The position numbers were made by a program, and so were the translations under genes. A stretch of 64,000 nt of DNA, taken from Kaistia defluvii. GTDB lineage: Bacteria > Pseudomonadota > Alphaproteobacteria > Rhizobiales > Kaistiaceae. The stretch's first letter is position 1, and each line of letters opens with the position of its first letter. The DNA lies in contig NZ_JAPKNI010000001.1 in the NCBI RefSeq assembly GCF_026343955.1, positions 310,001 to 374,000 of the forward strand, given 5' to 3'. This document shows positions 1 to 64,000 of this stretch, piece by piece. The notes below the pieces were generated by a model. That model was given only the letters and a program-made list of their open reading frames with translations, had not been told where the DNA came from and did not search any database.

Positions 1-1
1 G

Positions 2-808
<807 letters not shown>

Positions 809-836
809 TCGCCGGGATCCGGTCCTGACCTCCTGC

Positions 837-870
837 AAAAGGGCGGCTCGCGAGAGCGGCCCTTTTGTTT
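837..870 (+). terminator. Intrinsic terminator of rpoD
   Basis: A 13-position stem with one mismatch (arms 837-849 and 854-866, loop GCGA) flanked by AAAA/TTTT and followed by GTTTT. It lies 28 bases after the rpoD stop and just before the next start codon. Confidence 0.85.
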
Positions 871-874
871 TAGG

Positions 875-1474
875 ATGGCCGCCATGAACGTCCGCACCCT
901 GATCGAAAATGCCGGCCTCCCCCGCCGTCGCTTCACGGTGAAGGAAGTCGAGCGCATGAGCGAGGTCGGGCTGCTGCGTGCGGAGGAACGGGTCGAGCTG
1001 ATCGGGGGCGAGCTCATTCCGATGAATCCCAAGGGCAACCGGCACGAACTGCTGAAGGCCGCTCTGTTGAAGCGATGGTACAGGGCGACGCCCGACCATA
1101 TTCTGCTCATCCCGGAAACGACCTTCCGCCTTGCGCTCGATACCTATCTCGAGCCCGACGTCGTGCTGTTCGAGCGGGCGATCGGCATAGGCCGGCTCGA
1201 TGGCGATACCGCGCTGCTCGCCGTCGAGATATCCGACAGTTCGCTCGGCTTCGACCTTGGCCCGAAGGCGCTCGTCTATGCGCTTTTCGGCATTCGCGAG
1301 CTCTGGGTGATCGACGCGACCACCGGCACGATCCATGTCCACCGGGAGCCGGTCGACGGGCGCTATCAGGCGATCACGCCGTGGACGGCCGAGGACCTCG
1401 TCGTGCCCGCCTTCGCGCCGGTCGAGTTCGCACTGCGCCTCGCCGATCTCGACCTCGGCGACGGATCGGGCTAA
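875..1474 (+). CDS. Uma2 family (DUF820) restriction-endonuclease-fold protein
   Basis: The 199-residue product has the Uma2/DUF820 layout: a start like the family consensus (FTVKEVERMSEVGLL), the RVELIGGELI strand, then the PD-(D/E)xK-like core with EPDVVLF, VEISDSSLGFDLGPK and GIRELWVID. The acidic residues and the lysine of the nuclease-like site are all present. Uma2 proteins are abundant in cyanobacteria and scattered in rhizobia; their cellular role is not established and nuclease activity is inferred from the fold. ATG codons at 875 and 884 are both possible and neither has a strong ribosome site. It lies directly after the rpoD terminator, so it probably has its own promoter or relies on read-through. 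Confidence 0.85.
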   Translation: MAAMNVRTLIENAGLPRRRFTVKEVERMSEVGLLRAEERVELIGGELIPMNPKGNRHELLKAALLKRWYRATPDHILLIPETTFRLALDTYLEPDVVLFERAIGIGRLDGDTALLAVEISDSSLGFDLGPKALVYALFGIRELWVIDATTGTIHVHREPVDGRYQAITPWTAEDLVVPAFAPVEFALRLADLDLGDGSG

Positions 1475-1510
1475 GGCTCGGACACGGACATCAATCGAAA
1501 AGGGCAATCC

Positions 1511-1801
1511 ATGTCGTTCCTGAAGAAGCTGTTCGGCGGCGGTGGCGGCTCGGACGCAGCCGAGCCCAAGGGCGAGGCGACCGAATACAAGGGCTACAAC
1601 ATCCGCCCTGCCCCCTATTCCGAGGGCGGCCAGTACAAGACCGCCGGCTTTATCGAGAAGACGATCGACGGCGTGGAGAAGTCGTACCGCTTCGTCCGCG
1701 TCGACTCGCATACGAGCCGCGACGCGGCGGCCGACTTCGCTGTCATCAAGGGCAAGCAGATCATCGACGAGCAGGGCGACCGGATCTTCGACACGAACTG
1801 A
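1511..1801 (+). CDS. HlyU family protein
   Basis: A 96-residue soluble protein matching the HlyU family (PF10115) of alphaproteobacteria: N-terminal MSFLKKLFGG followed by a glycine run, YKGYNIRPAPYSEGGQYKTAG, IEKTIDGVEKSYRFVRVDSH, and the C-terminal KQIIDEQGDRIF. The family is named from annotation as a transcriptional activator, but these short rhizobial members carry no recognisable helix-turn-helix and their function is unknown; the regulator label should not be taken literally. The start is fixed by the conserved MSFLKKLFG beginning and an AAAGGG-like sequence ten bases upstream. It ends ahead of a strong bidirectional terminator and faces the convergent DUF6600 gene. Confidence 0.85.
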   Translation: MSFLKKLFGGGGGSDAAEPKGEATEYKGYNIRPAPYSEGGQYKTAGFIEKTIDGVEKSYRFVRVDSHTSRDAAADFAVIKGKQIIDEQGDRIFDTN

Positions 1802-1866
1802 TCCGCCGCGCAGGATCCTCCGGAATTCGCCGGTGCGATCCTGGAATCCAAAGACCCCGGCATGAA

Positions 1867-1896
1867 AAAGCCGGCCGCGGTGACGCGGCCGGCTTT
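1867..1896. terminator. Bidirectional intrinsic terminator between convergent genes
   Basis: Perfect 13-bp stem (1867-1879 with 1884-1896, loop GTGA) with T-rich tails on both strands (TTTCTT rightwards, TTTTTC leftwards). It separates the HlyU-like gene from the 3' end of the DUF6600 gene. Confidence 0.9.
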
Positions 1897-1918
1897 CTTG
1901 TTTGCAAGGTAGGCGACG

Positions 1919-4162
1919 CTACTGGGCGCAGCTGCCATCGGGCTGGACGGCAGCCTCGGGGCACTCGCCACCGCGCTCCGGACGCTCGCGGCGCTCGGGC
2001 TGGCGCTGCTCCTGCTGCTGCGGCTCAGGCTGGGCCGGCTGTTCCGCCTGCGGCTCGCGCTGGCGGCGCGGACGCTCGGCCTGGGGCTCAGGCTGCGGCT
2101 GCTCGCGCTGCTGCTCCTGCTGGGGCTGCGGCTCCTGCTGGGGCTGCTCCTGCCGCTGCTGGCGACGCTGGCGCGGCGCTTCCTCAGGCTGGGCCGGCGC
2201 TGCCGGCTCTGCCTGGGGCTCGGCCTGCGGACGCCGGCGGCGCGGACGCTCCGCCGGCTCCGGCTGGGGCTGTGCCTCCGGCTGCGGCTCGGCGGCGGGC
2301 GGCGCGGCTTCCTCGGCCGGCTTGGCCGGGCGTTCGCGACGCGGCTTCTCCGGCTTCGCCTCCGGCTCGGGAGCAGGCTTCACAGGCTCCGGCGCAACCT
2401 CGGGCTTCGGCTCAGGCTTGGCTTCCGGCGCAGGCTGCTCCTCGGCCGGCTTGGCCGGACGCTCGCGGCGCGGCTTCTCCGGCTTGGCCGCCGGCTCCTG
2501 TGACGGCTCGGCGGGAGCCGCTTCCGGCGCGGGCTTCTCGGCCGGCTTCGGCTGCTCGGCGGCCGGTGCCTCGACAGCGGGGGCCGCCTCGGCCGGCTTG
2601 GCCGGACGATCCTTGCGCGGACGCTCACCCTGCGGGGCGTCGCCAGGCTGGCCGGCCGGCTCACCCGGCTGTGCCGCCGCATCGGGTGCCCGATCCGGAC
2701 GGTTCGGCCGCTCGGGCTGGTCCGGATTGACCGGCGGCGGATTGCCGTCGGCCGGCACCTGCGGCTCGGCCGGCTGCGGATTGGCCTCGACCTTCTTCAG
2801 CACGTCCTCGGCCTTGGCGGCGCGTTCCTGGCGGATGCGCTCCTGTTCGGCCTGGCGCTGCTGCGCAGCCTTCTGGGTCGCAGCATCGATCTCGGCCGAA
2901 CGGTCTTCCGCCGCCTTGCGCTGCTTCGCCACCAGATCGGCCTTCTCGGCCCTCAGCTTCTCGATCTCGGCCTGCATGCGATCGCGCTGCTGGGGCTGGT
3001 CGCGATCGCGGCGCAGGTCACGCCGCTCCTCCGGGTTGAGCACGGAGAGCAACGCCGCCGACACGACGCCGGCAATCGCCGCCTTCGGATCGGGCTCGAC
3101 ATACTGATGGATCAGCGTGCGGTCATCCCGCGGCACGTCGCGATCGAAGCGGTCCGGCCGGCGATCGAAGCGCTGGTCGTCGATGCGCGGACGGAACACG
3201 CCGATACGGCCACCCTGATCGTCGTCGAAGATATCGCTCTGGTCGTCGACGAAGACGACTTCGCGGCCCGGGCGATCCCGCCGGCGAACCGGCTCGTTGA
3301 AGTAGCGGCCATCCTCGAACCGGGGCCGGCGCACGTCGCGGGCTTCGCCCAGATAACGGCCGACATCGCGCACCGGGGCTGCCCGACGGCCAATATCGTC
3401 ATCGTCGAAATAGCGGTCGTCGACGAACACCCAGCTCTCGGAAACCGGCGGATCGTAGCGGCGCGGCGCGCCATACTGGTAGCCCGAACGGTCGGGCGCG
3501 ATCGGCGCCCAGCCGACGGCGCCGCCGCCCACGCGGAAGGTCACCCAGGCCGGCGACCAGGTGTCGCCCGGAACCCAGTACCAGCCATAGTCGGGGCTGT
3601 AGTCCCAGCGGCCATAATGATAGGTGGCCCAGCCGAACGGTTCGCTCGACTCCCAGTACCAGCCGTAATCGTCGGTCCAGGTCCAGCGTCCCTCCTGATA
3701 GGGGCGCCAGCCGGCGCCGCGGCGCTTGGGCACGAAGACGTAGCCGTAATCCTCATCCTCGATCCAGCGGCCATAGGGCTGCAGCTGGTCGAAGAAATAG
3801 CCGACGTCACCCGAGGCGCGGCTGGCGCGCGGACGGGACGAGACCGGCTGGGCGCGCGGCCGCGACGGGGCGGCTTGCGCCGGCTTCGGCCGCGGCGCAG
3901 GCGGCACGACGGCCGGACGGGTTTCCGCGACCTTCACCGGCTGCGCTTCGGGCGCGGCCGGGATCTCGCTTTCCGCCGACTGATCATATTCGTCCATGTC
4001 CGTCGTGTCGGAGGGCGGCGCCGAATCGTCGGGAGCCACTGCCGGCGTGTTGGGACGCAGCTCGAGCTTGTAGGGAACATCGACGACGCCGGTGACGACC
4101 GCCGCCCCCGCGACGACGACACCGCCGGCGAGCGCGGCACCAACCAGACCCCAGAGTTTCAT
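1919..4162 (-). CDS. DUF6600 (YXW-repeat) protein with Pro/Glu/Ala-rich tail
   Basis: The start at 4162 is chosen because it gives MKLWGLVGAALAGG, a clean membrane anchor or signal segment (residues 3-24), and is preceded by GGAAGGTG; an upstream in-frame ATG at 4261 adds 33 unlikely residues. Order of regions in the 747-residue product: anchor; Pro/Arg linker; DUF6600 domain of tandem YGxW-type motifs (about 119-225, such as GYFFDQLQPYGRW, TDDYGWYW, SPDYGWYW); Asp/Arg-rich stretch (230-360); a short hydrophobic patch (AIAGVVSAALLSVL); a predicted coiled coil (EIEKLRAEKADLVAK); then about 260 residues dominated by P, E, A, Q, K and R with recurring PRRERPAKPAEE units; finally a two-cysteine end (GECPEAAVQPDGSCAQ). 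Probably an envelope-located protein; function unknown. No operon partner is visible. Confidence 0.75.
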   Translation of the reverse strand: MKLWGLVGAALAGGVVVAGAAVVTGVVDVPYKLELRPNTPAVAPDDSAPPSDTTDMDEYDQSAESEIPAAPEAQPVKVAETRPAVVPPAPRPKPAQAAPSRPRAQPVSSRPRASRASGDVGYFFDQLQPYGRWIEDEDYGYVFVPKRRGAGWRPYQEGRWTWTDDYGWYWESSEPFGWATYHYGRWDYSPDYGWYWVPGDTWSPAWVTFRVGGGAVGWAPIAPDRSGYQYGAPRRYDPPVSESWVFVDDRYFDDDDIGRRAAPVRDVGRYLGEARDVRRPRFEDGRYFNEPVRRRDRPGREVVFVDDQSDIFDDDQGGRIGVFRPRIDDQRFDRRPDRFDRDVPRDDRTLIHQYVEPDPKAAIAGVVSAALLSVLNPEERRDLRRDRDQPQQRDRMQAEIEKLRAEKADLVAKQRKAAEDRSAEIDAATQKAAQQRQAEQERIRQERAAKAEDVLKKVEANPQPAEPQVPADGNPPPVNPDQPERPNRPDRAPDAAAQPGEPAGQPGDAPQGERPRKDRPAKPAEAAPAVEAPAAEQPKPAEKPAPEAAPAEPSQEPAAKPEKPRRERPAKPAEEQPAPEAKPEPKPEVAPEPVKPAPEPEAKPEKPRRERPAKPAEEAAPPAAEPQPEAQPQPEPAERPRRRRPQAEPQAEPAAPAQPEEAPRQRRQQRQEQPQQEPQPQQEQQREQPQPEPQAERPRRQREPQAEQPAQPEPQQQEQRQPERRERPERGGECPEAAVQPDGSCAQ

Positions 4163-4432
4163 ATTCACCTTCCCGTCGTTTCCGGCCGCGATGGGCCGGT
4201 CGAACCGAATCATGCCAATGGACTTGGCGGTCTTGCCGATATCAGCCGGGCAAAGCGGCATGGACGAGGCCCAATCAAGGCCATTTCACCGGTCGACTCG
4301 CCTCATTTCTCCCCTCTCAATCCCGCTTCGCGCCTGAACGTTCCCTGAATGCCGCAGGACATGATGGATTGGCGGCGCGGCGCGGAGATGCGATCCTGCC
4401 CGTTGCGAAGAACGACCGGAGACGCGGGGCGC

Positions 4433-5377
4433 ATGTCAGTGAGACCATCGAGCAGGCCATCGGCATGGGCCACGATTCCAGCGCGAGTGATGCTGCTGGC
4501 CGCCGTGCTTTCGGCGCCGATACTGCCTGCCGTCGCCCTAGCCGACGGCCTGAGGCTGGCGCCCTACAAGGATGCGCTGTTCCAGTACGGTACCGTTCTG
4601 GAGACCCGCGCCAATGGCGATTTTCGTGTCGTCGATTATGACGAGATGCGCGATATCAACGGCCGCGACGAGGTCCCCGAGCGCAAGGCGCAGGGCAAGT
4701 ATGTTTCGCTGAAGACCAAGCGAGTCGAGGACCACCTGACCTACAAGGTCGGTGGCCGCAGCCTGAAATATGTTGGCGCCGGCGCCACCAGGGGCCCGGC
4801 CAGGATGATCGTCCTCTATCTGCACGGCCAGAACGGCACCCGTTTCCAGGGCGCCGACGACTGGACTTTTGGCGGCAATTTCAACCGGGTGAAGAACCTC
4901 ACTGTTGCCGCCGGCGGCGTCTATCTCTCACCCGATTTCAGCGATTTCGAAACGACGGGCACGGCCGAGATCAAGGCGCTGATGCAGGACTACGCGTCCC
5001 GCTCGCCCGGCGCGCCGGTCTTCGTCGCCTGCGGTTCCTATGGCGGCAAGCTGTGCTGGTCGCTGGCGCGTGACCCGGAAGCGGCTTCGATGATCTCGGG
5101 CCTGATCCTTCTCGGCTCGCTCAACGATCCGGGTTTTCTCAAGACGGCGGCAATGAAGCCCGGCGGCCGCAGGATCCCGATCTTTATCGGCCATGGCAGC
5201 CGCGACCCGATCATCGACTGGAAGACGCAGCAAGCGTTCTTCGACAGCGTGCGCAAGAAATCGCCGGGTTACCCGATCCAGTTCGTGCTGTTCCAGAACG
5301 GCAATCACGGCACGCCGATCCGCATGACCGACTGGCGTGAAACCTTGAACTGGATGCTGGCGGCCGGGGAGAAGTAG
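4433..5377 (+). CDS. Secreted alpha/beta hydrolase
   Basis: Starting at 4433 gives a plausible signal peptide (basic head, then VMLLAAVLSAPILPAVALA) and a mature enzyme of roughly 280 residues; in-frame ATGs at 4349 and 4388 are alternatives. Alpha/beta-hydrolase signs are the oxyanion strand LYLHGQNGTR, a nucleophile elbow CGSYGG (first Gly of GxSxG replaced by Cys-Gly), a late acid in GHGSRDPIIDW and the histidine in NGNHGTPIR. The nucleophile Ser, Asp and His are therefore all present in order. The substrate cannot be told; phospholipase/carboxylesterase-like families are the closest in feel. It is divergent from the DUF6600 gene with a shared 270-base promoter region. Confidence 0.75.
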   Translation: MSVRPSSRPSAWATIPARVMLLAAVLSAPILPAVALADGLRLAPYKDALFQYGTVLETRANGDFRVVDYDEMRDINGRDEVPERKAQGKYVSLKTKRVEDHLTYKVGGRSLKYVGAGATRGPARMIVLYLHGQNGTRFQGADDWTFGGNFNRVKNLTVAAGGVYLSPDFSDFETTGTAEIKALMQDYASRSPGAPVFVACGSYGGKLCWSLARDPEAASMISGLILLGSLNDPGFLKTAAMKPGGRRIPIFIGHGSRDPIIDWKTQQAFFDSVRKKSPGYPIQFVLFQNGNHGTPIRMTDWRETLNWMLAAGEK

Positions 5378-5512
5378 CCTTCGCCCCGCGGGATGCCGCC
5401 TTCGGCCATCCCCAGGCAGGTCACCCTGCAAGCCGAGGGAGGCCTGCCGCGAACAGACGGGTCAGGGCTTGCCTGGCCGAGGTTCATGGAGCGCGGCTTT
5501 CAGTCCGACGAC

Positions 5513-6085
5513 CTATCCCGGCGGCTCCCGCCTGGCCGCCCTTTCGTCGGCCGCCAGATGGACCTGGAGCACGGTCTCGACGCGCTCCAGGATCGTGCGC
5601 AGTTCGCCGTTGCGCACCTGCTCGAACTTTTCATGCAGGGCGAGGATCTCGATCTCGGCTTTGAGGTTGACCTCGTAATCGTGCTGCGCCGCCATCCGAT
5701 CCTTCTCGGCCTGGCGGTTCTGCGACATCATGATGACCGGCGCCTGCAGCGCCGCCACCATCGACAGAACCAGATTGAGAAACACGTAGGGATAGGGGTC
5801 AAAGACCCCGTTCCAGCTTACCAGCACCAGCGAGTTCAGCACGACCCAGACGATGATCACCACCGCGAACGTGCCGATAAAGGTCCAGGAGCCGCCAATC
5901 GCGGCCACCCGGTCCGACAGTCGCTCGCCAAAGGTGAGCTGGCTGTCGAACTCCGCGTTGATGTTGCGGGCAACGTGGCTTCGCGTCGCCATTTTCTCCA
6001 GCAGCCGACGATCTCCCGCCGACAGTCCCGAGGGACCGTCGGTCAGCAGGCGTTCACAGAATTCGCGGATCGCCGCATCCGACAT
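5513..6085 (-). CDS. DUF1003 domain membrane protein
   Basis: The 190-residue product matches DUF1003: a soluble N-terminus, two close transmembrane segments ([21 protein letters not shown] and [19 protein letters not shown] regions) joined by a short [10 protein letters not shown] loop, the conserved [10 protein letters not shown], and a long charged helix ([19 protein letters not shown]) at the C-terminus. The function of the family is unknown; proposals include ion transport or membrane stress. It begins six bases after the stop of the zinc-peptidase gene on the same strand, so the two form a two-gene operon. Confidence 0.88.
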
Positions 6086-6091
6086 GCTGGA

Positions 6092-7030
6092 TCAGATCGC
6101 GCCCTGGAACGTGTTGCACTGGTTCACGTCACCGGTCTGGTAGCCGCGCTTGAACCATGTGCTGCGTTGCGCCGACGTGCCATGGGTGAAACTTTCCGGC
6201 ACGACGACGCCCTGGGTGCGCTTCTGGATGGCGTCATCGCCGATCTGGGTCGCTGCATTCAGCGCCTCGTCGATGTCGCCCGCCTCCAGCATGCCCTTCT
6301 GGTCGGTGCGGTTGGCCCATACACCGGCATAGCAGTCCGCCTGGAGCTCGACCTTGACGGAGAGCGCATTGGCGTCCGCCTTGTTCATGCTCTGCCGCAT
6401 CTCGTTGAACTTCGGCAGGATGCCCTGCAGATCCTGAACGTGATGGCCGACCTCATGGGCGATCACATAGGCCTGGGCGAAGTCGCCCGGGGCGCCGAAG
6501 CGGCGCTTCAGCTCGTCATAGAAGGCGAGATCGATGTACACCTTCTTGTCGAGCGGGCAATAGAACGGCCCGGAAGCGGCGCTGGCCTGGCCACAGGCCG
6601 AGCGCGTCATGCCGGAGAAGAGCACCAGCGGCGTGGGCGAATAGGTCTCGCCGGCCGATTTGAAAATGTCGGTCCAGACATCCTCGGTGCTGCCCAGCAC
6701 CTTGGAGACGAACTGCTTGCCGGTATCGTTGACGCCCGCCCCGTTCTGGCTGCCGCCCGACGACGGCGCCGGCTGGTAGCCTGCGTCCTCGCTCTGGGTG
6801 AAGCTTCCGCCCCCGCCCGTCACCATCGCCAGCATCTGCAACGGGTTGATGCCGAACACCAGCCAGCCGATGCCGACGAGCACAGCGATCGTCACCAGCG
6901 ATCCGCCCCGCAGCGGGATGCCGCGCCCGCCCCCCATGCCGGCAGGCCGATAGCCGCCGCCAAGGCCGCCCGTTCCCCCGCCGCGTCGATCTTCGACGTT
7001 CTCGCTCTCGCGCTGTCCATCGAGACGCAT
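6092..7030 (-). CDS. ypfJ: Neutral zinc metallopeptidase, YpfJ family
   Basis: The start at 7030 is preferred over 7063 because AGGGAG lies nine bases upstream and the protein then begins [18 protein letters not shown], which is the family's typical opening. The 312-residue product has a Gly/Arg-rich cytoplasmic head, one transmembrane segment ([17 protein letters not shown]), a linker and a periplasmic YpfJ domain (PF04228) with CG..SGPFYCP, the zinc site HEVGHHVQ, the partner [11 protein letters not shown] (third zinc ligand region) and DDAIQK. The substrate is unknown. It precedes DUF1003 in the same operon and is divergent from carB across about 230 bases. Confidence 0.92.
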
Positions 7031-7261
7031 GGACGTTCTCCCTTTTGCCGCGGCCGGAGCCACGCCTTCGATTTTGCTAAACCTAATCCCGCCGGCATGG
7101 CGCCGCCAGTGCCTCTAACGTGTCTGCATCGGAGACAGTTGCCTGCAGGGGTTCCCCCTCCCCGCCTTTTCCCCTATAAGGCCGCTCTAGCCTTACACGC
7201 CCCCTGCTTGACGGCCCGCGCGGATCACCGCGTCGGGTCTTTAGCCACGCGCGAGACGAAA

Positions 7262-10200
7262 TTGCCGAAACGTACAGATATCCAATCGATCCTGATCATC
7301 GGAGCTGGGCCCATCATTATCGGCCAGGCTTGCGAGTTCGATTATTCCGGCACCCAGGCCTGCAAGGCGCTGAAGGATGAAGGGTATCGAATCATCCTCG
7401 TGAACTCGAATCCGGCAACGATCATGACGGATCCGGATCTCGCGCACGCGACCTATATCGAGCCGATCACGCCGGAGATCGTGGCCAAGATCATCGAGAA
7501 GGAGCGTCCCGACGCGCTGCTCCCGACGATGGGCGGCCAGACGGCGCTGAACTGCGCGCTCTCGCTCAAGAAGATGGGCGTGCTCGACAAGTTCAACGTC
7601 GAGATGATCGGCGCCACCGCCGAGGCGATCGACAAGGCCGAGGACCGCGAGCGGTTCCGCGATGCGATGACGAAGATCGGGCTGGAGACGCCGCGTTCGC
7701 GACTCGCCCATTCGCTCACCGAAGCCCTCCCCGCGCTGGAAGAGATCGGCCTGCCGGTCATCATCCGTCCCTCCTTCACGCTGGGCGGCACCGGCGGCGG
7801 CATCGCCTATACGCGCGAAGAGTTCATCGAGATCGTCGAGAGCGGCGTCGATGCCTCGCCGACCGACGAAGTCCTGATCGAGGAATCCGTCCTCGGCTGG
7901 AAGGAATATGAGATGGAGGTTGTCCGCGACAAGAAGGACAACTGCATCATCATCTGCTCGATCGAGAACATCGATCCGATGGGCGTCCACACCGGCGATT
8001 CGATCACGGTCGCGCCGGCGCTGACCCTCACCGACAAGGAATACCAGATCATGCGCGACGCCTCGCTGGCGGTGCTGCGCGAGATCGGCGTCGAGACGGG
8101 CGGCTCCAACGTCCAGTTCGCCGTCAACCCGGCCGATGGCCGGCTGATCGTCATCGAGATGAACCCGCGCGTGTCGCGCTCCTCGGCGCTCGCCTCCAAG
8201 GCGACCGGCTTCCCGATCGCCAAGGTCGCGGCCAAGCTCGCCGTCGGCTACACGCTGGACGAACTCGACAACGACATCACCGGCGGCGCCACGCCGGCCT
8301 CGTTCGAGCCGACGATCGACTATGTCGTCACCAAGATCCCGCGCTTCGCCTTCGAGAAGTTCCCGGGCGCCTCGCCCGTGCTGACCACCGCGATGAAGTC
8401 GGTCGGCGAGGTCATGGCGATCGGCCGCACCTTCCAGGAATCGCTGCAGAAGGCGCTGCGCGGTCTCGAAACCGGCCTTTCCGGCCTCGACGAGATCGAG
8501 ATCCCCGGCCTCGGCCAGGGCGATGACGCCAATGCGATCCGCGCCGCGATCGGCACGCCGACACCCAACCGCCTGCTGCAGGCCGCCCAGGCGATGCGGC
8601 TCGGCATTTCCGTCGATCAGGTGCACGACATCTGCAAGATCGACCCGTGGTTCCTCAAGGAAATCAAGGGCATCATCGATACCGAGCTGAAGATCCGCAC
8701 GCATGGCCTGCCGCAGACGGCGGGCGCGCTGCGCCGGTTGAAGGCGATGGGCTTCTCCGACCAGCGGCTGGCCAACCTGACCGGCAGGCCGGACAGCGAG
8801 GTCAAGGCGCTGCGTACCTCGCTCGGCGTGCATCCGGTCTACAAGCGGATCGACACCTGCGCGGCCGAATTCGCCTCGCCGACGCCCTACATGTATTCCA
8901 CCTACGAGGCGCCCTTCACCGGCGCGCCGGTGAGCGAGGCCGAGCCTTCTGCCGCCAAGAAGGTCATCATCCTCGGCGGCGGTCCCAACCGGATCGGCCA
9001 GGGCATCGAGTTCGACTATTGCTGCTGCCATGCCGCCTTCGCGCTGAAGGATGCCGGCTATGAAGCGATCATGGTCAACTGCAACCCGGAAACCGTCTCG
9101 ACCGACTACGACACGTCGGACCGGCTCTATTTCGAGCCGCTGACGGCCGAGGACGTGCTGGAGATCATCCGCGTCGAACAGTCGAACGGCACGCTGCATG
9201 GCGTCATCGTGCAGTTCGGCGGGCAGACCCCGCTGAAGCTCGCCGCCGCCCTCGAAGAGGCCGGCGTGCCGATCCTCGGCACCTCGCCCGACGCGATCGA
9301 CCTGGCCGAGGACCGCGACCGCTTCTCGAAGCTGCTGAACAAGCTCGGCATCCGCCAGCCCAAGAACGGCATCGCCTATTCGGTCGAGCAGGCCCGCCTG
9401 ATCGTCGCCGATCTCGGCTATCCGCTGGTCGTGCGCCCGTCCTATGTGCTCGGCGGCCGGGCCATGCAGATCATCCGCGACGACGACACGCTGTCGGACT
9501 ACCTGCTCGGCACGCTGCCGGAGCTGGTGCCGGCCGAGGTCAAGGCTCGCTACCCCAACGACAAGACCGGCCAGATCAACACGCTGCTCGGCAAGAACCC
9601 GCTGCTGTTCGACCGCTATCTCTCCGATGCGATCGAGGTCGACGTCGACGCGCTCTCCGACGGCAGGACGGTGTTCGTCGCCGGCATCATGGAGCACATC
9701 GAGGAAGCCGGCATCCATTCGGGCGACAGCGCCTGCTCGCTGCCGCCCCATTCGCTGAGCCCCGAGATGATCGGCGTGCTGGAGGAACAGACCCGCAAGC
9801 TCGCGCTCGCGCTCGAGGTCGGCGGCCTGATGAACGTCCAGTACGCCATCAAGGACGGCGACATCTACGTGCTCGAAGTGAACCCGCGCGCCTCGCGCAC
9901 GGTGCCTTTCGTCGCCAAGACGATCGGCCTGCCGGTCGCCAAGATCGCCGCCCGCGTCATGGCCGGCGAAAGCCTGGAGAGCTTCGACCTCAAGGCGGCC
10001 CGCCGCGACCACATCGCGGTCAAGGAAGCCGTGTTCCCGTTCGCCCGCTTCCCCGGCGTCGACACGCTGCTCGGCCCGGAAATGCGCTCGACCGGCGAGG
10101 TCATGGGCCTCGACTATGACTACGCGGTCGCCTTCGCCAAGAGCCAGCTCGGCGCCGGCAATTCGCTGCCCAAGGCGGGGACCGTGTTCGTGTCGATGCG

Positions 10201-10570
10201 CGATTCGGACAAGGCCGGCATCCTGGAATCGATGTGCCGCCTCGAGGGCCTCGGCTTCAAGATCATCGCGACCAGCGGCACACAGCGCTTCCTGGCCGAG
10301 AACGGCATCGCCTGCTCGAAGATCAACAAGGTCGCCGAGGGCCGCCCGCACATCGTCGACGCGATCAAGAACGGCGACGTGCAGCTGGTGTTCAACACCA
10401 CCGAGGGCGCCCGCGCGCTCGGCGACAGCCGCTCGATGCGTCGCGCCGCCCTGCTCCACAAGGTGCCGTATTACACGACCCTTTCGGGCGCCGTCGCCGC
10501 CTCGCTCGGCATCGAGGCCTATGCGACGGGCACCCTGGAAGTGCGGCCGCTGCAGGCCTATTTCGAGTAG
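7262..10570 (+). CDS. carB: Carbamoyl-phosphate synthase large subunit
   Basis: CarB makes carbamoyl phosphate from bicarbonate, glutamine-derived ammonia and two ATP for pyrimidine and arginine synthesis, together with CarA. The frame is open far upstream, but the family's N-terminus ([17 protein letters not shown]) begins at a TTG at 7262, which gives 1102 residues, the expected length. Both ATP-grasp halves are visible: the first with [17 protein letters not shown] and MGGQTALN, the second with [17 protein letters not shown] and FGGQTPLKL. The C-terminal MGS-like allosteric domain contains [12 protein letters not shown] and ends [11 protein letters not shown]. carA is not in the window, so the subunits are encoded apart. 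It runs in the same direction as greA, with a 238-base gap. Confidence 0.98.
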
Positions 10571-10808
10571 GTCCATTTCGCTTGCGGGCCTCCGGTCCGC
10601 CAGCATCCCCCTTGCGCTTGCCGCATTCGTGGACGACACTCGAAGCAGAGTTTGCCTCACAGGCACCCGAAGGATGGAGCGCGGATTTTCTGCGCCGTCT
10701 TCGATTTTGAAGTCAGGCAGCTGGCGCTTTCGGGCACCGGCGCCTGAATTATTGTGCTTCCCCCCTCTCGGGGCGGCGGCCAAGAAGGAAGAAAAGGCCA
10801 GAAAGACC

Positions 10809-11282
10809 ATGGAAAAGGTTCCAATGACCGTTGGCGGTCATGCGGCTCTCGAAGTGGAGCTGAAGCGTCTGACCTCGGAAGAGCGCCCGCGCATCATCGC
10901 GGCGATCTCGGAAGCGCGCGCTCATGGCGACCTCTCCGAGAACGCCGAATATCACTCGGCCAAGGAAGCCCAGAGCCACAATGAGGGCCGCATCGCGGAA
11001 CTCGAGGACAAGCTTTCGCGCGCCGACATCATCGACGTCAGCAAGCTGTCCGGCGACACGATCAAGTTCGGCGCCACGGTGAAGCTGGTCGACGAGGATA
11101 CCGAGGAAGAGAAGACCTATCAGATCGTCGGCGATCTGGAGGCCGACGTCCGGTCGGGCCGCATCTCGATCTCGTCGCCGATCGCCCGTGCCCTGATCGG
11201 CAAGACCGCCGGCGACACGGTCGCCGTCACCGCCCCGGGCGGCGAGCGCTCCTACGAAGTCCTGGAAGTGGCGTTCCGGTAG
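10809..11282 (+). CDS. greA: Transcript cleavage factor GreA
   Basis: GreA rescues backtracked RNA polymerase by stimulating cleavage of the nascent RNA's 3' end. The 157-residue product begins [18 protein letters not shown], has the coiled-coil finger with the catalytic acidic tip ([20 protein letters not shown], the D and E of GDLSENAEY), and ends with the FKBP-like domain ([22 protein letters not shown]). The family N-terminus fixes the ATG at 10809. In other Rhizobiales greA likewise precedes LPS glycosyltransferase genes and the lrp-trxB-lsrB block. A long hairpin follows the stop. Confidence 0.97.
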
Positions 11283-11291
11283 ACAGAAGAT

Positions 11292-11332
11292 GACACCGAC
11301 AGGAATAGGCAAACGCCTTCCCTGTCGGTGTC
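11292..11332. terminator. Nested hairpin after greA, possible terminator
   Basis: Perfect 12-bp arms (11292-11303 and 11321-11332) enclosing a small inner stem AGGC/GCCT. Neither strand has a T run after it, so it may be a weak or factor-assisted terminator or an mRNA 3' stabiliser between convergent greA and the P450 gene. Confidence 0.55.
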
Positions 11333-11414
11333 GTCTATGACATCATCATATACGTCGTAATGGCTAGCGGTCATAATCCACATCCGGATGTAATTGTGCA
11401 CAAGCAGCGGTTAT

Positions 11415-12734
11415 CTACTCAGCCTTCCGGAGTAGCTTCAGACGCACGCTAAAATCGTTGCTCGGCTCAAAATGAAATACGCCCCGCACAGGTGGACCAT
11501 CTGCTTCAACACTCCAGCTAAGTGTTGATGCCAGTTCTTCAATGAATGTGGCACTAGTCTCGATTGTCCAGTCGCTACCCAAGCATATATGCTTATCCAT
11601 TCCAAATGGAGCATAGCTATCCATTGAAGGCTTGCCGCTGAGAAAGCGCTGGGGATCATACTTGAAGGGTTCCGCGAATTTATTTGGATCGCGATGCCCT
11701 TCCCAAACGCAGATGCGGACACGGGTATCCTTGGGGAAGAAAAAGCCGTTGAAGACGATATCGCTAGTCGTGGCGCGATGAATAAACTCGCTTTGCTGCA
11801 TGCGGATCGCTTCCTGCGCCATGGATCGCGCCAATTCCCTGCGCGCCCGGATCGTTTGTGAATTGCGGACCATTGCCAAGTTGGACGGGTCGCCGGACAG
11901 GAGATTCACAATCCAGAACCAGAAGCTCTTAAGATCGAAGCGTGAGACCTCGATCATGTGGATAAGATTGCCAATGACGGTCTCTTCCTGCTCTCCCTTG
12001 GCGAGAAGAATTCCAAGTAAACTATCCTGGCTGAAGTTTCCTCGGGCAACGACATCGGCAACAAGCTCGCGCAAACGCCTATACGCCGTGATGTTGCGAT
12101 CTTTCGCGACCAAGAAGATTCCCTTTGGGGCGTAATCCTCATAAGCTTCGTCAAATAGCGCGTATGAGGGATCGTCATATTTCACGCCGATTATCAGGCC
12201 GATTTGTATTTCGGTCGTGGCCTTCTTGAAGGCTTCAGTGATTATCTTTGCCGAGACAGGACCATCAAGGTCGGCAAGATCCGACAGCGTCTTCTGGATC
12301 ACCCCGCGAATGAACGCGTCGTGCTCCGACAAATTCAGCCCCTTGAGGGCGTCGATAAAGATCCTGCGATACTTGCGGTGAGTTTCTCCCTCCATCGCGC
12401 GCAAGAAGCCAAATGGAAAGAGCTCGCTGAGATCCGTCGTTGCAGCTCGAGTCTTCCCCTCATTCTCGTTGAGAAATCTTCGCCCGATCTCATGACCTAC
12501 GATGCAGGTCGTTAATTTCCCTCCCCACCATACCTTGAAAATCGGACCCAGCCGCTCTGAGAACTTGATGAGCAGCAATTGATCGGCTTGCTCGGTATTT
12601 GACAGAATGCGAAGCGGGCCCGGTGGGAGCGGTTTGCCCTTAAGCGCCGCCCGAAATCCCTGCTGTAGTACTACGCGCCGAAGATTGAGCGACTTTCCTA
12701 TGCGCCTCAGTCCAGTCAAGCGGCTATCGTGCAC
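11415..12734 (-). CDS. Cytochrome P450-like protein, probably acquired
   Basis: Heme-thiolate monooxygenase family. The 439-residue product has the heme-binding loop PFGMDKHICLG with Cys384 as the axial ligand, fitting the relaxed F-G-x-[GD]-x-H-x-C-x-G signature, the K-helix ExxR pair (E308 and R311 in QEAIR), and the PERF-like FKYDPQRFL. The I-helix segment (about 260-272, IEVSRFDLKSFWF) keeps an acid (D267) but has Leu where most P450s carry the proton-relay Thr or Ser, which is unusual. The start is GTG with CTAGGAG six bases upstream. Base composition is near 50% GC, far below its neighbours. No ferredoxin or reductase lies nearby, so electron partners must be elsewhere. The substrate is unknown. 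Confidence 0.82.
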   Translation of the reverse strand: MHDSRLTGLRRIGKSLNLRRVVLQQGFRAALKGKPLPPGPLRILSNTEQADQLLLIKFSERLGPIFKVWWGGKLTTCIVGHEIGRRFLNENEGKTRAATTDLSELFPFGFLRAMEGETHRKYRRIFIDALKGLNLSEHDAFIRGVIQKTLSDLADLDGPVSAKIITEAFKKATTEIQIGLIIGVKYDDPSYALFDEAYEDYAPKGIFLVAKDRNITAYRRLRELVADVVARGNFSQDSLLGILLAKGEQEETVIGNLIHMIEVSRFDLKSFWFWIVNLLSGDPSNLAMVRNSQTIRARRELARSMAQEAIRMQQSEFIHRATTSDIVFNGFFFPKDTRVRICVWEGHRDPNKFAEPFKYDPQRFLSGKPSMDSYAPFGMDKHICLGSDWTIETSATFIEELASTLSWSVEADGPPVRGVFHFEPSNDFSVRLKLLRKAE

Positions 12735-12855
12735 ACCAATCTCCTAGTGCATAAGAATGGTCAAAGATCCAAAATCACAAAACGTCTATGAACGTCGAGG
12801 CCGCGAGCCGCGCCTCCCACACAGGACGAGAGATCGACAAATCAGCCAGGACCGG

Positions 12856-13617
12856 ATGAGAACCCTTTTCCCTGTCTCCCCTCCCCCGCTCAGTGTTCTC
12901 GTCATAAGCCTCGCCAGAATGAAAGGGCGGCGGCAGCTGGTTGCTGAACAATTCCGATCGCTGGAGATCGACTACGAATTTCTCGATGCAATTGACGCCA
13001 GCCGAGATCAACATGTCCCTGTCTCGCGCTACGACGAACCTGGAACATTGGCCCGCTTCGGCGCACCCCTGACGCCCGCCGAGATCGCCTGCTATGCCAG
13101 CCACTACGCCGCATGGCAGATCTGCGCGGCCGGCAGCGAGCCAATGGCGATCTGCGAGGACGATTTGCTCCTCGCTCCCGGTTTCGCTGATGCACTCGCT
13201 CTCGCCGCGGCCAACATCGACCAACACAAGTTGATAAGGCTGTTCGGCAAGCACAGACGCCGTACGCGCACGCTTAAAGCCTTGACGTCCCGCTACACAC
13301 TCGTCCGCTTTCTGCAGGGCCCGATCGGCGGGCAATGCTACTGTCTTTCTCCGACCGGCGCTGCAGCGCTCGTCGCGCATGCCGAACGGTGGGTCGAGCC
13401 GGTCGACCAGTATATCGATCGCTTCTGGGTGCACGGACTCGCGAGCAACGCAATCCTCCCCTACGAGGTGGAGGAGATGGACCGCACCAAGATCGAAGGC
13501 GCGATCGGCGAGCGGCGGCAGCGCCGAACCGGCATCGCCAAACTCCGCCGGGAAGGCACCCGCCAGGCTGACGTCATCGCCCGCCTTATCTATAACGTTC
13601 GCCACTGGCCACGCTGA
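12856..13617 (+). CDS. Glycosyltransferase family 25 (LPS biosynthesis)
   Basis: GT25 enzymes add galactose or related sugars to lipooligosaccharide. The 253-residue form starting at 12856 (MRTLFPVSPPPLSVLVISL, with CCAGGA upstream) places the first beta strand at the N-terminus; the frame is open back to 12757 but those residues look non-coding. Family features are VLVISLARMKGRRQLV, DYEFLDAIDAS, the LTPAEIACYASHYAAWQ block, the acidic donor-site motif MAICEDDLLL, then FLQGPIGGQCYCLSPTGAAALV and VDQYIDRFW. It is part of the surface-polysaccharide locus between greA and lrp, divergent from the P450 and convergent with the GT17 gene. Confidence 0.85.
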   Translation: MRTLFPVSPPPLSVLVISLARMKGRRQLVAEQFRSLEIDYEFLDAIDASRDQHVPVSRYDEPGTLARFGAPLTPAEIACYASHYAAWQICAAGSEPMAICEDDLLLAPGFADALALAAANIDQHKLIRLFGKHRRRTRTLKALTSRYTLVRFLQGPIGGQCYCLSPTGAAALVAHAERWVEPVDQYIDRFWVHGLASNAILPYEVEEMDRTKIEGAIGERRQRRTGIAKLRREGTRQADVIARLIYNVRHWPR

Positions 13618-13664
13618 TGCCTCCCTCAGGGCGGGAGACTGTCGCCACTGCGGCGCGACCCGCC

Positions 13665-14570
13665 TCACGAAACGCTTACCGCGAGAGGCTGAAGCCGATC
13701 GGACCGTGCGCGCCCGACCGGTGCGGCGATCAGATGGGCCAGGCGCTCCTGGTTCTGGCGGACATAGAGCGGAAAAGTGTGATCCACCGCGCGATGGTGC
13801 AGCTGGCGGCTTCCCATCTCGCTGATCGAAATTCCGGCCGACAGCAGGCGCTGGAGCGTGTCCGACGTCAGATAGTCCTCCGGCACCGTATTATGCGCCG
13901 CATAGGACTTCAGCTTGCGCTGAATCGCATCGATGCCGCCCAGATAGGAAAAGTGCCAGCCCGCGTTGCGGACGACCCGCCGGCGCACCGGGCGCCCCAT
14001 CTGGAAGGACGCCTTGATCGCGCGCACCATGTCCCGCTGCCACGCGGCGGACGGCCCATGGACCTTGCGCAGCCGCTCCATCGTGCGGAGGTCCGCGCGG
14101 CGGATCGCACGAGGGCCGCTGCGCAGCCAGAACTCATCCAGCTCCAGGTTGAGGAAATAGTTGAACATCCGCAATTCGAAACAGACCACCTCGCCGGGAC
14201 GGGGCGGCTGCTCGAGCAGGGCGGCCATCGTATCGGCCGAAAGAATCTCATCGAGATCGGATAGAAGGAGGATGTCTTCGGGCGTCGAATCGAGCAGTCC
14301 CCCTTTCAGGGCATCGCACTGCCTCCGGCGGCGATCCCAGCCATCCCCATCCAGACCGGCGGTATCGACGACGATGTAATCGATCTTTTCCTCGAAAGCC
14401 CGGAAGCGCGCCCGCTCGCGCTCGAAATACAAGGGTTTCTTCTGGCCTGAAAAAGTCGTCGTCGCCTCAGCAATAACGAAGCGGTGCACGAATGGCGCCA
14501 TTTCATGGAGGCGTATTTCCAGCAAATCAAGCTCGTTGAACAACAGAAAGCAGTCAAAAATCCGCGCCAT
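13665..14570 (-). CDS. Glycosyltransferase family 17
   Basis: The family is named after eukaryotic beta-1,4-GlcNAc transferase III; bacterial members sit in LPS or capsule loci with unknown acceptors. The 301-residue product starts at 14570 with AAGGGGGG upstream and opens IFDCFLLFNELDLLEIRLHEM. It continues with VHRFVIAEATTTFSGQKKPL, a WDRRRRQCDAL helix, the acidic LLLSDLDEILS, FNYFLNLELDEFW and WHFSYLGG, all GT17 hallmarks. An in-frame extension upstream to 14882 (104 residues) is open but has weaker coding character. It faces the GT25 gene with a 47-base gap. Confidence 0.85.
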   Translation of the reverse strand: MARIFDCFLLFNELDLLEIRLHEMAPFVHRFVIAEATTTFSGQKKPLYFERERARFRAFEEKIDYIVVDTAGLDGDGWDRRRRQCDALKGGLLDSTPEDILLLSDLDEILSADTMAALLEQPPRPGEVVCFELRMFNYFLNLELDEFWLRSGPRAIRRADLRTMERLRKVHGPSAAWQRDMVRAIKASFQMGRPVRRRVVRNAGWHFSYLGGIDAIQRKLKSYAAHNTVPEDYLTSDTLQRLLSAGISISEMGSRQLHHRAVDHTFPLYVRQNQERLAHLIAAPVGRARSDRLQPLAVSVS

Positions 14571-15010
14571 CGCGCCCCCCTTAGGATCCTCTCTTTCCCA
14601 AAAAGGCGCCATTATTCCGCCTGCCCGATAGCAAGCGGATATGCACATCCCTTTTCTGCCCCGCTCTCCGGTTTTCAACCAACGATGCTGCACACCGAAC
14701 CTGAGAACCTTGACACTATAATCGTACCCGGCAAGGACGCTACGGAAACCACGGCATGCGTTCAGCCGCTCGGCGTATTGCGCCACATTTTCAAAATAGA
14801 GTGACCTTTTAGTCTCAATAATAAAATTAGTGCGCGCGCCATCGATACGCCGCAACCTCAAGATGCGATAGTTGAGCGCCATCTAGGGCCCGGGGAAGGA
14901 ATCAATACGCTGGAATACTCGCTTCGCGAGCAAGTCTCGATTACCTACACTCTCGCATTCCGGACTCGGGAATGCCGACGCACGATTGAATAGCGACGGG
15001 AATACTGGAC
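14571..15010. other. 440-base divergent intergenic region of reduced GC
   Basis: Lies between the divergent GT17 and GT2 genes. It is noticeably A+T-richer than its surroundings, most of all at 14784-14835. I find no convincing gene. The minus strand is open in frame with GT17 (MALNYRILRLRR onwards), which may be chance or a decayed N-terminal module. Promoters for both flanking genes must lie here. Confidence 0.5.
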
Positions 15011-15838
15011 ATGCACTCTGGGACGACGGCAGCCAAGCTGTCCGCGACCATCATCACCCGGAACGAGGCGCGCGACCTGCCCGCCTGCCTTGCCTCGCTG
15101 GCGTTCTGTGACGAGATCGTCGTTGTCGACAGCGGTTCGTCCGATGCCACGCTGGCGATCGCCCAAGCGCATGGATGCCGCGTCCTGGTCCGGACCGACT
15201 GGATCGGTTTCGGTGCCCAGAAGCAGCGCGCGCTGGACGCGGCGACGGGCGACTGGGTGCTCTCGATCGACGCCGACGAGCGGATCCCGCCGGCGCTGGC
15301 GACGGAGATACGCGCGGCCATCGAACGCGACGGCGCGGCCGGCTATCGCATCAACCGCCTGAACAGCTTCCTGGGCAAGCCGCTGCGACATGGCGGCTGG
15401 TATCCGGACCGCCATCTGCGGCTCGTCCGGCGCGACGCCGCCCGCTTCACGCCGGATCTCGTGCATGAATCTCTGGTGGTGGAGGGCGAAGTCGGCGACC
15501 TCGCCCACGACATGCCGCATCTGAGCTATCGCGACCTGGACGAAGTGCTCGACAAGCAACGCCGCTACGCGCTTTCGGGAGCGGAGCAACGGCGAGCCAC
15601 GGGCAGGAAGGGCGGGCTCGGAAAGGCGATCCAGCGCGCGGCCGGGACCTTCCTCCGCCTCTATATAATCAAGCGCGGGTTCCTGGATGGCCGCGAGGGC
15701 TTGCTCGCCGCCGCTGCCAACACGCAGGAAATCTTCTGGCGCTATGTGGCGGCCGGGTTAACGCCCCCCGAACCGGAAAGCGCGGCCGAGCCGGAAGGCT
15801 TGCCCCCTACTCGATCGGAACCAGAGGTTCGTCCTTGA
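15011..15838 (+). CDS. Glycosyltransferase family 2, WaaE/KdtX-like LPS core transferase
   Basis: The 275-residue GT-A enzyme has the N-terminal strand LSATIITRNEARDLPACLASL, the nucleotide-binding EIVVVDSGSSDAT, and the metal-binding VLSIDADERI (DxD-like). The WaaE/KdtX subgroup marks follow: LNSFLGKPLRHGGWYPDRHLRL, RFTPDLVHESL and LSYRDLDEVLDKQRRYA. Enzymes of this group add a glucose or heptose to the LPS inner core at the cytoplasmic face of the membrane. Its last 32 bases overlap the 3' end of the convergent lrp gene. The location beside lrp-trxB-lsrB matches the LPS core gene position in other rhizobia. Confidence 0.88.
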   Translation: MHSGTTAAKLSATIITRNEARDLPACLASLAFCDEIVVVDSGSSDATLAIAQAHGCRVLVRTDWIGFGAQKQRALDAATGDWVLSIDADERIPPALATEIRAAIERDGAAGYRINRLNSFLGKPLRHGGWYPDRHLRLVRRDAARFTPDLVHESLVVEGEVGDLAHDMPHLSYRDLDEVLDKQRRYALSGAEQRRATGRKGGLGKAIQRAAGTFLRLYIIKRGFLDGREGLLAAAANTQEIFWRYVAAGLTPPEPESAAEPEGLPPTRSEPEVRP

Positions 15839-16271
15839 TGCGGCGGATGGTGAGGGTGGTGCGGACGCTGGCGACATTGGCCGCTGCCGTCAGTTCCTCG
15901 ACGAAGGCCTGGAACGACTTCAGCGTGGGGGCCACGCATTTCAAGATGAAGTCCGCCTCGCCCGACAGCATGTAGCACTCGCGCACGATCGACCAGTCGC
16001 GCACACGGGCGCCGAACGCCGTCAGGTCCGCCTCGGCCTGGCTCGAAAGCCCGATCATCGCAAAGGCCGTGACGTCGTAGCCGAGCGCGCTTTCGTCAAC
16101 CAGGGCGCGATAGCCCTCGATGATGCCCGCCTCCTCCAGCGCGCGCATGCGGCGCAGGCAGGGAGGCGCGGAGATGCCGGCGCGGCGGGCCAGCTCGACA
16201 TTGGTGATGCGACCGTCAGCCTGAAGCTCCTTCAGGATCTTCCAGTCGATCGCGTCTAAACGGGCTTTCAC
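15807..16271 (-). CDS. Lrp/AsnC family transcriptional regulator
   Basis: The 154-residue product has the N-terminal AsnC-type helix-turn-helix (LDAIDWKILKELQADGRI, NVELARRAGISAPPCLRRM) and a C-terminal RAM/ligand-binding domain (FILKCVAPTLKSFQAFVEEL). Lrp-family proteins form octamers and usually sense amino acids. It is divergent from trxB over about 216 bases, a conserved arrangement in Rhizobiales, so it may control trxB or itself. The 3' end overlaps the convergent GT2 gene by 32 bases. The ligand is unknown. Confidence 0.93.
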   Translation of the reverse strand: MKARLDAIDWKILKELQADGRITNVELARRAGISAPPCLRRMRALEEAGIIEGYRALVDESALGYDVTAFAMIGLSSQAEADLTAFGARVRDWSIVRECYMLSGEADFILKCVAPTLKSFQAFVEELTAAANVASVRTTLTIRRIKDEPLVPIE

Positions 16272-16487
16272 ACGGGCCTCACGGCTAAAGAGCCTCTAAC
16301 GGAAAGAAAGCCGGGGATGCCGGTCGGCAATCGGATATTCGAGTCTGGCCCAATTGCCATGATTCGGAAACAATTGATCGCGAGAACGCACAGGATCGCA
16401 TAGCTTGGATGTTTGCATGCGTTCCACTCAACCCTCCAGAGCCGCGGCCTTCAAAAGGGCGCGCCTCGACATTATGTCTGGCCCATC

Positions 16488-17456
16488 ATGCAGCACGCAA
16501 AGCTCATCATCGTCGGATCCGGCCCTGCCGGTTACACCGCCGCCATCTATGCAGCCCGCGCCATGCTGGAACCGATGCTGATTGCCGGCGTCCAGCCTGG
16601 CGGCCAGCTCACCATCACCACCGATGTCGAGAACTATCCGGGCTTCGCCGACGTCATCCAAGGGCCCTGGCTGATGGAGCAGATGCGCGCCCAGGCCGAA
16701 CATGTCGGCACCAAGATGGTCTCCGATCACATCGTCGAGGCCGATCTGTCGCAGCGCCCCTTCATCCTCAAGGGTGATTCCGGCGAGGTCTACGCCGCCG
16801 ACACGCTGGTGATCGCCACCGGCGCGCAGGCGAAGTGGCTCGGCATCGACAGCGAGCAGAAATTCAAAGGTTTCGGCGTTTCCGCCTGCGCCACCTGCGA
16901 CGGCTTCTTCTATCGCGACAAGGAGGTCGTGGTGGTCGGCGGCGGCAACACGGCCGTCGAGGAAGCGCTCTATCTGGCGCATATCGCCAAGAAGGTGACG
17001 CTGATCCATCGTCGCGACCACTTCCGGGCCGAGCGCATTCTGCAGAACCGCCTGTTCGGGCTCGATAATGTCGAGGTCATCTGGGATACGGTCGTCGACG
17101 AGGTGCTCGGCAAGACCGGCTTCCCGCCTTCGGTGACCGGTGTCCGGCTCCGCAATGTCGTGACCGGCGAGGTCAGCGAGCGCGAAACCCATGGCGTGTT
17201 CGTCGCCATCGGCCATGCGCCGGCCGTCGACATCGTCCGCGGCCAGCTCGACCTGAAGCCGTCCGGCTATATCTGGACCGCGCCGGATTCGACCGCGACC
17301 AGCATTCCCGGCGTTTTTGCCGCCGGCGACGTGACGGATGAGACCTTCCGCCAGGCCGTGACCGCGGCGGGACAGGGCTGCATGGCGGCGCTTGAGGCGG
17401 AACGCTGGCTGGCCATCCATCCGGTTGTGAACGAGACCGCAGCCGCCGCCGAATAA
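16488..17456 (+). CDS. trxB: Thioredoxin-disulfide reductase
   Basis: FAD/NADPH enzyme that reduces thioredoxin. The 322-residue product has the FAD-binding LIIVGSGPAGYTAAIYAA, the redox-active pair in VSACATCDGF (Cys134 and Cys137), the NADPH-binding VVVVGGGNTAVEEALYL and HRRDHFRA, and the second FAD motif GVFAAGDVTDETFRQAVTAAGQG. The ATG at 16488 gives the conserved N-terminus; the in-frame ATG at 16413 would add 25 atypical residues. The ribosome site is weak. lsrB follows after 42 bases, so the two are probably co-transcribed. Confidence 0.97.
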   Translation: MQHAKLIIVGSGPAGYTAAIYAARAMLEPMLIAGVQPGGQLTITTDVENYPGFADVIQGPWLMEQMRAQAEHVGTKMVSDHIVEADLSQRPFILKGDSGEVYAADTLVIATGAQAKWLGIDSEQKFKGFGVSACATCDGFFYRDKEVVVVGGGNTAVEEALYLAHIAKKVTLIHRRDHFRAERILQNRLFGLDNVEVIWDTVVDEVLGKTGFPPSVTGVRLRNVVTGEVSERETHGVFVAIGHAPAVDIVRGQLDLKPSGYIWTAPDSTATSIPGVFAAGDVTDETFRQAVTAAGQGCMAALEAERWLAIHPVVNETAAAAE

Positions 17457-17498
17457 ATGCAATAGTAGGGCTGGTGCTGCGGAGGGGGCTGTCCGATC

Positions 17499-18389
17499 AT
17501 GGACTGGGATAAACTGAGAATCTTTCATGCCGCCGCGCAGGCCGGCTCCTTTACCCATGCCGGCGAGGCGCTGGGGATGAGCCAGTCCGCCGTCAGCCGC
17601 CAGGTCGGTGCGCTGGAGCAGGATCTCGGCGTCCCCCTCTTCCATCGCCATGCGCGCGGGCTGATCCTGTCGGAACAGGGCGAGCTGCTCTACCGCACGT
17701 CGCAGGACGTGATGCAGAAGCTCGAAGGCGTGAAGATCCGCTTGACCGACTCGCGCGAGAAGCCGACCGGCACGCTGCGCATCACCACGACGGTAGCGCT
17801 CGGCTCGACCTGGCTGACCCAGCGCCTCAACGAATTCGTCGACCTGCATCCGGACCTGAACCTGCACCTGATCCTCGACGATCAGGAGCTGGATCTCACC
17901 ATGCGCCAGGCCGATGTCGCCATCCGCCTGCGGCAGCCGGTGCAGCCCGACCTGATCCAGCGCCGCCTGTTCACGGCGCATTACCACGTCTATGCCTCGG
18001 AGGATTACGTCGCCCGCTTCGGCAAGCCCGAGACGCTGGACGACCTCGAAGGCCACCGCATCGTCACCTTCGGCGTGCCGGTGCCGCCCAATATCCGCGA
18101 CGTGAACTGGCTGGAAATCGCCGGCCGCTCCTCCGACAACCCGCGCGAGCCGGTTGTCCGGATCAACAACATCTATGCGATCAAGGCGGCCGTCGAGCGC
18201 GGCACGGGAATCGCCATCCTGCCCGACTACATGATCGAGGCAGGCTCCTCGCTGGTGAAGCTGATGCCGGAGGCGCAGGTGCCGAGCTTCCCGACCTATT
18301 TCTGCTATCCGTCGGAGCTGAAGAATTCAGCACGCGTCACCGCATTCCGCGACTTCATGCTGGCCAGCGCCCAGAACTGGCAGTTCTGA
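17499..18389 (+). CDS. lsrB: LysR-type regulator of the LsrB/VtlR group
   Basis: The 296-residue protein has a LysR winged helix at residues 1-65 (LRIFHAAAQAGSFTHAGEAL, MSQSAVSRQVGALEQDLGVPLF) and a PBP2-type sensor domain. Both the sequence and the position right after trxB match the rhizobial LsrB/VtlR/CbrA-related regulators known for control of LPS, oxidative stress and AbcR small RNAs. Only one cysteine is visible (Cys269), so multi-cysteine redox sensing as proposed for Sinorhizobium LsrB may not apply here. A terminator follows the stop, and an AbcR-like sRNA lies about 250 bases downstream, preceded by a LysR-type dyad. The group assignment rests on context plus sequence and is fairly confident. 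Confidence 0.9.
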   Translation: MDWDKLRIFHAAAQAGSFTHAGEALGMSQSAVSRQVGALEQDLGVPLFHRHARGLILSEQGELLYRTSQDVMQKLEGVKIRLTDSREKPTGTLRITTTVALGSTWLTQRLNEFVDLHPDLNLHLILDDQELDLTMRQADVAIRLRQPVQPDLIQRRLFTAHYHVYASEDYVARFGKPETLDDLEGHRIVTFGVPVPPNIRDVNWLEIAGRSSDNPREPVVRINNIYAIKAAVERGTGIAILPDYMIEAGSSLVKLMPEAQVPSFPTYFCYPSELKNSARVTAFRDFMLASAQNWQF

Positions 18390-18428
18390 CCGCATCGCTA
18401 CGAAAACAGGCACGGATTCGTGACAATT

Positions 18429-18454
18429 CCGGGACGAACTCGCCCGGTATTTTT
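18429..18454 (+). terminator. Terminator of trxB-lsrB
   Basis: Stem CCGGG/CCCGG (18429-18433 with 18443-18447) followed by TATTTTTATTG, 40 bases after the lsrB stop. The stem is short but the T run is good. Confidence 0.65.
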
Positions 18455-18581
18455 ATTGTATTCTTGAGCCTGCCGATTTTGGGGTGAAGTGGAGAAATTC
18501 TTTCCACGGGACCGAATGTTTCGCCGAAATTTCACGGCCAACTCGACGCAAGGCGAACGGATCGTTGCGTCATATCAAAAT

Positions 18582-18598
18582 TGCATAGCTGAGATGCA
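18582..18598. promoter_or_regulatory. Candidate LsrB/VtlR binding dyad
   Basis: Perfect inverted repeat TGCAT-N7-ATGCA ending ten bases before the -35 element of the sRNA promoter, about 46-62 bases upstream of the predicted start. This is the usual place for a LysR activator site. The link to LsrB is inference from position and from the known VtlR-AbcR circuit. Confidence 0.55.
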
Positions 18599-18608
18599 CC
18601 GCTGCTGG

Positions 18609-18637
18609 TTGATTAGGCATCCTGATCAATCCATATA
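18609..18637 (+). promoter_or_regulatory. Sigma-70 promoter of the AbcR-like sRNA
   Basis: TTGATT (18609-18614), a 17-base spacer and CATATA (18632-18637) predict a transcript start near 18644. Confidence 0.6.
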
Positions 18638-18643
18638 CGGGAC

Positions 18644-18790
18644 AGTTGATGCGTTGGGCCCCTTGCTCCCTCCTCCCTGCGAAGGGTTCGACCTCAGCTG
18701 TTCCCCTCTGGAAGGTGTTTGCTGCGCATTTCCCTGCCGCAGCAACAAAGACTTAGCCGGGCCTCGCAAGAGTGCCCGGCCTTTTCTTTT
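18644..18790 (+). ncRNA. abcR: AbcR / alpha-r15 family trans-acting small RNA
   Basis: Three features define it. First, a hairpin whose loop carries CTCCCTCCTCCC (18666-18677), the anti-Shine-Dalgarno motif of the alpha-r15/AbcR family. Second, a hairpin GCTGCG/CGCAGC (18721-18726 with 18738-18743) whose loop exposes TTTCCCTG; a further CU-rich patch TTCCCCTC lies between the two. Third, a strong intrinsic terminator. AbcR RNAs bind Hfq and repress many ABC-transporter mRNAs at their ribosome sites. In Agrobacterium the abcR genes lie beside a LysR gene of the same group as the one upstream here. Expected length is about 140-147 nt. Only one copy is seen, whereas several rhizobia have two in tandem. 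The 5' end is inferred from the promoter. Confidence 0.82.
18756..18790 (+). terminator. Terminator of the AbcR-like sRNA
   Basis: GCCGGGC (18756-18762) pairs with GCCCGGC (18774-18780), followed by CTTTTCTTTT. Confidence 0.9.
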
Positions 18791-18855
18791 CTGAGCCGAG
18801 GTTCCGCATTTCTGCCGGCGCCAGACCTCAGATATTGCTCAGGGATTGAGCATGC

Positions 18856-19827
18856 TCACATATAGAGCGGCTCGCTCTCCATGCCCTTGTAGAGCCCGGC
18901 GACGAATTCCCCATAGCCGTTGAACAGCTTCGTCGGCACACGCTCATTGGTGCCGATCACGGTCTCGGAAGCCTGGCTCCAGCGCGGATGCGGCACCTCG
19001 GGATTCACATTCGCCCAGAACCCGTATTCCGAGGATTGCAGCTGCTGCCAGAAATTCACCGGCTGCTCCTCGACGAAGCTCACCTTGACGATCGACTTGA
19101 TCGATTTGAAGCCGTACTTCCACGGCGTGTGCAGGCGGATCGGCGCGCCCATCTGCTTCAGCAGCGGCTTTCCGTAGACGCCGGTCACCATGAAGGCCAG
19201 CTCGTTCGTCGCCTCGGCCATGGTCAGGCCCTCGACATAGGGCCAGGGATAGAAGGGCTGGTTCTGCCCCGGCGCCATGGCCGGATCCAGGAAGGTCTCC
19301 ATCCGGATGTATTTCGCGCCCGACAGCGGCTTGGCGAAGGCAACGAGGTCGGCCAGCGGGAATCCGGTCCAGGGAACCGTCATCGACCAGGCCTCGACGC
19401 AGCGATGGCGATAGAGGCGCTCTTCGAGCTTCATGGCCTTGAGGAGATCGTCAATGTCGACCGTCTTCTCCTTTTCCACCATGCCGCCGAACTGGATCGT
19501 CCAGGGCCGGATCTTCAGCGCCTGCGCCGCGTCGGCCAGCTGCTTGTCGGTGCTGTATTCATAGAAATTGTTGTAGTTGGCGTTGATCGTCTCCGGCGTC
19601 ACAGGGCGCTCGATCGTGTAGCGCGGATTGCGCTTGGCCGGATAAAGCCCGGCGCTCGGATCGGTCTCGGCGGCGTGGGCGATGCCCGGCTGCGACAAAG
19701 CCCCCGCCGCAATGCCGACAGTCCCCATGCCGGCCGCGGCCAGGATTTCACGCCGGTTGAGAAAGACCGATTCGGGTGTCGCCCGGCTCTCGGGAATTTC
19801 CCAGCCGCGCTTGCGACGAATAAGCAT
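18856..19827 (-). CDS. msrP: Periplasmic methionine-sulfoxide reductase, catalytic subunit MsrP
   Basis: Molybdopterin enzyme (formerly YedY) that repairs methionine sulfoxide in periplasmic proteins. The 323-residue product has a twin-arginine signal (NRREILAAAGMGTVGIAAG), the Mo-coordinating Cys143 in YRHRCVEAW, and family motifs WTIQFGG, ETFLDPAMAPGQ, GLTMAEATNELAFM and GAPIRLHTPWKYGFKSIKSI. The heme partner MsrQ, usually the next gene, is absent; the space downstream holds the sRNA instead. Molybdate for its cofactor could come from the ModABC system at 42.5-45.2 kb. It is divergent from the aminotransferase gene across about 200 bases. Confidence 0.96.
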   Translation of the reverse strand: MLIRRKRGWEIPESRATPESVFLNRREILAAAGMGTVGIAAGALSQPGIAHAAETDPSAGLYPAKRNPRYTIERPVTPETINANYNNFYEYSTDKQLADAAQALKIRPWTIQFGGMVEKEKTVDIDDLLKAMKLEERLYRHRCVEAWSMTVPWTGFPLADLVAFAKPLSGAKYIRMETFLDPAMAPGQNQPFYPWPYVEGLTMAEATNELAFMVTGVYGKPLLKQMGAPIRLHTPWKYGFKSIKSIVKVSFVEEQPVNFWQQLQSSEYGFWANVNPEVPHPRWSQASETVIGTNERVPTKLFNGYGEFVAGLYKGMESEPLYM

Positions 19828-19986
19828 CGTTCTCTCCAGATTTCAGTATGGACCCCGCCGGGCAACAAGTAGAAAGTCCGCGACAAAGGTCAAATCACTT
19901 TGGCGTTGGCCGTAACGGATCCATGCGATCGCGAACCGACCCGGAAGATGTCGTCTTCCCTTGCCAACGCGTCCCTCGCGGACTAG

Positions 19987-21237
<1,251 letters not shown>

Positions 21238-21452
21238 GACGTTTCACGCCACGCGGACGGGCCGGGCGGGCGATCGGCCCGCTCCGCCGCTGCATGGTGA
21301 TCCGGATCGCGCCCGCGGCGCGGTCCGGGACGGCAGGATCGCACCTGGCAATCGGTCCAATATCCAGCGAGACATCACCCCGGCTTGGCCCTATCCTTCG
21401 CCCGGGATGATGGCGGCGAGGCTCGGATCATCCGATCGGGGAGACTATCGGA

Positions 21453-21857
21453 ATGCTTGATCTGCGCGTCCACCACGTCTCGATCGTCGTCACCGACCTC
21501 GAGCGTTCCGTGGCTTTCTATCAGAGGGCCTTCGGGCTGGAGCGGCTGACGCGCCCGCCCTTCAAGACCGAAGGCGCCTGGCTGGTCTGCCACGGCATCC
21601 AGATTCACCTGATCCTGTATCCGCAAGGCACGTTCCGCGCCGCCGCCACCATCGACAACAACGACGCGCACTTCTCGTTTCACACCCGCGATTTCTATGG
21701 AATCCTGGACCATCTGCTCGCGGAAGGCTTTCGCGAGGACGCAGAGGAAGGCGACCCGATGCGCCTCTTCGTCATTCGCGAGGGGCTGGCGGGGTTTCCG
21801 CAACTCTATCTGCTGGACCCGGACCGGAACATCGTGGAGATCAACGGTGCGCCCTAG
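21453..21857 (+). CDS. VOC (glyoxalase/bleomycin-resistance) family protein
   Basis: A 134-residue single-chain VOC protein with both beta-alpha-beta-beta-beta modules: LRVHHVSIVVTDLERSVAFYQRAFGLE at the start, and FHTRDFYGILDHLLAEGF with the C-terminal metal-ligand strand LYLLDPDRNIVEING. His8 and the last Glu are candidate metal ligands. The reaction is unknown; dioxygenase or glyoxalase activity would be a guess. It starts 54 bases before cls in the same direction, so the pair may be co-transcribed. Confidence 0.85.
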   Translation: MLDLRVHHVSIVVTDLERSVAFYQRAFGLERLTRPPFKTEGAWLVCHGIQIHLILYPQGTFRAAATIDNNDAHFSFHTRDFYGILDHLLAEGFREDAEEGDPMRLFVIREGLAGFPQLYLLDPDRNIVEINGAP

Positions 21858-21911
21858 CCCTCTCCTTCGATCGGCCAGGCCGGTGCGCCTCGAGTCCGAT
21901 GGCATCCGGCC

Positions 21912-23354
21912 ATGACGGGCAATCATTTCGCCCTCTTCTTCTCGTTCCTGCATATCGTCCTGGCCTCGGCGGTGACGGTCCACGCGCTGCTGACCCGGCT
22001 CAATCCGCAATCGACGATCGCGTGGATCGGCGTCGCCTGGCTGTCGCCCTATGTCGGGCCGCTGCTCTACTTCCTGCTGGGCGTCAACCGCGTCCGCCGC
22101 AAGGCGATCAAGCTGTCCGACCCCGGCGCCGAGGTCGATCCGCCGGAATCCCGTTTCGCGCTGAAATCGACCGATATCGCCCAGGGAGAGGACGAGCACC
22201 TCGAGCCGCTCGCCAAGTTCGGCCTGCGCATCACCGGCCGGACCCTGCTGGCCGGCAACGCGATCACCCCGCTTGTCGATGGTCACAAGGCCTATCCCGA
22301 GATGATCCGTGCGATCGACGCGGCGACCACCAGCGTCGGCATTTCCGGCTACATCTTCCATGACGATCCGGGCGGCGGGCCGATCATCGACGCGCTCATC
22401 GCCGCGCATGGCCGCGGCGTGGCGGTGCGCGTGCTGCTGGATGGCATTGGCGGCGGCTATCTGAGCAATCCGGCCTATAACCGCCTCCTGGCGGCCGGCG
22501 TGCCGGTTGCCCGCTTCCTGCACGAAGTCGCCCCCTGGAAGATGTCGTTCATCAACCTGCGCAACCACAAGAAGGTGATGGTGGCGGATGGCCGTCACGG
22601 CTTCACCGGCGGCATGAACATCAGCGCCGGCAATCTCTACCAGGAGATCGCGATCCCGGAGGGGCACGCCGTCCAGGACGTTCATTTCCGCATTGAAGGG
22701 CCAGTGGTCTCCCACCTGCAGGAAACCTTCGTCGAGGACTGGGCCTTTACGACGGACGAATTGCTGGCGGGACCAGCGTGGTTCCCCGAAATCGGCGCCG
22801 GCGGCACGATCCCGGCGCGCGGCATCGCCAGCGGCCCGGATGAGGACAATGAAAAGCTGATGTGGACGATGGCGGCGGCGATCGCGCGCGCCGAGCGCCG
22901 CATTCGCATCGTGACGCCCTATTTCCTGCCGGACGACCGCATCAATTCCCAGTTGGTACTGGCGGCGCTGCGCGGCGTTTCCGTCGAGATCCTGCTGCCG
23001 GAAATATCGGACCAGTTCTATATGGACTGGGCGATGAACGCCTCGCTCGCGCCGCTCATCCGGGCCGGTTGCCAGATCGCCCGCGCGGCGCCCCCCTTCG
23101 ACCATTCCAAGCTGATGACGGTCGACGGCGCCTGGGTGCTGTTCGGTAGCGCCAATTGGGACGCGCGCAGCCTGCGGCTCAATTTCGAATTCAATGTCGA
23201 AGCCTATGACACCGACTTCGCCGACGAGATCGACCGGCTGATCGACGCCAAGCAGAGCAAGGGGCGCCCCGTCACCGTCAAGGAATTGCGCCAGCGCCGG
23301 CTGCCGATCCGGCTGCGCGACGCTGCGACCCGACTGCTCACGCCCTATCTCTAG
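21912..23354 (+). CDS. cls: Cardiolipin synthase, phospholipase D superfamily
   Basis: Condenses two phosphatidylglycerols into cardiolipin at the inner membrane. The 480-residue product has two N-terminal transmembrane segments (residues 5-27 and 35-56, PLDNc-type), then two PLD domains with HKD motifs NHKKVMVAD (H219) and DHSKLMTVDG (H398), each followed by the GGMNIS or GSANWD turn. The length is typical for bacterial Cls. The last four bases overlap the stop of convergent corA. Confidence 0.94.
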   Translation: MTGNHFALFFSFLHIVLASAVTVHALLTRLNPQSTIAWIGVAWLSPYVGPLLYFLLGVNRVRRKAIKLSDPGAEVDPPESRFALKSTDIAQGEDEHLEPLAKFGLRITGRTLLAGNAITPLVDGHKAYPEMIRAIDAATTSVGISGYIFHDDPGGGPIIDALIAAHGRGVAVRVLLDGIGGGYLSNPAYNRLLAAGVPVARFLHEVAPWKMSFINLRNHKKVMVADGRHGFTGGMNISAGNLYQEIAIPEGHAVQDVHFRIEGPVVSHLQETFVEDWAFTTDELLAGPAWFPEIGAGGTIPARGIASGPDEDNEKLMWTMAAAIARAERRIRIVTPYFLPDDRINSQLVLAALRGVSVEILLPEISDQFYMDWAMNASLAPLIRAGCQIARAAPPFDHSKLMTVDGAWVLFGSANWDARSLRLNFEFNVEAYDTDFADEIDRLIDAKQSKGRPVTVKELRQRRLPIRLRDAATRLLTPYL

Positions 23355-24325
23355 AGCCAGCCGCGCCGCTTGAAGTAGAGGAACGGCACCAGCGCCGACA
23401 CCACCATGATCCCCAGCGCCAGCGGATAGCCGAAGCCCCAGCCCAGTTCCGGCATGTCCTTGAAGTTCATCCCGTAAATGGTGCCGATCAGGGTGGGCGG
23501 CATCAGGATGGTGGAGGCCACCGTCAGCACGCTCACCACCTGGTTCTGCTGGTTGGCGACGAGACCTAACGTCGCATCGAGCAGGAAGGTGATCTTGTTG
23601 AGCACGAAATTGACGTGGTCCTCGAGCGACCGCACGTCGCGCAAGGCCAGCTTGAGACGCGTGCCGTTACCATTCTTCAGCGCCTGATCCGGCAGCATGG
23701 CGGCGGCGTATTGGGCCAGCCTCTCCAGCGAGGAAAGGCTCTCGCGCGCCTTGGACGCCAGGTCGCCCTGCATGCCGATCGCGCCAATCAGGATCGACAG
23801 GCGCTTGGAGCGGATCCGCTCGCTGGCCTTGCGGGTGAAGATCTCGCTGTTGATCCGGTCGACGGCCTGGGCGATGTGCTCCAGCACGTCGGCCGTGCGG
23901 GCGATGAACGCCTCCAGCAGGCCGTTGAAGATGCCGGTCGGCGTTCCGCAGCCGCCATCCGGCTTCGGCGCCACGGACAGAAACTGGCGGAACGCCTTGG
24001 TATCCTCATAGCGCAGCGTGACGATCTTCGACTTGCCGACGCCGAAGGTGAACGGGGTCAGCACCGGATGGCCGGCATCAAGGCCGGCGATGACGCTCGC
24101 CGTCATGAACACGACGCCGTTCTCGACATAGAAGCGGCTGGAGAACTCGATCTCCTGCGTCTCCTCGCGCGTCGGCACCAGCGCACCGAGAAAGGCCTCC
24201 GCCGCGTGCTCCTCTTCCGGGGATGGCGCAAAGAGATCGAGCCAGGCGGGAGGGGCTCCGGCTGCCGAGGCCTCGGGCGTGACGGGTGCCAGGCCGGCGT
24301 CGGAGATCGCATAGGCAGTCAGCAT
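23351..24325 (-). CDS. corA: CorA family magnesium/cobalt transporter
   Basis: Pentameric divalent cation channel. The 324-residue product has the long cytoplasmic helical funnel (including DQALKNGNGTRLKLALRDV and LEDHVNFVLNKITFLLDAT), two C-terminal transmembrane helices and the selectivity motif YGMNF between them. It ends with the basic FKRRGWL. Mg2+ is the default substrate; Co2+ or Ni2+ is possible. Convergent with cls, overlapping by four bases. Confidence 0.95.
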   Translation of the reverse strand: MLTAYAISDAGLAPVTPEASAAGAPPAWLDLFAPSPEEEHAAEAFLGALVPTREETQEIEFSSRFYVENGVVFMTASVIAGLDAGHPVLTPFTFGVGKSKIVTLRYEDTKAFRQFLSVAPKPDGGCGTPTGIFNGLLEAFIARTADVLEHIAQAVDRINSEIFTRKASERIRSKRLSILIGAIGMQGDLASKARESLSSLERLAQYAAAMLPDQALKNGNGTRLKLALRDVRSLEDHVNFVLNKITFLLDATLGLVANQQNQVVSVLTVASTILMPPTLIGTIYGMNFKDMPELGWGFGYPLALGIMVVSALVPFLYFKRRGWL

Positions 24326-24565
24326 GCAGGGCTCCAGTGCGTTAACCGAACGACAAGACTTGTAAGCCTTGTCCCTTGCGCCGCCAGCAAACGTTTGTCA
24401 TGACGGACCCAAGTCGTATGTCGATGGGATCGAACTCGCGCAAGACCCGTTGTAAGGCCGAGCCTCGGCCGTCCCCCCAGGTTCGCTAGATCCTCCATCG
24501 GGCGAACCGCGTAATGCCGGCAAAGGCAACGATGCCGGTGCCTAACACGAAAGGAACAATTCATT

Positions 24566-25084
24566 ATGTCGAAGTTTGTTTCCCTTAAGCTGATTGCAGC
24601 CGCCGCCGCCCTGACCCTCGCCGGCCTCGGCGCCGCCAAGGCCGCCGACATCGCGACCGGCCCGGTCTACGAGGATGGCCGCAATGGCGTCCGCATCGGC
24701 ACGCTGGGCTGCGACATCAATTCGGGCCTCGGCTATATCATTGGTTCGGCAAAGGAAGTTGCCTGCACCTTCCGTCCCAACCGCGGCGCCCCGGAACAGT
24801 ATATCGGCAATATCAAGAAGCTCGGCGTCGACCTCGGCTGGACCAGCCAGGGCAAGCTTATCTGGGCTGTGTTCGCTCCGACCGCCGGCTATCACCGCGG
24901 TTCGCTGGGTGGCCTCTATCTCGGCGCGACGGCGGAAGCGACCGTTGTCGGCGGCGTCGGCGCCAACGTTCTGTTCGGCGGCACGCGCGGCTCGATCGCC
25001 CTGCAGCCGATCAGCGTGACCGGCCAGGTCGGCCTCAACGTCGCCGCCGGTGGCGCCGCTCTGCTGCTCGACCCGGTCAACTAA
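24566..25084 (+). CDS. DUF992 domain secreted protein
   Basis: The 172-residue product has a signal peptide (KLIAAAAALTLAGLGAAKA) followed by the DUF992 domain: RIGTLGCDINSGLGYIIGSAKEVACTF, QYIGNIKKLGVDLGW, LIWAVFAP, GSLGGLYLGATAEATV and a GxxGANVLFGG strand. The family is nearly confined to Rhizobiales, is glycine-rich and predicted to be periplasmic; its function is unknown. GAAAGGA lies ten bases upstream of the ATG. It precedes the EF-G-like gene but is separated from it by two hairpins, so transcription is probably separate. Confidence 0.88.
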   Translation: MSKFVSLKLIAAAAALTLAGLGAAKAADIATGPVYEDGRNGVRIGTLGCDINSGLGYIIGSAKEVACTFRPNRGAPEQYIGNIKKLGVDLGWTSQGKLIWAVFAPTAGYHRGSLGGLYLGATAEATVVGGVGANVLFGGTRGSIALQPISVTGQVGLNVAAGGAALLLDPVN

Positions 25085-25162
25085 GCCGGCGACGCGTCGT
25101 GATCCCGAAGAGTTGAAGCTCCCGGGATCGACGATCCGGCCCTTTGGGGCCTCGAAACGATC

Positions 25163-25209
25163 TGCATCCGCGAGGATGCAAAGGCCCGCGCCCCGGCGCG
25201 GGCCTTTTT
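25163..25209 (+). terminator. Tandem hairpins with terminator after DUF992 gene
   Basis: A first perfect 7-bp hairpin, TGCATCC-GCGA-GGATGCA (25163-25180), directly abuts a second 13-bp GC-rich stem (25180-25192 with 25195-25207) followed by a T run. The second is a classical intrinsic terminator. Confidence 0.88.
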
Positions 25210-25349
25210 CGTTTTCCGCTCCCCGCCCCAATGCCTTGCCACATCCGGCATTCCCTGAGACGATCCCGGGGCGGGCCGGAATACTGGCGCCGGTCCACGC
25301 GTCCAAGACATGAGAATGCCACAAGAACATTTCATGAACGGAGGAAGCG

Positions 25350-27413
25350 ATGACGGACAGGAACGGAGGTGGAGTCGGCAGAAGCGCCGGCCCCAAGGCG
25401 ATCGCGCTGATCGGACCGTTCGGCAGCGGCAAGACGACGCTGATGGAAGCCATCCTGGCAAGAACCGGCGCCATTCATCGGCAGGGCATTGTCGGCGACG
25501 GCACCACGGTCGGCGATTCAGGGCCCGAGGCCCGCGCCCATGCCATGAGCGTCGAACTCAATGTCGCCGAAGCCAGCTTCATGGGCGAACATATCAGCCT
25601 GCTCGACTGCCCCGGCTCCGTCGAGTTCGCGCAGGAGGCGGAAGCGGTACTGGCGGCGGTCGATTGCGCCATCGTTGTCGCCGAGCCTGACGAGAAGAAA
25701 GTCGGCGCGCTGCAGCTGATCCTGCGACGCCTCGAGGCGCTCGGCATTCCGCGCCTCCTCTTCCTGAACAAGATCGACAAGACCGACAAGGGCGTGCACG
25801 AGACCCTCGCCCTGCTGCAGCCGGCCAGCAGCGTACCGCTGCTGCTGCGCCATATCCCGATCCGACAGAATGACGTCGTGACCGGCTTTGTCGATCTCGC
25901 GCTCGAGCGGGCCTTCGTCTATCGCGAATATGCGCCGAGCGAACTGATCGACATGACCGACGAGGTTCGCGTCAACGAAGCGCGAGAGCGCTATGCGATG
26001 CTGGAGAAGCTGGCCGACTACGACGATTCCCTGATGGAGGAGCTGCTCGAGGATGTCGAGCCTTCGCGGGAACGTGTTCTGACCGACCTCGTCGCCGACA
26101 TGCGCGCCGGGCTGGTCTGCCCCGTGCTGATCGGCTCCGCCCTGCATGGCCATGGTGTCGGCCGCCTGCTGAAGGCGATCCGGCATGAGGCCCCCGACGT
26201 CGCGGCCACAGTCGAGCGCCTTGGCCTCGAGGACGGCCCGGAGACGGTCGTCCAGGTGCTGAAAACCGTGCACACCGGCCATGCCGGCAAGCTTTCCATT
26301 ACCCGCGTGCTGCGGGGGACGATCCAGGACGGCACCGAACTGGTCGGCCCGGATGGGCCGGTCGGAAGGGTGTCCGGACTGCTGCGTGTCATCGGCCAGC
26401 AGGTTTCCAAGCGCGAGCCGGCTGGCGCCGGCGAGGTGGTCGGGCTCGGCAAGCTCGACGGGGCCGCGACCGGCATGACGCTCGCCACCGGCAAGCAGGC
26501 GCCGGCGCAACTGGCGCCGCTTGTCCCGCCGGAACCGGTGATCGCTTTGGCCGTCAGCCCGGCCGAACGCAAGGACGAGACGAAACTCTCGTCGGCACTC
26601 CTCCGCCTCTCCGAGGAAAGCCCGGCGCTCGTGGTCTCGCAGGACGAGGAGGCCGGCGAGATCCGTCTTGCCGGCCAGGGCGAGATGCATCTCAGGGTTG
26701 CACTGGAACGACTCGCCGCGCGCTACGGCCTCAAGGTCGAGACGCGCCCGCCGTCGATTCCCTATCGCGAGACCATTCGCGCGCAGGCAACCGTGCGCGG
26801 CCGTCACAAGAAGCAGTCCGGCGGCCATGGCCAGTTCGGCGATTGCGTCCTGGAAATCCGGCCGCAACGGCGCGGCAACGGCTTCCTGTTCGAGGACGCC
26901 ATCACGGGGGGCGTCGTGCCGCGAAACTACATTCCGGCGATCGAGGCGGGCGTGCAGGACATCCTGAAACGCGGCCCGCTCGGCTTCCCGGTCGTCGACG
27001 TCGCGGTCAAGCTGACGGACGGCTCCTATCACAGCGTCGACTCGTCCGATCAGGCGTTCCGCACGGCGGCGCAGATCGGCATGCGCGAGGCGCTGGAGGC
27101 ATGCAGCCCCGTGCTGCTCGAGCCTGTGCTCCACGTTTCCGTCACCGTACCGTCGGAGGCGAGTTCGCGGGTCAACATGATGGTGACGCAGCGGCGCGGC
27201 CAGTTGCTCGGCTTCGATGCCAAGGCTGGCTGGCCGGGCTGGGACGTGGTCGAGGCGGAAATCCCGGAATCGGAGATGCGCGGGCTGATCGTCGAGTTGC
27301 GCTCGGCCACCGCCGGCGTCGGCACCTATACCAGCCGCTTCGACCATCTGGCCGAGTTGACCGGCCGCCTGGCCGATCTGGTTGCAGACAAGAAGGGAAC
27401 CCGCGCCGCCTGA
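25350..27413 (+). CDS. EF-G-like translational GTPase with altered catalytic motif
   Basis: The 687-residue product has the five-domain layout of EF-G-like proteins: a G domain with P-loop GPFGSGKTT (22-30), G3 DCPGS (86-90) and G4 NKID (140-143); domain II; domain III; domain IV starting RETIRAQATVRGRHKKQSGGHGQFGD; and domain V with EPVLHVSVTVP and RRGQLLGFD. GGAGG eight bases upstream fixes the ATG. In EF-G the G3 motif is D-x-P-G-H with a catalytic His; here it is Ser90. The switch I Arg-Gly-(Ile)-Thr is also missing (RAHAMSVEL instead). It is therefore unlikely to be the main EF-G, and GTP hydrolysis may be slow or used differently. Closest to the EF-G2-like group. Confidence 0.88.
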   Translation: MTDRNGGGVGRSAGPKAIALIGPFGSGKTTLMEAILARTGAIHRQGIVGDGTTVGDSGPEARAHAMSVELNVAEASFMGEHISLLDCPGSVEFAQEAEAVLAAVDCAIVVAEPDEKKVGALQLILRRLEALGIPRLLFLNKIDKTDKGVHETLALLQPASSVPLLLRHIPIRQNDVVTGFVDLALERAFVYREYAPSELIDMTDEVRVNEARERYAMLEKLADYDDSLMEELLEDVEPSRERVLTDLVADMRAGLVCPVLIGSALHGHGVGRLLKAIRHEAPDVAATVERLGLEDGPETVVQVLKTVHTGHAGKLSITRVLRGTIQDGTELVGPDGPVGRVSGLLRVIGQQVSKREPAGAGEVVGLGKLDGAATGMTLATGKQAPAQLAPLVPPEPVIALAVSPAERKDETKLSSALLRLSEESPALVVSQDEEAGEIRLAGQGEMHLRVALERLAARYGLKVETRPPSIPYRETIRAQATVRGRHKKQSGGHGQFGDCVLEIRPQRRGNGFLFEDAITGGVVPRNYIPAIEAGVQDILKRGPLGFPVVDVAVKLTDGSYHSVDSSDQAFRTAAQIGMREALEACSPVLLEPVLHVSVTVPSEASSRVNMMVTQRRGQLLGFDAKAGWPGWDVVEAEIPESEMRGLIVELRSATAGVGTYTSRFDHLAELTGRLADLVADKKGTRAA

Positions 27414-27429
27414 AGCAGGCGCAATCGGA

Positions 27430-27453
27430 CCGGAGAGCCGCGCGGCTCTCCGG
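27430..27453. terminator. Perfect 24-bp palindrome after the EF-G-like gene
   Basis: Fully self-complementary CCGGAGAGCCG-CG-CGGCTCTCCGG, 17 bases after the stop. No T run follows, so it could be a weak terminator or an mRNA end. Confidence 0.45.
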
Positions 27454-27574
27454 CTTCCATCGCGCGCCCGTCGCTATTTGCGCCGCATGGATCCAATTTT
27501 CCTGCACATATTCGCTCTTCTTCAATGTTTTGCTGCGATTGGAGGCAACAGGCACCACAACCAGGGCGCGAGTT

Positions 27575-29476
27575 GTGCAGCGTTTTCTTCTCCCCTTGAT
27601 CTCGTTCGTCTCGGCTGCGCTCGTCTACGGGATTGGCGCGACGATCGGCCTGTGGCTGATGCGGGTCGCCGGCAACGAAGCGGCGTTCTGGCCGGCGAAC
27701 GGCCTGATGGTGATCCTGCTCCTCTCGGTTCGCGTCAGCCAATTGCCATGGGCAGTCGCAGGCGCCCTGGCATCCAGCCTCCCCATTCAAATCTACATGC
27801 ATACCGAGCCGATGGGCTTCGCCCTGGCGGCCTCCGACATGATCGAGGTGGTGGTGGTCGTTAAACTCGCGCGCCGTCTGAAACTATTGGATTCGGGGCT
27901 GGAGAGTGTCTCCAGCGTCGCGGCGCTGATCGCGATCCTGTCGCTGAGCACCCTGCTGAGCGCAATCGGTGCCGCAGCGACCCTGGCCTGGTTCCAGGAC
28001 GTTGCGTTTTCCGCCAGCTTCACCACGCTTTGGCGCCTCAACGCGGCCAGCGCGCTGATGATCCTCGCCCCCTATTTCGCCATCGGCAAGACGGGGTGGG
28101 CGGTCTCGTTCCAGACCGCGCTCCACAACGGCGGCACGAGGCGGACTATCGAGTTCCTCGCCCTCCTCGGGATCATCGCGGCGTCGATCCTGATCATGCG
28201 CCACGCCAGCGTGTCCATGATCAGTTTCTTCACCGTGCCGCTGCTCTGGTGCGCCATCCGTTTCGGACCGCCGGCCACCGCCATGACCAGCTCCCTCCTC
28301 TCGCTCGGGATCGTCCTGCTGGTCATCATCGGCGAGTGGCCGAACACGGCCATGAGCCGATCCCTCGCCTGGCAATTGCAACGCACCGAACTGGCCCTGA
28401 GCTTCATCACCATTCCACCGCTGTTCGTCGCCGCAGCCCTGACGGGCCTGCACAACATGACGCGGGCTCTGAAGGAGAGCCAGGAGCGTTTGCGGTATGC
28501 GCTGGCCGGGTCGGGCGAAGGCGTATGGGACTGGTGCATCGGTACCAACCGAACCTATTTCAGCGACAACTGGTACGCGATCCTGGGCTATCGGCGCGAC
28601 GAGATCGAGGAGACGGCCGAGACCTGGGACCGGTTGCGCCATCCCGATGATGCGCAGGAAAACAAGCGGCGCATCCGCGATCACCTGGACGGGCGGACGC
28701 CACATTACAGCATCGAGCAGCGCTTGCGGCACAAGGATGGCCACTGGATCTGGGTGCTCGACCGGGGCAGCGTCGTCGAGCGCGACGCCGAGGGCCGCCC
28801 CCGTCGCGCCGTCGGCACGACGCAGGACATTACGCTCCGGCGCGCCCGTCAGGATGAACTCGACCGCCGCGCCCATCACGATTCCCTCACCGGCCTGTCG
28901 AACCGGGCTGCGCTCGGTGAGAACTTCGCGCGCTGGAATGAAGAGGAGCGTCGATTCTGCTTCGTGCTGATCGATCTTGACGACTTCAAGCCGATCAACG
29001 ACCGGTTCGGCCATCAATTCGGCGACCACACCCTGCTCGCCATCGCCGACCGCATTCGCGCCTGCCTTGGCAAGAACGATATTGCCGCGCGCATCGGCGG
29101 CGATGAATTCGCGCTGCTGATCGAGGCGGCGCCCGACGAGGTGGAGCGGACAGCCCGGTTGCTGATCGAGCGCATTTCCGAACCGATCGGCTTCGCCGAT
29201 TCCGTCGTCACGACCGGCGCCAGCATCGGTATCGCCGCGGTGGCGAATGGCGGGCCGGATTTCCAGGACGCCTATCGGCTTGCCGATGTCGCGCTCTATG
29301 ACGCCAAGGCCGCCGGCGGCAGCGCCTACCGGATCGCGGACACTCTGCTCTCGGGCGCAGCCCGGAGCGCCGCGCGGGACAGGACCGTCTCAGACCTCAT
29401 GGCGGCTGCCGGTGAACAGCCAGTCGATCAGCCCGCCCGCGATCGCGAAGACGCCGCAGACGATTGCCACGGCTGA
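27575..29476 (+). CDS. MASE1-PAS-GGDEF diguanylate cyclase
   Basis: Makes cyclic di-GMP in response to an unknown signal. The best start is a GTG at 27575 (product begins MQRFLLPLISFVSAALVY), since the upstream frame is open but overlaps the EF-G-like gene. The 633-residue protein has an N-terminal MASE1 sensor of about eight transmembrane helices (up to residue 290), a PAS/PAC domain (ESQERLRYALAGSGEGVWDW to VGTTQDITLRRA), and a GGDEF domain with intact active site RIGGDEFALL and FVLIDLDDFKPINDRFGH. The allosteric RxxD I-site is replaced by GKND, so product inhibition may be lost. There is no EAL domain. Confidence 0.9.
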   Translation: MQRFLLPLISFVSAALVYGIGATIGLWLMRVAGNEAAFWPANGLMVILLLSVRVSQLPWAVAGALASSLPIQIYMHTEPMGFALAASDMIEVVVVVKLARRLKLLDSGLESVSSVAALIAILSLSTLLSAIGAAATLAWFQDVAFSASFTTLWRLNAASALMILAPYFAIGKTGWAVSFQTALHNGGTRRTIEFLALLGIIAASILIMRHASVSMISFFTVPLLWCAIRFGPPATAMTSSLLSLGIVLLVIIGEWPNTAMSRSLAWQLQRTELALSFITIPPLFVAAALTGLHNMTRALKESQERLRYALAGSGEGVWDWCIGTNRTYFSDNWYAILGYRRDEIEETAETWDRLRHPDDAQENKRRIRDHLDGRTPHYSIEQRLRHKDGHWIWVLDRGSVVERDAEGRPRRAVGTTQDITLRRARQDELDRRAHHDSLTGLSNRAALGENFARWNEEERRFCFVLIDLDDFKPINDRFGHQFGDHTLLAIADRIRACLGKNDIAARIGGDEFALLIEAAPDEVERTARLLIERISEPIGFADSVVTTGASIGIAAVANGGPDFQDAYRLADVALYDAKAAGGSAYRIADTLLSGAARSAARDRTVSDLMAAAGEQPVDQPARDREDAADDCHG

Positions 29477-29629
29477 AGAGCCGGAGATCGCCGCCTGCGC
29501 CCACAGAGCCTGCAAGGCGGCCAGGTCGGTGCCCGCAATCGTGCCCCGAACGTAGCCGGGAATCCGGCCGGGCGCTCTGGCCGACGCGATGCGACCGGCA
29601 GGGAATTTTCTCGTCTTCCCTTGCGGCAC
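29390..29629 (-). CDS. Possible small one-helix membrane protein
   Basis: Opposite the 3' end of the cyclase gene (87-base overlap) lies a 79-codon frame with GC-rich third positions typical of real genes here. Its product ends with a transmembrane segment and short tail (ISGSSAVAIVCGVFAIAGG, then LIDWLFTGSRHEV). The start would be GTG at 29629 with no clear ribosome site. Either a small membrane protein or a chance frame; there is no family match I recognise. Confidence 0.4.
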   Translation of the reverse strand: MPQGKTRKFPAGRIASARAPGRIPGYVRGTIAGTDLAALQALWAQAAISGSSAVAIVCGVFAIAGGLIDWLFTGSRHEV

Positions 29630-29690
29630 ACCGGCAGCGCCCTAGGCTGAACATTGGGGGCAATCGCAACCCAAGAGATCGAGGTGCGCC

Positions 29691-30491
29691 ATGCGGCTTT
29701 CCCCAATGCTGATCGTGGGCCTGCTGATCGCGGCGGCCATGCCGTCCGCGCGTGCCCAGGAGATCCCCGTCGATCTCGAACTGGTGCTGGCTGTCGACGT
29801 CTCCCGCTCCATGGATGCCGACGAGCAGGCTCTGCAGCGCCAGGGCTATGTTGCCGCGCTACGCCATCCCGACGTACTCGCCGCGATCCAGTCCGGCCCG
29901 ATGGGACGGATCGCCCTCGCCTATTTCGAGTGGTCCGGGATCGACTCGCAGACCGTCGTCGTCCCCTGGAGCCTGATCGACGGCGCGGAAAGCGCCGACG
30001 TCGTGGCATCCCGGATCGTGCCGGGCGAGGTGATCGGCCGCTATGGCACGTCGATCTCCGGCAGCCTTGCCTTCGCAGCCGCCCTGTTCGACGACAACGG
30101 CTATCGTGGCACCCGGCGCACCATCGACATTTCCGGCGATGGCCCGAACAACATGGGACCAACCGTGCTGGGCGTCCGCGACCGGGTCGTGGCGCGCGGC
30201 ATCACGATCAACGGGCTGGCAATCACGCTGAAGCCCCCGCGCAGCGGCAATTCGAGCGCGTTCGACATCGACAATCTCGACGCCTATTACCGCGACTGCG
30301 TCATGGGCGGAGAAGGCGCCTTCACCCTGGCGGTATCCCACGTCGACCAGTTCGAGGTCGCGATCCGCCGCAAGCTGGTCACCGAAATCGCCGCGCGTCC
30401 GCTGCCGATCCTTCCCGTGGCGGATCGCCTCTCCGAGCCGGTGGCCGACTGCCTGGCGGGTGAAGGCGGCGGTCGCGTTGCGCCCCGCTGA
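29691..30491 (+). CDS. DUF1194 family secreted VWA-like protein
   Basis: The 266-residue product has a signal peptide (MLIVGLLIAAAMPSARAQE), then a von Willebrand A-type fold: the MIDAS motif LAVDVSRSMDADEQ (DxSxS), RQGYVAALRHPDVL, a second metal-ligand region GRYGTSISGSLAFAA and RTIDISGDGPNN. This is DUF1194, common in Rhizobiales, of unknown function and probably a periplasmic metal-dependent binding protein. Position and spacing suggest its own promoter; the lytic transglycosylase follows 65 bases later in the same direction. Confidence 0.88.
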   Translation: MRLSPMLIVGLLIAAAMPSARAQEIPVDLELVLAVDVSRSMDADEQALQRQGYVAALRHPDVLAAIQSGPMGRIALAYFEWSGIDSQTVVVPWSLIDGAESADVVASRIVPGEVIGRYGTSISGSLAFAAALFDDNGYRGTRRTIDISGDGPNNMGPTVLGVRDRVVARGITINGLAITLKPPRSGNSSAFDIDNLDAYYRDCVMGGEGAFTLAVSHVDQFEVAIRRKLVTEIAARPLPILPVADRLSEPVADCLAGEGGGRVAPR

Positions 30492-30556
30492 CCGACGAGG
30501 TTGCGCGAAAGCTCCGGCTTCGCCAAGGTGAGGGGAATATCCCCCCTCACGGCCAG

Positions 30557-31804
30557 GTGACCGATCCCGTGCGTATTCTGCTTTGCCTCTGCCTGCTCTT
30601 CCTCGCCGCGCTGCCGGCAACCGCCCAGACCGCCGACAGGGCCCGCATCGAGAAGCAGTTCCAGGCCTGGCTGGCAACCACGGTGCGCGACGACGCCGCC
30701 CGGCACGGCATCTCTCGCCAGACGCTGGACGCGACCCTCCCCGGCCTGACGCTCGACTGGAGCCTTCCCGACCTTGCCCCGCCCGGCGTCGCGCGCAAGA
30801 AGGAAGAACCGCAGCGCCAGGCCGAATTCTCCGGTCCGGCCCGCTATTTCAGCGAGGCGAAGGTGGCTGCGCTCGCCAATGGCGGCCGCGCCCGCATGGC
30901 CACGTGGTCGAAGACACTGGCCAAGATCGAAAAGACCTATGGCGTGCCGGCCTCGATCGTCGTGGCGATCTGGGGCCGCGAATCCGGCTATGGAGCCGCC
31001 AAGATGCCCTACCCGGCCGTCCGGGCCCTCGCCACCGAGGCGTTCATGGGCGCGCGCAAGAAGAGCTTCTATCCCGAATTCCTCGCGGCCCTGCAGATCG
31101 TCGACGGCGACCATATCGGGCTGAACGAGATGCGCAGTTCCTGGGCCGGTGCGCTCGGCCAGCCGCAGTTCCTGCCCTCCAAATATCTGACGCTGGCCGT
31201 CGATTTCGACCGCGATGGCAAACGCGACATCTGGAATTCCGTACCCGACAGCCTTGCCTCGATCGCCAACTATCTGCGCCAAAGCGGCTGGCAACCGGGC
31301 GTCGGCTGGGGCGTCGAGGTCGAGGTTCCCGAAGCCGTCTCCTGCAGCCTGGAAGGCCCCGAGCAGGGCAAGCCGCTCGCGGCCTGGCAGGCGATGGGGG
31401 TGCGCCCCGTGGGCGGCGGCAAGCTGGCCGGCCGCACGCCGGACCGCATCGGCCACCTGCTGATGCCGGCCGGCCGACATGGCCCGGCCTTCATCGTCTC
31501 GAGCAATTTCTACGTGCTGAAGAGCTACAACGAGTCCGATCTCTACGCGCTGTTCATCGGCCACCTGGCGGATCGGCTGCGCGGCGCCGGCGCGATCGCC
31601 AATTCCTGGGGCGATGTCGGCGGCTTCACCCGCTCCGAGGTTCGGGCCATGCAGCAGCGGCTGGAAAAGCGCGGCGTCGATGTCGGCACGGCGGACGGCC
31701 TCGTCGGCTTCAAGACGCGGATCGCCATCGGCGCGTGGGAAGAAGCGAATGGCCGCCGCGCCACCTGCTTCCCCGATGCCGGCATGCTGCGCTCGATCCG
31801 CTGA
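30557..31804 (+). CDS. MltB-like lytic murein transglycosylase with peptidoglycan-binding domain
   Basis: Cleaves glycan strands to 1,6-anhydromuramyl ends in the periplasm. The 415-residue product (GTG start, CCAG upstream; a second GTG at 30569 is possible) has a signal peptide ending LPATAQT, an SLT_2 domain with catalytic Glu in AIWGRESGYG, then SSWAGALGQPQFLPSKYLT and AVDFDRDGKRDIWNS, and a C-terminal PG_binding_1 domain (GFTRSEVRAMQQRLEKRGVD, FKTRIAIGAWEEANG). A shorter paralogue without the binding domain is encoded 1 kb downstream. Confidence 0.92.
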   Translation: MTDPVRILLCLCLLFLAALPATAQTADRARIEKQFQAWLATTVRDDAARHGISRQTLDATLPGLTLDWSLPDLAPPGVARKKEEPQRQAEFSGPARYFSEAKVAALANGGRARMATWSKTLAKIEKTYGVPASIVVAIWGRESGYGAAKMPYPAVRALATEAFMGARKKSFYPEFLAALQIVDGDHIGLNEMRSSWAGALGQPQFLPSKYLTLAVDFDRDGKRDIWNSVPDSLASIANYLRQSGWQPGVGWGVEVEVPEAVSCSLEGPEQGKPLAAWQAMGVRPVGGGKLAGRTPDRIGHLLMPAGRHGPAFIVSSNFYVLKSYNESDLYALFIGHLADRLRGAGAIANSWGDVGGFTRSEVRAMQQRLEKRGVDVGTADGLVGFKTRIAIGAWEEANGRRATCFPDAGMLRSIR

Positions 31805-31933
31805 GCCGGCTTCGGCTCGGGCATCTGATGCAAAAACAGCGCGCCGCTACGGAAGCGTATCGGCTGCCCTTACGAATCGGCCGCAAACGCGCTACGTTAA
31901 CCATGTCATCAACAATCGAAAGGAGGTGGTCTA

Positions 31934-32011
31934 GTGTCTCATTGTCGTTCACCGCGTATGTCGGTTCCAATGGTCCGGATCTCTCTCTTTGCAGAGGTTT
32001 GCGCCGCGTGA
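31934..32011 (+). CDS. Candidate 25-residue leader peptide with perfect Shine-Dalgarno
   Basis: A GTG codon is preceded by AAAGGAGGTGGTCTA, the most complete ribosome site in the window, and opens a 25-codon frame ending TGA: product MSHCRSPRMSVPM followed by VRISLFAEVCAA. It lies upstream of two small hairpins and a strong terminator that stands just before the DUF188 gene, the layout of a leader peptide controlling attenuation, or of a short stand-alone peptide gene. The composition is unusual (two Cys, three internal or initial Met, three Arg). I do not recognise a named family. Confidence 0.55.
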   Translation: MSHCRSPRMSVPMVRISLFAEVCAA

Positions 32012-32055
32012 CCGGCTTTCCTCCGGCCTTGTGCCGGGTCGCGGTCTGACAATGG

Positions 32056-32091
32056 AAGGGTCGTCCGGAAGGGCGGCCCTTCTTCCTTTTT
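32056..32091 (+). terminator. Intrinsic terminator / attenuator ahead of the DUF188 gene
   Basis: An 11-bp stem with two G-U pairs (32056-32066 with 32071-32081, loop GGAA), followed by CTTCCTTTTT. The T run ends ten bases before the next ATG, so it must be read through for any leader transcript to reach the gene. Confidence 0.85.
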
Positions 32092-32101
32092 CGAGTATCG
32101 A

Positions 32102-32599
32102 ATGTCTGCTCCTGCCGAGAATTCCCCGCAAGCCTCCCGCCCGATCGAAATCTATGTCGATGCCGACGCCTGCCCGGTGAAGGCCGAGATCTACAAGGTC
32201 GCCGAGCGGCACCGCCTCAAGGTCCATGTCGTCGCCAACACGCCGATCAGCATCCCGCGCGAGCCGTGGATCGAGCGCGTCGTCGTGCCGAGCGGGCTGA
32301 ACATCGCCGACGACTGGATCGCCGAGCGCGTCGGCCGCGGCGATATCGTCATCACGGCCGATATCCCGCTGGCAGACCGCTGCATCAAGGCCGGCGCCGA
32401 CGTCATCGGCTCCAATGGCAGGCCGTTCACCGAGGCCTCGATCGGCAACGTGCTGGCGACGCGCAATCTGATGGAAGATCTGCGCTCGGCCGGCGCCGTC
32501 ACCGGCGGCCCGAAGCCGTTTTCGCCACGCGACCGGTCCGCGTTTCTCTCCGCGCTCGATCTCGCCATCGTCCGGCTGAAACGCGCGGGATTCGGCTAG
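32102..32599 (+). CDS. yaiI: YaiI/YqxD family protein (DUF188, UPF0178)
   Basis: The 165-residue protein matches DUF188: [23 protein letters not shown] at the start, [46 protein letters not shown] and [17 protein letters not shown]. The clustered aspartates of the PIN-like nuclease fold ([18 protein letters not shown]) are present; the function is unproven. There is no usable ribosome site immediately upstream because the terminator T run occupies that place, suggesting coupling to the leader or a structured start. Confidence 0.9.
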
Positions 32600-32661
32600 A
32601 ACGCCGCATACTGTCGTCCAAACGCGTTTCGGCGACCTGAAACGTCAGCAAAAGTGTGACG

Positions 32662-32722
32662 AAGATAACACTTGGGCGCAGCCTCAACCGCTAGGTAACC
32701 ATCGCTCGCCTAGTGTTATCTT
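32662..32722. repeat. Widely spaced perfect inverted repeat upstream of the second mltB-like gene
   Basis: AAGATAACACT at 32662-32672 is repeated exactly in inverted form at 32712-32722, with similarity continuing into the inner flanks (TTGGGCG/CGCCTA). The halves are 39 bases apart, too long for an efficient terminator; paired regulator sites in the promoter region are more likely. Confidence 0.6.
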
Positions 32723-32780
32723 GCGCGTGCTCGTGAAGCTCGCATACTCAACGGCCGTTCCGACCAGACAAAGGCTTATT

Positions 32781-33608
32781 ATGAAGATCTCGAAGCTCCG
32801 CCTGTCGGCCCTGGTTCTTTCCGTCGCGCTCGCGGCCGGATTGGGACGGGCTGAAGCTGCGACCTGCGGCAAGGATCCCGCGCAGTTCGGCGCGTGGTTG
32901 AAGGATTTCAAGGCCGAGGCCGTTTCGTCGGGCATCTCGCGCAGCGTCGTCGACCAGGCGCTCGGCGGCGTCACCTACGATCCGCGCGTCATCAAGCTCG
33001 ACCGCAACCAGAAGCACTTCTCCCAGCCCTTCGAGGTCTATGCCAAGCGGGTCGTCTCGCCGGGCCGCGTCGCCAAGGGCAAGCAGTTGATGCAGCGCTA
33101 CGCCAGCACGCTCGCCGCGATCGAAAAGACCTATGGCGTTCCCGGCCCGATCCTGATCGCGATCTGGGGTATGGAAACCGACTTCGGCGCCGGCAGCGGC
33201 AACATGTCGACCTTCCGCTCGCTCGCGACGCTGGCCTTCGACTGCCGCCGCACCGACTTCTTCCAGGGCCAGCTGATGGCCGCGCTGAAGATCGTCCAGC
33301 GTGGTGACCTGTCGCCGGCGCAGATGAAGGGCGCCTGGGCCGGTGAGCTGGGCCAGACCCAGTTCCTGCCGACCTCCTACATCCGCTTCGCCGTCGATTT
33401 CGACCGCAACGGCCATGCCGACCTGCGCAACAGCCCGATCGACGTGCTCGCCTCCACCGCCAATTACCTCAAGGGTTACGGCTGGCAGCGCGGCGGAAGC
33501 TGGGAAGAAGGCTCGCACAACTTCGCCGTGCTGCGCGAATGGAACAAGGCCGGCGTCTATGCCAAGAGCGCCGCTCTGTTCGCCGACAAGCTGGTCGGCA
33601 AGCGCTAG
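32781..33608 (+). CDS. MltB-like lytic murein transglycosylase
   Basis: The 275-residue product starting at 32781 has a signal peptide (LSALVLSVALAAGLGRAEA) and a complete SLT_2 catalytic domain: VVDQALGGVTYDPRVIKLDRN, the active-site glutamate in AIWGMETDFGAGSG, GAWAGELGQTQFLPTSY and AVDFDRNGHADLRNS. It lacks the C-terminal peptidoglycan-binding domain of the paralogue at 30.6 kb. The first ATG of the frame (32721) would bury the signal peptide. Its promoter region contains the 11-bp inverted repeat. Confidence 0.92.
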   Translation: MKISKLRLSALVLSVALAAGLGRAEAATCGKDPAQFGAWLKDFKAEAVSSGISRSVVDQALGGVTYDPRVIKLDRNQKHFSQPFEVYAKRVVSPGRVAKGKQLMQRYASTLAAIEKTYGVPGPILIAIWGMETDFGAGSGNMSTFRSLATLAFDCRRTDFFQGQLMAALKIVQRGDLSPAQMKGAWAGELGQTQFLPTSYIRFAVDFDRNGHADLRNSPIDVLASTANYLKGYGWQRGGSWEEGSHNFAVLREWNKAGVYAKSAALFADKLVGKR

Positions 33609-33627
33609 GCGCAAACAGCCTCTTGCG

Positions 33628-33661
33628 ATCGCCGCGGTTTCGACCGACAAACCGCGGCGAT
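33628..33661 (+). promoter_or_regulatory. Hairpin that includes the next gene's start codon
   Basis: Perfect 13-bp arms (33628-33640 and 33649-33661, loop CGACCGAC). The A and T of the ATG at 33660 are the last two bases of the second arm. No T run follows. It may end the mltB-like mRNA and/or limit initiation of the flavoprotein gene. Confidence 0.6.
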
Positions 33662-34910
33662 GTCCAACACACCCTCCCCCAAGTCACGTTCCGTGGCGAT
33701 CATCGGTGCCGGCCCGGCCGGCCTGATCGCCGCCGAGACGCTCGCCAAGGCCGGCCTCGCCGTCACGGTGCATGACCGCATGCCCTCCATCGGCCGCAAA
33801 CTGCTGATGGCCGGGCGTGGCGGCCTCAACCTGACCCATAGCGAGCCGCTGGAGACCTTCCTCCCGCGCTATGGCGCCGCCTCGAACCGGCTTGCGCCGC
33901 TGATCGGGGCGTTTCCGCCGGCCGAGCTGCGCGCCTGGGCCGAGGGGCTGGGCGAAGCGACCTTCGTCGGCTCCAGCGGCTGCGTCTTCCCGACCTCGAT
34001 GAAGGCCTCGCCGCTGCTGCGCGCCTGGCTGCGCCGGCTGGACGAGCTCGGCGTCCGCTTTCGTCTCCGGGACGAATGGCAGGGCTTCGACGCCGACCGC
34101 CAGCCGATCTTCCGCCACGCCGACGGCTCGACCGAAACCGTGGCTGCCGATGCGACGCTGCTGGCCGTCGGCGGCGCCAGCTGGCCGCGCCTCGGCTCGA
34201 ACGGCGCCTTTGCCGACAGGCTCTGGGAAAAGGGCGTCGATGTCACGCCGCTGCGTCCGGCCAATGTCGGCTTCCGGGCAAGCTGGTCCGACCTGTTCAG
34301 GACCCGCTTCGCCGGCACGCCGCTGAAGGCGCTCTCCATCGGCTTCCAGGACATCACGCTGCGCGGCGAAGCGATGGTGACGGCACATGGGCTGGAGGGC
34401 GGCCTCCTCTACGCGCTCTCGGCGCCCTTGCGCGACGCGATCGCCCGGGATGGCCAAGCGACGATCCATCTCGACCTCGCGCCGGGCCGCGGCGCGGCCG
34501 AGCTTTCGGCGCGGATCGCGGCGCAGAAGCCGGGCCAGTCGCTGTCCAACCTGCTGCGCAAGGCGGCGCATCTGCCGCCCGTCGCCATCAACCTGATGCG
34601 CGAAGGAAACGGCGCGGCGGCCTTGCCGCGCGACGCGGACGCGTTGGCCAGCCTGATCAAGGCCGTTCCGATCCGGCTCACCGGCACGGAAGGGCTCGAG
34701 CGCGCGATCTCCACCGCGGGAGGCGTTGCCTGGAGCGGTATCGATGACGGCATGATGCTGAAGGCGTTGCCCGGCGTGTTCGTCGCGGGCGAGATGATCG
34801 ACTGGGAAGCGCCGACCGGCGGCTATCTGCTGCAGGCGAGCTTCGCCACGGGCATTGCCGCCGCCAGGGGCATTCTGGCGCGCCTGGACGCCATGCCGGC
34901 CAAGGCCTGA
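33660..34910 (+). CDS. FAD-dependent oxidoreductase of the YhiN/HI0933 (TIGR03862) group
   Basis: The 416-residue flavoprotein has the dinucleotide-binding SVAIIGAGPAGLIAAETLA, the GRKLLMAGRGGLNLTHSE block of the family, LAVGGASWPRLGSNG and the C-terminal GVFVAGEMIDWEAPTGGYLLQASFATG. The reaction is unknown; relatives include YhiN and BaiN-type reductases. A start at 33693 (GTG, second residue block SVAIIG) is an alternative because the ATG at 33660 lies in a hairpin. It is convergent with the ModE-like gene after a three-base gap. Confidence 0.88.
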   Translation: MSNTPSPKSRSVAIIGAGPAGLIAAETLAKAGLAVTVHDRMPSIGRKLLMAGRGGLNLTHSEPLETFLPRYGAASNRLAPLIGAFPPAELRAWAEGLGEATFVGSSGCVFPTSMKASPLLRAWLRRLDELGVRFRLRDEWQGFDADRQPIFRHADGSTETVAADATLLAVGGASWPRLGSNGAFADRLWEKGVDVTPLRPANVGFRASWSDLFRTRFAGTPLKALSIGFQDITLRGEAMVTAHGLEGGLLYALSAPLRDAIARDGQATIHLDLAPGRGAAELSARIAAQKPGQSLSNLLRKAAHLPPVAINLMREGNGAAALPRDADALASLIKAVPIRLTGTEGLERAISTAGGVAWSGIDDGMMLKALPGVFVAGEMIDWEAPTGGYLLQASFATGIAAARGILARLDAMPAKA

Positions 34911-34913
34911 GGC

Positions 34914-35279
34914 TCAGCCTTCGTCGCGCAAAAGCCCGCGCAACTCCGCGACGCCGGCGGCGATGCGCGCATTCGTCTCCGCCTCCATGGCGCGGTAGCG
35001 ATCGAGCACCATCCGGCCGACCGGCGTCAGCCGCGCGCTGCCCCCGCCGCCCGTGCCGCCCTTCTCGGTCTCGACCAGCGGATCGCGAAACGCCGTGTTC
35101 ATCTCGCGAACCAGGCCCCAGACACGCTTGGGGCTCATGGCGAGCCGCGCCCCGGCGCCGGACAGCGAGCCGGTCTCCGCAATCGCCTCCAGCAGATCCG
35201 CCTTGCCCGGGCCGAGCGCAAAGCCCGGCTTGAGCACGAGGCGAAAACGAAGGCCTTCAGTCTGGTTGGGGAGTCTCAT
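34914..35279 (-). CDS. ModE-like winged-helix regulator, DNA-binding domain only
   Basis: The 121-residue form starting at 35279 (MRLPNQTEGLRFRLVLKPG) is the ModE N-terminal domain: KADLLEAIAETGSLSGAGARLAMSPKRVW, then the wing with TEKGGTGGGGSARLTPVG and the helix MVLDRYRAMEAETNARI used for dimerisation. The molybdate-binding TOBE domains of full-length ModE are missing, as in many alphaproteobacterial one-domain versions. It may regulate the modABC operon 7-10 kb away, whose promoter has a ModE-like palindrome. The frame is open to 35354 but those residues look unlike the family. Confidence 0.85.
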   Translation of the reverse strand: MRLPNQTEGLRFRLVLKPGFALGPGKADLLEAIAETGSLSGAGARLAMSPKRVWGLVREMNTAFRDPLVETEKGGTGGGGSARLTPVGRMVLDRYRAMEAETNARIAAGVAELRGLLRDEG

Positions 35280-35396
35280 GCGGTTCTTAGGATTCCATCG
35301 GCACGGGACGCGCATTCTGGCGCATGCCCCGGCCGACCGTCGAGGGAGTTCCACGCCTATCCGCCGGATCGGCGCGCCCGGCCTTCTTTATCTTCC

Positions 35397-35415
35397 CCTC
35401 TCCCTCAGGGAGAGG
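35397..35415. repeat. Short palindromic element
   Basis: CCTCTCCCT-C-AGGGAGAGG, a perfect 9-bp-arm palindrome of the REP-like kind also seen near 54.2, 47.9 and 63.5 kb. It lies between the ModE-like gene and the end of the sugar permease gene. Confidence 0.6.
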
Positions 35416-35474
35416 TGAGAAAACGCCGCGTGAGAACTCCGGGCGCCGGCACGATACGGCGCCCGGAGTCCAAG

Positions 35475-36470
35475 TCAGTCCGACTGGCGGAAGCTGCGGA
35501 TTCGGTCGAAGGCCACCGCGATGACGATGAAGCTGCCGACGAAAGCGCCCTGCCAGAAGGTCGAGATGCCCAGCAGGATCAGGCTGTTGCGGATGACCTC
35601 GATCAGCGCGGCGCCGACCACCGCGCCAAACGCGGTTCCGACGCCGCCGGCGAGATTCGCGCCGCCGATCACGGTTGCCGCGATCACGGTCAGTTCCATG
35701 CCGGTGCCGAGATTGGTGGTCACGCTGCCGAGCCAACCGGTCATCAGCACGCCGGCGATGCCCGCCGTCAGCGCCGAGATGACATAGACGCCCACCTTGA
35801 TACGCTTCACCGGCACGCCGGTCAGCACCGCCGCCTGCTCATTGCCGCCAATGGCGAAGATGTGCCGCCCCCAGCCGGTCCAGCGGAACACGAAGCCGGC
35901 GATCAGCGCCATCACGGCCAGCACGATGAGCGGATTGGCGATGCCGAGCGTGGTGCCGCCGCCGAGTTGCAGCAGCAGCGCCTGGTCCGGGCCGAACTGG
36001 TAGACCATCTTGTTGTTGGACAGCACCAGCGCCATGCTTCGGGCCACCGAAAGCATGCCGAGCGTCACCACGAAGGGCGGCATCCCGACATAGGCGATCA
36101 GCACGCCATTGACGATACCGACGAGAATGGCGGCGACCAGCGCCAGCGCAATGCCAACCGCGAGCGGATAGCCGGCGCTCATCACCAGGCCGGTGACGAT
36201 CGCCGAGAGGCAGAGCGTCGAGCCGACCGAAAGGTCGATGCCGCCGGAAATGATGACCACGGTCATGCCGATCGCGACGATGCCGACAAAGGCAAAGTTG
36301 CGCGTCACGTTGAACAAATTGTTCTTCGTCGCGAAGGTGTCGGTCATGAAGGTCAGCGCGATGCAGGCCAGCACCGCCGCCAGGAAAACCCAGAAGGTCT
36401 GGCGCGACAGCAGCCAGCTCAGCGTGCTGTGCGTCTGGTGATTGATGGTGTCGTCGAGCGAAACAGCCAT
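35475..36470 (-). CDS. Ribose/CUT2-type sugar ABC transporter permease
   Basis: A 331-residue polytopic membrane protein with the BPD_transp_2 signature: about eight to ten helices, GMTVVIISGGIDLSVGSTLCL near the middle, VLIAYVGMPPFVVTLGMLSVAR, GNEQAAVLTGVPVKRIKVGVY (the cytoplasmic EAA-like loop) and GAVVGAALIEVIRNSLILLG. It forms the transmembrane part of an importer with the ATPase encoded 33 bases upstream on the same strand. The substrate is a sugar or polyol but is not determined by the sequence. Confidence 0.9.
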   Translation of the reverse strand: MAVSLDDTINHQTHSTLSWLLSRQTFWVFLAAVLACIALTFMTDTFATKNNLFNVTRNFAFVGIVAIGMTVVIISGGIDLSVGSTLCLSAIVTGLVMSAGYPLAVGIALALVAAILVGIVNGVLIAYVGMPPFVVTLGMLSVARSMALVLSNNKMVYQFGPDQALLLQLGGGTTLGIANPLIVLAVMALIAGFVFRWTGWGRHIFAIGGNEQAAVLTGVPVKRIKVGVYVISALTAGIAGVLMTGWLGSVTTNLGTGMELTVIAATVIGGANLAGGVGTAFGAVVGAALIEVIRNSLILLGISTFWQGAFVGSFIVIAVAFDRIRSFRQSD

Positions 36471-36503
36471 TTGTAACGTCCTCCCTCTTCCTTTCGCTCG
36501 ATG

Positions 36504-37244
36504 TCAGGCGCGCTCGAGCGCGCCGGTGATCAAGGCCGTCACCTCTTCCGGGGAACTGTCGGCGATCCGCTTGTCCGCCACTTTCGTGCCACGCCGCAGC
36601 ACCACGATCTTGTCGCAGACGGAGAACACGTCCGGCATGCGGTGGCTGATCAGGATCACGGAGATGCCCTGGTCGCGCAGGCGCCGGATCAGGTTGAGCA
36701 CCTCGGCAACCTGGCGCACGCTGATCGCCGCCGTGGGCTCGTCCATCAGCACGATCTTCGAATCGGAGAGCCGTGTGCGGGCGATCGCGACTGCCTGGCG
36801 CTGCCCGCCCGACATCTGCTTCACCAGGTCGCGCGGCCGCGTCTCCGACTTCAGTTCCTTGAACAGCGCCGCGGCGCGCTTGTACATCGTCGCGTAGTCG
36901 AGGATGCGGATCGGACCGAACCCGCGCTTCAGTTCGCGGCCGAGAAAGACGTTGGCCGCCGCCGTCAGATTGTTGCAGAGCGCGAGATCCTGATAGACGA
37001 CCTCGATGCCGTTCTCGCGCGCCTCGACCGGCTTGTGGAAGTGGACCTCCCGGTCCAGCACCCGCATGGTGCCATGCGACGGCGGAAAATTGCCGGCGAT
37101 GATCTTCACCAGCGTCGACTTGCCGGCGCCATTATCGCCCATGAGCCCGACGACTTCGCCGGGTCCGATGGTGAGCGAAACGTCGTTCAGGGCCTGAATC
37201 GCCCCGAAATGCTTCGATATGCCCTTGAGTTCCAGGACAGTCAT
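36504..37244 (-). CDS. Single-domain sugar ABC transporter ATPase (FrcA-like)
   Basis: The 246-residue ATPase has one nucleotide-binding domain: Walker [14 protein letters not shown]-loop VVYQDLALCNNLT, signature MSGGQRQAVAIAR, Walker B IVLMDEPTAAI and the H-loop ILISHRM. CUT2 family ATPases normally have two fused domains (about 500 residues, as GguA in this window); single-domain versions such as FrcA of rhizobia are the closest parallel. The start at 37244 is preceded by GGGAGGAG; the upstream ATG at 37289 would add 15 odd residues. It is divergent from the binding-protein gene. Confidence 0.9.
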   Translation of the reverse strand: MTVLELKGISKHFGAIQALNDVSLTIGPGEVVGLMGDNGAGKSTLVKIIAGNFPPSHGTMRVLDREVHFHKPVEARENGIEVVYQDLALCNNLTAAANVFLGRELKRGFGPIRILDYATMYKRAAALFKELKSETRPRDLVKQMSGGQRQAVAIARTRLSDSKIVLMDEPTAAISVRQVAEVLNLIRRLRDQGISVILISHRMPDVFSVCDKIVVLRRGTKVADKRIADSSPEEVTALITGALERA

Positions 37245-37719
37245 CCCGGCGCTCCTCCCTGCAACGCGGGCCGTTGGCCGGCCCGTCATTTCCCTGATGT
37301 CCGGTGCGGCGACGCCGCCCGGGTCTCTTTTTACCCATATTGGCGCGCCCGACCGCCGTCAACTTTAACATCAGACAAATACCGGAACGATGCCGTAGAG
37401 GCAGACAAGCTCTATTTCGCCGACCTGGACCTACGGTCGAAAATTCGCCCACCCAGATAGTATACTGATATGAATATAGGCCTGCCACGCCACGCAACTG
37501 CATTGCAACAAATCTTCTCGCAACGCAGCATTGAACTTTCGTAGGATTAATCGGATTGACTTTGTTCGCTTTCGGAATTTAGTTGGTTGCGTCCGCCGAT
37601 ATGTCAGAGGGCCCCAACTCGTTCGCGCCTCGATGACCGGGAACACCCGGGATCGGGCAATGCGAGACTTGCGTCGGGTGGCGGACGACGGATTTCTATT
37701 GTCTCGGGAGGACAACAGC
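37245..37719. other. 475-base divergent control region of the sugar transporter
   Basis: Non-coding space between the divergently transcribed ATPase-permease and binding-protein genes. It is A+T-rich at 37340-37600 and carries the rightward promoter described separately. No regulator gene adjoins it, so the controlling factor is encoded elsewhere. Confidence 0.6.
37556..37584 (+). promoter_or_regulatory. Candidate promoter of the sugar-binding protein gene
   Basis: TTGACT (37556-37561), a 17-base spacer and TTAGTT (37579-37584) would give a 5' leader of about 130 bases. The -35 is good, the -10 weak. Confidence 0.4.
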
Positions 37720-38709
37720 ATGAAGAAGACACTCGCGATACTGTCGCTTGCCACAACCTGCCTGGCGCTGAGCCTGGGTGCGGCACGCGCGGAAGACAAG
37801 GTCCTTGCCATCGTTGTGAAGGGCCTCGACAACCCCTTCTTCGAGGAGATCAACAAGGGCTGCCAGAAGTGGAACGCCGAGAACCAGGGCAAGGGTTATA
37901 CTTGCCTTTACACGGGTCCTGCTTCCAGCAACGATGAAGCCGGCGAAGTGCAGATCGTCGATGACCTGCTGACGAAGGGCGTCGCGGCGATTGCCATCTC
38001 GCCGTCCAACGCGCCGGCCATGGCCAATCTGCTGAAGCAGCGCGCGCCCACCATTCCCGTGATGACGGTCGATGCCGACCTGAACAAGGAAGATGCCGCG
38101 CTCCGCAAGGCCTATCTGGGGACCGACAACTACCTGATGGGCGTCAAGATGGCCGAGGAACTGCAGAAGCTCAAGAAGGGCGGCACCGTCTGCCTTCAGC
38201 TCGGCAACGTCGCCGCCGCCAACATCGCCGCCCGCGCCGCCGGCGTGCGCGACACGCTGGCGGGCGCCAAGGATGTCGACAAGCTGACCGGGCAGAACGG
38301 CTGGACCGAACCGGCGGGCTGCCCGCTGTTCACCAATGACCAGTCGGACCTTGCCAACCAGCAGATGAGCGACACCTTCACCGCCAATCCGAAGCTCGAT
38401 GCCTTCGTGCTGGTCGGCGGCTGGGCCCAGTTCGCCCCGCAGGCCTATGCCCAGGTCACCGATGGCGTGATGGATCGGCTGAAGAGCAAGGACCTCGTGA
38501 TCATCGCCGGCGACACGCTGCCGCCGCAGATCGACGCGCTCAAGGCGGGCCGCAGCATGGCACAGATCGGCCAGCGGCCGTTCGAAATGGGCTACAAGGC
38601 GCCGGACGCCATGATCAAGCTGATCAACGGCGAGCCGGTCGACGAGATCCTGTTCACGGGTCTCGATGTCTGCCTGCCGGAGAATGTCGATACCTGCCTG
38701 GCCAAGTAG
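37720..38709 (+). CDS. Periplasmic sugar-binding protein of the CUT2 transporter
   Basis: The 329-residue product has a signal peptide (LAILSLATTCLALSLGAARA) and a ribose-binding-type two-lobe fold: VLAIVVKGLDNPFFEEINKGC, IVDDLLTKGVAAIAISPSN, VMTVDADLN, AYLGTDNYLMGVKMAEEL, DAFVLVGGWAQFAP and AGRSMAQIGQRPFEMGYKAPD. Six cysteines in the mature part (such as the pair near GCQKW/YTCLY) could form disulfides, which is more than usual for this family. GGGAGGA eight bases upstream fixes the ATG at 37720. It is followed by a strong terminator, allowing separate high expression from the divergent ATPase-permease genes. Confidence 0.92.
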   Translation: MKKTLAILSLATTCLALSLGAARAEDKVLAIVVKGLDNPFFEEINKGCQKWNAENQGKGYTCLYTGPASSNDEAGEVQIVDDLLTKGVAAIAISPSNAPAMANLLKQRAPTIPVMTVDADLNKEDAALRKAYLGTDNYLMGVKMAEELQKLKKGGTVCLQLGNVAAANIAARAAGVRDTLAGAKDVDKLTGQNGWTEPAGCPLFTNDQSDLANQQMSDTFTANPKLDAFVLVGGWAQFAPQAYAQVTDGVMDRLKSKDLVIIAGDTLPPQIDALKAGRSMAQIGQRPFEMGYKAPDAMIKLINGEPVDEILFTGLDVCLPENVDTCLAK

Positions 38710-38783
38710 GCCCGGACAGCCCGGACTAAGCCCGGACAGCCCGACGGACCGAGGCAGGCCCGGGGCATCGACCAACCACTTCA

Positions 38784-38806
38784 GGGGCGCCCTCGGCGCC
38801 CCTTTT
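38784..38806 (+). terminator. Terminator of the sugar-binding protein gene
   Basis: GGGGCGCC (38784-38791) and GGCGCCCC (38795-38802) around loop CTC, followed by TTTTCTATT. Confidence 0.9.
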
Positions 38807-38895
38807 CTATTCCGGCCTGGCCGCCGGACGTGCATCGCACGGCCCGAGGCTCTATATCGGGACGGGGACTGGCTTCAAGACGAGGATATCAGACG

Positions 38896-39153
38896 ATGCG
38901 CCGTACCATTCTGGCTCTATCGCTCCTTCTGGCCGCGACACCGGCCTTCGCCTGCACCGAAGAGGAGCTTCAGGCCAAGTCCATTTCGCTCGCCGAACTG
39001 GTCAAGCAGATCACGACCAAGGATCCGAGCCAGGCGGCCGAATGGCGCAAGCGCCAGGTCGAGGTCGACCGCGTCGCCGAGCGGACCACGAGTTTCGACG
39101 AGATCTGCGCCGCCTATGACAAGGCGATCGCCGAGGCGCAGGCCCAGCAGTAA
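38896..39153 (+). CDS. Small secreted protein of unknown function
   Basis: The 85-residue product starting at 38896 has a clear signal peptide (MRRTILALSLLLAATPAFA) with cleavage before CTEEEL, leaving a 66-residue, charged, helical mature part (LQAKSISLAELVKQITTK, AAEWRKRQVEVDRVAER) with two cysteines (at the mature N-terminus and in DEICAAYD). A periplasmic helical hairpin held by a disulfide is plausible. No named family is recognised. Upstream ATG codons of the frame do not make sense with the signal peptide. Confidence 0.65.
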   Translation: MRRTILALSLLLAATPAFACTEEELQAKSISLAELVKQITTKDPSQAAEWRKRQVEVDRVAERTTSFDEICAAYDKAIAEAQAQQ

Positions 39154-39278
39154 AACTCTCGCGAGCATGAGCCGGACTCATTCCCTTGGGTTGGACGAAG
39201 GTTCACTGTCGTCCCGCCCGGCGATCCGCCGGATCCGAGCCGGGCGATCGGGGCGTCCGCGCCCGAAGGGAGGACCTC

Positions 39279-39602
39279 ATGGCTCACTATCTTCTGCAGG
39301 TCTCCTACGCCACCAACGCCGTCAAGGCGATGGTGGCCAATCCGCAGAACCGCGAAGACCCGGCCCGCAAGGTCGTGGAATCGATGGGCGGCAAGCTGCA
39401 CGCCTTCTACTTCGCGTTGGGAGAATTCGATGTCGTGATGATCGCCGAATTCCCAGATAACGTGTCGGCAGCCGCCGTCTCGCTGGCCACCGGCGCGACA
39501 GGAGCCCTGTCGCGATTCGAAACGACAGCGTTGATGACCACGGCCGACGGGATGGAGGCGATGCGCAAGGCGAAGGCCGGTGCCTATTCGCCACCGGCCT
39601 GA
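39279..39602 (+). CDS. GYD domain-containing protein
   Basis: A 107-residue dimeric alpha-beta barrel protein of the GYD family (PF08734): YLLQVSYATNAVKAMVANPQNR, KVVESMGGKLHAFYFALGEFDVVMIAEFPD and VSLATGATGALSRFETTALMT. In this family the GYD motif is often varied, here GEFD. The function is unknown. GAAGGGAGGA lies six to nine bases before the ATG. It appears to be a single-gene unit. Confidence 0.85.
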   Translation: MAHYLLQVSYATNAVKAMVANPQNREDPARKVVESMGGKLHAFYFALGEFDVVMIAEFPDNVSAAAVSLATGATGALSRFETTALMTTADGMEAMRKAKAGAYSPPA

Positions 39603-39742
39603 CGAAGCCGCCTTCCCGCAAGGCGGTCCGGCCCAGGCACGCGCGCGAACGGGCGCCCTTCATTCCTCAACATCGCACGGCTAGGGCAATCCAGCCGTGC
39701 GATCCGCACCGGATCAACCGGAGCGGCCCCGGCGTGGGGGGC

Positions 39743-39934
39743 TCAGCGCTGCGGCAGGCTGATGCGCGGCAGCGTTCCGTCGAAGACGAACGACACACCG
39801 GAAAGCATCATCGACCGCTGCGAAGTAACACTGTGATCGGCCCAGATGATCGGGCCGGCCCCGGCCTTGTTGGCAAGCAGAAAGCCGGCGACGAGCACGA
39901 ATGCGACAGCTAGTCCAAACTGGAGATCCATCAT
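39743..39934 (-). CDS. Possible small membrane-anchored protein
   Basis: A 63-codon frame starting ATGATG with GGGGGT seven bases upstream. The product has one N-terminal hydrophobic segment (MMDLQFGLAVAFVLVAGFLL) and a polar tail (GPIIWADHSVTSQRSMML). No family is recognised. The ribosome site and hydrophobic anchor argue for reality; no neighbour supports it. Confidence 0.45.
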   Translation of the reverse strand: MMDLQFGLAVAFVLVAGFLLANKAGAGPIIWADHSVTSQRSMMLSGVSFVFDGTLPRISLPQR

Positions 39935-40040
39935 TACCCCCGTTCTCTGCTAGGTGATTCTAGCACAAGTCGCGTGCCGCTGCGACACCCCCTGCCGAAC
40001 GACGCGCTGCCATGTTATGGGTCCGCCTGGAAGGCTGCCC

Positions 40041-40460
40041 ATGATCCGTATCAGTGACGACATCGCCCTCGACGACAGCGAGATCGAGGAGAGCTTCATC
40101 CGCTCTTCCGGACCGGGTGGGCAAAATGTGAACAAGGTGTCGAGCGCGGTTCAGCTGCGCTTCGATGCGCGGCGTTCGCGCGCGCTGCCCGATGCGGTCG
40201 CGGTGCGCCTGATGCGGCTTGCGGGGTCGAAGCTGACGCAGAACGGCGTCATCGTCATCACGGCCCAGCGCTTCCGCGATCAGGCCCGCAACCGCGCCGA
40301 CGCGCTGGAGCGTCTGGTGGCGCTGATCCAGGAGGCCCTGATTCCGCCGACGCCGCGCCGCGCGACCAAGCCGACCCTGGCATCGAAGAAGCGTCGGCTG
40401 GAAGGCAAAGCCAAGCGTTCCGGCGTCAAGGCCATGCGCGGTGGCGTCAAGGTCGATTAG
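40041..40460 (+). CDS. arfB: Alternative ribosome-rescue factor ArfB (YaeJ)
   Basis: Peptidyl-tRNA hydrolase that frees ribosomes stalled on non-stop mRNAs. The 139-residue protein has the catalytic GGQ in SSGPGGQNVNKVSSAVQLRF, a release-factor domain (LAGSKLTQNGVIVITAQRFR, NRADALERLVALI), and a basic C-terminal tail (KPTLASKKRRLEGKAKRSG) that enters the empty mRNA channel. The start at 40041 matches the family; AAGG lies nine bases upstream. Confidence 0.95.
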   Translation: MIRISDDIALDDSEIEESFIRSSGPGGQNVNKVSSAVQLRFDARRSRALPDAVAVRLMRLAGSKLTQNGVIVITAQRFRDQARNRADALERLVALIQEALIPPTPRRATKPTLASKKRRLEGKAKRSGVKAMRGGVKVD

Positions 40461-40535
40461 CCCTCGCCAAATCAGCCAAACCCGTGCAACATTTTGTCGC
40501 GGCCGCTGCTGCGGCACCATCACGGGGAGCGCCTC

Positions 40536-40790
40536 ATGGGCATCATCTGGACCATCATCATCGGCTTTGTCGCCGGCGTCATCGCCAAGTTCATCACCCC
40601 CGGCAGCAATGAGCCAAGCGGCTTCATTCTGACAGTCATACTCGGCATCGCCGGCGCCTTCCTGGCGACCTATCTCGGCCAGGCCATCGGCTGGTACGGC
40701 CCCAACGACCAGGCCGGATTCATCGGCGCGATCGTCGGAGCAATCATCGTCCTGCTGATCTGGGGCTTCATCGTCAAGAAGCGCGCCTGA
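40536..40790 (+). CDS. GlsB/YeaQ/YmgE family stress membrane protein
   Basis: An 84-residue three-helix membrane protein: GIIWTIIIGFVAGVIAKFI, GFILTVILGIAGAFLATYLG, IGAIVGAIIVLLIWGFI, ending KKRA. This is the transglycosylase-associated protein family, linked to stationary-phase or acid stress in other bacteria. GGGGAG six bases before the ATG at 40536 supports this start over 40494. The downstream hairpin is shared with the convergent DUF2892 gene. Confidence 0.9.
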   Translation: MGIIWTIIIGFVAGVIAKFITPGSNEPSGFILTVILGIAGAFLATYLGQAIGWYGPNDQAGFIGAIVGAIIVLLIWGFIVKKRA

Positions 40791-40799
40791 CGGCACAAC

Positions 40800-40830
40800 G
40801 GAAAGCCGGGCCTAGCGACCCCGGCTTTCC
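40800..40830. terminator. Convergent hairpin overlapping the DUF2892 stop
   Basis: 11-bp perfect arms (40800-40810 and 40820-40830). The right arm and loop include the last codons and TAG stop of the leftward gene. It serves as a shared transcript end. Confidence 0.65.
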
Positions 40831-41051
40831 CATTCCGGACAATGATCGTGCACCGCCTTTGTCAGCGGGCAGTGACCGGTTGCGCCGCGATAGGCCAGAT
40901 AGGAGCCGGTCGCCAGCGCCAGGACCGACAACAGCCGGTTCGGCCTCGGCTTGACCGCGGCCGCTGCCAGGATCAACCCGGCCACGACCGACACGATGCG
41001 ACCTTCCGTCGAGACTTCCGGTACGACAACGGGGGGTTTTGCCCGAAACAT
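40812..41051 (-). CDS. DUF2892 (YgaP-type) small membrane protein
   Basis: The 79-residue product has two hydrophobic segments (IVSVVAGLILAAAAV and RLLSVLALATGSYLAYRGATG) followed by the conserved GHCPLTKAV, matching the YgaP transmembrane/DUF2892 family; the second Cys in DHCPEW is additional. The function is unknown. GGAGAAAA lies seven bases before the ATG at 41051, which rules out the longer 41171 frame. It is divergent from the DUF72 gene by 70 bases. Confidence 0.82.
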   Translation of the reverse strand: MFRAKPPVVVPEVSTEGRIVSVVAGLILAAAAVKPRPNRLLSVLALATGSYLAYRGATGHCPLTKAVHDHCPEWESRGR

Positions 41052-41121
41052 GATTTTTCTCCGATTACTGACAGAGGTTGAACGCGCCAGTGCCCTACCC
41101 GTTCCAATGGAGCCACGATAG

Positions 41122-41913
41122 ATGATCCGTGTGGGCATAGGCGGCTGGACGTTCGAGCCTTGGCGGGACAATTTCTACCCGGCCGGGCTGCCGCAGAAGC
41201 GCGAACTTGAATATGCCAGCTCCAAACTGACCTCGATCGAGATCAACGGCACCTATTACGGATCGCAGAAGCCGGAGAGCTTCCGCAAATGGGCCGAAGA
41301 GACGCCGGACGATTTCGTCTTCGCGCTGAAGGGGCCGCGCTTCGCCACCAACCGCCGGGTGCTCGCCGAGGCGGGCGAGTCGATCTCGCGCTTCTTCGCC
41401 AGCGGCGTCACCGAGCTCGGCCCCAAGCTCGGGCCGATCAACTGGCAGTTCATGGCGACCAAGAAATTCGACCCGGAGGATTTCGACGGCTTCCTCAAGC
41501 TGCTGCCGAAGACGGTCGACGGCATCGCCATCCGCCATGCGGTGGAAGTGCGGCACGAGAGCTTCCAGACGCCGGAATTTATCGCGCTGGCGCGCACGCA
41601 TGGCGTCGCGGTGGTGGCAGCCGATTCTGACAAGCATCCCCAGATTGCCGACCCGACGGCCGACTTCGTCTATGCGCGCCTGCAAAACGCATCGGAAGAG
41701 GAAAAAATCGGCTATCCGGAGTCCGCGCTTTTCGAGTGGAAGAAGCGCGCCGAGCGCTGGGCGGACGGCGGCGTCCCCGACGACCTGCCGCGGCTCGCGG
41801 AGAAGCCGGCCAAGTCCGGCAAGCGCGACGTTTTCATCTACATGATCAATGGTTTCAAGCCGAAGGCCCCCTTCGCCGCCATGGCGCTGATCGAGAAACT
41901 AGGCTCCCCCTGA
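41122..41913 (+). CDS. DUF72 (YecE) family protein
   Basis: A 263-residue TIM-barrel protein: [59 protein letters not shown], the [18 protein letters not shown] strand, [23 protein letters not shown] and [17 protein letters not shown]. The function is not established. It is a complete single gene; AGCCACGATAG upstream is a poor ribosome site. Confidence 0.92.
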
Positions 41914-42095
41914 GTCAACTCGACGTCGCGGAATCACCTCCCGATTCAAGATCGGTTGCATTCGGTTGCAGCTATTTTGTGAACAATCCAGCGCCCAATT
42001 CTCGCCTTTTTCCGCTGTTGATAAACAACCAACGAAGCTTGTTTCGGTTTTGGGTGCAATCCGCGTCGGCGAACGCGAAAACGAAGAGATCCAGT

Positions 42096-42494
42096 GTGCA
42101 GGTAAAATTGCGTATCGCGGCCGTGACGGCCGCTCTCGTAGCCGCGGGTGCGGCCCTCTCCTTCGGGAGCCTTCCGGCCGAAGCCGGAACCCAGTGCGGG
42201 CGCGCCTCCTGGTACGCCCTCGGCGGCAAGACCGCCAACGGTGAACGCAACAACCCCAACGCCCTGACTGCCGCCCACCGCAAGCTGCCCTTCGGCACCC
42301 GCGTCCGGGTCGAAAACCTCAAGAACGGCAAATACGTCGTCGTCCGCATCAATGACCGAGGCCCCTTCACCGGAGGCCGCGTGATCGATGTCTCGCGCGC
42401 CGCGGCGCAGCAGCTCGGCATGGTCAAGTCCGGCACCGCCAAGGTCCGCCTCGTCGTCGACGGCGCCACCCTGAAGAATTCCTGCCCCGCCTGA
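42096..42494 (+). CDS. RlpA-like septal lytic transglycosylase domain protein
   Basis: The 132-residue product starts at GTG 42096 (GAAGAGA upstream), has a signal peptide ([22 protein letters not shown]) and a double-psi beta-barrel: [40 protein letters not shown] and the catalytic-Asp region [19 protein letters not shown]. It lacks the SPOR domain of full-length RlpA, so it is a minimal version common in rhizobia. Probable activity on denuded glycan, inferred from the family. Confidence 0.9.
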
Positions 42495-42537
42495 TCTCCG
42501 GAAGGCGCGGCCCCGCCGCCGATCGGCGCGAGCGAGC

Positions 42538-43605
42538 CTAGATCCCGTCCAGCGCAACGGCCTTCACCAGCGCGATGACGGCTAGGCCCGGGACCAGTTC
42601 CAGATCCCGCACCGCGTCGCGCGTAACCCGTGCCAGCATCGGCTCTCCCCCGACGCTGAGGCGGATGCCGACATCGTGGCCGCGCCCCTCGCCGATCGAG
42701 ACGATCTCCGCCCTGAGGCGGTTTCGGACCGAGAGTCGGCCGGGCTCGCCCACGGCCAGCGTCACGTCACGGGCGCGAATGCGGATGCGCAGCCGCTTGC
42801 CGATCGGCGCATCGATCGAAGGCACGACCAGCGAGCCGGCCGGATGGTCGAGCCGGGTGACGCCGGCTTCCGGATCCTGCGCCAGCACGGTTGCCTCCAG
42901 CACGGCGCCGGCCTCCCACTCTCCGATCGCGTCGAGTCGCGCAAACACCTCGCCGACAGGCCCGATCGCCGCCACGCGCCCGGCTTCGATCAGCGCCACC
43001 GTATCGGCCAGTCGCGCCACTTCCTCGACCGAATGGCTGACATAGACGATCGGCAGTCTCTTGGCGTCGCGCAGCCGTTCGATGAAGGGCAGGATCTCGG
43101 CCTTGCGCTCGCGATCGAGCGCCGCCAGCGGCTCATCCATCAGCAGGCAGTCGGGGCTCGATAGCAGCGCCCGACCGATCGCCACGCGCTGCTTCTCGCC
43201 GCCCGAGAGATCCCGCGGCATCCGCGCCATCAGCGCGCCGATGCCGAGCAGGTCCACGACCTCGTCGAGACCGCCCCAGCGGCGGGCCTGCGGCGTCAGC
43301 CAGCGGCCATAGAGCAGGTTGGATCGCACCGAGAGATGCGGAAACAGCCGCCCCTCCTGGAAGACGTAGCCGATGCGCCGCTTTCCCGCCGGCACGAAGA
43401 TCGAACGCTCGGTATCGACCAGCGTCCGCCCGTCGAGCACGATCCGGCCCTGGTCGGGTCGGGACAGACCCGCCACCAGGTTCACGAGCGAGGTCTTGCC
43501 CGAGCCCGAGCGGCCGAACAGCGCCGTGACACCCGGCCCTGTCTCCAGCGCGACATCGAGCGAGAACGGTCCCAGTTGCTGGCGGATGGCGATCGAGAGC
43601 GTCAC
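42538..43605 (-). CDS. modC: Molybdate ABC transporter ATPase ModC
   Basis: The 355-residue ATPase has Walker A GRSGSGKTSLV, a Q-loop in YVFQEGRLFPHLSV, the signature DLSGGEKQRVAIGRALL, Walker B LLMDEPLAAL and H-loop YVSHSVEE, then a C-terminal TOBE (MopI-like) molybdate-sensing domain (RIRARDVTLAVGEP, LARVTRDAVRDLELVPG). It is the last gene of modABC; its ATG overlaps the modB stop by four bases, indicating translational coupling. Confidence 0.96.
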   Translation of the reverse strand: MTLSIAIRQQLGPFSLDVALETGPGVTALFGRSGSGKTSLVNLVAGLSRPDQGRIVLDGRTLVDTERSIFVPAGKRRIGYVFQEGRLFPHLSVRSNLLYGRWLTPQARRWGGLDEVVDLLGIGALMARMPRDLSGGEKQRVAIGRALLSSPDCLLMDEPLAALDRERKAEILPFIERLRDAKRLPIVYVSHSVEEVARLADTVALIEAGRVAAIGPVGEVFARLDAIGEWEAGAVLEATVLAQDPEAGVTRLDHPAGSLVVPSIDAPIGKRLRIRIRARDVTLAVGEPGRLSVRNRLRAEIVSIGEGRGHDVGIRLSVGGEPMLARVTRDAVRDLELVPGLAVIALVKAVALDGI

Positions 43606-44297
43606 GCCGCGCCTCCCCGCGTCACGCGGCGGGCGAGGAACTCGGACAGGACCAGCGCGGCCAGAGAGATGGCGATCGAGATCGCGGTCAGCCGCAGCGC
43701 CGCCGCATCGCCATCCGGCGTCTGGATCAGCGCGTAGATGGCGGAGGGCATCGTCTGCGTCTGGCCGGGAATGTTGGAGACGAAGGTGATGGTGGCACCG
43801 AACTCGCCCAGCGCGCGGGCAAAGGAAAGCACGACGCCGGCCAGGATGCCCGGCAGCGCCAGCGGCAGGGTGACCGTCAGAAAGACGAGCGCCCTGCCCG
43901 CGCCGAGCGTCGAGGCCGCCTGTTCGAGCTTATGGTCGATGCTCTCGATCGACAGGCGGATCGCCCGCACCATCAGCGGAAAGCCCATCACGCCGCAGGC
44001 GAGCGCGGCGCCGGTCCATCGGAAGGCGAAGACGAGGCCGAAGGTGTGCTCGAAAAACGCACCGAGTGGCCCCTTGCGGCCGAAGGCGAGCAGCAGCAGG
44101 TAGCCCGTGACGACGGGCGGCATCACCAGCGGCAGATGAACCAGGCCATCCAGCAAGGTACGGCCGAAGAAGCGCCCGCGCGCCAGCAGCATCGCCATGG
44201 CGATGCCGACCGGCAGGCTGACCAGCGTCGCCACGGACGACACCTTCAGGCTAAGGCCGATGGCGGTCCATTCTTCGGGAGAGAGAAAGCCGTTCAT
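43602..44297 (-). CDS. modB: Molybdate ABC transporter permease ModB
   Basis: A 231-residue inner-membrane protein with five predicted helices and the ModB hallmarks LVHLPLVMPPVVTGYLLL, FRWTGAALACGVMGFPLMVR, LEQAASTLGAGRALVFLTVTLP and the EAA-loop-adjacent ARALGEFGATITFVSNIPG. It is the second gene of modABC, 65 bases after modA, and overlaps modC. Confidence 0.96.
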   Translation of the reverse strand: MNGFLSPEEWTAIGLSLKVSSVATLVSLPVGIAMAMLLARGRFFGRTLLDGLVHLPLVMPPVVTGYLLLLAFGRKGPLGAFFEHTFGLVFAFRWTGAALACGVMGFPLMVRAIRLSIESIDHKLEQAASTLGAGRALVFLTVTLPLALPGILAGVVLSFARALGEFGATITFVSNIPGQTQTMPSAIYALIQTPDGDAAALRLTAISIAISLAALVLSEFLARRVTRGGAA

Positions 44298-44362
44298 CCA
44301 TCAGCCGCTTGGGGAATCGCCAATATGGAGACTAGGTCGCCCGCCGGGCGACATCCAGCCGT

Positions 44363-45172
44363 CTAGCTGCGTCCCTCGAGCCAGGTGAACCCCTGTGCCT
44401 CGAAGCTCGGGCGCGCATCCTGGGAAACCAGCCAGTCCAGAAAGGCCTTGGCATCCGGGCTGGTCGAGGCCGCGACGCGGGCGACCGGGTAGACGATCGC
44501 GGGATGGCTCGTCTCGGGGAAGATCCCCACCACCCTGACGCTGGGCTCGGCCTTGGCATCGGTGCCATAGACGATGCCGAACGGCGCCTCGCCCCTGGCG
44601 ACAAAGGCGAGCGCGCTGCGGACATTGTCGGCCTGCGCGACCTTTGGGGCGACCGGATCCCAGACGTCGAGCGCGACCAGCGCCGCCTTGCCATATTTGC
44701 CGGCCGGCACCGAATCGATAGAGCCCATGGCAAGCTTTCCGTCCGGCCCCAGCGCGTCCGCCAGCGGGAAGCCCCTGGCGATCGTCAGCTCGGCGGCGGA
44801 ATCCCTGGGTGCGACCAGAACCAGCGTATTGCCGAGCAGCGTCACGCGCGACGCCGGATCGATCTGCTCCTTCCGGGCCAGATAGTCCATCCAGTCGAGA
44901 TCGGCGGAAAAGAAGATGTCGGCCGGCGCACCGGCTTCGATCTGCTTGGCGAGGTTGGACGAGCTCGCATAGCTGATAGCGACGTCCTTGCCGGTCCTGG
45001 CCTTGTAGGCGGCCGCGGCGCCGTCGAGCGCATTTTTCAGGCTTGCGGCGGCGAAGACGGTGACGTCGGCCGCCTGCGCGGTCGCGGCGGCGAACGGGGC
45101 AAGCAGCGGCGCGGCGAGAAAGACGAGGCTGCCGAGAAGGACAAGCCCGCGGCGGAGGCGATCGATCGACAT
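44363..45172 (-). CDS. modA: Molybdate-binding periplasmic protein ModA
   Basis: The 269-residue product has a signal peptide (LVLLGSLVFLAAPLLAPFA) and the ModA fold: ADVTVFAAASLKNALDGAAAA, ISYASSSNLAKQIEAGAPADIFFSAD (the oxyanion-binding Ser/Ala backbone region), LGNTLVLVAP, ARGEAPFGIVYGTDAKAEPSV. AGGAG eight bases before the ATG at 45172 gives a firm start. It is the first gene of modABC; the palindrome at 45187-45224 lies immediately before its ribosome site and probably controls the operon in response to molybdate. Confidence 0.96.
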   Translation of the reverse strand: MSIDRLRRGLVLLGSLVFLAAPLLAPFAAATAQAADVTVFAAASLKNALDGAAAAYKARTGKDVAISYASSSNLAKQIEAGAPADIFFSADLDWMDYLARKEQIDPASRVTLLGNTLVLVAPRDSAAELTIARGFPLADALGPDGKLAMGSIDSVPAGKYGKAALVALDVWDPVAPKVAQADNVRSALAFVARGEAPFGIVYGTDAKAEPSVRVVGIFPETSHPAIVYPVARVAASTSPDAKAFLDWLVSQDARPSFEAQGFTWLEGRS

Positions 45173-45186
45173 GAGGAACTCCTGAA

Positions 45187-45224
45187 ATCGGAGCGATATT
45201 TCTGCACGGAAATATCGCTCCGAT
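45187..45224. promoter_or_regulatory. Perfect palindrome before modA, candidate ModE operator
   Basis: 15-bp perfect arms (45187-45201 and 45210-45224) with an 8-base centre. The inner part CGATATTT-N8-AAATATCG resembles ModE boxes (ATCG-TATA type dyads). It begins 15 bases upstream of the modA ATG, just before the AGGAG site. As RNA it would also form a very stable hairpin. The ModE-like gene at 34.9 kb is the obvious candidate partner. Confidence 0.7.
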
Positions 45225-45324
45225 CAACGCCCACGAACGGATCACCGCCATTGATGCCTGTCGCACGAATTGGAATTGGACGCGGCGCGCCCGGCGCGGC
45301 TAGCCTGATGCAAAGCAAAGAGGG

Positions 45325-45951
45325 ATGATGATGGTCGCCGAATACACGCTCTATTCGATGCAGTTCTCGGGCAATTGCTACAAGCCGCGCCTTGCGATGC
45401 ACGAACTCGGAATCCCCTTCCGGATCGTCGACTTCGTGAAGGGCAGCGGGCAGACGACGAGCCCGGAATTCCTGGCGCTCAACCCGAATGCCCAGGTGCC
45501 GCTGCTGATCCTGCCGGATGGCCGGCCCTTGGCCGAATCGAACGCCATGCTGCTGCATCTGGCCGAGGGCAGCGCGCTGATCCCTGTCGACGCTTACGAT
45601 CGCGCCATCTGCTACCAGTGGCTGTTCTTCGAGCAGTACAGCCACGAGCCGGTGATCGCCGTGGCGCGCAACTGGCTGCACTACATCCCCGGCGGTCGCG
45701 AGACGATGGCGCATCGGATCGACGAATGGCAGGAGAAGGGCAACCGCGTCCTCGCCATCATGGAATCGTTCCTGGCGAAGCATGACTTTTTCGGCGGTCC
45801 GGCCTTCTCGGTCGCCGACATCGCGCTCTACGGCTACACCCATGTGGCCGAGGAAGCCGACTATGATCTCGGCCGCTATCCGGCGATCCGCGCCTGGCTC
45901 GCGCGCGTCGCGGCCAGGCCCCGGCATGTCGGACTCGACTGGCGGCCGTGA
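45325..45951 (+). CDS. Glutathione S-transferase family protein
   Basis: The product of about 206-208 residues has a thioredoxin-like N-terminal domain (YTLYSMQFSGNCYKPRLAMHEL, the cis-Pro region NAQVPLLILPDGRPLAESNAML) and an all-helical C-terminal domain (FFGGPAFSVADIALYGYTHVAEEA, the GST N-capping box region SVADIALYG). Three successive ATGs occur at the start; the third (45331) has the better spacing from AGAGGG. The substrate is unknown. It is divergent from modA. Confidence 0.9.
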   Translation: MMMVAEYTLYSMQFSGNCYKPRLAMHELGIPFRIVDFVKGSGQTTSPEFLALNPNAQVPLLILPDGRPLAESNAMLLHLAEGSALIPVDAYDRAICYQWLFFEQYSHEPVIAVARNWLHYIPGGRETMAHRIDEWQEKGNRVLAIMESFLAKHDFFGGPAFSVADIALYGYTHVAEEADYDLGRYPAIRAWLARVAARPRHVGLDWRP

Positions 45952-46157
45952 CCCCGGTGACGGCGTTCACAGACAGGTTTGCCGGTCACCGTCTATGAAC
46001 GGCTTTCACGGATTTTTAACCGTGATTCCAAGCCCTTACTTTCGACACGATATCTGTCGGGCAAAGCCACAATCCATCCGGATCAGCGCCGTAGTCGAGG
46101 CTCTGAATAGGGGCGTGGGACGGGCGAGGCTGACGGCGAGACCGACGGGAAAAGACG

Positions 46158-46400
46158 ATGAACATGGACGACAAGAACAGGAGCTTCAGCGGAAGCCGTA
46201 GGCGCGAGCGGGCGACGCGCGGAGCCTTCTATCTCTGGATGGCGGCCTATGCTGCCGTCGTCGTGGCGATCGTTGCCGTCCATGCCATTGGCGGAGCAGC
46301 CCCCGCGCCGGACGCCGAACACACGCGGCAAGCGGCGCGGAGTGGCGTTTCGCTCGGTCCCGTCATCCCGGCAATCGCCCGCGCGGATGTGAACGGCTGA
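46158..46400 (+). CDS. Small single-span membrane protein of unknown function
   Basis: An 80-residue product with a basic head (SFSGSRRRERATRGAF), one transmembrane segment (YLWMAAYAAVVVAIVAVHAIGG) and a short outside tail. GACGGGAAAAG lies seven bases before the ATG. No family match is recognised. Codon use is normal for the region, which supports a real gene. Confidence 0.55.
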   Translation: MNMDDKNRSFSGSRRRERATRGAFYLWMAAYAAVVVAIVAVHAIGGAAPAPDAEHTRQAARSGVSLGPVIPAIARADVNG

Positions 46401-46642
46401 TGCAACGGCGCCCCTCCCGACCGCATGAGCGCGTGCACGTCCGCCGGCCGATCGCCGGCGGCGAGCGGCGGCAGCACCACGACTCGTTCGAGATCGAACA
46501 ATTCTGGCTGGCGGCCCCGCTTCGATCCTGTGAAAAATGACGCCGCCGGCGGCCGCGATCCGCGGGATGGCGATACACGCGATGCGGGTCCCTTCCCATT
46601 CTGCCCGGTTCGGTTATGGTCGCGCCGGATAGGGGAAGACAG

Positions 46643-46918
46643 ATGCCGCTGACGACCGAACAACAAATGCTGATCGAGATGCGCGTGGCCAATGAAAGCC
46701 CGAGCACGGCCACCGCCTACCTGCTCTGGCTGTTTCTCTGGTTCGTCTCGGCCCACCGCTTCTACCTGGGGCGGCCGGGAACCGCGATACTGCAGATCCT
46801 CAGCTACTTCATCCTCATCGGCTTCATCTGGGTGCTCATCGATGCCTTCCTGATTCCTGGCATGATCCGGGAGCGCCAGAACGAGATTCGCCAGCGGATG
46901 ATGGCCGGGATGTTCTGA
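46643..46918 (+). CDS. TM2 domain-containing protein
   Basis: The 91-residue product has the TM2 double-helix hairpin: TAYLLWLFLWFVSAHRFYLGRPGTA (with the conserved HRFYLG loop) and ILSYFILIGFIWVLIDAFLIPG, then a charged tail (IRERQNEIRQRMM). TAGGGGAAG lies seven bases before the ATG at 46643. The function is unknown. Confidence 0.9.
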   Translation: MPLTTEQQMLIEMRVANESPSTATAYLLWLFLWFVSAHRFYLGRPGTAILQILSYFILIGFIWVLIDAFLIPGMIRERQNEIRQRMMAGMF

Positions 46919-47049
46919 ACCGCGTCAGGGACGGTTCACGCGCCTCGCGGGAAATGCCGGCAGTCCGGAAGGGTCCGGCCAGGGCATCTGGACAATCCGG
47001 CGCGGGCGTCCTTAGCTACGCGCCCATTCCAAAACCCGGACGCCACGCC

Positions 47050-47877
47050 ATGACCCACCCCGCGCTCGCCCCGAACCATGTCGCCGTCATCACCGGCGGC
47101 GCCTCCGGCATCGGCCTCGCCGCCGCCAGGAAGTTCCTGGCGATGGGCATGAAGGTCGCCATCGCCGACTATCGCCAGGATGCGCTCGACGCCGCCGCGG
47201 CCGAACTCGGCCCCGACGTTCTGGCGGTGCGTACCAACGTCGCCAGCCGCGACGATGTCGAGCGCCTGAAGGACGCGGTCTACCAGCGCTTCGGCAAGGT
47301 CAACGTGCTGATGAACAATGCCGGCACCGACGGCGCCGGCCCGGTGCTCGGATCGTTCGAGAACTGGGAGCGCGTGATCGGCACCAATCTGTTCGGCGTC
47401 GTGCACGGCATGCAGGTCTTCGTGCCCGAAATGCTGAAGGGCACCGAGCCGGGACTGGTGATCAACACCGGCTCCAAGCAGGGCATCACCACACCGCCGG
47501 GCGATGCAGGCTATAATGTCTCCAAGGCCGGCGTGAAGGTGGCAACCGAAGCGCTGGCGCATGAACTGCGCAACATCGAGGGCGCCCGGGTCACGGCGCA
47601 TCTGCTGATCCCGGGCTTCGTCTGGTCCTATCTGACCAAGGGCGACCGCACCGAGAAGCCGGCTGCCGCCTGGACGCCGGAACAGACGGTCGACTTCATG
47701 CTCGCCTCGCTCGATCGCGGCGATTTCTACATCCTCTGCCCCGACAATGACGTCGATCGCGCCACCGACGAGAAGCGCATCCTCTGGGCCGCCGGCGACA
47801 TCGTCGAGAACCGGCCGCCCCTTTCGCGCTGGCACAAGGACTTCGGCGACAAGTTCAAGGCGTTTCTGAAGGGGTGA
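47050..47877 (+). CDS. Short-chain dehydrogenase/reductase
   Basis: A 275-residue Rossmann enzyme with the cofactor loop ITGGASGIGLAAARKF, DVLAVRTNVASRDDVE, the NNAGT segment, NTGSKQGITTPPGDAGY with the catalytic Ser-Tyr-Lys set (Ser in NTGSK, YNVSK), and a C-terminal extension typical of the rhizobial 'SDR family NAD(P)-dependent' group. NAD(P) preference and substrate cannot be read off. It ends before a repeat region and a bidirectional terminator. Confidence 0.9.
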   Translation: MTHPALAPNHVAVITGGASGIGLAAARKFLAMGMKVAIADYRQDALDAAAAELGPDVLAVRTNVASRDDVERLKDAVYQRFGKVNVLMNNAGTDGAGPVLGSFENWERVIGTNLFGVVHGMQVFVPEMLKGTEPGLVINTGSKQGITTPPGDAGYNVSKAGVKVATEALAHELRNIEGARVTAHLLIPGFVWSYLTKGDRTEKPAAAWTPEQTVDFMLASLDRGDFYILCPDNDVDRATDEKRILWAAGDIVENRPPLSRWHKDFGDKFKAFLKG

Positions 47878-47912
47878 GGCCGAGACCAGGCGCTGCATCC
47901 AGACAGGCAAGC

Positions 47913-48027
47913 CCCTCACCCACCCCTCTCCAGAAAGCGGGCGAGGGCTTTTCGGGCGGCGCCGCGCCAGAACGGCCGGGCTCGGCGAGCCCCCTCTCCC
48001 GCGCGCGGGACAGGGTTGGGGTGAGGG
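47913..48027. repeat. Composite inverted-repeat (REP-like) region
   Basis: CCCTCACCC (47913-47921) is repeated inverted as GGGTGAGGG (48019-48027). Between them lie CCCTCTCC-type motifs and a perfect 14-bp palindrome TCCCGCGCGCGGGA (47997-48010). The pieces resemble the palindromic elements elsewhere in the window. Confidence 0.5.
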
Positions 48028-48060
48028 TCTTCCGTCTCCCCGCCACCCGAGCAACAAAAG

Positions 48061-48086
48061 AGCCCCCGCTCGACCGAGCGGGGGCT
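48061..48086. terminator. Bidirectional terminator between the SDR and gguB genes
   Basis: Perfect 12-bp stem (48061-48072 and 48075-48086) with TTTCT on the right and, on the other strand, CTTTTGTT. It serves the convergent SDR and chvE-gguAB operons. Confidence 0.88.
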
Positions 48087-48120
48087 TTCTCATTCGTGCA
48101 CTGCCGCAGCCTGGAGGCCG

Positions 48121-49413
48121 TCAGCCCTTGTTCTTGTTGTAGACGTCGAACACCACGGCGCCGAGCAGGACGAGGCCCTTGACCACCTGCTGCCAGTCGA
48201 CGTTCACGCCCATGATGGACATGCCGTTGTTCATCACGCCCATGATGAAGCCGCCGACGACGGTGCTGATCACCTGGCCGACGCCGCCCATGGCCGACGC
48301 GCCGCCGATGAACACCGCCGCGATAACGTCGAGCTCGCTGCCAAGACCGGCGGCGGGCACGGCCTGGCCGAGGCGGGCCGCGATGATCAGGCCGCCCAGC
48401 GCCGACAGCACGCCCATGTTGATGAAGACGAGCAGGGTCAGGCGCTCGGTCTTGATGCCGGAGAGCTGCGCCGCCTTGATGTTGCCGCCCATCGCGTAGA
48501 CGCGGCGACCGATCGTGGTGTGCCGCGTGATGAAGACGAAGATCGCGACGAGGATGCCCATCACCACCAGCACGATCGGGAAGCCGCGATAGACGGCGAA
48601 CTGGTAGACGAAGAACAGCGCCAGCGCCGAGATCACGATCGTCTTGACCACGAACAGAGCGAAGGGCTCGGCCTCATAGCCGTGCTTCTCGCGCGTCCGG
48701 CGGGCGCGAAGCCCAGAGATGGCATAGGCGAGCACGGCGACGATGCCAAGCAGGAGCGTGGTCAGGTTGAGCGTGATGCCGCTGCCGAAAACCGTCTTGC
48801 CGGCGGCATTGACCGTCGGGGGGATCAGCACCCAGGTGCCGAGCACTTCCGGCAGGAAGCCCGAGCTCAGCGCCTTGAACGAATCCGGCAGCGGGCCGAC
48901 CGACGAACCGCCGCCCAGGAGCCCCTGGCAAAGGCCGCGGAAGACCAGCATGCCGGCGAGCGTGACGATGAAGCTCGGTATGCGGTGATAGGCGATCCAG
49001 TAGCCCTGCGCCGCGCCGATCGCGCCGCCGACGACAAGGCAGAGGATGGCGACGACCAATGGGTTGGCGAAGAAACCGCCCAGCGGCCAGATCACCATCA
49101 TCATCGCGGCGAGCGCGCCGATGAAGCCGGCGACCGAGCCGACGGAGAGATCGATATGGCCGGAGACGATGACGAGCAGCATGCCGAGCGCCATCACGAT
49201 GATGAAGCTGTTCTGCTGCACGAGATTGCTGAGATTGACAGGCTTGAACAGCGTGCCGGTCGTCAGCTGGAAGAACACCATGATGGCGATCAGCGCCAGG
49301 ATCAGCCCATATTCGCGCAGGTTCGAGACGAACGACGAAACGGGGACGCGGGTGCCGGCCGGGATATCCGTGGCGACGCCGGTCTGCGGGTTTGGAGCGA
49401 TATCGGTGCTCAT
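48121..49413 (-). CDS. gguB: Multiple-monosaccharide ABC transporter permease GguB
   Basis: The 430-residue permease has BPD_transp_2 features ([79 protein letters not shown]) and the longer central insert ([19 protein letters not shown]) characteristic of the GguB/XylH group rather than RbsC. It imports glucose, galactose, arabinose, xylose and related sugars with GguA and ChvE. Its ATG overlaps the gguA stop by four bases. A terminator follows. Confidence 0.94.
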
Positions 49414-50942
49414 GCTGCTTTTCCTTCTCCGCGCACGATGGCGCGCATGATCTTTTCCTGGCTCGCCTCGCTCGCCGGCATCTCGCCGACGATCGCACCC
49501 TCGTTCATGACGTAGATGCGGTCGGAGATGCCAAGAAGTTCGGGCATTTCGGACGAGATGACGATGATCGCCCTGCCCTCGGCCGCCAGCCGCGCAATGA
49601 TCGTGTAGATCTCATACTTGGCGCCGACATCGATGCCGCGCGTCGGCTCGTCGAGGATCAGCACTTCGGGATTGGCGAAGAGCCACTTGCTCAGCACCAC
49701 CTTCTGCTGGTTGCCACCCGAGAGATTGCCGGTCTTCTGATAGACGCTGGGCGAGCGGATGTTGGTCTTGCTGCGATATTCGTTGGCGACGTCGAGTTCC
49801 CTGAGGTCGTTGATGACGCCGTTCGTCGAAACGCCCTTCAGATTGGCAATGGTGATGTTGTTCTTGATGTCTTCGATCAGGTTGAGGCCGAATACCTTGC
49901 GGTCCTCGGTGACATAGGCGAGACCCTGCTTGACCGCCTTGCCCACCGTCGAGACATCGACCGGCTTGCCGTGCAGTTCGACCTCGCCGGTGATCTTCCG
50001 GCCATAGCTGCGCCCGAACAGGCTCATGGCGAACTCGGTCCGCCCGGCGCCCATCAGGCCGGCGATGCCGACGACCTCGCCCTTGCGGACATTCAGGTTG
50101 ATGTTCTTGATGACCTGACGATCCGCATGCAGCGGATGGTAGACCGACCAGTTCTTCACCTCGAAGAAGACCTCGCCGATCTTGGGATCGCGCGGCGGAT
50201 AGCGGTCCTCGAGCGAGCGGCCCACCATGGAGGTGATGATCCGGTCCTCGCTGATCTCGCTGCGATCCAGCGTCTCGATCGTGCGCCCGTCGCGAATGAC
50301 CGTGACGTGGTCGGCGACGCGGTTGATCTCGTTCAGCTTGTGCGAAATGATGATCGAGGTGATGCCCTCGCGCTTGAATTCCAGCAGCAGATCCAGCAGC
50401 GCCTGGCTGTCCTTCTCGGAAAGACTTGCCGTCGGCTCGTCCAGGATCAGCAGTTCGACTTCCTTGCTCAGCGCCTTGGCGATTTCCACCAGCTGCTGCT
50501 TGCCGGTGCCGATATTGGTAATCAGCGTATTCGGGTCCTCGCTGAGACCGACCTTCTTGAGCAGGGCGCGGGTGCGCTTCTCGTTCGCGCCCCAGTCGAT
50601 CACGCCGAACTTCGCGTGCTCGTTGCCGAGGAAGATGTTCTCGGCGATCGACAGCATCGGAACCAGGGCCAGTTCCTGGTGGATGATGACGATGCCCTTC
50701 TCCTCGCTGTCGTGAATGCCCCTGAAGTGGCATTCCTGGCCGCGATAGATGATCTGGCCTTCGTAGTCGCCCGACGGATAGACTCCCGACAACACTTTCA
50801 TCAGGGTCGACTTGCCGGCCCCGTTCTCGCCGCAGATGGCGTGGATTTCGCCTTCCTCGACCTTGAGATTGACGTTGGAGAGCGCCTTGACCCCTGGGAA
50901 GGTCTTGGTGATGTCGCGCATCTCGAGAATATAAGAAGGCAT
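49410..50942 (-). CDS. gguA: Multiple-monosaccharide ABC transporter ATPase GguA
   Basis: The 510-residue protein has two fused ABC domains. The first has Walker [42 protein letters not shown] and ILDEPTASL; its signature is the degenerate [12 protein letters not shown] usual in this family. The second has [12 protein letters not shown] (a non-canonical P-loop), [14 protein letters not shown] and [12 protein letters not shown]. It energises uptake of several sugars with GguB and ChvE, and is the second gene of the operon, separated from chvE by a hairpin that should lower its transcription relative to chvE. Confidence 0.96.
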
Positions 50943-51007
50943 GGCGGACCGCTCCGGCGCAGGTATACCGACAAGGAGACGTTATCCCCTCGTCCGCGAG
51001 ACGAGAA

Positions 51008-51031
51008 GGGGCCTCGCCTAAGCGAGGCCCC
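51008..51031 (-). terminator. Intercistronic partial terminator between chvE and gguA
   Basis: 10-bp perfect stem GGGGCCTCGC/GCGAGGCCCC with a four-base loop, followed in the reading direction by TTCTCGTCTC. The tail is only moderately T-rich, so some transcription passes on to gguA. Confidence 0.75.
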
Positions 51032-51048
51032 CAATCTGGATCGTAGGA

Positions 51049-52119
51049 TTACTTGAGTTCGTCGGCCTTGATGTAGCCCGACTCAACCACGAGCTTCTCG
51101 TAGTTGGTCTTGTCGACTTCATGCGGGGTCAGCAGGATCGAGGGGACGACCTTGACGTCGTTGTTGTACGTCTTGGTGTCGAGGTTTTCCGGCTTGCCGC
51201 CCGAGAGGACCGTGTCGACGAGTTCGACGGTCGACTTGGCGAGGTCGCGGGTGTCCTTGAAGACGGTCGAGTACTGCTCGCCGGCGATGATCGCCTTGAC
51301 CGAAGCGGTCTCGGCGTCCTGGCCGGTCACGATCGGCCAGGGCTGCTCGGCGGTGCCGTAGCCGACGCCACGCAGCGAAGCGATGATGCCGCGCGACAGG
51401 CCGTCATACGGCGACAGGATGCCGTCGACGCGCTTGCCGTCCGAGTAGTTGGCCGAGAGCAGGTTGTCCATGCGGGCCTGGGCGGTGGCGGCGAGCCAAC
51501 GCAGCGTGCCGACCTTGTCCATGCCGACCTGGCCGGAGACGATCTTGATCGAGCCGTCATCGATCAGCGGCTGCAGGACCGACATGGCGCCGTCATAGAA
51601 GAAGAAGGCGTTGTTGTCGTCCGGCGAACCGCCGAACAGCTCGACGTTCCACGGCTTGGTGTCGGGGAAGCGTTCCTTGAGGCCCTTGACCAGCGAGGTC
51701 GCCTGGATGACGCCGACGCCGAAATTGTCGAAGGTCGTGTAGTAATCGACGTTCGGGGTCTTCTTGATCAGGCGGTCATAGGCGACGACGACGACACCGG
51801 CGTCGGCAGCCTTCTGCAGCGCGTCCGACAGCGTCGTGCCGTCGATCGAGGCGATGATCAGGGCCTTCGGGCCCTTGGTGATCTCGTTCTCGAGCTGGCT
51901 CAGCTGGTTCGGGATATCGTCCTGCGCGTATTGCAGGTCGACCGTGTAGCCCTTGGCCTCGAGCTGGGACTTGACGGCGTCGCCATCGTTGATCCAGCGC
52001 TGCGACGTCTTAGTCGGCATCAGAACGCCGATCAGGCCCTTGTCTTCGGCGTGCGCTGCCGGTGCGAACGCCAGCATGCTGACGGTAACTGCCGCGAGCG
52101 CGGACTTGAACAACTTCAT
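51049..52119 (-). CDS. chvE: Multiple sugar-binding periplasmic protein ChvE
   Basis: The 356-residue product has a signal peptide ([19 protein letters not shown]) and the ChvE fold: [106 protein letters not shown] and [20 protein letters not shown]. In Agrobacterium ChvE also presents sugars to the VirA kinase; here it probably serves only uptake and chemotaxis. It is the first gene of the operon, with the promoter at 52283-52311. No gbpR-type regulator adjoins it. Confidence 0.96.
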
Positions 52120-52669
52120 TCGTCTTCTCCCTAATAGTACGACGTTTGCTCACGCGTGTCGCCAAGCCGCTTATGTCAGCAGGCTCCGTCTCCACGAACC
52201 TACGATCACAATGCCTTGCAACCTTCCGGTTGCGGTCGTTCGTCCACCCGCCCTACCGGGCCAGACTCCGCTCGGCACGACTTCGTATGATTTATTTCGG
52301 GCTCCAGTCAAACACGTTTTTTCGTGAACCTTCTCCGTTCTGCGCCGACGGTAAATTTGGCAGCAATTTCGCAGTGATGGCCAATGGTCGGATGAATTGG
52401 CGGAGAGCGCCGCGGCGTGCCCGTCGCCCAAGACGGCGCCCGGCTTTGTCGCGATCCGTCGAACTTCGCGGGGTCACGGGCCGTCAGACGGAACGTCGCG
52501 ACGGGAAGTCCTGCCGGGGAAACCCAAGCTGCCAGGACGCAACATCCGTCGTCGACGCAATGCCAGCGTTGCCGCCCCGCCCTGTTGCTCCCGCAGCGCC
52601 CCCTCGCGCTGCGTGGAAAAAAGCGGCATCATCGCGATCCCGTTCTCTCGGGCCTCAGGGATCGCCGTC
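52120..52669. other. 550-base divergent intergenic region, chvE / phytochelatin-synthase-like gene
   Basis: Holds the leftward chvE promoter (52283-52311) and a predicted chvE leader of about 155 bases. A small hairpin (CACG-TTTTTT-CGTG, 52313-52326) lies just upstream of the -35. The rest shows no convincing gene: frames open into 52397 have no family content before 52670. Confidence 0.6.
52283..52311 (-). promoter_or_regulatory. Candidate chvE promoter
   Basis: On the minus strand TTGACT (52311-52306), a 17-base spacer and ATACGA (52288-52283); the start would be near 52276. Confidence 0.55.
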
Positions 52670-53395
52670 ATGAGCACCTCGTATCTGCGTGCAGCGCTGC
52701 TCTTCCTCGCCATCGCCACGAGCCACGCTTCGGCCGAGACGCTGCCCTTGCCGGCAAACCTGATCGGCGCCGCGACGGACAGCGGCGAGGCCCTCCTGAT
52801 CGGCGCCGAGGCTCGGGAAGCCTATTTCCCGCTTGCCGACAACTTCGTTACCCAGAAGACCCAGTCCTTCTGCGGTGTCGCCTCGATGGTGATGGTGCTG
52901 AATGCGGCCGGCGTGCCGGCACCCGACGTGCCGGAATACCGGCCCTACCGCACCTTCACACAGGACAACCTGCTCGATGAGCGAACCGATGCCGTCGTGA
53001 AGCGAACCACCATCCTGATGCAGGGCATGACGCTCGACCAGTTGGGAGGCGTACTCGCGACACAACCGCTGGGGGTCGTCGTGACCCATGCCGCCGACAC
53101 GACCCTGGATGAATTTCGCACCGTCGCCCGCGACTATCTGGCGAAACCCGGGCATTTCGTCATCGTCAACTATCTGCGCAAGGCGATCGAGCAGGAGACG
53201 GGTGGGCACATCTCGCCGCTCGCCGCCTATGACGCGGAGGCGGACCGCTTCCTCATTCTCGATGTTGCCCGCTACAAATATCCGCCCGTCTGGGTGAAGG
53301 CGGCCGACCTCTATGGTGCCATGAACACGCCCGACGCCGACAATGACAACCGGACGCGGGGCTATGTGCTGGTGGCGAAGCCAGCCACGCCCTGA
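52670..53395 (+). CDS. Phytochelatin-synthase-like secreted cysteine peptidase
   Basis: The 241-residue product starts at 52670 (CAGGGAT upstream) with a signal peptide (RAALLFLAIATSHASAE). The rest matches the phytochelatin synthase family (PF05023, papain-like): catalytic Cys68 in TQSFCGVASMVMVLNA, His180 in GGHISPLAAYD, Asp198 in FLILDVARYKYPPVWV. The C-H-D spacing is almost the same as in the short cyanobacterial homologue. Prokaryotic members mainly remove Gly from glutathione rather than polymerise it. Export to the periplasm suggests thiol or conjugate processing, perhaps in metal stress. It is upstream of the mgtC-like gene in the same direction. Confidence 0.88.
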   Translation: MSTSYLRAALLFLAIATSHASAETLPLPANLIGAATDSGEALLIGAEAREAYFPLADNFVTQKTQSFCGVASMVMVLNAAGVPAPDVPEYRPYRTFTQDNLLDERTDAVVKRTTILMQGMTLDQLGGVLATQPLGVVVTHAADTTLDEFRTVARDYLAKPGHFVIVNYLRKAIEQETGGHISPLAAYDAEADRFLILDVARYKYPPVWVKAADLYGAMNTPDADNDNRTRGYVLVAKPATP

Positions 53396-53478
53396 CGACC
53401 CTGCCGCCGTCATGAAGGTCCAGCCGCTCTCGGCTAGGATGAGCCGTCTGATTCGCCCCGTCACTGGCAGGCCCGATC

Positions 53479-54195
53479 GTGCGGTTCATTGAAGTCTTCG
53501 AGTTCTGGCCCTTCCTCGACACCGTGGTCAGCCTGACGGCCGCCTTCATCTTCGGAACGGCCGTGGGCGCCGAGCGCCAGTATCGCCAGCGCACCGCCGG
53601 CCTGCGGACCAACGTGCTGGTCGCGGTCGGCGCGGCCGCCTTCGTCGATCTCTCCATGGCGATCACGGGCCCGACAGAAGCGGTGCGGGTCATCTCCTAT
53701 GTCGTGTCCGGCGTCGGCTTTCTCGGCGCGGGCGCAATCATGCGCGAGGGCATGAATGTCCGTGGCCTCAACACAGCCGCGACGCTCTGGTGCGCGGCGG
53801 CGATCGGCGCCTGCGCCGGCGCCGACATGATCGCGCACGCGGCCCTGGTGACGCTGTTCGTCATCGCCGGCAACACGCTGCTGCGGCCGCTGGTCAACAC
53901 CATCAACCGCATCCCGCTGAACGAGGAGGCATCCGAGGCGACCTATGAGGTGACGGTCACGGTTCGCGACAACGACCTGCCGCGTCTGCGCCCCCTCGTC
54001 GCCGACATGCTCGAAAAGGCACATTATCCGGCTGGCGATCTCGACGTCGTCGATCGCGGCGAAAACCTCGCCGAAATCGTCGCGACGCTGGTCAATACCG
54101 CCGTCAATGCAGCGGAGATGGACGCCGTAGCCCGCCGGATCGACAGCCTGCCCGGCGTCATTCACGCTTCCTGGTCGATCAGCACCAAGGACTGA
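53479..54195 (+). CDS. MgtC/SapB family membrane protein
   Basis: The 238-residue product (GTG start) has the MgtC N-terminal membrane domain: FLDTVVSLTAAFIFGTAVGAER, the conserved RTAGLRTNVLVAVGAAAFV, YVVSGVGFLGAGAIMREG and VRGLNTAATLWCAAAIGACAG, with four to five helices. A soluble C-terminal ACT-like domain follows (YEVTVTVRDNDLPRLRP and the rest). Such proteins help growth in low Mg2+ or in hosts; the biochemical role is debated. It may accompany the preceding gene, 83 bases apart. Confidence 0.9.
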   Translation: MRFIEVFEFWPFLDTVVSLTAAFIFGTAVGAERQYRQRTAGLRTNVLVAVGAAAFVDLSMAITGPTEAVRVISYVVSGVGFLGAGAIMREGMNVRGLNTAATLWCAAAIGACAGADMIAHAALVTLFVIAGNTLLRPLVNTINRIPLNEEASEATYEVTVTVRDNDLPRLRPLVADMLEKAHYPAGDLDVVDRGENLAEIVATLVNTAVNAAEMDAVARRIDSLPGVIHASWSISTKD

Positions 54196-54222
54196 GCCCC
54201 GCTCTTCGACCGGCCTCCGTCT

Positions 54223-54277
54223 GAACCCTCCCCCCGAGGGAGGGTCAAAACCGCGAAGCGGTTTTGGGGAGGGGTTC
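54223..54277 (+). repeat. REP-like element, copy A
   Basis: Modular palindrome: GAACCCTCCCC...GAGGGAGGGTC, an inner hairpin AAAACCGC-GAA-GCGGTTTT, then GGGGAGGGGTTC. An inverted second copy follows 58 bases later. Confidence 0.75.
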
Positions 54278-54335
54278 TTCGTGGAACCGCCGAGTGACTG
54301 GGCCATCCATCAGAGAGCAGACATCCGGCAAAGCG

Positions 54336-54389
54336 CCCCTCCCCGAAATCGCGAAGGGCGATTTCGACCCTCCCTCAAGGGGAGGGTTC
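54336..54389 (-). repeat. REP-like element, copy B (inverted)
   Basis: On the minus strand: GAACCCTCCCCTTGAGGGAG and GGTC, then a hairpin built on CGAAATCGC/GCGATTTCG, then GGGGAGGGG. Same module order as copy A but a different hairpin sequence, so the pair forms a BIME-like unit between the mgtC-like gene and the end of uvrB. Confidence 0.75.
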
Positions 54390-54434
54390 AAAAAAGCAAA
54401 TCCCTCACCACCACTGCATGGATGGAGCCCGCCT

Positions 54435-57275
54435 CTACCGGCGCTTCGGTCCCTTGCGGCCGGCGGAACTGCCGGCCCGGCCACCGACCGAACGCCCGCC
54501 CGGCCGATGGTTGGTCGTCATGGGGTCGGGACGCTGGGGCCGCTCGTGCTCGTCGGCGGCAACCGAGGTCATGTTCGAACTTGCGCCCATCTCGTCCAGA
54601 TGCGGTTTTCGCGCCCGCGTCGCCACGGGAACCTCGGTGCGACCCACCGTCATCTCGTCGAGATCGTTCTTACGGGCCCGCGTCTTCGGCTCTCCCTTGG
54701 GTTCCGGCGGCAGATTGGCGGCGCTGCCATATTTGCGATCGCCGCGATAACCGCCGGTGCGATCGTCGATCGCCGACTGGCGCGCCAGCGGATCGTCGGC
54801 AATGGCGAGTTCCGTCTCCTTGAGGCGCTTGATCTCGTCGCGCAGGCGGGCGGCCGTCTCGAATTCGAGATTCATGGCGGCGTCGCGCATCTTCTTCTCG
54901 AGCGCGTCGAGATGCGTCTTCAGATTGTTGCCGACCAGCGCCGTATCGGCCAGGCCGGCATCGACGGTGACGTGATCCTGCTCGTAGACCGAAGACAGGA
55001 TGTCGCCGATATCGCGCTTGATCGAAGCCGGCGTGATGCCGTGCTCGAGGTTGTAGGCGATCTGCTTTTCGCGGCGGCGCTCGGTCTCGCCCATCGCCCG
55101 CTCCATCGAGCCGGTGATGCGATCGGCATACAGGATGACCTTGCCGTCGACGTTGCGCGCCGCGCGGCCAATGGTCTGGATCAGCGAGGTCTCGGAGCGC
55201 AGGAAGCCTTCCTTGTCCGCATCCAGGATGGCGACGAGGCCGCATTCCGGAATGTCGAGGCCTTCGCGCAGCAGGTTGATGCCGATCAGCACGTCGAAGG
55301 CGCCGAGCCGCAGGTCGCGGATGATCTCGATGCGCTCCAGCGTCTCGACGTCGGAGTGCATGTAGCGGACGCGAACGCCGTTCTCGTGCAGATATTCCGT
55401 CAGGTCCTCGGCCATGCGCTTGGTCAAGGTCGTGACCAGCGTGCGATAGCCCTTCCTGGCGGTTTCGCGCACTTCGCCGAGCAGATCGTCGACCTGCGTC
55501 TTGGCCGTGCGGATCTCGACCGGCGGATCGATCAGCCCGGTCGGGCGGATAACCTGCTCGGTGAAGACACCGCCAGTCGCTTCCATCTCCCAGCTGCCGG
55601 GCGTTGCCGAGACGTGCACCGTCTGCGGACGCATCGCGTCCCATTCCTCGAAGCGCAGCGGTCGATTGTCCATGCAGGAAGGCAGGCGGAAGCCATATTC
55701 GGCCAGCGTCGCCTTGCGCCTGAAGTCGCCGCGATACATGCCGCCAATCTGCGGGATGGTGACATGGCTCTCGTCGGTGAAGACGAGAGCATTGTCCGGC
55801 AGATATTCGAACAGGGTCGGCGGCGGCTCGCCCGGCAGGCGTCCGGTCAGATAGCGCGAATAGTTCTCGATGCCGGCGCAGGCGCCGGTCGCCTCGATCA
55901 TCTCGATGTCGAAACGGCAGCGCTGCTCCAGCCGCTGCGCTTCCAGCAGGCGGCCGGCGGCCTCCAACTCGGCCAAGCGCAGGCGCAGCTCATGCTTGAT
56001 CGAGGCGATCGCCTGGTTAAGCGTCGGCTTCGGCGTCACATAGTGCGAGTTGGCGTAGACCTTGACGAATTTGAGCTCGGCCGTCTTCTGCCCGGTCAGG
56101 GGATCGAACTCGGTGATGCTCTCGACCTCGTCGCCGAACAGCGACAGACGCCAGGCGCGATCCTCCAAGTGGGCCGGGAAAATCTCGACGGTGTCGCCGC
56201 GCACCCGGAACGAGCCGCGCACGAAGTTCAGGTCCTGGCGCTTGTATTGCAGCGCCACCAGGTCGGCGAGCAACTGACGCTGGTTGAGCTTCTCGCCCAG
56301 CGTGATGCCGAAGGTCATCGCCGTATAGGTCTCGACGGAGCCGATACCGTAGATGCAGGAAACCGAGGCGACGATGATGACGTCGTCGCGCTCCAGCAGC
56401 GAACGCGTGGCCGAATGGCGCATGCGGTCGATCTGCTCGTTCACGGAGGATTCCTTCTCGATGAAGGTATCCGTGCGCGGCACATAGGCTTCCGGCTGGT
56501 AATAGTCGTAGTAGGAGACGAAATACTCGACGGCGTTATCCGGGAAGAACGACTTGAACTCGCCATAGAGCTGAGCCGCGAGTGTCTTGTTCGGCGCCAG
56601 GATCAGCGCGGGCCGCTGCGTCTCCTCGATGATCTTGGCCATGGTGAAGGTCTTGCCGGAGCCGGTGACGCCGAGCAGCACCTGGTCGCGTTCCTGCTCG
56701 GCGACGCCGGCCACCAGTTCGCGGATCGCGTTCGGCTGGTCGCCGCGCGGCTCGAAGGGCGATACGATCTTGAACGGTTGGCCACCTTCCGACTTCTCGG
56801 GCCGAGGCGGCCGGTGCGGCACCCAGGTCTTGTCCTGGATTTCGGGACGGCCGGTCTCGATCAGCGCCGAAAGCGCGGCGACCGTCGCCGTCACCGACGA
56901 GGCGGACATCGACTCCGCTTCCTCGAGGCTGATCTCCAGGCCGGAAACCGGGTTGAGACCGCTGGCCGCGCGCTCGCGCGCCGTCGCCGCCACGCCGATC
57001 GACGTGCCGCGCCCGGACTTGTGCGTGTCGCCTTCCGCCTTCTTGTCGGTCTTCTTGCCCTTTGCCTTGCGCCCGGCATCGACGGGAAGATCGACCAACT
57101 GCATGCGTTCGGGACGGGCGCGCGGGGCGCGCTTCGGCTTGGGAGCGATCGGCTCGGCATCCGCCGCGCGCGCGATCTCCTCCATCCAGTCGGCGATGTT
57201 GCCCGACAGGGGAGTACCTTCGAGCGGAGCCTGCGGCGCTTCGCCGAAGCCGGAAGTTTTGGGACGCTTGGCCAT
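54435..57275 (-). CDS. uvrB: Excinuclease ABC subunit UvrB
   Basis: Damage-verifying helicase of nucleotide excision repair. The 946-residue product (ATG 57275, weak ribosome site) has Walker [14 protein letters not shown], the damage-wedging beta-hairpin region [32 protein letters not shown], helicase motifs [12 protein letters not shown] and [17 protein letters not shown], and the UvrC-interacting UVR domain ([20 protein letters not shown]). Beyond the usual 670 residues it has about 155 extra at the N-terminus (Lys/Arg-rich, low complexity, then [14 protein letters not shown]) and a basic tail with the repeated TRARKxxLDEM. Such extensions occur in Rhizobiales UvrB. It is preceded by the divergent AraC gene. 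Confidence 0.97.
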
Positions 57276-57371
57276 GGGTACGAAAGTAGAACGTCCGGAT
57301 GCGAATTTGAAGAGGTCGGATGCAAAGTTTGCCGCTTCGGAATACCGGAGCGAGGCTGATATAGTTGCCCG

Positions 57372-58127
57372 ATGCGCCTGAACGCCCTCCTCAATCTCGA
57401 TATCCGCAGCTATGGCGGCGCCAGCGATCCGCATCGGCACGATTTCGCGCAGCTGGTCCTGCCGTTGAAGGGGACACTGGCCATCGACATCGCCGGGCGG
57501 GAGCAGCGACTCGATGCGTTTCGGGCCGCCTTCGTCGAAACCGGCGCGCCGCATTCGCAGGCAGGCGACCGCGCCAATCGCTCGCTGATAGTCGATCTCG
57601 ACCTCGCCAGTATGGATCCGGATGTCGCCGACCGCCTCGTCGCCCGCCCTTTCCTGCCGCTGGCGCCGGCGGCGAACCGGCTGGTCGACTATATGAGTTT
57701 CGTGGCCGGCGGTGGCGGCGCGCGCGGCGACCAGCTCGAACACTGGCTGCCGCTGCTGCTCGATGCGCTGGTGCAGGCGCCTGCCCGGCCGCAATCGCGC
57801 CTGGCCGCCCTGCTCGGCCAGATCGAGGCGGCGCCCGGCCGTTCCTGGACCACCGAGGCGATGGCGGAGCGCACCGCGATGAGCGTCAGCCGCCTGCATG
57901 CGCTGTTCCGCAGCGAATTCGACACGACACCGGCGGCCTGGCTGTCGGAATTGCGCCTGAAGCGGGTGCGGGAATGGCTGGCGACATCGGATGCGTCCAT
58001 CGCCGAACTCGCCCTTCGCGCCGGCTATTCCGACCAGAATGCGCTGACCCGCGCCATGCGCCGCGCCACCGGCCTGACACCGGCCGCCTATCGCCGTCAA
58101 AGCCGCGCGGAAGGCCCGCTCCGGTGA
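57372..58127 (+). CDS. AraC family transcriptional regulator
   Basis: The 251-residue protein has an N-terminal cupin-like sensing domain ([21 protein letters not shown], with His residues as in metal- or ligand-binding cupins) and a C-terminal double helix-turn-helix ([54 protein letters not shown]). It precedes the EamA permease by about 100 bases in the same direction, an arrangement common for regulator-exporter pairs, so it may control that gene. The inducer is unknown. Confidence 0.9.
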
Positions 58128-58230
58128 CGGACGCCGCTCCGAACGCGCTTGGCGAGACCGGGCCTAAAATGCGATAGCTTCGGCCGAGAACCGCGCAGCC
58201 CGACATGACATCACCGGGTCTTTCCGGGAG

Positions 58231-59205
58231 ATGATCGTGACCAGCGACGGCAGGATGTGGATTGGAGTGGGCTGCGGCGTCGCGGCCGGCGCGCTTTGGG
58301 GGCTTGTCTTCCTCGCGCCGCAGCTGGTGCGCGAATTCACGCCGCTGCAGCTCGCCGCCGCCCGCTATCTCGCCTATGGCCTGTTCGCGACCGCGCTGAT
58401 CGCGCCGCGCTGGCGCCGGCTCACCCGCGGCCTCGGCGCGCGCGAATGGGGCGCGCTGGTCTGGCTCAGCCTGCTCGGCAACATCATTTATTACGTCCTG
58501 CTCGCCAGCGCCGTGCAGCTTGGCGGCATCGCCATGACCTCGCTGATCATCGGTTTCCTGCCGGTCGCGGTCACGCTGATCGGCAGCCGAGACCAGGGCG
58601 CGACGCCGTTGTTGCGGCTGGCGCCGTCGCTCGTACTCGGCACGGCGGGTATTCTCTGCATCGGCTGGCAATCGCTCGGCTCGATCGAGTCAGGCCTGCG
58701 GCCGGGCGGACTGGTCGGTCTTGCCTGCGCCATTGGCGCGCTGGCATCCTGGACGAGCTATGCCGTCGGCAATGCCCGCTGGCTGGTCCGCGTCCGGCAT
58801 ATATCGTCCTATGATTGGAACCTGCTGACCGGCGTGGTCACCGGCGGGCTGGCGCTGCTCCTGCTGCCGCCGGCGCTGCTGATCGGCGCGCAATCCCACG
58901 AAGCCGACGCATGGCTGCGCTTCGCCGGGGTCGCGGCCGGCGTCGCGTTCTGCGCCTCGATCATCGGCAATGCCTGCTGGAACTGGATGAGCCGACTGAT
59001 GCCGCTGACCATGGTCGGCCAGATGATCCTGTTCGAGACGCTGTTCGCGCTGCTCTACGGCTTCCTGTGGGAACGCCGCCTGCCGACGACGCTGGAAAGC
59101 GTCGCCATCCTATTGGTGGTGGCGAGCGTGCTCGCCTGCGTCACCGCGCACCGCGCCCGCGAAGGCGACCGGCCGGCGGTCAGCCCGCCCTCGGCAGGCT
59201 CATGA
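58231..59205 (+). CDS. EamA/DMT family permease
   Basis: The 324-residue product has ten predicted transmembrane helices in two EamA repeats (from CGVAAGALWGLVFLAPQLV to LLVVASVLACVTAHR). Motifs include PLQLAAARYLAYGLFA and MPLTMVGQMILFETLFALLYG. Drug/metabolite family members export amino acids or metabolites; the substrate is unknown. GTG at 58237 has a better distance from GGGAG than the ATG at 58231. The last 26 bases overlap the convergent dehydrogenase gene. Confidence 0.9.
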   Translation: MIVTSDGRMWIGVGCGVAAGALWGLVFLAPQLVREFTPLQLAAARYLAYGLFATALIAPRWRRLTRGLGAREWGALVWLSLLGNIIYYVLLASAVQLGGIAMTSLIIGFLPVAVTLIGSRDQGATPLLRLAPSLVLGTAGILCIGWQSLGSIESGLRPGGLVGLACAIGALASWTSYAVGNARWLVRVRHISSYDWNLLTGVVTGGLALLLLPPALLIGAQSHEADAWLRFAGVAAGVAFCASIIGNACWNWMSRLMPLTMVGQMILFETLFALLYGFLWERRLPTTLESVAILLVVASVLACVTAHRAREGDRPAVSPPSAGS

Positions 59206-60208
59206 TCTGCTCGTAGAGATGGCGCGGGATGCGGACGCCATGCGCCAGGCTGCGCGCCCGCGCCTCGTAGCGCCGCAGCGAGGGTAGTCGCGCGCCCTGG
59301 TCGGCAATGGCCGAGAACAGCCGCTCGCTGCTCGCCTGGTTGTCGCGCGTGCCGCCGAGGATCTTCGGATCGAAGGCGATCAGGATCTCGCCATGCGCCG
59401 GCGCCGCCTTGACGCCATCGTCGAACTCCATCGACTCAAGGCTGGTCATGTCGGCGATCAGCGGCCCGGCCAGCAGCTCGATCATCGTCGAGAGCGCCGA
59501 GCCCTTGTGTCCGCCGAAGGTCAGCATCGCGCCGTCGAGCGCCGCTGCCGCATCGGTGGTCGGATTGCCGTCCGCGTCGATCGCCCAGCCCGGCTGCAAA
59601 GGCTTTCCGGACATCTTGTGCAGCGAGATGTCGCCGCGCGCGATCGCGCTGGTGGCGAAATCGAACACATAGGGGTTCTGCCCTTCGCGGGGCCAGCCGA
59701 AGGCGATCGGGTTGGTGCCGAGCGCTCCCTTGGTGCCGCCCGCAGGCGCGACCCAGCTATGGCTCGGCGTCATGGCGATGGCGACCAGTCCCTGCGCCGT
59801 CAGCATCTCGATCTCGGGCCAGAGCGCCGAGAAGTGGAAGCAATGATTGATCGCCAGCACGGCGACACCGATCGACTTGGCCTTCTCCACGAAAGTCGGC
59901 AATGCCGCCTCGAAGGCTGGCAGCGAGAAACCGAAACCGGCGTCGACCTTGGTCACCGCCGCCGTGGTGTTCTCGACAACCGGCGCGGCGGCTCGATTGA
60001 AGCGCGGATGGTTGATGGTCTGGACGCATCCCGGCAGCCGGAACAGGCCGTGCGAATGACACTCGTCGCGCTGTCCCTCGGTGATGACGCGGGCGACCGG
60101 CCTCGCCTGGGCTTCGCTGAGCCCGGCCGCGATCAGCACGGCCTTCGAAAGTTCGAACACCTGGTCGAGCCCGAGGGCGACCGTGTCGCCGGAATGTGCC
60201 TGTTTCAA
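59180..60208 (-). CDS. Ldh family (malate/L-lactate/DpkA-like) NAD(P)-dependent oxidoreductase
   Basis: The 342-residue product begins at TTG 60208 (AGGATGG upstream, next residues KQAHSGDTVALGLDQ); the frame is open further back but lacks family content. Ldh_2 hallmarks are SEAQARPVARVITEGQRDEC, HSHGLFRLPGC, VAVLAINHCFHFSALWPEIE, PAGGTKGALGTNPIAFGWP, FDFATSAIARGDI and FGGHKGSALSTMIELLAG. Members reduce Delta1-piperideine-2-carboxylate and related imino or keto acids, or ureidoglycolate and malate; the sequence suggests the first group but does not prove it. 3' overlap with the EamA gene. Confidence 0.88.
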   Translation of the reverse strand: MKQAHSGDTVALGLDQVFELSKAVLIAAGLSEAQARPVARVITEGQRDECHSHGLFRLPGCVQTINHPRFNRAAAPVVENTTAAVTKVDAGFGFSLPAFEAALPTFVEKAKSIGVAVLAINHCFHFSALWPEIEMLTAQGLVAIAMTPSHSWVAPAGGTKGALGTNPIAFGWPREGQNPYVFDFATSAIARGDISLHKMSGKPLQPGWAIDADGNPTTDAAAALDGAMLTFGGHKGSALSTMIELLAGPLIADMTSLESMEFDDGVKAAPAHGEILIAFDPKILGGTRDNQASSERLFSAIADQGARLPSLRRYEARARSLAHGVRIPRHLYEQIMSLPRAG

Positions 60209-60324
60209 ATCGTGCCATCCTGCCCAATATCGCGTTGCTGCCTGTCTACCAGCGCCCCGGAGCGCCGACAACGTGACGGCCGGGAAGCCACGTCGGGCCG
60301 AATGGGGAAAATTGCATCGCCCCC

Positions 60325-60351
60325 TGTCGATCTCGCCGCCTGTCGTCCGTC
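60325..60351 (+). promoter_or_regulatory. Candidate ECF42-type promoter
   Basis: TGTCGA (60325-60330) followed after 17 bases by CGTC (60348-60351), about 60 bases before the first DGPF gene. TGTCGA is the -35 motif reported for ECF42 sigma factors, and the -10 fits the reported CG(A/T)C. The match is by eye and from memory of that work. Confidence 0.5.
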
Positions 60352-60411
60352 GTGTTGCCAGAAGCCGGAGCTGCCCGGCTCGCCAAGGCACCCGATCCGG
60401 AGGAACTCGCC

Positions 60412-60834
60412 ATGCGGTTCATGATCCTCGTCAAGGCCAACAAGGACACGGAAGCCGGCGTCATGCCGGAAGAAAAGCGGATTGCCGAGATGACGGCCTA
60501 TCACGAAGAACTCGCCCGGGCCGGAGCGCTGCTTGATGCCTCCGGCCTCCAGCCGTCCTCCAGGGGCGCGCGGATCCTCTTTTCCGCCCGCGGCCAGCGC
60601 TCGGTCATCGACGGCCCGTTCGCGGAAGCGAAGGAACTGATCGCCGGCTACACGATCATCGAGGTCAAGTCGCGCGACGAGGCGATCGAATGGGCGAAGC
60701 GGATGCCGAACCCCGCCGGCGACGGCAAGGAAGGTGAGATCGAGTTGCGGCAGCTGTTTGAACTCGAGGATTTCGAACCGAGCGAGGCGATCGATCGCCT
60801 CCGCCAGATGGAAGCGGGCGCAAGGCCCGCTTGA
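60412..60834 (+). CDS. YciI/DGPF family protein 1
   Basis: A 140-residue dimeric alpha-beta barrel protein: MRFMILVKANKDTEAG at the start, YHEELARAGALLDASGLQPSSRGARI, and the name-giving RSVIDGPFAEAKELIAGYTI, then VKSRDEAIEWAKRMP. CCGGAGGA seven bases before the ATG fixes the start. DGPF proteins are the standard neighbours and targets of ECF42 sigma factors; their activity is unknown. First gene of the module, probably under the promoter at 60325. Confidence 0.9.
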   Translation: MRFMILVKANKDTEAGVMPEEKRIAEMTAYHEELARAGALLDASGLQPSSRGARILFSARGQRSVIDGPFAEAKELIAGYTIIEVKSRDEAIEWAKRMPNPAGDGKEGEIELRQLFELEDFEPSEAIDRLRQMEAGARPA

Positions 60835-60875
60835 GCTTTCCCGCAACACCCCACCACCCAGAACAGGACAAGACC

Positions 60876-61295
60876 ATGCGCTTCATGATGCTGATGATCC
60901 CCAGGGGCTACGAGACCGCGACGCCCGGCACCATGCCGGAGGCCGCCGCCGTGGCCCAGATGATGAAATACAACCAGGCCCTGCAGGACGCCGGCATCCT
61001 GCTCTCCTGCGACGGCCTGCATCCGCCCTCCATGGGCGCTCGGGTCACCTTTCAGGGCGGCAAGCCCAGGGTCAGCGACGGCCCGTTTGCCGAGGCCAAG
61101 GAGGTGCTCGGCGGCTACTGGATGATCAACGTCAAATCGCGCGCCGAAGCGATCGAATGGGCGAGCCGCTGCCCGGCCGGCGACAACGAGATCATCGAGG
61201 TCCGCCAGGTCCAGGAAATGGAGGACTTCCCCGCCGACGTGCAGGAAGCCGCCGCCGGCTTCGAGACCATGCAGGGGAACTCGGCCCGGCGCTAG
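60876..61295 (+). CDS. YciI/DGPF family protein 2
   Basis: A 139-residue paralogue of the preceding gene product (MRFMMLMIPRGYETATPGTMP, YNQALQDAGILLSCDGLHPPS, KPRVSDGPFAEAKEVLGGYWM, VKSRAEAIEWASRCP), 41 bases downstream in the same direction, so co-transcribed. The start at 60876 keeps the family's MRFM opening. Tandem DGPF genes before an ECF42 gene are common. Confidence 0.9.
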   Translation: MRFMMLMIPRGYETATPGTMPEAAAVAQMMKYNQALQDAGILLSCDGLHPPSMGARVTFQGGKPRVSDGPFAEAKEVLGGYWMINVKSRAEAIEWASRCPAGDNEIIEVRQVQEMEDFPADVQEAAAGFETMQGNSARR

Positions 61296-61318
61296 CCTGC
61301 GCCGGCCGGGAGACCATC

Positions 61319-61857
61319 ATGCTCAAGTTCCTTCTCGTCGCGGCGATCATTCTGGTCGTCGCGATCCTCACGGTCCTCGCTTATGCCGCGACGCGTCCCG
61401 GCCGCCTGCGCGTCGAGCGGCAGGTGCGCATCCAGGCACCGGCGGCCGCGATCTTACGCTGATCAACGATTTCCATCGCTGGGCCGAATGGTCGCCCTAT
61501 GAGACGAGCGACCCGACCATGAAGCGAAGCTTCGATGGCGCACCGGCCGGCAAGGGCGCGGTCTACCAGTGGAGCGGGGACGGCAAGGCCGGCGCCGGAC
61601 GGATGGAGATCGCCGACACCGCGCCGCCTTCCCTCGTCCGCATTCGCCTCGACTTCACCAGGCCGATGCGGGCCAGCAACCTCGCCGAATTCACGCTGGA
61701 GCCGGATGGCGACGCCACGCGCGTGCGCTGGAGCATGGAGGGCCCGACGCCGTTCATCGGCAAGCTGTTCGGAATATTCGTCGACATGGACAATCTGATC
61801 GGCCGCGATTTCGCGACCGGCCTGGCCAATCTCAGGATGGCGACGGAGGGGAGATAG
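61319..61857 (+). pseudogene. SRPBCC family (START/Bet v 1-like) gene with a -1 frameshift
   Basis: The first part (ATG 61319, GGGAG upstream) encodes a membrane-anchored head: MLKFLLVAAIILVVAILTVLAYAATRP and RVERQVRIQAPAAAI. The frame then ends at 61462. The second part continues in another frame with the conserved LINDFHRWAEWSPYE, then YQWSGDGKAGAGRMEI, and ends at 61857. Only five bases (TTACG, 61454-61458) separate codons that should be six apart, so one base, probably a T in TTT, is missing. Either a true inactivating deletion or a sequencing error. An intact SRPBCC protein is a regular member of ECF42-DGPF loci. Confidence 0.8.
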
Positions 61858-61912
61858 GTCTTCGCGCCTCCTGTCTTGCGTCTGCGGGCGGGACGTGGCC
61901 TGATCCGCAGCC

Positions 61913-63184
61913 GTGACACGTACCGAAACCCATCAGGCGATCAGCGCAGTCTGGCGGATCGAGCAGGCAAAGCTCGTCGCCAGCCTTGCGCGCATGCTGC
62001 GCGACATCAGCCAGGCCGAGGAGCTGGCGCAGGATGCGCTGGTGGCGGCGCTGGAACGCTGGCCGGAAACCGGCATTCCCGACAATCCCGGCGCCTGGCT
62101 GATGGCGACCGCCAAGCGGCGCGCCATCGACCGCATCCGCCACCGCAAGCTGGCCGACGAGAAGCACGCCGAGATCGGCTATATCAGCGATCTCGACCAG
62201 GACAGCGTCGTCGATGCACTCGAGGCGCGGCTCGACGACGACATTGGCGACGACCTGCTGAAGCTGGTCTTCACGGCCTGCCATCCGATCCTCTCCGCCG
62301 AGGCGCGCGTCGCGCTGACGCTGCGGCTGATCGGCGGGCTCTCCACGGGCGAGATCGCCCGCGCCTTCTTCGTGCCCGAGCCGACCGTCGCGCAGCGCAT
62401 CGTGCGGGCCAAGCGCACGCTTGCCGACGCCAACGTGCCCTATGAAGTGCCGCGCGGTGAGGACCGGGCGAAACGGCTCGCCTCGGTGATCGAGGTCATC
62501 TACCTGATCTTCAACGAGGGCTATTCGGCCACCGCCGGCGAGGACTGGATCCGCCCGCAGCTGGCTGACGAGGCGGTGCGGCTCGGCCGCATCCTGGCCG
62601 GCCTCGCGCCGAACGAGCCGGACGTGCATGGTCTCGTCGCGCTGATGGAAATCCAGGCTTCGCGCTTCGCCGCCAGGGTCGGCCCGAACGGCGAACCGGT
62701 GCTGCTGATGGATCAGAACCGCGCGCGCTGGGATCACCTGCTGATCCGTCGCGGCCTCGCGGCGCTGGCGCGCGCCGAGGCACTCGGGCCCCGCGGCACC
62801 TATACGCTGCAGGCGGCGATCGCGGCCTGCCACGCCCGCGCGCCGACCGCCGCGCAGACCGATTGGGGCCGCATCGCCAGCCTCTACGCCGAACTGGCCC
62901 GGATAGCGCCCTCGCCCGTCGTGGAGCTGAACCGCGCCGTCGCCGTCGCCATGGCCGAAGGGCCGGCGGCGGGCCTCGCCCTTGTCGAATCGCTGGCGAA
63001 CGAGCCAGTGCTCGCCACCTCGCATTTGCTGCCGGGCGTGCGCGCCGATCTGCTGATGAAGCTCGGCCGCCTCGCCGAGGCGCAGGCCGATTTCGAACGC
63101 GCCGCCGCCCTCACCCGCAACATGCGCGAGCGCCAGCTTCTGCTCGAACGCGCCGCCACCTGTGCCAAGGACATCGCCGTCTGA
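61913..63184 (+). CDS. ECF42 group RNA polymerase sigma factor with C-terminal TPR-like domain
   Basis: The 423-residue product (GTG start) has sigma2 (residues about 12-80: VASLARMLRDISQAEELAQDA, PGAWLMATAKRRAIDRIR), sigma4 (115-170: VALTLRLIGGLSTGEIARAFF, VPEPTVAQRIVRAKRTL), and a long C-terminal extension (from VIYLIFNEGYSATAG, with helical repeats rich in Ala/Leu up to the end). This is the ECF42 arrangement, in which the extension replaces a separate anti-sigma factor and is needed for activity. The two DGPF genes upstream are the typical partners. The inducing signal is unknown. Confidence 0.93.
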   Translation: MTRTETHQAISAVWRIEQAKLVASLARMLRDISQAEELAQDALVAALERWPETGIPDNPGAWLMATAKRRAIDRIRHRKLADEKHAEIGYISDLDQDSVVDALEARLDDDIGDDLLKLVFTACHPILSAEARVALTLRLIGGLSTGEIARAFFVPEPTVAQRIVRAKRTLADANVPYEVPRGEDRAKRLASVIEVIYLIFNEGYSATAGEDWIRPQLADEAVRLGRILAGLAPNEPDVHGLVALMEIQASRFAARVGPNGEPVLLMDQNRARWDHLLIRRGLAALARAEALGPRGTYTLQAAIAACHARAPTAAQTDWGRIASLYAELARIAPSPVVELNRAVAVAMAEGPAAGLALVESLANEPVLATSHLLPGVRADLLMKLGRLAEAQADFERAAALTRNMRERQLLLERAATCAKDIAV

Positions 63185-63258
63185 GCCTGGCCCTCGCCCG
63201 CCCTTGCGCCGGAAGCCGACACGCCGTAGGGAGCACGCCAGAGCACAGGGAGGATCGG

Positions 63259-63489
63259 ATGACCGACACGGACGCTGGCGGGGCTCTTGCCAACCGCATC
63301 GAGGCGCTGGAAATCCGCATCGCCTATCAGGACGAAACGATCGAGGACCTGAACAGCGCGATCACCGCGCAGTGGAAGCAGCTCGATTTCCTTACCCGCA
63401 AGATTTCCCAGCTGACCGACCAGTTGCGCGAAACGACCGAACAGATCGGCCGCCCCGGCCTGCCCGAGCCCCCGCCGCCGCATTATTGA
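63259..63489 (+). CDS. slyX: SlyX family protein
   Basis: A 76-residue coiled-coil protein: LANRIEALEIRIAYQDETIED, LNSAITAQWKQLDFLTRKI, LTDQLRETTEQ and a Pro-rich end with PPPPHY, the standard SlyX C-terminus. GGGAGGAT lies five to eight bases before the ATG. The function is unknown; historically linked to slyD. It appears to be a single-gene unit. Confidence 0.92.
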   Translation: MTDTDAGGALANRIEALEIRIAYQDETIEDLNSAITAQWKQLDFLTRKISQLTDQLRETTEQIGRPGLPEPPPPHY

Positions 63490-63524
63490 GTGGCCGCTCG
63501 GGACATTGAAGGGTGAACAGCCCC

Positions 63525-63555
63525 ATCTCACCTCTCCCTCAGCGAGAGGTGAGAT
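63525..63555. repeat. Short palindromic element after slyX
   Basis: Perfect 12-bp arms (63525-63536 and 63544-63555) containing ACCTCTC/GAGAGGT, related to the element at 35397-35415. It may act as a transcript end between convergent slyX and the DUF4126 gene. Confidence 0.6.
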
Positions 63556-63600
63556 CGCCGTGCCCCGTTATGGAAGGTCCTCTACAGCGTGTAAGGGGCG

Positions 63601-64000
63601 TCAGGTGACGTAGGCGACGATCCAGAGCGCCAGCGCAATGGCGATCCCGTCCTCGATCAGCGCGATCGGCAGGTCCTTGCCGCCCGTCGCCGCGACGAGG
63701 CTTCTCCGCGCCTCATAGCCGCCCAGCGTGCCGATCACGGCGCCGATCGCGCCGGCAATCAGACCGGCAACCCAGACCCCACCGGCAAATCCGATCGCCG
63801 CGCCGCAAACGGCGCCCATGAAGATCCGGGTCGCAAACTGGACGGGCACCTTGCGGCTCGGCGTCGACGGCAACTGGTCGGTGACCAGTTCGGCAACGGC
63901 GAGCAGGGTGAGGATCAGCAGCGCCAGCCAGTGGCTCAGGAAGGAGAGCCAGCTGCCATCGAGGTTGATCCAGCCAAGATAGGCGGCCCAGGCGACCGCG
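63601..64000 (-). CDS. DUF4126 membrane protein, 5' part beyond the window
   Basis: The minus-strand frame is open to the window edge and gives at least 132 residues: AVAWAAYLGWINLDG, HWLALLILTLLAVAELVTDQLP, the conserved PSRKVPVQFATRIFMGAVCG, a Gly-rich segment with GAVIGTLGGYEARR, and DLPIALIEDGIAIALALWIVAYV at the end. This is the DUF4126 signature, a small inner-membrane family of unknown function. The N-terminal end, including the true start, lies to the right of 64000. Confidence 0.85.
   Translation of the reverse strand, partial: AVAWAAYLGWINLDGSWLSFLSHWLALLILTLLAVAELVTDQLPSTPSRKVPVQFATRIFMGAVCGAAIGFAGGVWVAGLIAGAIGAVIGTLGGYEARRSLVAATGGKDLPIALIEDGIAIALALWIVAYVT

Follow-up and report, generated by a model that had tools for sequence, protein, structure and literature searches.

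The LsrB-AbcR circuit is already known, and the excerpted sources describe AbcR biology from plant symbionts and pathogens whose two copies respond to different inputs. The excerpted text of PMC8844928 reports that LsrB binds PabcR1 and that removal of the motif causes a more than 22-fold loss of activity; it places the box GCAT-N3-TG-N3-T at -61 to -49 of PabcR1 of S. meliloti. For A. tumefaciens, the same box and the gene order trxB-vtlR-abcR are given in the passages of PMC7486931 that bear on it. The second seed motif of the RNA, M2, is defined in an excerpt of PMC5461406, and the part of PMC3712013 at hand states multiple AbcR copies per genome for Rhizobiaceae and Brucellaceae.

We analysed a 64,000-nt stretch (the window) of a Kaistia genome (Kaistiaceae, Hyphomicrobiales), in which trxB is followed by a LysR-type gene (lsrB/vtlR), a small RNA (sRNA) stretch and then msrP on the opposite strand. 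Judged from sequence comparison, the sRNA stretch very probably holds a genuine AbcR1/ar15 orthologue, present in one copy and with a promoter of the LsrB type. An AbcR/alpha-r15 sRNA directly 3' of lsrB/vtlR with an LsrB-type box is what the initial annotation had proposed, and this has support from homology and synteny as well as from the box and the two seed motifs. A LysR-type dyad, a -35/-10 pair with 17-base spacing, two hairpins and a strong terminator had been placed within 18582-18790, and all of them are found there; the promoter pair is conserved relative to the box in homologs, and the terminator stem counts as the third hairpin. The features are as follows.

16488-17456, plus strand: trxB, thioredoxin-disulfide reductase (NCBIfam TIGR01292, 404.5 bits, cut-off 343.45; start codon picked by eye)
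17474-17498, plus strand: ribosome-binding region of lsrB, containing GGAGGGGGC (17481-17489) and predicted to pair with the SL1 loop
17499-18389, plus strand: lsrB/vtlR orthologue, LysR-type regulator of 296 aa with one cysteine, C269
18582-18598, plus strand: predicted LsrB/VtlR box, dyad TGCATAGCTGAGATGCA, by sequence match
18609-18637, plus strand: promoter with -35 TTGATT (18609-18614), 17-base spacer and -10 CATATA (18632-18637), at a conserved distance from the box in 66 homologs
18642-18790, plus strand: AbcR/ar15-like sRNA gene, predicted about 142-149 nt, start about 18642-18644, end about 18785-18790
18642-18701, plus strand: hairpin SL1, loop UCCCUCCUCCCU at 18667-18678, which carries M1/aSD1 (CCUCCUCCCU)
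18700-18709, plus strand: M2/aSD2, GUUCCCCUCU, CU-rich, at the foot of SL1, with GUUCCC at 18700-18705
18720-18744, plus strand: hairpin SL2, loop UUUCCC at 18729-18734, near-invariant among ten near relatives
18756-18790, plus strand: intrinsic terminator, stem 18756-18765/18770-18780, then CTTTTCTTTT
18856-19827, minus strand: msrP, convergent neighbour (NCBIfam NF003767, 419.4 bits, cut-off 207)
36504-37262, minus strand: sugar-type ABC ATPase (36504-37244) and its ribosome site GCAGGGAGGAG (37252-37262), candidate target by prediction

The LysR-type gene is called lsrB/vtlR because its product is 60.8% identical to the LsrB that adjoins tandem ar15 RNAs in a genome of family f23 (locus L085), and also from its position 3' of trxB and 5' of the sRNA. 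NCBIfam gives LysR families only for this protein, none above its cut-off among the matches listed. The closest lsrB loci are those of a Hyphomicrobiales MAG (99% protein identity), of Kaistia species (93-97%) and of a record titled Mesorhizobium sp. BR1-1-16 (93%). The start of the sRNA was placed from the reported box position (-61 to -49) together with the ar15 match: with the window box at the distance reported for S. meliloti, the predicted start is 18644, which is the first base of that match.

Nowhere in the window does an Rfam family score at or above its cut-off, and the covariance-model check that the initial annotation had named falls short of the cut-off for ar15. A relaxed Rfam search of 18390-18860 returns ar15 (RF02345) as the best of eight listed matches, at 18644-18784 over the full model length (22.6 bits, gathering cut-off 40, E 0.019; at genome scale, E 0.047). 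The relaxed ar15 model also weakly matches unrelated control genomes, 12 of 14 and, in a second control, 3 of 14, so that the 22.6-bit match alone would not suffice and, with the cut-off not reached, membership rests on comparative tests. We attribute the score below the cut-off to divergence. Five Kaistia loci, among 20 searched, give no ar15 match at E 0.5. A possible second copy at C12:427803-427903 (ar15 22.5 bits; the overlapping other strand 17.6 bits) was rejected, since it sits where a reading frame has its 3' end, includes a terminator-like hairpin and is missing the core motif.

For the comparative tests 87 homologs were assembled, of which 81 are left once 6 duplicates are dropped. 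The first alignment, A1, holds 34 homologs from lsrB-linked and ar15-search loci; it was gathered using the core motif, and its invariance at that motif is therefore circular. Model R1, built from A1, kept the terminator helix only (7 pairs) and is thus mostly a sequence model, trained mostly on lsrB-linked copies. Model R2 comprises 29 sequences with 16 pairs kept. The members of family f23, which we infer to be Rhizobiaceae-like and which carries RF02345 matches up to 127 bits, were left out of R2 to avoid circularity. When R2 is run on five f23 genomes, its 12 best matches (27.7-46.8 bits) are exactly the 12 loci above the Rfam ar15 cut-off, followed by two further matches at 22.4 bits. This recovery of 12 of 12 loci supports homology to recognised ar15 RNAs. 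Two same-order homologs that adjoin lsrB, L120 (42.5 bits) and L135 (40.4 bits), pass the ar15 cut-off themselves and belong to R2, and so form a bridge between the two groups. The scores of the window locus with our own models, 124.4 and 118.6 bits, are high by construction, as its sequence is part of both.

We regard it as improbable that the sRNA belongs to another family with CU-rich loops (alpha-r14/NfeR1, SorX/SorY or the anti-hemB type) and merely resembles AbcR. The next relaxed matches after ar15 are indeed anti-hemB (18.5 bits), SorX (16.9 bits) and SorY (15.0 bits), in a list that omits one overlapping match from the same clan as a listed family; four homologs (L086, L088, L131 and L140) have sub-cut-off SorX or SorY scores about equal to their ar15 scores, and NfeR1 is likewise activated by LsrB and has aSD motifs, as the excerpted text of PMC10746234 describes. 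Against this, ar15 scores highest over its full length with the AbcR M2 motif GUUCCC in place, the window RNA has one of the three identical CCUCCUCCC motifs that are the hallmark of alpha-r14, and the 12 best R2 hits in f23 genomes are the ar15 loci.

An AbcR1 orthologue is also what the upstream region points to. Positions 18583-18595 match the published VtlR box GCAT-N3-TG-N3-T exactly. The pattern TGCATANCWGNNWTGCA, drawn up after relatives had been inspected, has one exact match in the 4.9-Mb, 21-contig genome, namely the dyad at 18582-18598; with one mismatch it occurs at two other places, and the reversed-pattern control at 1. With a box consensus derived from relatives, a score of at least 11 of 14 is reached in 66 of the 81 distinct homologs and, outside A1, in 37 of 52; about 3 of 725 random windows reach it. 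All but one of the 66 boxes (65) lie 56-70 bases 5' of the RNA, and the strict published box stands at that position in 33 of 81. Among 80 lsrB loci, a strict box occurs within 500 bases 3' of lsrB in 22, compared with a mean of 3.1 and a maximum of 8 in 200 resampled sets; the opposite strand of the same stretches has it in 10 loci and far windows in 4 and 3. The promoter keeps its place relative to the box: in the 66 homologs with a box score of at least 11, positions +27 to +29 from the box start are T, T and G in 64, 63 and 62 cases, and at +50 to +55 CATATA are the majority letters (40-55 of 66 each). A generic sigma-70 scan gives nothing at its threshold for the promoter at 18609-18637.

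Synteny and box were examined in 61 of 84 hits of the genome scan, 30 of them the best-scoring and 31 picked for family spread, which leaves 59 distinct loci, the window included, after identical ones are removed. In 40 of the 59, lsrB lies directly 5' of the RNA on the same strand (gap 75-537 bases). The remaining 19 are without an lsrB scoring above 300 bits in the fetched stretch, which as a rule covers 1.5-3 kb upstream (in L174 the stretch ends within lsrB, leaving a piece of it), yet a box score of at least 11 is retained by 13 of them; the switch thus seems to have moved along with the RNA. Two homologs of family f28 (L161:2595-2729 and L174:2674-2810) have TTCCC in place of CTCC in SL1, keep the LsrB box and have no lsrB directly upstream. 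A Faunimonas homolog with a perfect box (L026:473-610) lies on the strand opposite lsrB, about 2.4 kb before the lsrB start. A further reading takes the conserved element as the 3' untranslated region or the terminator of the trxB-lsrB operon, with or without processing; it is slightly less probable again than membership of another family. The sRNA does lie 252 bases 3' of lsrB on the same strand, with no terminator found between them by a scan that also missed the terminator of the RNA itself. Set against it are the box, -35 and -10 that the RNA has to itself, conserved with their spacing fixed, and the 19 homologs that lack such an lsrB, with their 13 retained boxes.

The anatomy largely fits an AbcR1 orthologue. 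The fold of 18641-18790 has z = -4.61, with 0 of 200 shuffles equally stable, and has three hairpins with aSD1/M1 in the loop of the first, as in AbcR/alpha-r15. The SL1 loop contains CUCCCU; the outermost pair of SL1 is found in the window sequence only. The initial annotation had named two CU-rich loops, and both are present, but it had overlooked a further CU-rich stretch, M2 at 18700-18705. There the G closes SL1, and in the predicted fold M2 is only partly free, which counts against the AbcR reading: 18701-18708 are unpaired with a mean probability of 0.63, a weak helix with GGA competing. GUUCCC is found in 72 of the 81 homologs and in 43 of the 52 outside A1. The terminator was overlooked by the simple scan, probably owing to a bulge in its stem. 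When homologs are folded singly, all 78 sequences open to the test (3 of the 81 have no CTCC) carry a CTCC motif in the loop of the first hairpin, as against 127 of 390 shuffled controls, for which one motif position was tried and not any as in the real test. SL2 carries UUUCCC in its loop in Kaistia and has the tip UCCCUG in L009 and L088. A second copy in genome G172 (L166:1682-1820) keeps the M2 core, has no CTCC in SL1 and no lsrB in the fetched stretch.

Compensatory changes are seen in the SL1 stem in an alignment of ten near relatives, that is, the window and nine others including the Hyphomicrobiales MAG and the record titled Mesorhizobium. The structure counted here is the window's own fold, which favours that structure: 11 cells show two-sided changes (0 of 500 shuffles as high), the covariation score also beats the shuffles, and 98.0% of cells are paired versus 28-46% with partners slid. 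The pairs changed on both sides (3) and the further pair types (12) are not clearly above shuffles (172 of 500 and 61 of 500 respectively). From column 57 on, 83 of 90 columns are invariant versus 37 of the first 56, so that SL2, linker and terminator look strongly constrained in Kaistia. That the stretch instead encodes a small protein is hardly credible: the window does have an open frame of 101 codons at 18489-18794, yet the same frame gives 0, 46, 79, 81, 89, 91 and 134 aa from the first start in seven near relatives, and the alignment shows single-base insertions and deletions and changes that keep base pairs.

The sRNA is the only full-length copy found by model search of the genome. R1 gives one strong match in its own genome, which is the locus; the next, at 19.4 bits, covers the terminator only, and two weak matches of 13.5 and 10.5 bits nominally span the model at a length of 51-53 bases. 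Across the genus there is one full-length match in each of 14 of 14 genomes (102.8-127 bits). A scan of 199 genomes of the order finds a match at E ≤0.01 in 135, many of them terminator-only, and full-length matches below 1e-6 in 73 genomes from 20 families, part of the training sequences coming from the same groups as the scanned genomes. One copy is present in 65 of the 73, two in 5 and three in 3, a tally in which copies may be missed by the stricter filters of the genome scan and from which G102 (positions 50-138 only) was left out. Counted by strong full-length matches, a single copy is found in 65 of 68 genomes outside f23 versus 0 of 5 in f23, where two or three copies are present (the f23 genome G186 is without such a match); the other multi-copy genomes are in f44, f45 and f50. 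The initial annotation had read one copy as a departure from the usual pair: the RNA is single in this genome as it said, but a single copy is common in the order. The several copies listed for AbcR are a habit of two families and carry no mechanism; here there is one full-length hit.

Pairing was predicted for the SL1 loop, M2 and the SL2 loop against the start regions of 56 window genes, which were called by a rough base-composition rule and of which some are doubtful. lsrB ranks first (-25.3 kcal/mol), the sugar-type ABC ATPase second (-25.1) and modC third (-23.0). The predicted targets are the lsrB mRNA and a sugar ABC operon, with sugar ABC genes at 35475-38709. At the ribosome site of the ABC ATPase, GCAGGGAGGAG is perfectly complementary over 11 nt to the SL1 loop region. 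Among 14 fetched loci, made up of 13 orthologues and one distant paralogue, 7 retain it, counting that of the window, although strong ribosome sites are conserved anyway. In the genome it occurs three times, as antisense of the RNA itself, at this ribosome site and at a further place on C20, the same number as its reversed control. The ribosome sites of chvE and modA, which the initial annotation had singled out for this check, do not stand out (ranks 31 and 53 of 56). Altogether the nine identified ABC genes of the window are not clearly enriched (ranks 2, 3, 6, 12, 15, 31, 38, 53 and 54 of 56), and because they are so spread, the argument for transporter targeting here draws more on homology than on the predicted pairings.

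The predicted pairing of the RNA with the lsrB ribosome site suggests negative feedback. In 22 loci, each with its own loop, lsrB pairing has a mean of -15.7 kcal/mol versus -11.9 for 68 neighbours (Mann-Whitney P 8e-5). lsrB ranks first in 15 of the 22, three of which have no rival gene, and is near or at the bottom in L026 and L007. As the loci are related and the gene starts guessed, we treat lsrB feedback as a lead. The portions of PMC8844928 and PMC7486931 that were available mention neither feedback nor autoregulation, and the open-licence literature yielded nothing on this RNA in Kaistia or on AbcR-lsrB feedback.

The neighbouring trxB had also been taken to tie the RNA to redox state. 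The adjacency is real and reported as conserved, but LsrB has the single cysteine C269 with no C144 partner, and the redox tie of the locus is weak. The excerpt of PMC11975290 states that C273 matters for peroxide resistance of A. tumefaciens and proposes a C144-C273 disulfide. By alignment C269 of the window LsrB corresponds to C273, and there is no cysteine at position 140 (C144 in A. tumefaciens). In 96 aligned LsrB sequences, a set that includes window copies and near-duplicates, a cysteine is present at 269 in 23 and at 140 in 8. With one cysteine a disulfide within one LsrB chain is impossible here; single-thiol sensing or a bond between LsrB chains is possible.

Similar elements are found beyond the order. 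Hairpins with CU loops, CCUCCCUG stretches and terminators lie 3' of lsrB in Sneathiella (L064, L071; Sneathiellales), Oceanibacterium (L044; Sneathiellales), Magnetovibrio (L075), Minwuia (L059), a Kiloniellales MAG (L063) and others. Over 80 lsrB loci, AbcR-bearing ones included, the lsrB strand has 98 occurrences of CCTCCC within 1 kb 3' of the gene (55 loci) and the other strand has 21 (14 loci). R2 has matches spanning the model to units in these loci and in L066, L072 and L077 (18.7-35.2 bits). Of 31 sources searched with R2, 21 have a match and 10 have none (L030, L032, L053, L058, L060, L061, L062, L069, L079 and L080); apart from the window and f23 loci, all matches lie within about 1.2 kb 3' of lsrB, that in L031 on the other strand. 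By Rfam, L071:4588-4659 is SorX (50.4 bits, cut-off 46.6), the sole match at cut-off in 20 such loci. On this weaker evidence, homology of the lsrB-linked RNAs beyond the order is plausible. Outside Hyphomicrobiales, three loci have three tandem CU-loop RNA units 3' of lsrB: L064:4027-4630, L071:4023-4660 and L076:4016-4637. A second dyad, TG[TC]TGC-N3-GCA[AG]CA, follows the LsrB-like box by about 67-70 bases in L064, L071, L075, L076 and L080, and is perhaps the first hairpin of the RNA there. Rather tentatively, we raise the idea of an ancient self-limiting unit of Alphaproteobacteria in which LsrB would activate a CU-loop RNA that silences transporters and pairs with lsrB as well as transporter mRNAs; most of the Hyphomicrobiales with this unit would have kept a single copy, Rhizobiaceae-like genomes would have multiplied it, and Sneathiella would have three in tandem, one of them recognised as SorX. 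If this were true, AbcR and SorX would share an ancestor at the lsrB locus.

Taken as a whole, we hold with good confidence that the locus is an AbcR1 (alpha-r15) orthologue which would be activated by LsrB and would pair with transporter Shine-Dalgarno regions, and that is the only full-length copy found by model search of the genome. Judging from the conserved box and the published LsrB/VtlR work, LsrB made from the gene just 5' would bind the box, which at 18582-18598 lies some 60 bases ahead of the transcript, and would activate the promoter at 18609-18637. The resulting RNA of about 145 nt would end at the terminator near 18785-18790. By analogy with AbcR elsewhere, M1 in the SL1 loop and M2 (GUUCCC between SL1 and SL2) would pair with Shine-Dalgarno regions of transporter mRNAs and block ribosome access, so that uptake would be reduced, and lsrB itself would come under negative feedback through the predicted pairing at its ribosome site. 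The analysis extends the known circuit to this group, gives its copy number across the order and a consensus for box and promoter, and yields leads on feedback and on a class-wide range. A genus with a single LsrB-linked copy would be a clean setting in which to see the undivided circuit. From the comparison it also seems that the family ranges more widely than the Rfam cut-off implies, the LsrB-box and promoter consensus can be used for scanning, and a feedback loop on lsrB is raised as a possibility.

Among the described systems, SorX (RF02784) shares with the window RNA a CU-rich stretch, a GACU-like linker and a GC-rich terminator in the alignment, while the window RNA scores 16.9 bits with its model, under the gathering cut-off of 46.6. 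NfeR1 (alpha-r14), as covered in the excerpt of PMC10746234, likewise has three hairpins with anti-Shine-Dalgarno seeds, is LsrB-activated and has transporter targets; it carries one identical CCUCCUCCC per hairpin, three in all, whereas the window RNA has one CCUCCUCCC, one GUUCCC and one UUUCCC loop. In Brucella abortus, AbcR2 is the sRNA activated by VtlR and also has M1 and M2 seeds (excerpt of PMC5461406), and the second copy lies on the other chromosome, outside VtlR control (excerpts of PMC7486931 and PMC5461406). The closest system is AbcR1 of S. meliloti and A. tumefaciens (alpha-r15, RF02345), so far as the excerpted sources describe it. That system is a tandem pair of 121 and 114 nt with an arsR-type neighbour, whereas the window RNA is a single copy of about 145 nt by prediction, with msrP as convergent neighbour, a larger SL2 with its own CU-rich loop and an ar15 score of just 22.6 bits. 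Both have three hairpins with M1/aSD1 in the SL1 loop, M2/aSD2 GUUCCC between SL1 and SL2, an LsrB/VtlR box at the reported distance, and the RNA gene directly 3' of lsrB.
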